DNA of 9,216 nt. It comes from Candidatus Mcinerneyibacteriota bacterium. Its GTDB lineage: Bacteria > AUK180 > JAQVHJ01. The notes beneath the pieces were generated by a model. That model saw nothing but the letters and a program-made list of their open reading frames with translations. It ran no database searches and had not been told where the DNA came from. The position numbers and the translations under genes are program-made. The stretch spans positions 1 through 9,216 of the forward strand of contig DAOVMD010000091.1 of NCBI GenBank assembly GCA_030630935.1, written 5' to 3'. Within the stretch, counting starts at the first letter, position 1; every line of letters begins with the position of its first letter. Positions 1 through 9,216 of the stretch are shown here, piece by piece.

Positions 1-5
1 TACAC

Positions 6-141
6 GATTATGGGATAAAAAAAATGAATAGAAAAGATGAATACCTATTTGATTATAACTATATAATAAATTTGGGTTTAATCTTGTACTAAGAAGTTTT
101 TTCATTAGTTTTTTCTATTCCTTTTAATAATCCCATTAATC
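6..141. repeat. imperfect inverted repeat near left edge
   Basis: The sequence at 6-41 matches the reverse complement of 101-141 with small gaps. The shared blocks, in order, are GATTA, TGGGAT, AAAA, GAATAGAAAA and ATGAA, about 30 identical bases per arm. Read in frame, the two arms encode similar short peptides: an YGIKKMNRKDE stretch on the + strand and an NGIIKRNRKN stretch ending in a stop on the - strand. This suggests two inverted copies of one gene-end fragment, or a hairpin-forming element. An open frame runs from the left edge to a TAA at 90-92 on the + strand. It could be the last 29 residues of an unseen upstream gene, but this is too short to identify. Confidence 0.45.
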
Positions 142-227
142 ATGTTGCTGGAATCTTTGATTCCAATCTCTGTTAAAAATCTGAACTTAGGTATTTTTTT
201 TCTCTCCGTGTCCTCCGTGTCCGGAGT
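105..227 (-). repeat. TEDTE-type dispersed repeat with degenerate reading frame
   Basis: The + strand at 201-221 reads as two tandem copies of a TCTCCGTGT-like unit. Its reverse complement encodes TPDTEDTERKK in a frame that stays open for about 40 codons, to a stop at 105-107. Low-complexity TEDTE/HGEHG-type peptides of this kind are, to my knowledge, a familiar dispersed repeat in many environmental bacterial genomes and often sit beside small GxxExxY-type genes. There is no SD and no convincing start, so I read this as repeat or gene debris, not a functional CDS. The rest of the encoded peptide is not recognised. Confidence 0.4.
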
Positions 228-287
228 TTACCCCGTTTTTTCGGGATGGTAAAATATCTTTTTTTTTTGCTTTTATTTGTAAACTCC
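223..287. promoter_or_regulatory. nested alternative hairpins upstream of the BMP gene
   Basis: GGAGTTTAC at 223-231 is perfectly complementary to GTAAACTCC at 279-287. The inner part of the left arm, TTTACCCCG (227-235), can instead pair with CGGG (242-245) plus GTAAA (249-253). That second stem has a six-T loop and a three-base bulge, and a run of ten T at 259-268 follows it. The two structures share bases 227-231 and so exclude each other, as in a terminator/antiterminator pair. It may equally be part of the adjacent repeat. The T-run lies five bases past the short stem, which weakens it as a terminator. No known riboswitch fold was recognised. Confidence 0.3.
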
Positions 288-361
288 ATTAAGACAGGCA
301 AATGGGGTGGAGGAAGCTGAAAGTCCTGTAAATATCGTATTATTTGATAAATAACAAGGTT

Positions 362-382
362 CTGTGAATAAACATTTCACAG
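362..382. promoter_or_regulatory. 7-bp dyad before the BMP lipoprotein gene
   Basis: CTGTGAA (362-368) and TTCACAG (376-382) form a perfect inverted repeat with a seven-base spacer, ending 28 bases before the ATG at 411. It could be an operator for a dimeric regulator or a leader hairpin. It contains TGTGA and TCACA half-sites like those of CRP, but they are nine bases apart instead of six, so I do not call a CRP site. No promoter with convincing -35 and -10 boxes was found here; the TATAAT at 390-395 is too close to the start codon to be useful. Confidence 0.35.
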
Positions 383-410
383 TACCAATTATAATATTTA
401 GGAGGTTTTG

Positions 411-1451
411 ATGAAGAAACTAATTGCATTTTTAATAGCAGGTGTATTGATTTTTGGTATGATTTCATGTTCACCACCGTCCGACCCCAACTCCAAACCT
501 ACTCCAACAACAGAGCCCGGGGAAAAGATTAGGGTTGGTTTGGTTTTATCAGTTGGCGGGAGAGGAGATAAGTCGTTTAATGATTCTGCATATCGTGGTT
601 TGGTTTGGGCAAGAGACAGGTTAGGAGTTGAGATCACGGAAGGTCAGCCTAAGCAAATGGCTGAAGATGAAAATTACATCAGAACATTTGCAGAAGAAGG
701 TTATGATATTGTAATTGCAGTTGGTTTTTTAATGAAGCCGGCAATTGAAAAGGTCGCGAAAGAATTTCCAAATCAGAAATTTGCAATAATAGATGAGGTT
801 GTAGATGCTCCCAATGTTGCTTCCTTAGTTTTTGAAGAGCATCAGGGTAGTTTTCTTGTAGGAGCCTTAGCAGGCTTGAAGACAAAATCAAATAAAGTCG
901 GATTTATCGGGGGAATGGATGTTCCTCTTATTCATAAGTTTGAAGTTGGATATCAGGAAGGTGTAAAATATACTAACCCTGAGGCTAAGGTTTATATCAA
1001 ATATACCGGGTCTTCATCTGACGCATTTCATGATCCGACAAAAGGGAAGCAATTAGCAAATGCAATGTTCAATCAGGGAGTAGATATTATTTATCATGCA
1101 GCGGGCTCAACCGGGAATGGTGTAATTGATGCCGCGGCTGAGAAGAAAAAGTTTGCAATTGGAGTAGATTCAAATCAGAATTATATGCGTCCGGGATTTG
1201 TTCTAACCAGCATGGTTAAGAAAGTAGATGTTGCGGTTTTTGAGATTATTAAAGAAGTTAAGGAAGGTCGCTTTAAAGGTGGGGTACATAAATTTGGTTT
1301 AGAAAATGATGGTGTCGGTTATGCCCTTGACGAATATAATAAGGATTTAATAGATCAAAAAATGAAAGATAAGTTAGAAGAAATAAAATCCAAAATAATT
1401 TCCGGGGAAATAAAAGTAACCAACTATATAGAAGAGCAGAAAAACAAGTAA
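411..1451 (+). CDS. BMP/PnrA-family ABC transporter substrate-binding lipoprotein
   Basis: This is the periplasmic binding protein of a nucleoside-type ABC importer (Bmp/TmpC/PnrA family), 346 aa, of usual family length. Residues 1-19 are a signal peptide (KK followed by a hydrophobic stretch), and GMIS-C puts the lipidated cysteine at C20. A Pro/Ser/Thr-rich linker follows. Family hallmarks are visible: VGLVLSVGGRGDKSFND near the start of the mature domain, the AIIDEV and NVASLVFEEHQGSFLVGALAG blocks, GFIGGMDVPLIHKFEVGYQEG, and the late IGVDSNQNY segment. The ATG at 411 is chosen over the TTG at 408 because AGGAGG (400-405) sits five bases upstream of the ATG. The gene is followed after 44 bases by its ATPase gene. 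Purine-nucleoside binding is known for family members; the ligand here is not determined. Confidence 0.95.
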   Translation: MKKLIAFLIAGVLIFGMISCSPPSDPNSKPTPTTEPGEKIRVGLVLSVGGRGDKSFNDSAYRGLVWARDRLGVEITEGQPKQMAEDENYIRTFAEEGYDIVIAVGFLMKPAIEKVAKEFPNQKFAIIDEVVDAPNVASLVFEEHQGSFLVGALAGLKTKSNKVGFIGGMDVPLIHKFEVGYQEGVKYTNPEAKVYIKYTGSSSDAFHDPTKGKQLANAMFNQGVDIIYHAAGSTGNGVIDAAAEKKKFAIGVDSNQNYMRPGFVLTSMVKKVDVAVFEIIKEVKEGRFKGGVHKFGLENDGVGYALDEYNKDLIDQKMKDKLEEIKSKIISGEIKVTNYIEEQKNK

Positions 1452-1495
1452 GCAATTTCCCTGCATATCTCTACAATTAAATCCTGGTAAGTTAA

Positions 1496-3001
1496 ATGTC
1501 AAATTATATATTACAAGTAAAGAGCCTTAATAAAAGTTTTGAAAATGTTCATGCAGTAAAGACTGCATCCGTTGATTTTATAGAGGGAGAGATCCATTCA
1601 ATTATTGGTGAAAATGGTGCGGGCAAATCCACTCTGATGAATCTCATAACAGGATTATATGAACCTGATTCCGGTAAAATAATTTTTAAGGGCTCAGAGA
1701 TTGTGTTTAAATCACCTGCTGATTCGTTAAAGGTAGGAATAGGAATTGTTCATCAGCATTTTATGTTAATTGATGAGTTTACAGCAGTAGAAAATATTAT
1801 TTTAGGAAATGAAATTAAGAAAAACGGTTTCCTTGACATTTCAACAGCCAGGATAAAGATTTCTGAGCTCCAGGATAAGTACGGATTTAATTTTCCTTTA
1901 AATAAAAAAGTAGGAGAGTTAACAGTTGGTGAAAAGCAGCAGATAGAAATTTTAAAAATTCTTTTTAGAGAAGCAAACTTTTTTATATTTGATGAGCCTA
2001 CCGCAGTTTTGACTCCAATAGAAGTGGAAGGTTTATATAAGATATTTAGAAAATTAAAAGAAAATAATAATACCATTGTATTTATTTCACATAAATTAAA
2101 AGAGATATTTTCGATATCTGATAGAATCAGTGTAATGAGAAATGGTGAATTAATAGGTACATTTAATTCTGATGAGGTCACAAAAGCGGGAATTGCAGTT
2201 AAAATGGTCGGTCATGAAATCGATATTACAAAGATTGAGGAAAGAATTCCCGGTGAAATTCTTTTTGAAATGAGAGATGTCGAACTTTTTCTTAAGAAAA
2301 AGAAAGTACTTCATAATATAAATTTAAATATCAGGGCAGGTGAGATAGTTGGGATTGCAGGGGTTGAAGGGAATGGTCAGGATGAACTTGTAAGTTCAAT
2401 TATGAGTTTAGTTAAAATCAATTCCGGAGCAATCTTTTTCAGAGATCAAGAAATTAGCTCTTTATCAACAGAAGATAAGATAAAACTTGGTTTCTCAATT
2501 ATTCCATCAGATAGATTAAAAACCGGTGCTGTAACAGAGTTTACTCTTAAAGAAAATGTATTATTAGGCTTGCATAATTTCCCTGAATTTAGAAGAGGAA
2601 TATTTATTAATCTTGAAAAACGGGATACTCTGATTAAAGATATTATTGAAAAATTTAATGTAAAAGCTGAAAGTATTAACCAGGAATTCGGTAATCTATC
2701 AGGGGGTAATCAACAGAAGATTGTTGTTGGGAAATCAATATTTAAGAATCCTGAGATATTTATTGCCCATCATCCAACACGGGGATTAGATATCTCAGCA
2801 ACAGAGTTTGTCCACTCAATCCTTGAAAATCTTAAGCAGAATGATGTTGGAATTTTACTTATCTCATCAGATCTCGAGGAATTATTACGTCTTTCAGATA
2901 GAATTTATATTATGTATAAAGGTGAATTACTGGAAGAATTGCAGGGTAAAAGTGTGGAGATTAATTCAATCTGTAAGCTAATGGCAGGAATAAAGGATTG
3001 A
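1496..3001 (+). CDS. double-domain ABC transporter ATP-binding protein (BMP-type importer)
   Basis: This is the cytoplasmic ATPase subunit expected to power uptake of the ligand bound by the preceding lipoprotein: 501 aa with two fused nucleotide-binding domains, as in YufO/RbsA-type proteins. Domain 1 has Walker A GENGAGKST (38-46), a signature LTVGEKQQ (142-149), Walker B FDEP (D166, E167) and H199 in the switch region. Domain 2 (from about 253) has a degenerate Walker A (GVEGNGQDEL), an intact signature LSGGNQQK (to K408) and AHHPTRGLD (424-432) in place of Walker B. Loss of catalytic residues in the second domain is normal for this family, where AQPTRGLD is the usual form. The SD is weak. 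The one or two permease genes that usually follow are absent. Confidence 0.95.
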   Translation: MSNYILQVKSLNKSFENVHAVKTASVDFIEGEIHSIIGENGAGKSTLMNLITGLYEPDSGKIIFKGSEIVFKSPADSLKVGIGIVHQHFMLIDEFTAVENIILGNEIKKNGFLDISTARIKISELQDKYGFNFPLNKKVGELTVGEKQQIEILKILFREANFFIFDEPTAVLTPIEVEGLYKIFRKLKENNNTIVFISHKLKEIFSISDRISVMRNGELIGTFNSDEVTKAGIAVKMVGHEIDITKIEERIPGEILFEMRDVELFLKKKKVLHNINLNIRAGEIVGIAGVEGNGQDELVSSIMSLVKINSGAIFFRDQEISSLSTEDKIKLGFSIIPSDRLKTGAVTEFTLKENVLLGLHNFPEFRRGIFINLEKRDTLIKDIIEKFNVKAESINQEFGNLSGGNQQKIVVGKSIFKNPEIFIAHHPTRGLDISATEFVHSILENLKQNDVGILLISSDLEELLRLSDRIYIMYKGELLEELQGKSVEINSICKLMAGIKD

Positions 3002-3078
3002 TTATGCACCGTTTTGTACATTTTTTTATAAGAAAATAAGAAAAACCTTCAAAATTTACCGCTTTTTTATTGTTTTTC

Positions 3079-3095
3079 TTGGCATATTATTTGCA
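3079..3095 (+). promoter_or_regulatory. sigma-54 type promoter for the RiPP operon
   Basis: T-TGGCA-TATTAT-TTGCA at 3079-3095 has GG (3081-3082) and GC (3093-3094) exactly spaced for a -24/-12 sigma-54 promoter. It matches the TGGCAYR-N4-TTGCA core at every strongly conserved position. The predicted transcript start is about 3106, giving a leader of 60-85 bases before the first gene. It lies in the intergenic space directly upstream of the operon and in the right orientation. Sigma-54 promoters need an enhancer-binding activator; no activator gene or clear paired upstream binding site is visible in the window. Confidence 0.6.
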
Positions 3096-3129
3096 CATAT
3101 AAAGGATAGCTCTTTAAAGGAAAAAAAAC

Positions 3130-3158
3130 TTGACAATATTTGCTTTTTATGTTATACT
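3130..3158 (+). promoter_or_regulatory. sigma-70 type promoter for the RiPP operon
   Basis: TTGACA (3130-3135), a 17-base spacer and TATACT (3153-3158) form a near-consensus housekeeping promoter. The predicted transcript start is about 3165. This would make the ATG at 3165 leaderless and so favours one of the later in-frame ATGs (3183 or 3192) as the start of the first gene. In AT-rich DNA such matches arise by chance, but the perfect -35 and the optimal spacing make this one good. Confidence 0.6.
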
Positions 3159-3191
3159 TCTTTAATGCAAGAATGCAAAAACATGTTTATT

Positions 3192-3509
3192 ATGAAGAAT
3201 ACAATAGCAGAAGTAGACATATTTAGAATTCATGATGACGTTGTCTGGAGAAATCTGGATGGCGAAGGTGTTCTTTTAAATCTTGAGAATAATTTTTACT
3301 ATTCCTTAAATGATACCGGTACCCTTATCTACGAACAGATAAAAGAAGGTCGAAGTGTGCATCAGATACTGGAGTATTTTTTTAAAGTATTCAGTGGCGA
3401 GGTTGCAGCTGAGACGCTGAAGAAGGATGTATTTGAGGTGCTTGCGGATCTGTTAAAAGAAGGATTGATTGAAAGAATTGTAAGTGCAAAGAAAGCAAGT
3501 GAAAATTAA
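3192..3509 (+). CDS. PqqD-like peptide recognition protein (B1-like RRE)
   Basis: This is a small winged-helix RiPP recognition element that would bind the leader of the precursor and present it to the B2 peptidase and the radical SAM enzyme. It has 105 aa, close to the usual PqqD/lasso-B1 size. Typical PqqD features are the opening strand block VVWRNLDGEGVLLNLENN, then FYYSLNDTGTLIYEQIKEGRS, a helix, and the C-terminal LLKEGLIERI. Three in-frame ATGs (3165, 3183, 3192) are possible and none has a good SD. I prefer 3192 because the domain begins right after it and because the sigma-70 promoter would start transcription near 3165; the longest form has 114 aa. Its 3' end overlaps the next gene. 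Confidence 0.85.
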   Translation: MKNTIAEVDIFRIHDDVVWRNLDGEGVLLNLENNFYYSLNDTGTLIYEQIKEGRSVHQILEYFFKVFSGEVAAETLKKDVFEVLADLLKEGLIERIVSAKKASEN

Positions 3510-3915
3510 TTCAATTGAAAAATTCTTTTTAGTTTTAAATGTTTTATTTCTTGGTGTGATAGTTAACATTTTCTTAGGAGTTGTTAATTTCACACAATTG
3601 ATTAAGAAGCTGAAACCGGAACGAGTTTCTAAAAACTCCCGGCATATTTCAATAGAAGAGATATATAGGATTTCATATAAAGTTCTTTATACATCGTTAT
3701 TTGGATATTTAATTTTTCGTCCAACATGCTTAAGGAAATCACTTGTACTTTATAGGGTTTTCAATCAATATGGTTATCCTGTTATGATTAACTTAGGTGT
3801 CAAGAAGGAATCAGGCTCAGTCACTGCGCATAGCTGGTTGACCTTGGATGGAGATCCAATATTTGAGAATTCTGAAATATTATCTGAGTATAATATGATT
3901 TATAATTATCAATAA
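3499..3915 (+). CDS. lasso-type B2 transglutaminase-like leader peptidase
   Basis: This is a cysteine protease of the lasso-peptide B2 (transglutaminase-like) family, which removes the leader from a RiPP precursor in partnership with a PqqD-like B1 protein. It has 138 aa from the GTG at 3499 (143 aa from an alternative GTG at 3484). Residues 9-31 are strongly hydrophobic and may anchor it in the membrane. The catalytic core is clear: RPTCLRKSLVLYR with nucleophile C77, then TAHSWLTLDGDP with H111 and an acidic residue at D117 or D119. The start overlaps the end of the PqqD-like gene by 11 bases, suggesting translational coupling. The family assignment is firm; the substrate is inferred to be the small peptide encoded at 4958-5113. 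Confidence 0.88.
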   Translation: MKINSIEKFFLVLNVLFLGVIVNIFLGVVNFTQLIKKLKPERVSKNSRHISIEEIYRISYKVLYTSLFGYLIFRPTCLRKSLVLYRVFNQYGYPVMINLGVKKESGSVTAHSWLTLDGDPIFENSEILSEYNMIYNYQ

Positions 3916-3918
3916 GGA
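3914..3918 (+). promoter_or_regulatory. ribosome binding site for the TTG start of the radical SAM gene
   Basis: AAGGA at 3914-3918, eight bases before TTG at 3927, supports the unusual TTG start. The next in-frame ATG (3975) would delete 16 residues but keep the CxxxCxxC motif, so it cannot be fully excluded. The site overlaps the stop codon of the B2 gene. Confidence 0.6.
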
Positions 3919-3926
3919 TTTGAAAA

Positions 3927-4961
3927 TTGAAAGAGCAAAATATAAGTTTCTTAAGACGAAAGATTAATAAAACCATGATTCCAATCACTTGTAGTTTGGA
4001 ATTAACTTCCCATTGTAATTATGATTGTATCCATTGTTTAAGAGACTTACGATACAAGGAAGAATTAACAAGGGAAGAGCTCTTTGATATCTTACAACAA
4101 CTAAAGGATATCGGAACAATGGAACTTGCCATAACCGGTGGTGAGGTTTTTTTAAGAAAGGATATCTTCGATATTTTCGACAAGGTATTTGAACTTGGAT
4201 TCTATACAACCTTATTCACGAATGGATTTTTAGTAGATGAAGCAAAAGCCGCGCGAATAAGTAACTACAAATTCCGCAGTGTGGATATTAGCCTTTACGG
4301 GATGACTCCGGAAATCAATGATTTGATAACCCGTGTCCCAGGTTCATTTGAAAAGACCATCAAAGCCATTCTAACTTTGAAGAGGCTTGGAATGACAGTT
4401 CAGGTAAAGACATTGTTGATGAAGGAGAATTTCAATGAACTCAACAAAATTCGAGAATTTGTTGAGAAGAACGATCTTCTTTTTTCCTTTGACCATGTAA
4501 TGTTCTCAGGAGACTCTGGGTCTACTGAACCTCTTGGACATGTTCTGGATGAAGACCAGGTTAGGCATATTGAAAACATCCGTTTTGAAATGGGTGGCCG
4601 TGCCACATTCCAGGATGATATTGATAGAGGTAAGAATGTTCATGATATAATGTGTACAATGGGTAGAAATGTTCTTGCAATCACACCGATTGGTGATGTG
4701 TTACCCTGTATAACTTTAAGATATCCTGTTGGGAATTTGAGAGAGCAGTCCCTTATAGAAATTTGGGAGAACTCAGAAAAATTAAGCTGGATAAGAAGCT
4801 TGAAAGATGAGCATTTTGAGAAATGTTTTAACTGTTCTTTAAAAAAAATTTGCCGGGTATGCCCCGGATTAAATTATACATTTAATAAAGATTTTTTTAC
4901 ACCTGCTTTACAGAAATGCAGGTTATCAAAAATTAAGCATGAAATGGAGGCAGACATATGA
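3927..4961 (+). CDS. radical SAM/SPASM peptide maturase
   Basis: This 344-aa enzyme is predicted to use S-adenosylmethionine and iron-sulfur clusters to modify a peptide. The radical SAM motif is C30-x3-C34-x2-C37, in the stretch LELTSHCNYDCIHC, and a GGE motif (AITGGEVFLRKD) follows at about residue 70. The C-terminal SPASM domain has the full seven-cysteine pattern that holds two auxiliary clusters: C243, G256-x4-C261, C300-x2-C303-x5-C309-x2-C312 and C331. SPASM enzymes in RiPP clusters make thioether, C-C or related crosslinks; which one is made here cannot be read from the sequence. The stop overlaps the precursor start (ATGA), so enzyme and substrate are translationally coupled. No separate PqqD-like domain is fused to it; the upstream gene supplies that. 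Confidence 0.93.
   Translation: MKEQNISFLRRKINKTMIPITCSLELTSHCNYDCIHCLRDLRYKEELTREELFDILQQLKDIGTMELAITGGEVFLRKDIFDIFDKVFELGFYTTLFTNGFLVDEAKAARISNYKFRSVDISLYGMTPEINDLITRVPGSFEKTIKAILTLKRLGMTVQVKTLLMKENFNELNKIREFVEKNDLLFSFDHVMFSGDSGSTEPLGHVLDEDQVRHIENIRFEMGGRATFQDDIDRGKNVHDIMCTMGRNVLAITPIGDVLPCITLRYPVGNLREQSLIEIWENSEKLSWIRSLKDEHFEKCFNCSLKKICRVCPGLNYTFNKDFFTPALQKCRLSKIKHEMEADI
4946..4950 (+). promoter_or_regulatory. strong ribosome binding site for the precursor peptide
   Basis: GGAGG lies seven bases before the ATG at 4958, the best SD within the RiPP operon. It sits inside the end of the radical SAM gene and supports both the reality of the small ORF and its high translation relative to the enzymes. 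Confidence 0.7.
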
Positions 4962-5113
4962 CAACCCCTATTAAATACCACAAGCCGGTTTTGATAAAGT
5001 ATAATAGGATGAATAAAATTACGAATACCAGTGGTGCCCTTGAAGGAACCGCAACATCAACATCTTGCGCTCTTGGCCGATGCGGCGGTGAGCCTGGTCC
5101 TTTAAAAGGATAA
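4958..5113 (+). CDS. RiPP precursor peptide with lasso-like leader (51 aa)
   Basis: A small gene overlaps the radical SAM gene by four bases (ATGA) and has a strong SD. The leader starts MTTPIKYHKPVLIKYN and carries Y7, P10 and L12, the spacing of the YxxPxL motif that lasso B1 proteins bind. T22 falls exactly where the conserved Thr at -2 of lasso leaders is expected; the usual Gly at position 16 is Asn. This predicts cleavage after N23 and a 28-residue core, T24-G51. The core runs from a Thr/Ser/Ala/Gly region to SCALGRCGGEPGP near the end, with C37 and C42 four residues apart. The core-coding DNA is clearly more GC-rich than its surroundings. The two cysteines are the likeliest targets of the radical SAM enzyme. 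A lasso fold is unlikely: no cyclase is seen and no Asp/Glu sits at core position 7-9. I do not recognise the family. Confidence 0.82.
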   Translation: MTTPIKYHKPVLIKYNRMNKITNTSGALEGTATSTSCALGRCGGEPGPLKG

Positions 5114-5204
5114 TTATTTTAATTATAAGACTATAAATAAATTATGAAGGATCAAGGATTACCAGAAACATAAATATTTATATTGATAAATTAAAGATAT
5201 TAAT

Positions 5205-5231
5205 AAAGCGGTCGACAGACCGCTTTTTTTT
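5205..5231 (+). terminator. intrinsic terminator after the precursor gene
   Basis: AAAGCGGTC (5205-5213) and GACCGCTTT (5218-5226) form a nine-base-pair stem with a GACA tetraloop, running into eight T (5224-5231). This is a textbook rho-independent terminator and ends the RiPP operon 92 bases after the precursor stop. The space between (5114-5204) is AT-rich and holds only a trivial nine-residue frame. The HprK-like gene starts just 12 bases after the T-run, with its SD (AAGGGGA, 5234-5240) between, so that gene has no room for its own promoter downstream of the terminator. Confidence 0.85.
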
Positions 5232-5242
5232 ACAAGGGGAAT

Positions 5243-6262
5243 ATGAAAAGAGCCATTGAACAAATAAAGAATGCTTCAGATTTGAAATTTAAAGTAAAGA
5301 AAAAGATTTTTGAATTATCAATAAATTTTTCAACAAACCGCGCGAAACTTTTCAATGCATTCAATAATCTAATTCTCTGGGATAAGGTTTTTCAGAAGCC
5401 GGAATTAAATAATTTTAAATTTTATCTTATTGATACACGCGAGATTAATCTCCCCATAGTTTTTGATACACCGGAGAATTTTAAACTGCAGAAGAAAATA
5501 GGTGAGATTGAATATTATATTCATCCAAAGAATAATGAAATTTTATTTATTCAGATTTATAAGTCAATCAGATTCTATATTGATCTTGAAGAAAAATTGG
5601 TATTTGGAGCGTTAGTATTAGGTAAGATTTATTCAGATGATTTTTTAGCACAGTTTATAATATTTCCAATACTTGACTTTATTTTAAAGGACTTAGGTTA
5701 TTTTTCCATTCACTCAGGTGGAATTGTAAAAGGTAGAAAGGCAGTAATTTTCCCGGCCCGGAAGGAATCAGGGAAGACAACACTATCATTATATTTAGCA
5801 CGAAATGGCTTCGGCTTTTTAGGGGATGAGACAATTTACGGGACTTCAGCAGAGTCAGGTGTAGAGTTATTCGGATTTCCCCGGCAGATAAAATTATATA
5901 ATGATTCGATTAAGTTTTTCCCAGAGATCTCTAAACTGAACGAATTTAAAGATATAAAATTAAAAAGATTCAAGGTCAGATTTCCGGTGGATAAACTTCT
6001 TAACCTGAATATTAAAAAGAAATCCGGACCTGGTTTTATTATATTCCCCAGCCGGGGAAAGAGATTTTCAATTAAACCATTGAAAAAGATTGATGCGGTA
6101 AAATATATTGTTCCTGAATCTGCAGAATTCATTGGGAAAAAGATTGCAGTTGAATATCTGGATTTTATACATAAGTTAATCGACGAGAGCAGGGTATTCA
6201 AATTAGTTACCGGTTCAGACTTAGATTTAGTAACCAGAGAAATTTCAGGGTTGTTCCAATGA
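5243..6262 (+). CDS. HPr-kinase-like P-loop protein of RiPP clusters
   Basis: A 339-aa protein whose middle part resembles the catalytic core of HPr kinase/phosphorylase. H157 in FSIHSGGIVKG precedes a P-loop ARKESGKTT (172-180, Ala in place of the first Gly), then the acidic GDET (D195, E196) and a GFPRQIKL segment. The N-terminal 150 residues are a poorly conserved region and the C-terminal 120 are Lys-rich. It is not a true HprK: there is no phosphotransferase-system context. HprK-related kinases are known beside PqqD/B2 pairs, and such kinases phosphorylate some lasso peptides, so a role in modifying or regulating the product is plausible but inferred. The start has an AAGGGGA-type SD. 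Its stop overlaps the next ATG (ATGA), indicating co-translation with the O-antigen ligase. Confidence 0.8.
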   Translation: MKRAIEQIKNASDLKFKVKKKIFELSINFSTNRAKLFNAFNNLILWDKVFQKPELNNFKFYLIDTREINLPIVFDTPENFKLQKKIGEIEYYIHPKNNEILFIQIYKSIRFYIDLEEKLVFGALVLGKIYSDDFLAQFIIFPILDFILKDLGYFSIHSGGIVKGRKAVIFPARKESGKTTLSLYLARNGFGFLGDETIYGTSAESGVELFGFPRQIKLYNDSIKFFPEISKLNEFKDIKLKRFKVRFPVDKLLNLNIKKKSGPGFIIFPSRGKRFSIKPLKKIDAVKYIVPESAEFIGKKIAVEYLDFIHKLIDESRVFKLVTGSDLDLVTREISGLFQ

Positions 6263-9216
6263 ATAAGAAATTCGAAGCTTCAGTAGATGAACTGAATTTG
6301 AAATATTTAGATATCTCTTTAATGACCTGTTCCGGACTTTTCTTATTATTAACGCCATTATTATTCTGGTATAAAACAAGTAATCCTTATATTATCAAAG
6401 ATGTTTTTTTTCAAGCCATTTCATTTTTAATCCTGATATTGTTTTTAACACGGTTTGTAATGAGTAGAGAATTTAAATTCTTGCGTCTTCCGGTTATGCT
6501 GCCGTTTATGATTTATGTGATATTTACTTTTGTCTCTATTACATGGGCTTGGGGAAGGTATGAGGCATTTTATGAATTTATTTATCGTATGACGGGAGGG
6601 TTCCTGGTATTCTTAATTTTCGTAAATATCATAAACTCAGAAAAGAAACTACATATTTTATTTTATATAATTATCTTAACCGGTGTACTCGTATCAATAT
6701 ATGGAATTCCCCAAAGTTTTGGAGTTGAAATTTTACAACCGGTAAAAAATTGGCAGAGTCCGTTCGGAACCAGGGTAATGTCAACTCTCGGCAACCCCAA
6801 TTTCGCAGCAGGATATTTATTGGGAGTTCTACCTTTATCCCTGAGTTTATTTTTATTTAGTAAGAGAAGAACAACCTTTTTCAGGATTCCTTATAAATTT
6901 ATTTTTGGAGTTACGAGCGTAATAATTTTATGGTGTCTCATTGCCACCCAGACCCGGGGTGCTCTTGTTTCGATGTTATTCGGGATAGTGTTGTTTATTT
7001 CCATATACTTTTATATTAAAGTTAAATCTGTAAAAAGTGAAGTTCCGGTTAACGGTTTGAATTCAGACCAGACCTCTGCAACGAAGCGGGTGCCTTTTCT
7101 TATTCCAATAAGTATTGTACTGGTTTTAGTTTTTATTTTAATCTTTACAACCGGTGGTATTGGCAAAAGGTTAGCGACTACAAAGCGTCAGGTTCTATTC
7201 TCAGAAGGTAGTATTGGTCAAAGATATTTAATGTGGAATGTTGGCCTTAAGATTGTTAAGGATAAACCTGTACTGGGAACGGGAATAGGTATGTACCGAT
7301 TGCTCTACCCGGATTACCAGGGTGAATTTCTCATGAATGAAAATTTTATTCGGCAAAATACTCATGCAAGACATCCGCATAATGAATTTATCGAGAATGC
7401 AAATGACCTTGGTTTTTTCGGGTTAATTGTGTTTCTATGGCTTATGTTTTCAATAGTAATATTTGGTTTCAAATTACTACATAAATTATTTGATGATAAA
7501 ATCTTTCCTTATTTATTCGGGTCACTGATCACTGTTATTATAATGTTGTTCCATAACCTTGTTTCGGTTGTATTAAGATATACTTCACCGATGCTGATAT
7601 TCTGGAGCGCAATAAGTTTTATATTTATAATTTATGGACTTCGAGTAAAATCAAGTTTACCCGATTATAAAGTTTCGGAGATAAAAGGGTTATTTAAAAA
7701 TCTATTTTCATTCAGGAAAGAAACGTATTGTACAATTTTAGGGTCTGTAAAAATGATATTCAATCGTATTGCAATAGTCGTAATTATCTTTTTAATTTTT
7801 TTTACTCTATTCTGGACAAGACATAATTATCGGATGCTTATGGCAAGTAAGAATTTCTCTCATGGCTTAGGTTTAGTTGAGCTAACAGATAAAAGAGCAT
7901 TCCCGCCTAATATGCCCCCTGAAGTTATTGAAACAGATAAGTTTAACATTACAGTTGAGGCTTTGAAATATTTTCAGAAGACTGCTGAGTTCGATCCGAA
8001 TTATTTGAATAGTTATTATCGTATGGGTAATTGTTTTATTCAATTGGAAAGTTACAAAACCAATGTATTAAAAACTCATGCTTCATTTAAAAAGCAAGGG
8101 TCCGGTATGCAGCCGCAGATGCGGGATCTTTATAAGAGAACTCAGGCATCATTAGCATATTTAAGAAAATATATCAAGGACTTCAATAACTCAGATGAGT
8201 ATTTTTTAATAGCAGCTAAATATCTCAAGACAGGGAAAAAGTATAAACCTTCGTATGCTGAGATAAACTTTAATCTTGGAGTTTGTTTAAGCCGCTTGAG
8301 CCGGATTAATAAAGATATAATGAAAGAATCAATCGAACATCTCAAGCGAGCAGTAGAGATTGAACCGATTAATACCGGGGCATTGAAAAAGCTTGGTGAG
8401 ATGTACTTCAAAGTTGGTCAGCAGGAAAATGGATTCAAAACATTTGACCGGGTGTTTAAGGTTCTTGAGATTGAGAAAAGAGTTGATAATAAACTGCTGG
8501 AGTATGAAATTCTTAAGCTTGATAAAAATAAAATATCTTTTATGCAGTTAAATTTCCGATTCAAATCATTGATTAATAATCAGAGACGAATCTTGATGAA
8601 TGCAGAAAAGATTTATAAGATTTCGAAGAAAGGTCATGGGGAAGAGATAATTACAAAGTATTATTTATTTTTCTCTACTGAACTTAAAATCTTTCGCGAA
8701 TACCTGCTTTATAGAAATGAAGTATTTAACAAACTGCTTTCTAATAAAGAACAATATTCAATTTCACGTAAGGATGAAGGGGTAATACGTAAAATTCTAA
8801 GTATTGATTTTAATGATTATTTCTGGGCAACTTACCGTGAAGGTAAGCTCCATTTCAATAATGGAAACCTGTTGGAAGTTGAAAAGGTTTTTAATGAGAG
8901 TATTAAGTTTCCTAAATTAAAAAGTGATAAGGAAAAATGTAAGTATCTCATTAATAAACTTGTTGATTATAATTGGGAATTGAATAATCGTGAAAAAGCT
9001 TTTAAACTGCTTGATGAAGAGATTCGAAAGGGCGATGTCAGATTTGATATTAAGAAATCATTTTTATTCTTCAGGTTAGGAGATCTTGATAACTCTTCAA
9101 AAATTCTGAATGCGAATAAAGCACTGCTTAAGAATCTTGAAGCATATAGATATGTAATCGATTCTTATATTGACACAAAACCTGAATATATTGCAGAATA
9201 TTTTCACTTCGCATCA
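6259..9216 (+). CDS. O-antigen ligase/polymerase family membrane protein with TPR repeats (partial)
   Basis: Translated by hand, this frame is open without a stop from the ATG at 6259 to the window edge: at least 986 aa, 3' end missing. Residues 20-520 are a polytopic membrane domain with a dozen or so hydrophobic segments. It carries the WaaL/Wzy_C hallmarks: GNPNFAAGYLLG near 180, TQTRGA (230-235) and HPHNEFIENANDLGFFGL with H372 and H374. These proteins transfer or polymerise lipid-linked glycans on the outer face of the inner membrane. After a last membrane segment near 505, a periplasmic part carries TPR-like repeats: KYFQKTAEFDPNYLNSYYRM (about 569-598), AEINFNLGV...AVEIEP (about 668-703) and the ALKKLGEMYFKVGQ region. 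The remainder is Lys/Asn-rich helix. It overlaps the HprK-like gene by ATGA with a modest AGGG SD (6247-6250). The glycan, and any link to the RiPP, are unknown. Confidence 0.85.
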   Translation, partial: MNKKFEASVDELNLKYLDISLMTCSGLFLLLTPLLFWYKTSNPYIIKDVFFQAISFLILILFLTRFVMSREFKFLRLPVMLPFMIYVIFTFVSITWAWGRYEAFYEFIYRMTGGFLVFLIFVNIINSEKKLHILFYIIILTGVLVSIYGIPQSFGVEILQPVKNWQSPFGTRVMSTLGNPNFAAGYLLGVLPLSLSLFLFSKRRTTFFRIPYKFIFGVTSVIILWCLIATQTRGALVSMLFGIVLFISIYFYIKVKSVKSEVPVNGLNSDQTSATKRVPFLIPISIVLVLVFILIFTTGGIGKRLATTKRQVLFSEGSIGQRYLMWNVGLKIVKDKPVLGTGIGMYRLLYPDYQGEFLMNENFIRQNTHARHPHNEFIENANDLGFFGLIVFLWLMFSIVIFGFKLLHKLFDDKIFPYLFGSLITVIIMLFHNLVSVVLRYTSPMLIFWSAISFIFIIYGLRVKSSLPDYKVSEIKGLFKNLFSFRKETYCTILGSVKMIFNRIAIVVIIFLIFFTLFWTRHNYRMLMASKNFSHGLGLVELTDKRAFPPNMPPEVIETDKFNITVEALKYFQKTAEFDPNYLNSYYRMGNCFIQLESYKTNVLKTHASFKKQGSGMQPQMRDLYKRTQASLAYLRKYIKDFNNSDEYFLIAAKYLKTGKKYKPSYAEINFNLGVCLSRLSRINKDIMKESIEHLKRAVEIEPINTGALKKLGEMYFKVGQQENGFKTFDRVFKVLEIEKRVDNKLLEYEILKLDKNKISFMQLNFRFKSLINNQRRILMNAEKIYKISKKGHGEEIITKYYLFFSTELKIFREYLLYRNEVFNKLLSNKEQYSISRKDEGVIRKILSIDFNDYFWATYREGKLHFNNGNLLEVEKVFNESIKFPKLKSDKEKCKYLINKLVDYNWELNNREKAFKLLDEEIRKGDVRFDIKKSFLFFRLGDLDNSSKILNANKALLKNLEAYRYVIDSYIDTKPEYIAEYFHFAS

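Follow-up and report, generated by a model that had tools for sequence, protein, structure and literature searches.

Lasso B1/B2 pairs, composed of a leader-binding protein and a leader peptidase, are usually read as a marker of lasso peptides. The leaders recognized in these pathways carry a YxxPxL motif at positions -17, -14 and -12 and Thr or Ile at position -2, a geometry matched by a characterised lasso precursor (PMC10368454), and recognition of the WxxP/YxxP type is common to the RREs of lasso peptides, PQQ and sactipeptides (PMC12710340). Kinases related to HprK-like proteins phosphorylate Ser3 in the bsf and LPP peptides (PMC10368454; PMC13381572).

This article describes a locus in which such a pair adjoins a radical SAM/SPASM enzyme and a small peptide gene, and which is probably a non-lasso RiPP operon in which the leader is recognized and removed in the lasso manner and the core is modified by radical-SAM, and possibly kinase, chemistry. 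The window analysed is the entire contig G000:C236 (9,216 bases) of a 3.16-Mb assembly (G000; 471 contigs, estimated completeness about 80%), and all the genes called on it lie on the + strand.

Organization and conservation of the locus

The genes for the PqqD-like protein, the B2 peptidase, the radical SAM enzyme and the 51-aa peptide overlap or almost abut, the last having a GGAGG ribosome site and an ATGA overlap with the radical SAM gene (Table 1). The sequence-only reading of this DNA had placed the four-gene set at 3079-5113, and each of the four was found close to those coordinates, with matches to curated models. Of the promoters and terminator by which it bounded the operon, the terminator stands as a stem followed by a T run; a sigma-70-like sequence does precede the PqqD gene, but promoter-like matches, taken together, do not exceed the number expected by chance.

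Table 1. Features of the 9,216-base window, in order of position
Feature	Position	Strand	Remarks
PnrA/BMP-type lipoprotein gene	408-1451	+	Upstream neighbour
ABC ATPase gene	1496-3001	+	Upstream neighbour
Sigma-70-like promoter TTGACA-17-TATACT, 5' of PqqD gene	3130-3158	+	11/12 matches, TG extension
PqqD-like discrete RRE (B1-type leader-binding protein)	3192-3509; longest ORF from 3165	+	PF05402, E 9.4e-13
Lasso-type B2 leader peptidase	3499-3915 (GTG 3499); longest ORF from GTG 3484	+	NF033537, Transglut_core3
Radical SAM/SPASM peptide-modifying enzyme, TTG start	3927-4961	+	PF04055, E 2.9e-23; PF13186, E 7.8e-14
Putative precursor peptide, 51 aa	4958-5113	+	51-aa gene in six genomes; lasso-type leader spacing; signs of purifying selection
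Intrinsic terminator 3' of precursor	5205-5226	+	9-pair stem, then T run
HprK-like kinase relative	5243-6262	+	TIGR04352, E 1.6e-11, 43.8 bits, below cut-off 200; same position in G002-G005
O-antigen ligase/polymerase (Wzy_C) + TPR protein	6259-9216, continues past contig end	+	PF04932, E 1.7e-21; same position in G002-G005

The radical SAM enzyme was found in six of the seven genomes examined from the window's class (42-76% identity of the window's enzyme to the class orthologues), and each of the six keeps the order PqqD-B2-radical SAM-51-aa peptide, which answers the check on gene order that had been proposed with the sequence-only reading. The Bmp-ABC pair lies upstream in five genomes; downstream, the HprK-like and then the Wzy_C/TPR gene follow in the window and in G002-G005, while the contig of the nearest relative (G001) stops within the HprK-like gene. 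Both downstream genes are part of the conserved neighbourhood; together with a second precursor gene and a Glu in B2, both described below, they add to the features listed from the sequence alone. No dedicated exporter was seen at the locus. By analogy with the kinases mentioned above, the HprK-like protein could possibly be a core-modifying kinase. Its homologs in G003-G005 retain complete His, Lys, Asp and Asp motifs; the protein of the window keeps the His and the Lys, its catalytic DD is changed to DE and the first Gly of Walker A is lost, so that its activity in this species is doubtful.

Precursor peptide, leader-processing proteins and their recurrence

The 51-aa precursor is predicted to consist of a leader (residues 1-23) and a core (residues 24-51; TSGALEGTATSTSCALGRCGGEPGPLKG). 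Counted from the predicted cleavage site, Y7, P10, L12 and T22 occupy positions -17, -14, -12 and -2, and they are present in all copies, so that YxxPxL with Thr(-2) marks the precursors of all six clusters and both unlinked ones. An identical 17+28 layout is shared by the clustered precursors and, of the unlinked pair, the complete one. The core has 28 residues in every complete copy, the length that had been expected from the sequence alone and that the lasso leader spacing also predicts. The peptide has 51 residues in all six genomes, with 41-88% identity to the copy of the window. Compared with the copy of the nearest relative, 25 codons differ synonymously and 6 non-synonymously. On these grounds it is considered a real, selected gene, and the codon differences indicate that it is under purifying selection. 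In six genomes, as is typical of RiPP clusters, a short conserved gene encoding leader and core adjoins genes of modifying enzymes. A search with PHROGs gave no match to the peptide.

A second, unlinked precursor was recovered with the peptide profile at G000:C108:63-209 (MKKYLKPELTKYSKLMKITN/VSLALEGTAVISDCTLNRCGGTPPPVKG) and, interrupted by the contig end, at G001:C140. Its leader follows the geometry given above, and the core of the complete copy has 28 residues; no processing enzymes were seen beside it on its short contig. Conservation of the small reading frame, on which the sequence-only reading had staked its case, is borne out by the six genomes and by these paralogues in two of them. 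Across the seven complete cores, E6, G7, T8, C14, L16, R18, C19, P23, K27 and G28 are invariant (EGT, CxLxRC, P and KG), Ser or Thr occupies position 2 in each of them, and positions 7-9 are G, T and A/S.

The start of the PqqD-like protein is probably ATG 3192, as judged by alignment with relatives, and a profile of six PqqD proteins found its best matches in the PDB among lasso B1 proteins, TbiB1 and TfuB1. B2 was recognized by the NCBIfam model lasso_biosyn_B2 (NF033537; 48.1 bits, cut-off 33) and by Transglut_core3 (E 2.5e-12). The locus has both the B1 RRE and the B2 peptidase of a lasso system, although the B2 proteins of G002-G004 are too diverged to reach the family-model thresholds and were recognized by alignment and position. 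C82, H116, W118 and E128 (counted from GTG 3484) are invariant in six orthologues; the C77/H111 pair read earlier corresponds to the same Cys and His when counted from the downstream GTG 3499. The position H+12, which we take to be that of the catalytic Asp in McjB-type proteins, is Glu128 in all six. The AlphaFold model of B2 (pLDDT 83) adds little, since none of its Foldseek matches reached E <= 0.001 (among the top rows were cysteine proteases, some of them transglutaminase-like), and a B2 profile gave no match to PDB sequences.

A scan of the GTDB contig collection matched only the nearest relative and two distant radical SAM proteins. The B2 model was run against 372 genomes and matched in 57, of which 33 were above the cut-off. 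The DNA inspected around these matches has B2 together with a radical SAM enzyme, and shows no Asn synthase, in G231, G354, G193, G048, G325, G196, G323 and G046, as well as, less tightly placed, in G074; G138 presents PqqD-B2-radical SAM-66-aa peptide in the order of the window. The combination without a detected cyclase is found in about ten lineages outside the window's class, and HprK-like proteins stand beside most of these loci. When 41 radical SAM proteins were placed on a tree, those linked to B2 fell into two sets: that of the window's class, close to which G138 lies, and another of seven proteins that is very distant from it. Two tested members of the second set had no match to Pfam SPASM. 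The B2-linked label needs three changes on this tree, and B2 is paired with radical SAM enzymes in at least two distant groups of them.

The residue at -2 was compared between B2-linked precursors and precursors of radical SAM enzymes with no B2 nearby by an identical scan of both sets for the neutral motif [YFW]xxPx[LIVFAM], on the same strand and within 1.5 kb of the radical SAM gene. With lineages counted once and chance motif matches discarded by the author's judgement, Thr stands at Y+15 in four of five B2-linked lineages (the window's class, G231, G196 and G046; Ile in G074) and in none of 15 without B2, where the residue is Ala (11), Tyr (2), Leu or Ser (Fisher p ~0.001). The precursors of G354 (Phe for Tyr) and G138 (YxxY), read by hand, also have Thr at -2; those of G193, G048, G325 and G323 were not found by the motif scan. 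This association of Thr(-2) with B2 is the strongest indirect support for cleavage of these leaders by B2.

Proposed core chemistry and rival explanations

The radical SAM enzyme contains CX3CX2C at residues 30/34/37 and SPASM cysteines at 243, 261, 300, 303, 309, 312 and 331; this complement, expected of a maturase, is invariant in six orthologues, and the seven-Cys SPASM pattern noticed at first reading has thus been located in full. All named NCBIfam radical SAM equivalog models scored far under their cut-offs, and the AlphaFold model of the enzyme (pLDDT 60) was of low confidence and was set aside. Since none of the seven complete cores contains Phe, Trp, Tyr or His, chemistries directed to aromatic sites (cyclophane/triceptide, streptide, PQQ and mycofactocin types) were ruled out. 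The two invariant core cysteines are compatible with a sactipeptide or a ranthipeptide, and the invariant CX4C makes a Cys thioether, as in either of these types, the leading guess.

In the proposed explanation, the PqqD-like RRE would bind the YxxPxL motif of the leader and hand the 51-aa precursor, the presumed substrate, to the radical SAM/SPASM enzyme, which would modify the 28-residue core, most likely at CxLxRC, with an expected loss of 2 Da per crosslink. B2, activated by the same RRE, would cut after residue 23, one past Thr(-2), and free the modified core, while the unlinked second precursor would be processed in trans by the same enzymes. Possible phosphorylation targets of the HprK-like protein are Thr8 of the core or the Ser/Thr at its second position. 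We infer the reactions, their order and the bond made in the core, bearing in mind that the catalytic Asp of B2 is replaced by Glu, that YxxP by itself is not specific to lasso leaders and that phosphorylation may be absent in the species of the window.

A true lasso pathway, with its cyclase encoded elsewhere and the radical SAM enzyme as an extra tailoring activity, would account for a leader, a B1 and a B2 that are all lasso-like, and Asn_synthase-family proteins are indeed present in all seven class genomes, including a Cys-less form of about 600 aa in three relatives. However, no lasso cyclase was found in the window or in up to 20 kb around the clusters of five relatives, the surroundings in which, according to the sequence-only reading, a cyclase would have spoken against it. 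The six to seven class Asn synthases scanned with the lasso-cyclase model NF033535 (cut-off 525 bits) came from G000 (80% complete, one copy truncated at the contig end) and G003, G004 and G005 (95-96% complete), with G001, G002 and G006 outside the scan; they scored 42-247 bits, the best reaching 246.7, whereas the positive control, the Asn synthase of a real lasso locus in G360 with a YxxP precursor and two PqqD-B2 pairs nearby, scored 568.7. The full-length enzymes of G000 start with MCG, a trait of glutamine-hydrolysing enzymes, and the Cys-less forms (42-70 bits) adjoin flippases in polysaccharide loci. Because none of the scanned Asn synthases reaches the cut-off, a lasso cyclase acting in trans was rejected and membership in the lasso class fails on the cyclase. 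It fails on the core as well: a conserved Asp or Glu at position 7, 8 or 9, a lasso trait, is absent, the invariant Glu lying at 6. A lasso pathway is accordingly very unlikely, and the earlier view that the product belongs to a different peptide class gains support from the lack of a detected cyclase together with the conserved precursor. Replacement of the cyclase, also put forward there, would be an evolutionary event; the finding itself is the pairing of B2 with radical SAM enzymes from at least two distant groups. Even less credible than a lasso pathway is a chance neighbourhood, in which the small frame would be no precursor and the three proteins encoded beside it would have other substrates; the tie between frame and enzymes is drawn from sequence, but the length, the sequence, the overlap with the radical SAM gene and the leader geometry are kept in six genomes and in the paralogues.

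Two further explanations deserve more weight. The locus may encode a known sactipeptide or ranthipeptide type that acquired B2 for leader removal, with nothing else new, a reading we hold to be plausible though the less likely side of the question. The SPASM enzyme, the cysteine pair and the score of the StsB sactipeptide maturase model (109 bits, under its cut-off) are in line with it, as are the discrete RREs with YxxP-like recognition known in sactipeptides too (PMC12710340); the low scores of the named equivalog models argue against it. So does a CX4C in a 28-residue core with few acceptors, which is unlike the hairpins generally known from classic sactipeptides. Alternatively, the product may be a conserved peptide cofactor, comparable to PQQ or mycofactocin, or a structural peptide of the envelope instead of a secreted antibiotic, an option that comes close to an even chance without reaching it. 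Core and leader are equally conserved across two families, the system occurs in most class genomes, polysaccharide-type genes including Wzy_C/TPR are adjacent and no dedicated exporter was seen; against this, chemistry of the PQQ or mycofactocin type uses a core Tyr, which is absent here, and a neighbourhood by itself gives no function.

The near-constant core suggests that the role of the product is conserved, and it is probably related to the envelope rather than that of an arms-race antibiotic; the polysaccharide-type neighbours do no more than hint at the envelope. A broader proposal can be made only tentatively: a cross-phylum RiPP family in which a module of B1/B2 and Thr(-2) was combined with radical SAM enzymes in two or more independent events, in most cases accompanied by an HprK-like kinase, and in which the window's class would mature a class-conserved, strictly 28-residue CX4C peptide, with one precursor in trans and an envelope role instead of an antibiotic one.

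Comparison with known systems

Since B1/B2 occur here with the correct leader geometry and with no detected lasso cyclase, a mining rule for which B1/B2 is enough to call a lasso peptide would mislabel such loci, and one demanding a cyclase would miss them. The locus suggests that leader recognition and removal constitute a portable module, able to serve differing core chemistries, for which the Thr(-2) rule provides a simple test. The near-constancy of the precursor across the class speaks for a conserved role of the peptide.

To our knowledge, no B2 leader peptidase belongs to the PQQ, mycofactocin, StsB-type sactipeptide, SynChlorMet or GeoRSP systems. What they share with the window cluster is a PqqD-like RRE and a radical SAM/SPASM enzyme, sometimes with the kinase-like ScmC (NCBIfam). 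The discrete lasso RRE model of RRE-Finder also picks about 300 proteins beside radical SAM enzymes, which were deemed false positives of the model and for which the accessible part of that paper describes no B2, precursor family or leader Thr(-2) (PMC7470986). The accessible open literature gave no account of B1/B2 with a radical SAM enzyme and a Thr(-2) precursor; subscription papers and preprints were mostly outside the search, and a prior description elsewhere is possible.

The LPP RiPPs of Bacillota (Popov et al. 2026, PMC13381572) are also non-lasso and share a YxxP leader, a discrete RRE and an HprK-type kinase with the window cluster; their leader is cut by an SpI-like signal peptidase, in contrast to the predicted B2 of the window, and the term radical SAM is absent from the text of the paper. 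The phosphorylated lasso pathways (paeninodin; Bradymonas bsf, PMC10368454) have in common with the window cluster a discrete PqqD/B1 RRE, B2, a YxxPxL leader, a conserved -2 residue and an HprK-like kinase gene. The window cluster differs from them in lacking a lasso cyclase and having a radical SAM/SPASM enzyme, and in a core with its acid at position 6, a Cys pair and a KG end.

Genes flanking the cluster

Upstream of the gene for PqqD, the RRE protein, genes for a BMP-type lipoprotein and an ABC ATPase occur at 408-3001 and likewise in L022, L023, L024 and L026, no permease gene being noticed next to them in these five genomes; in the class relatives G002-G004 the ABC gene overlaps that of PqqD. 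The HprK-like protein of the window (5243-6262) carries DE instead of DD and is missing the first Walker A Gly, unlike its counterparts in the relatives, which present the full motif, and judging from its sequence it may lack kinase activity in this species.

Unlinked precursors and Asn synthase-family proteins

The second precursor genes, both located at contig ends, encode the same leader as the cluster precursor and, where the gene is complete, a 28-residue core. An RmlD-like gene follows the one in the window's own genome.

Second precursors and Cys-less Asn synthase-family proteins
Feature	Genome	Location
Precursor gene unlinked to cluster	G000 (window's own), C108	L089:63-209
Precursor gene unlinked to cluster	G001 (nearest relative), C140	L090:about 10578-10700
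Asn synthase-family protein without N-terminal Cys	G003	L096:2135-3931
Asn synthase-family protein without N-terminal Cys	G004	L097:1877-3667
Asn synthase-family protein without N-terminal Cys	G005	L100:1472-3265

Flippase genes adjoin all three Cys-less Asn synthase-family genes, whose products were ruled out as lasso cyclases by the corresponding model (NF033535).

Precursors in other lineages

G231, a genome of another lineage, encodes four short precursors with predicted cores of only 6-8 residues (L145:3980-4280 and 7812-8129), two adjoining the radical SAM gene and the other two located upstream of the PqqD-B2 pair, at a distance of about 2 kb. Ten other-lineage radical SAM loci (L037, L041, L045, L046, L048, L050, L054, L055, L056 and L059), several accompanied by PqqD and HprK-like genes, have no B2 peptidase gene nearby; their precursors, with YxKPx[ILV]...A leaders that often reach an early Cys, are a separate large group.
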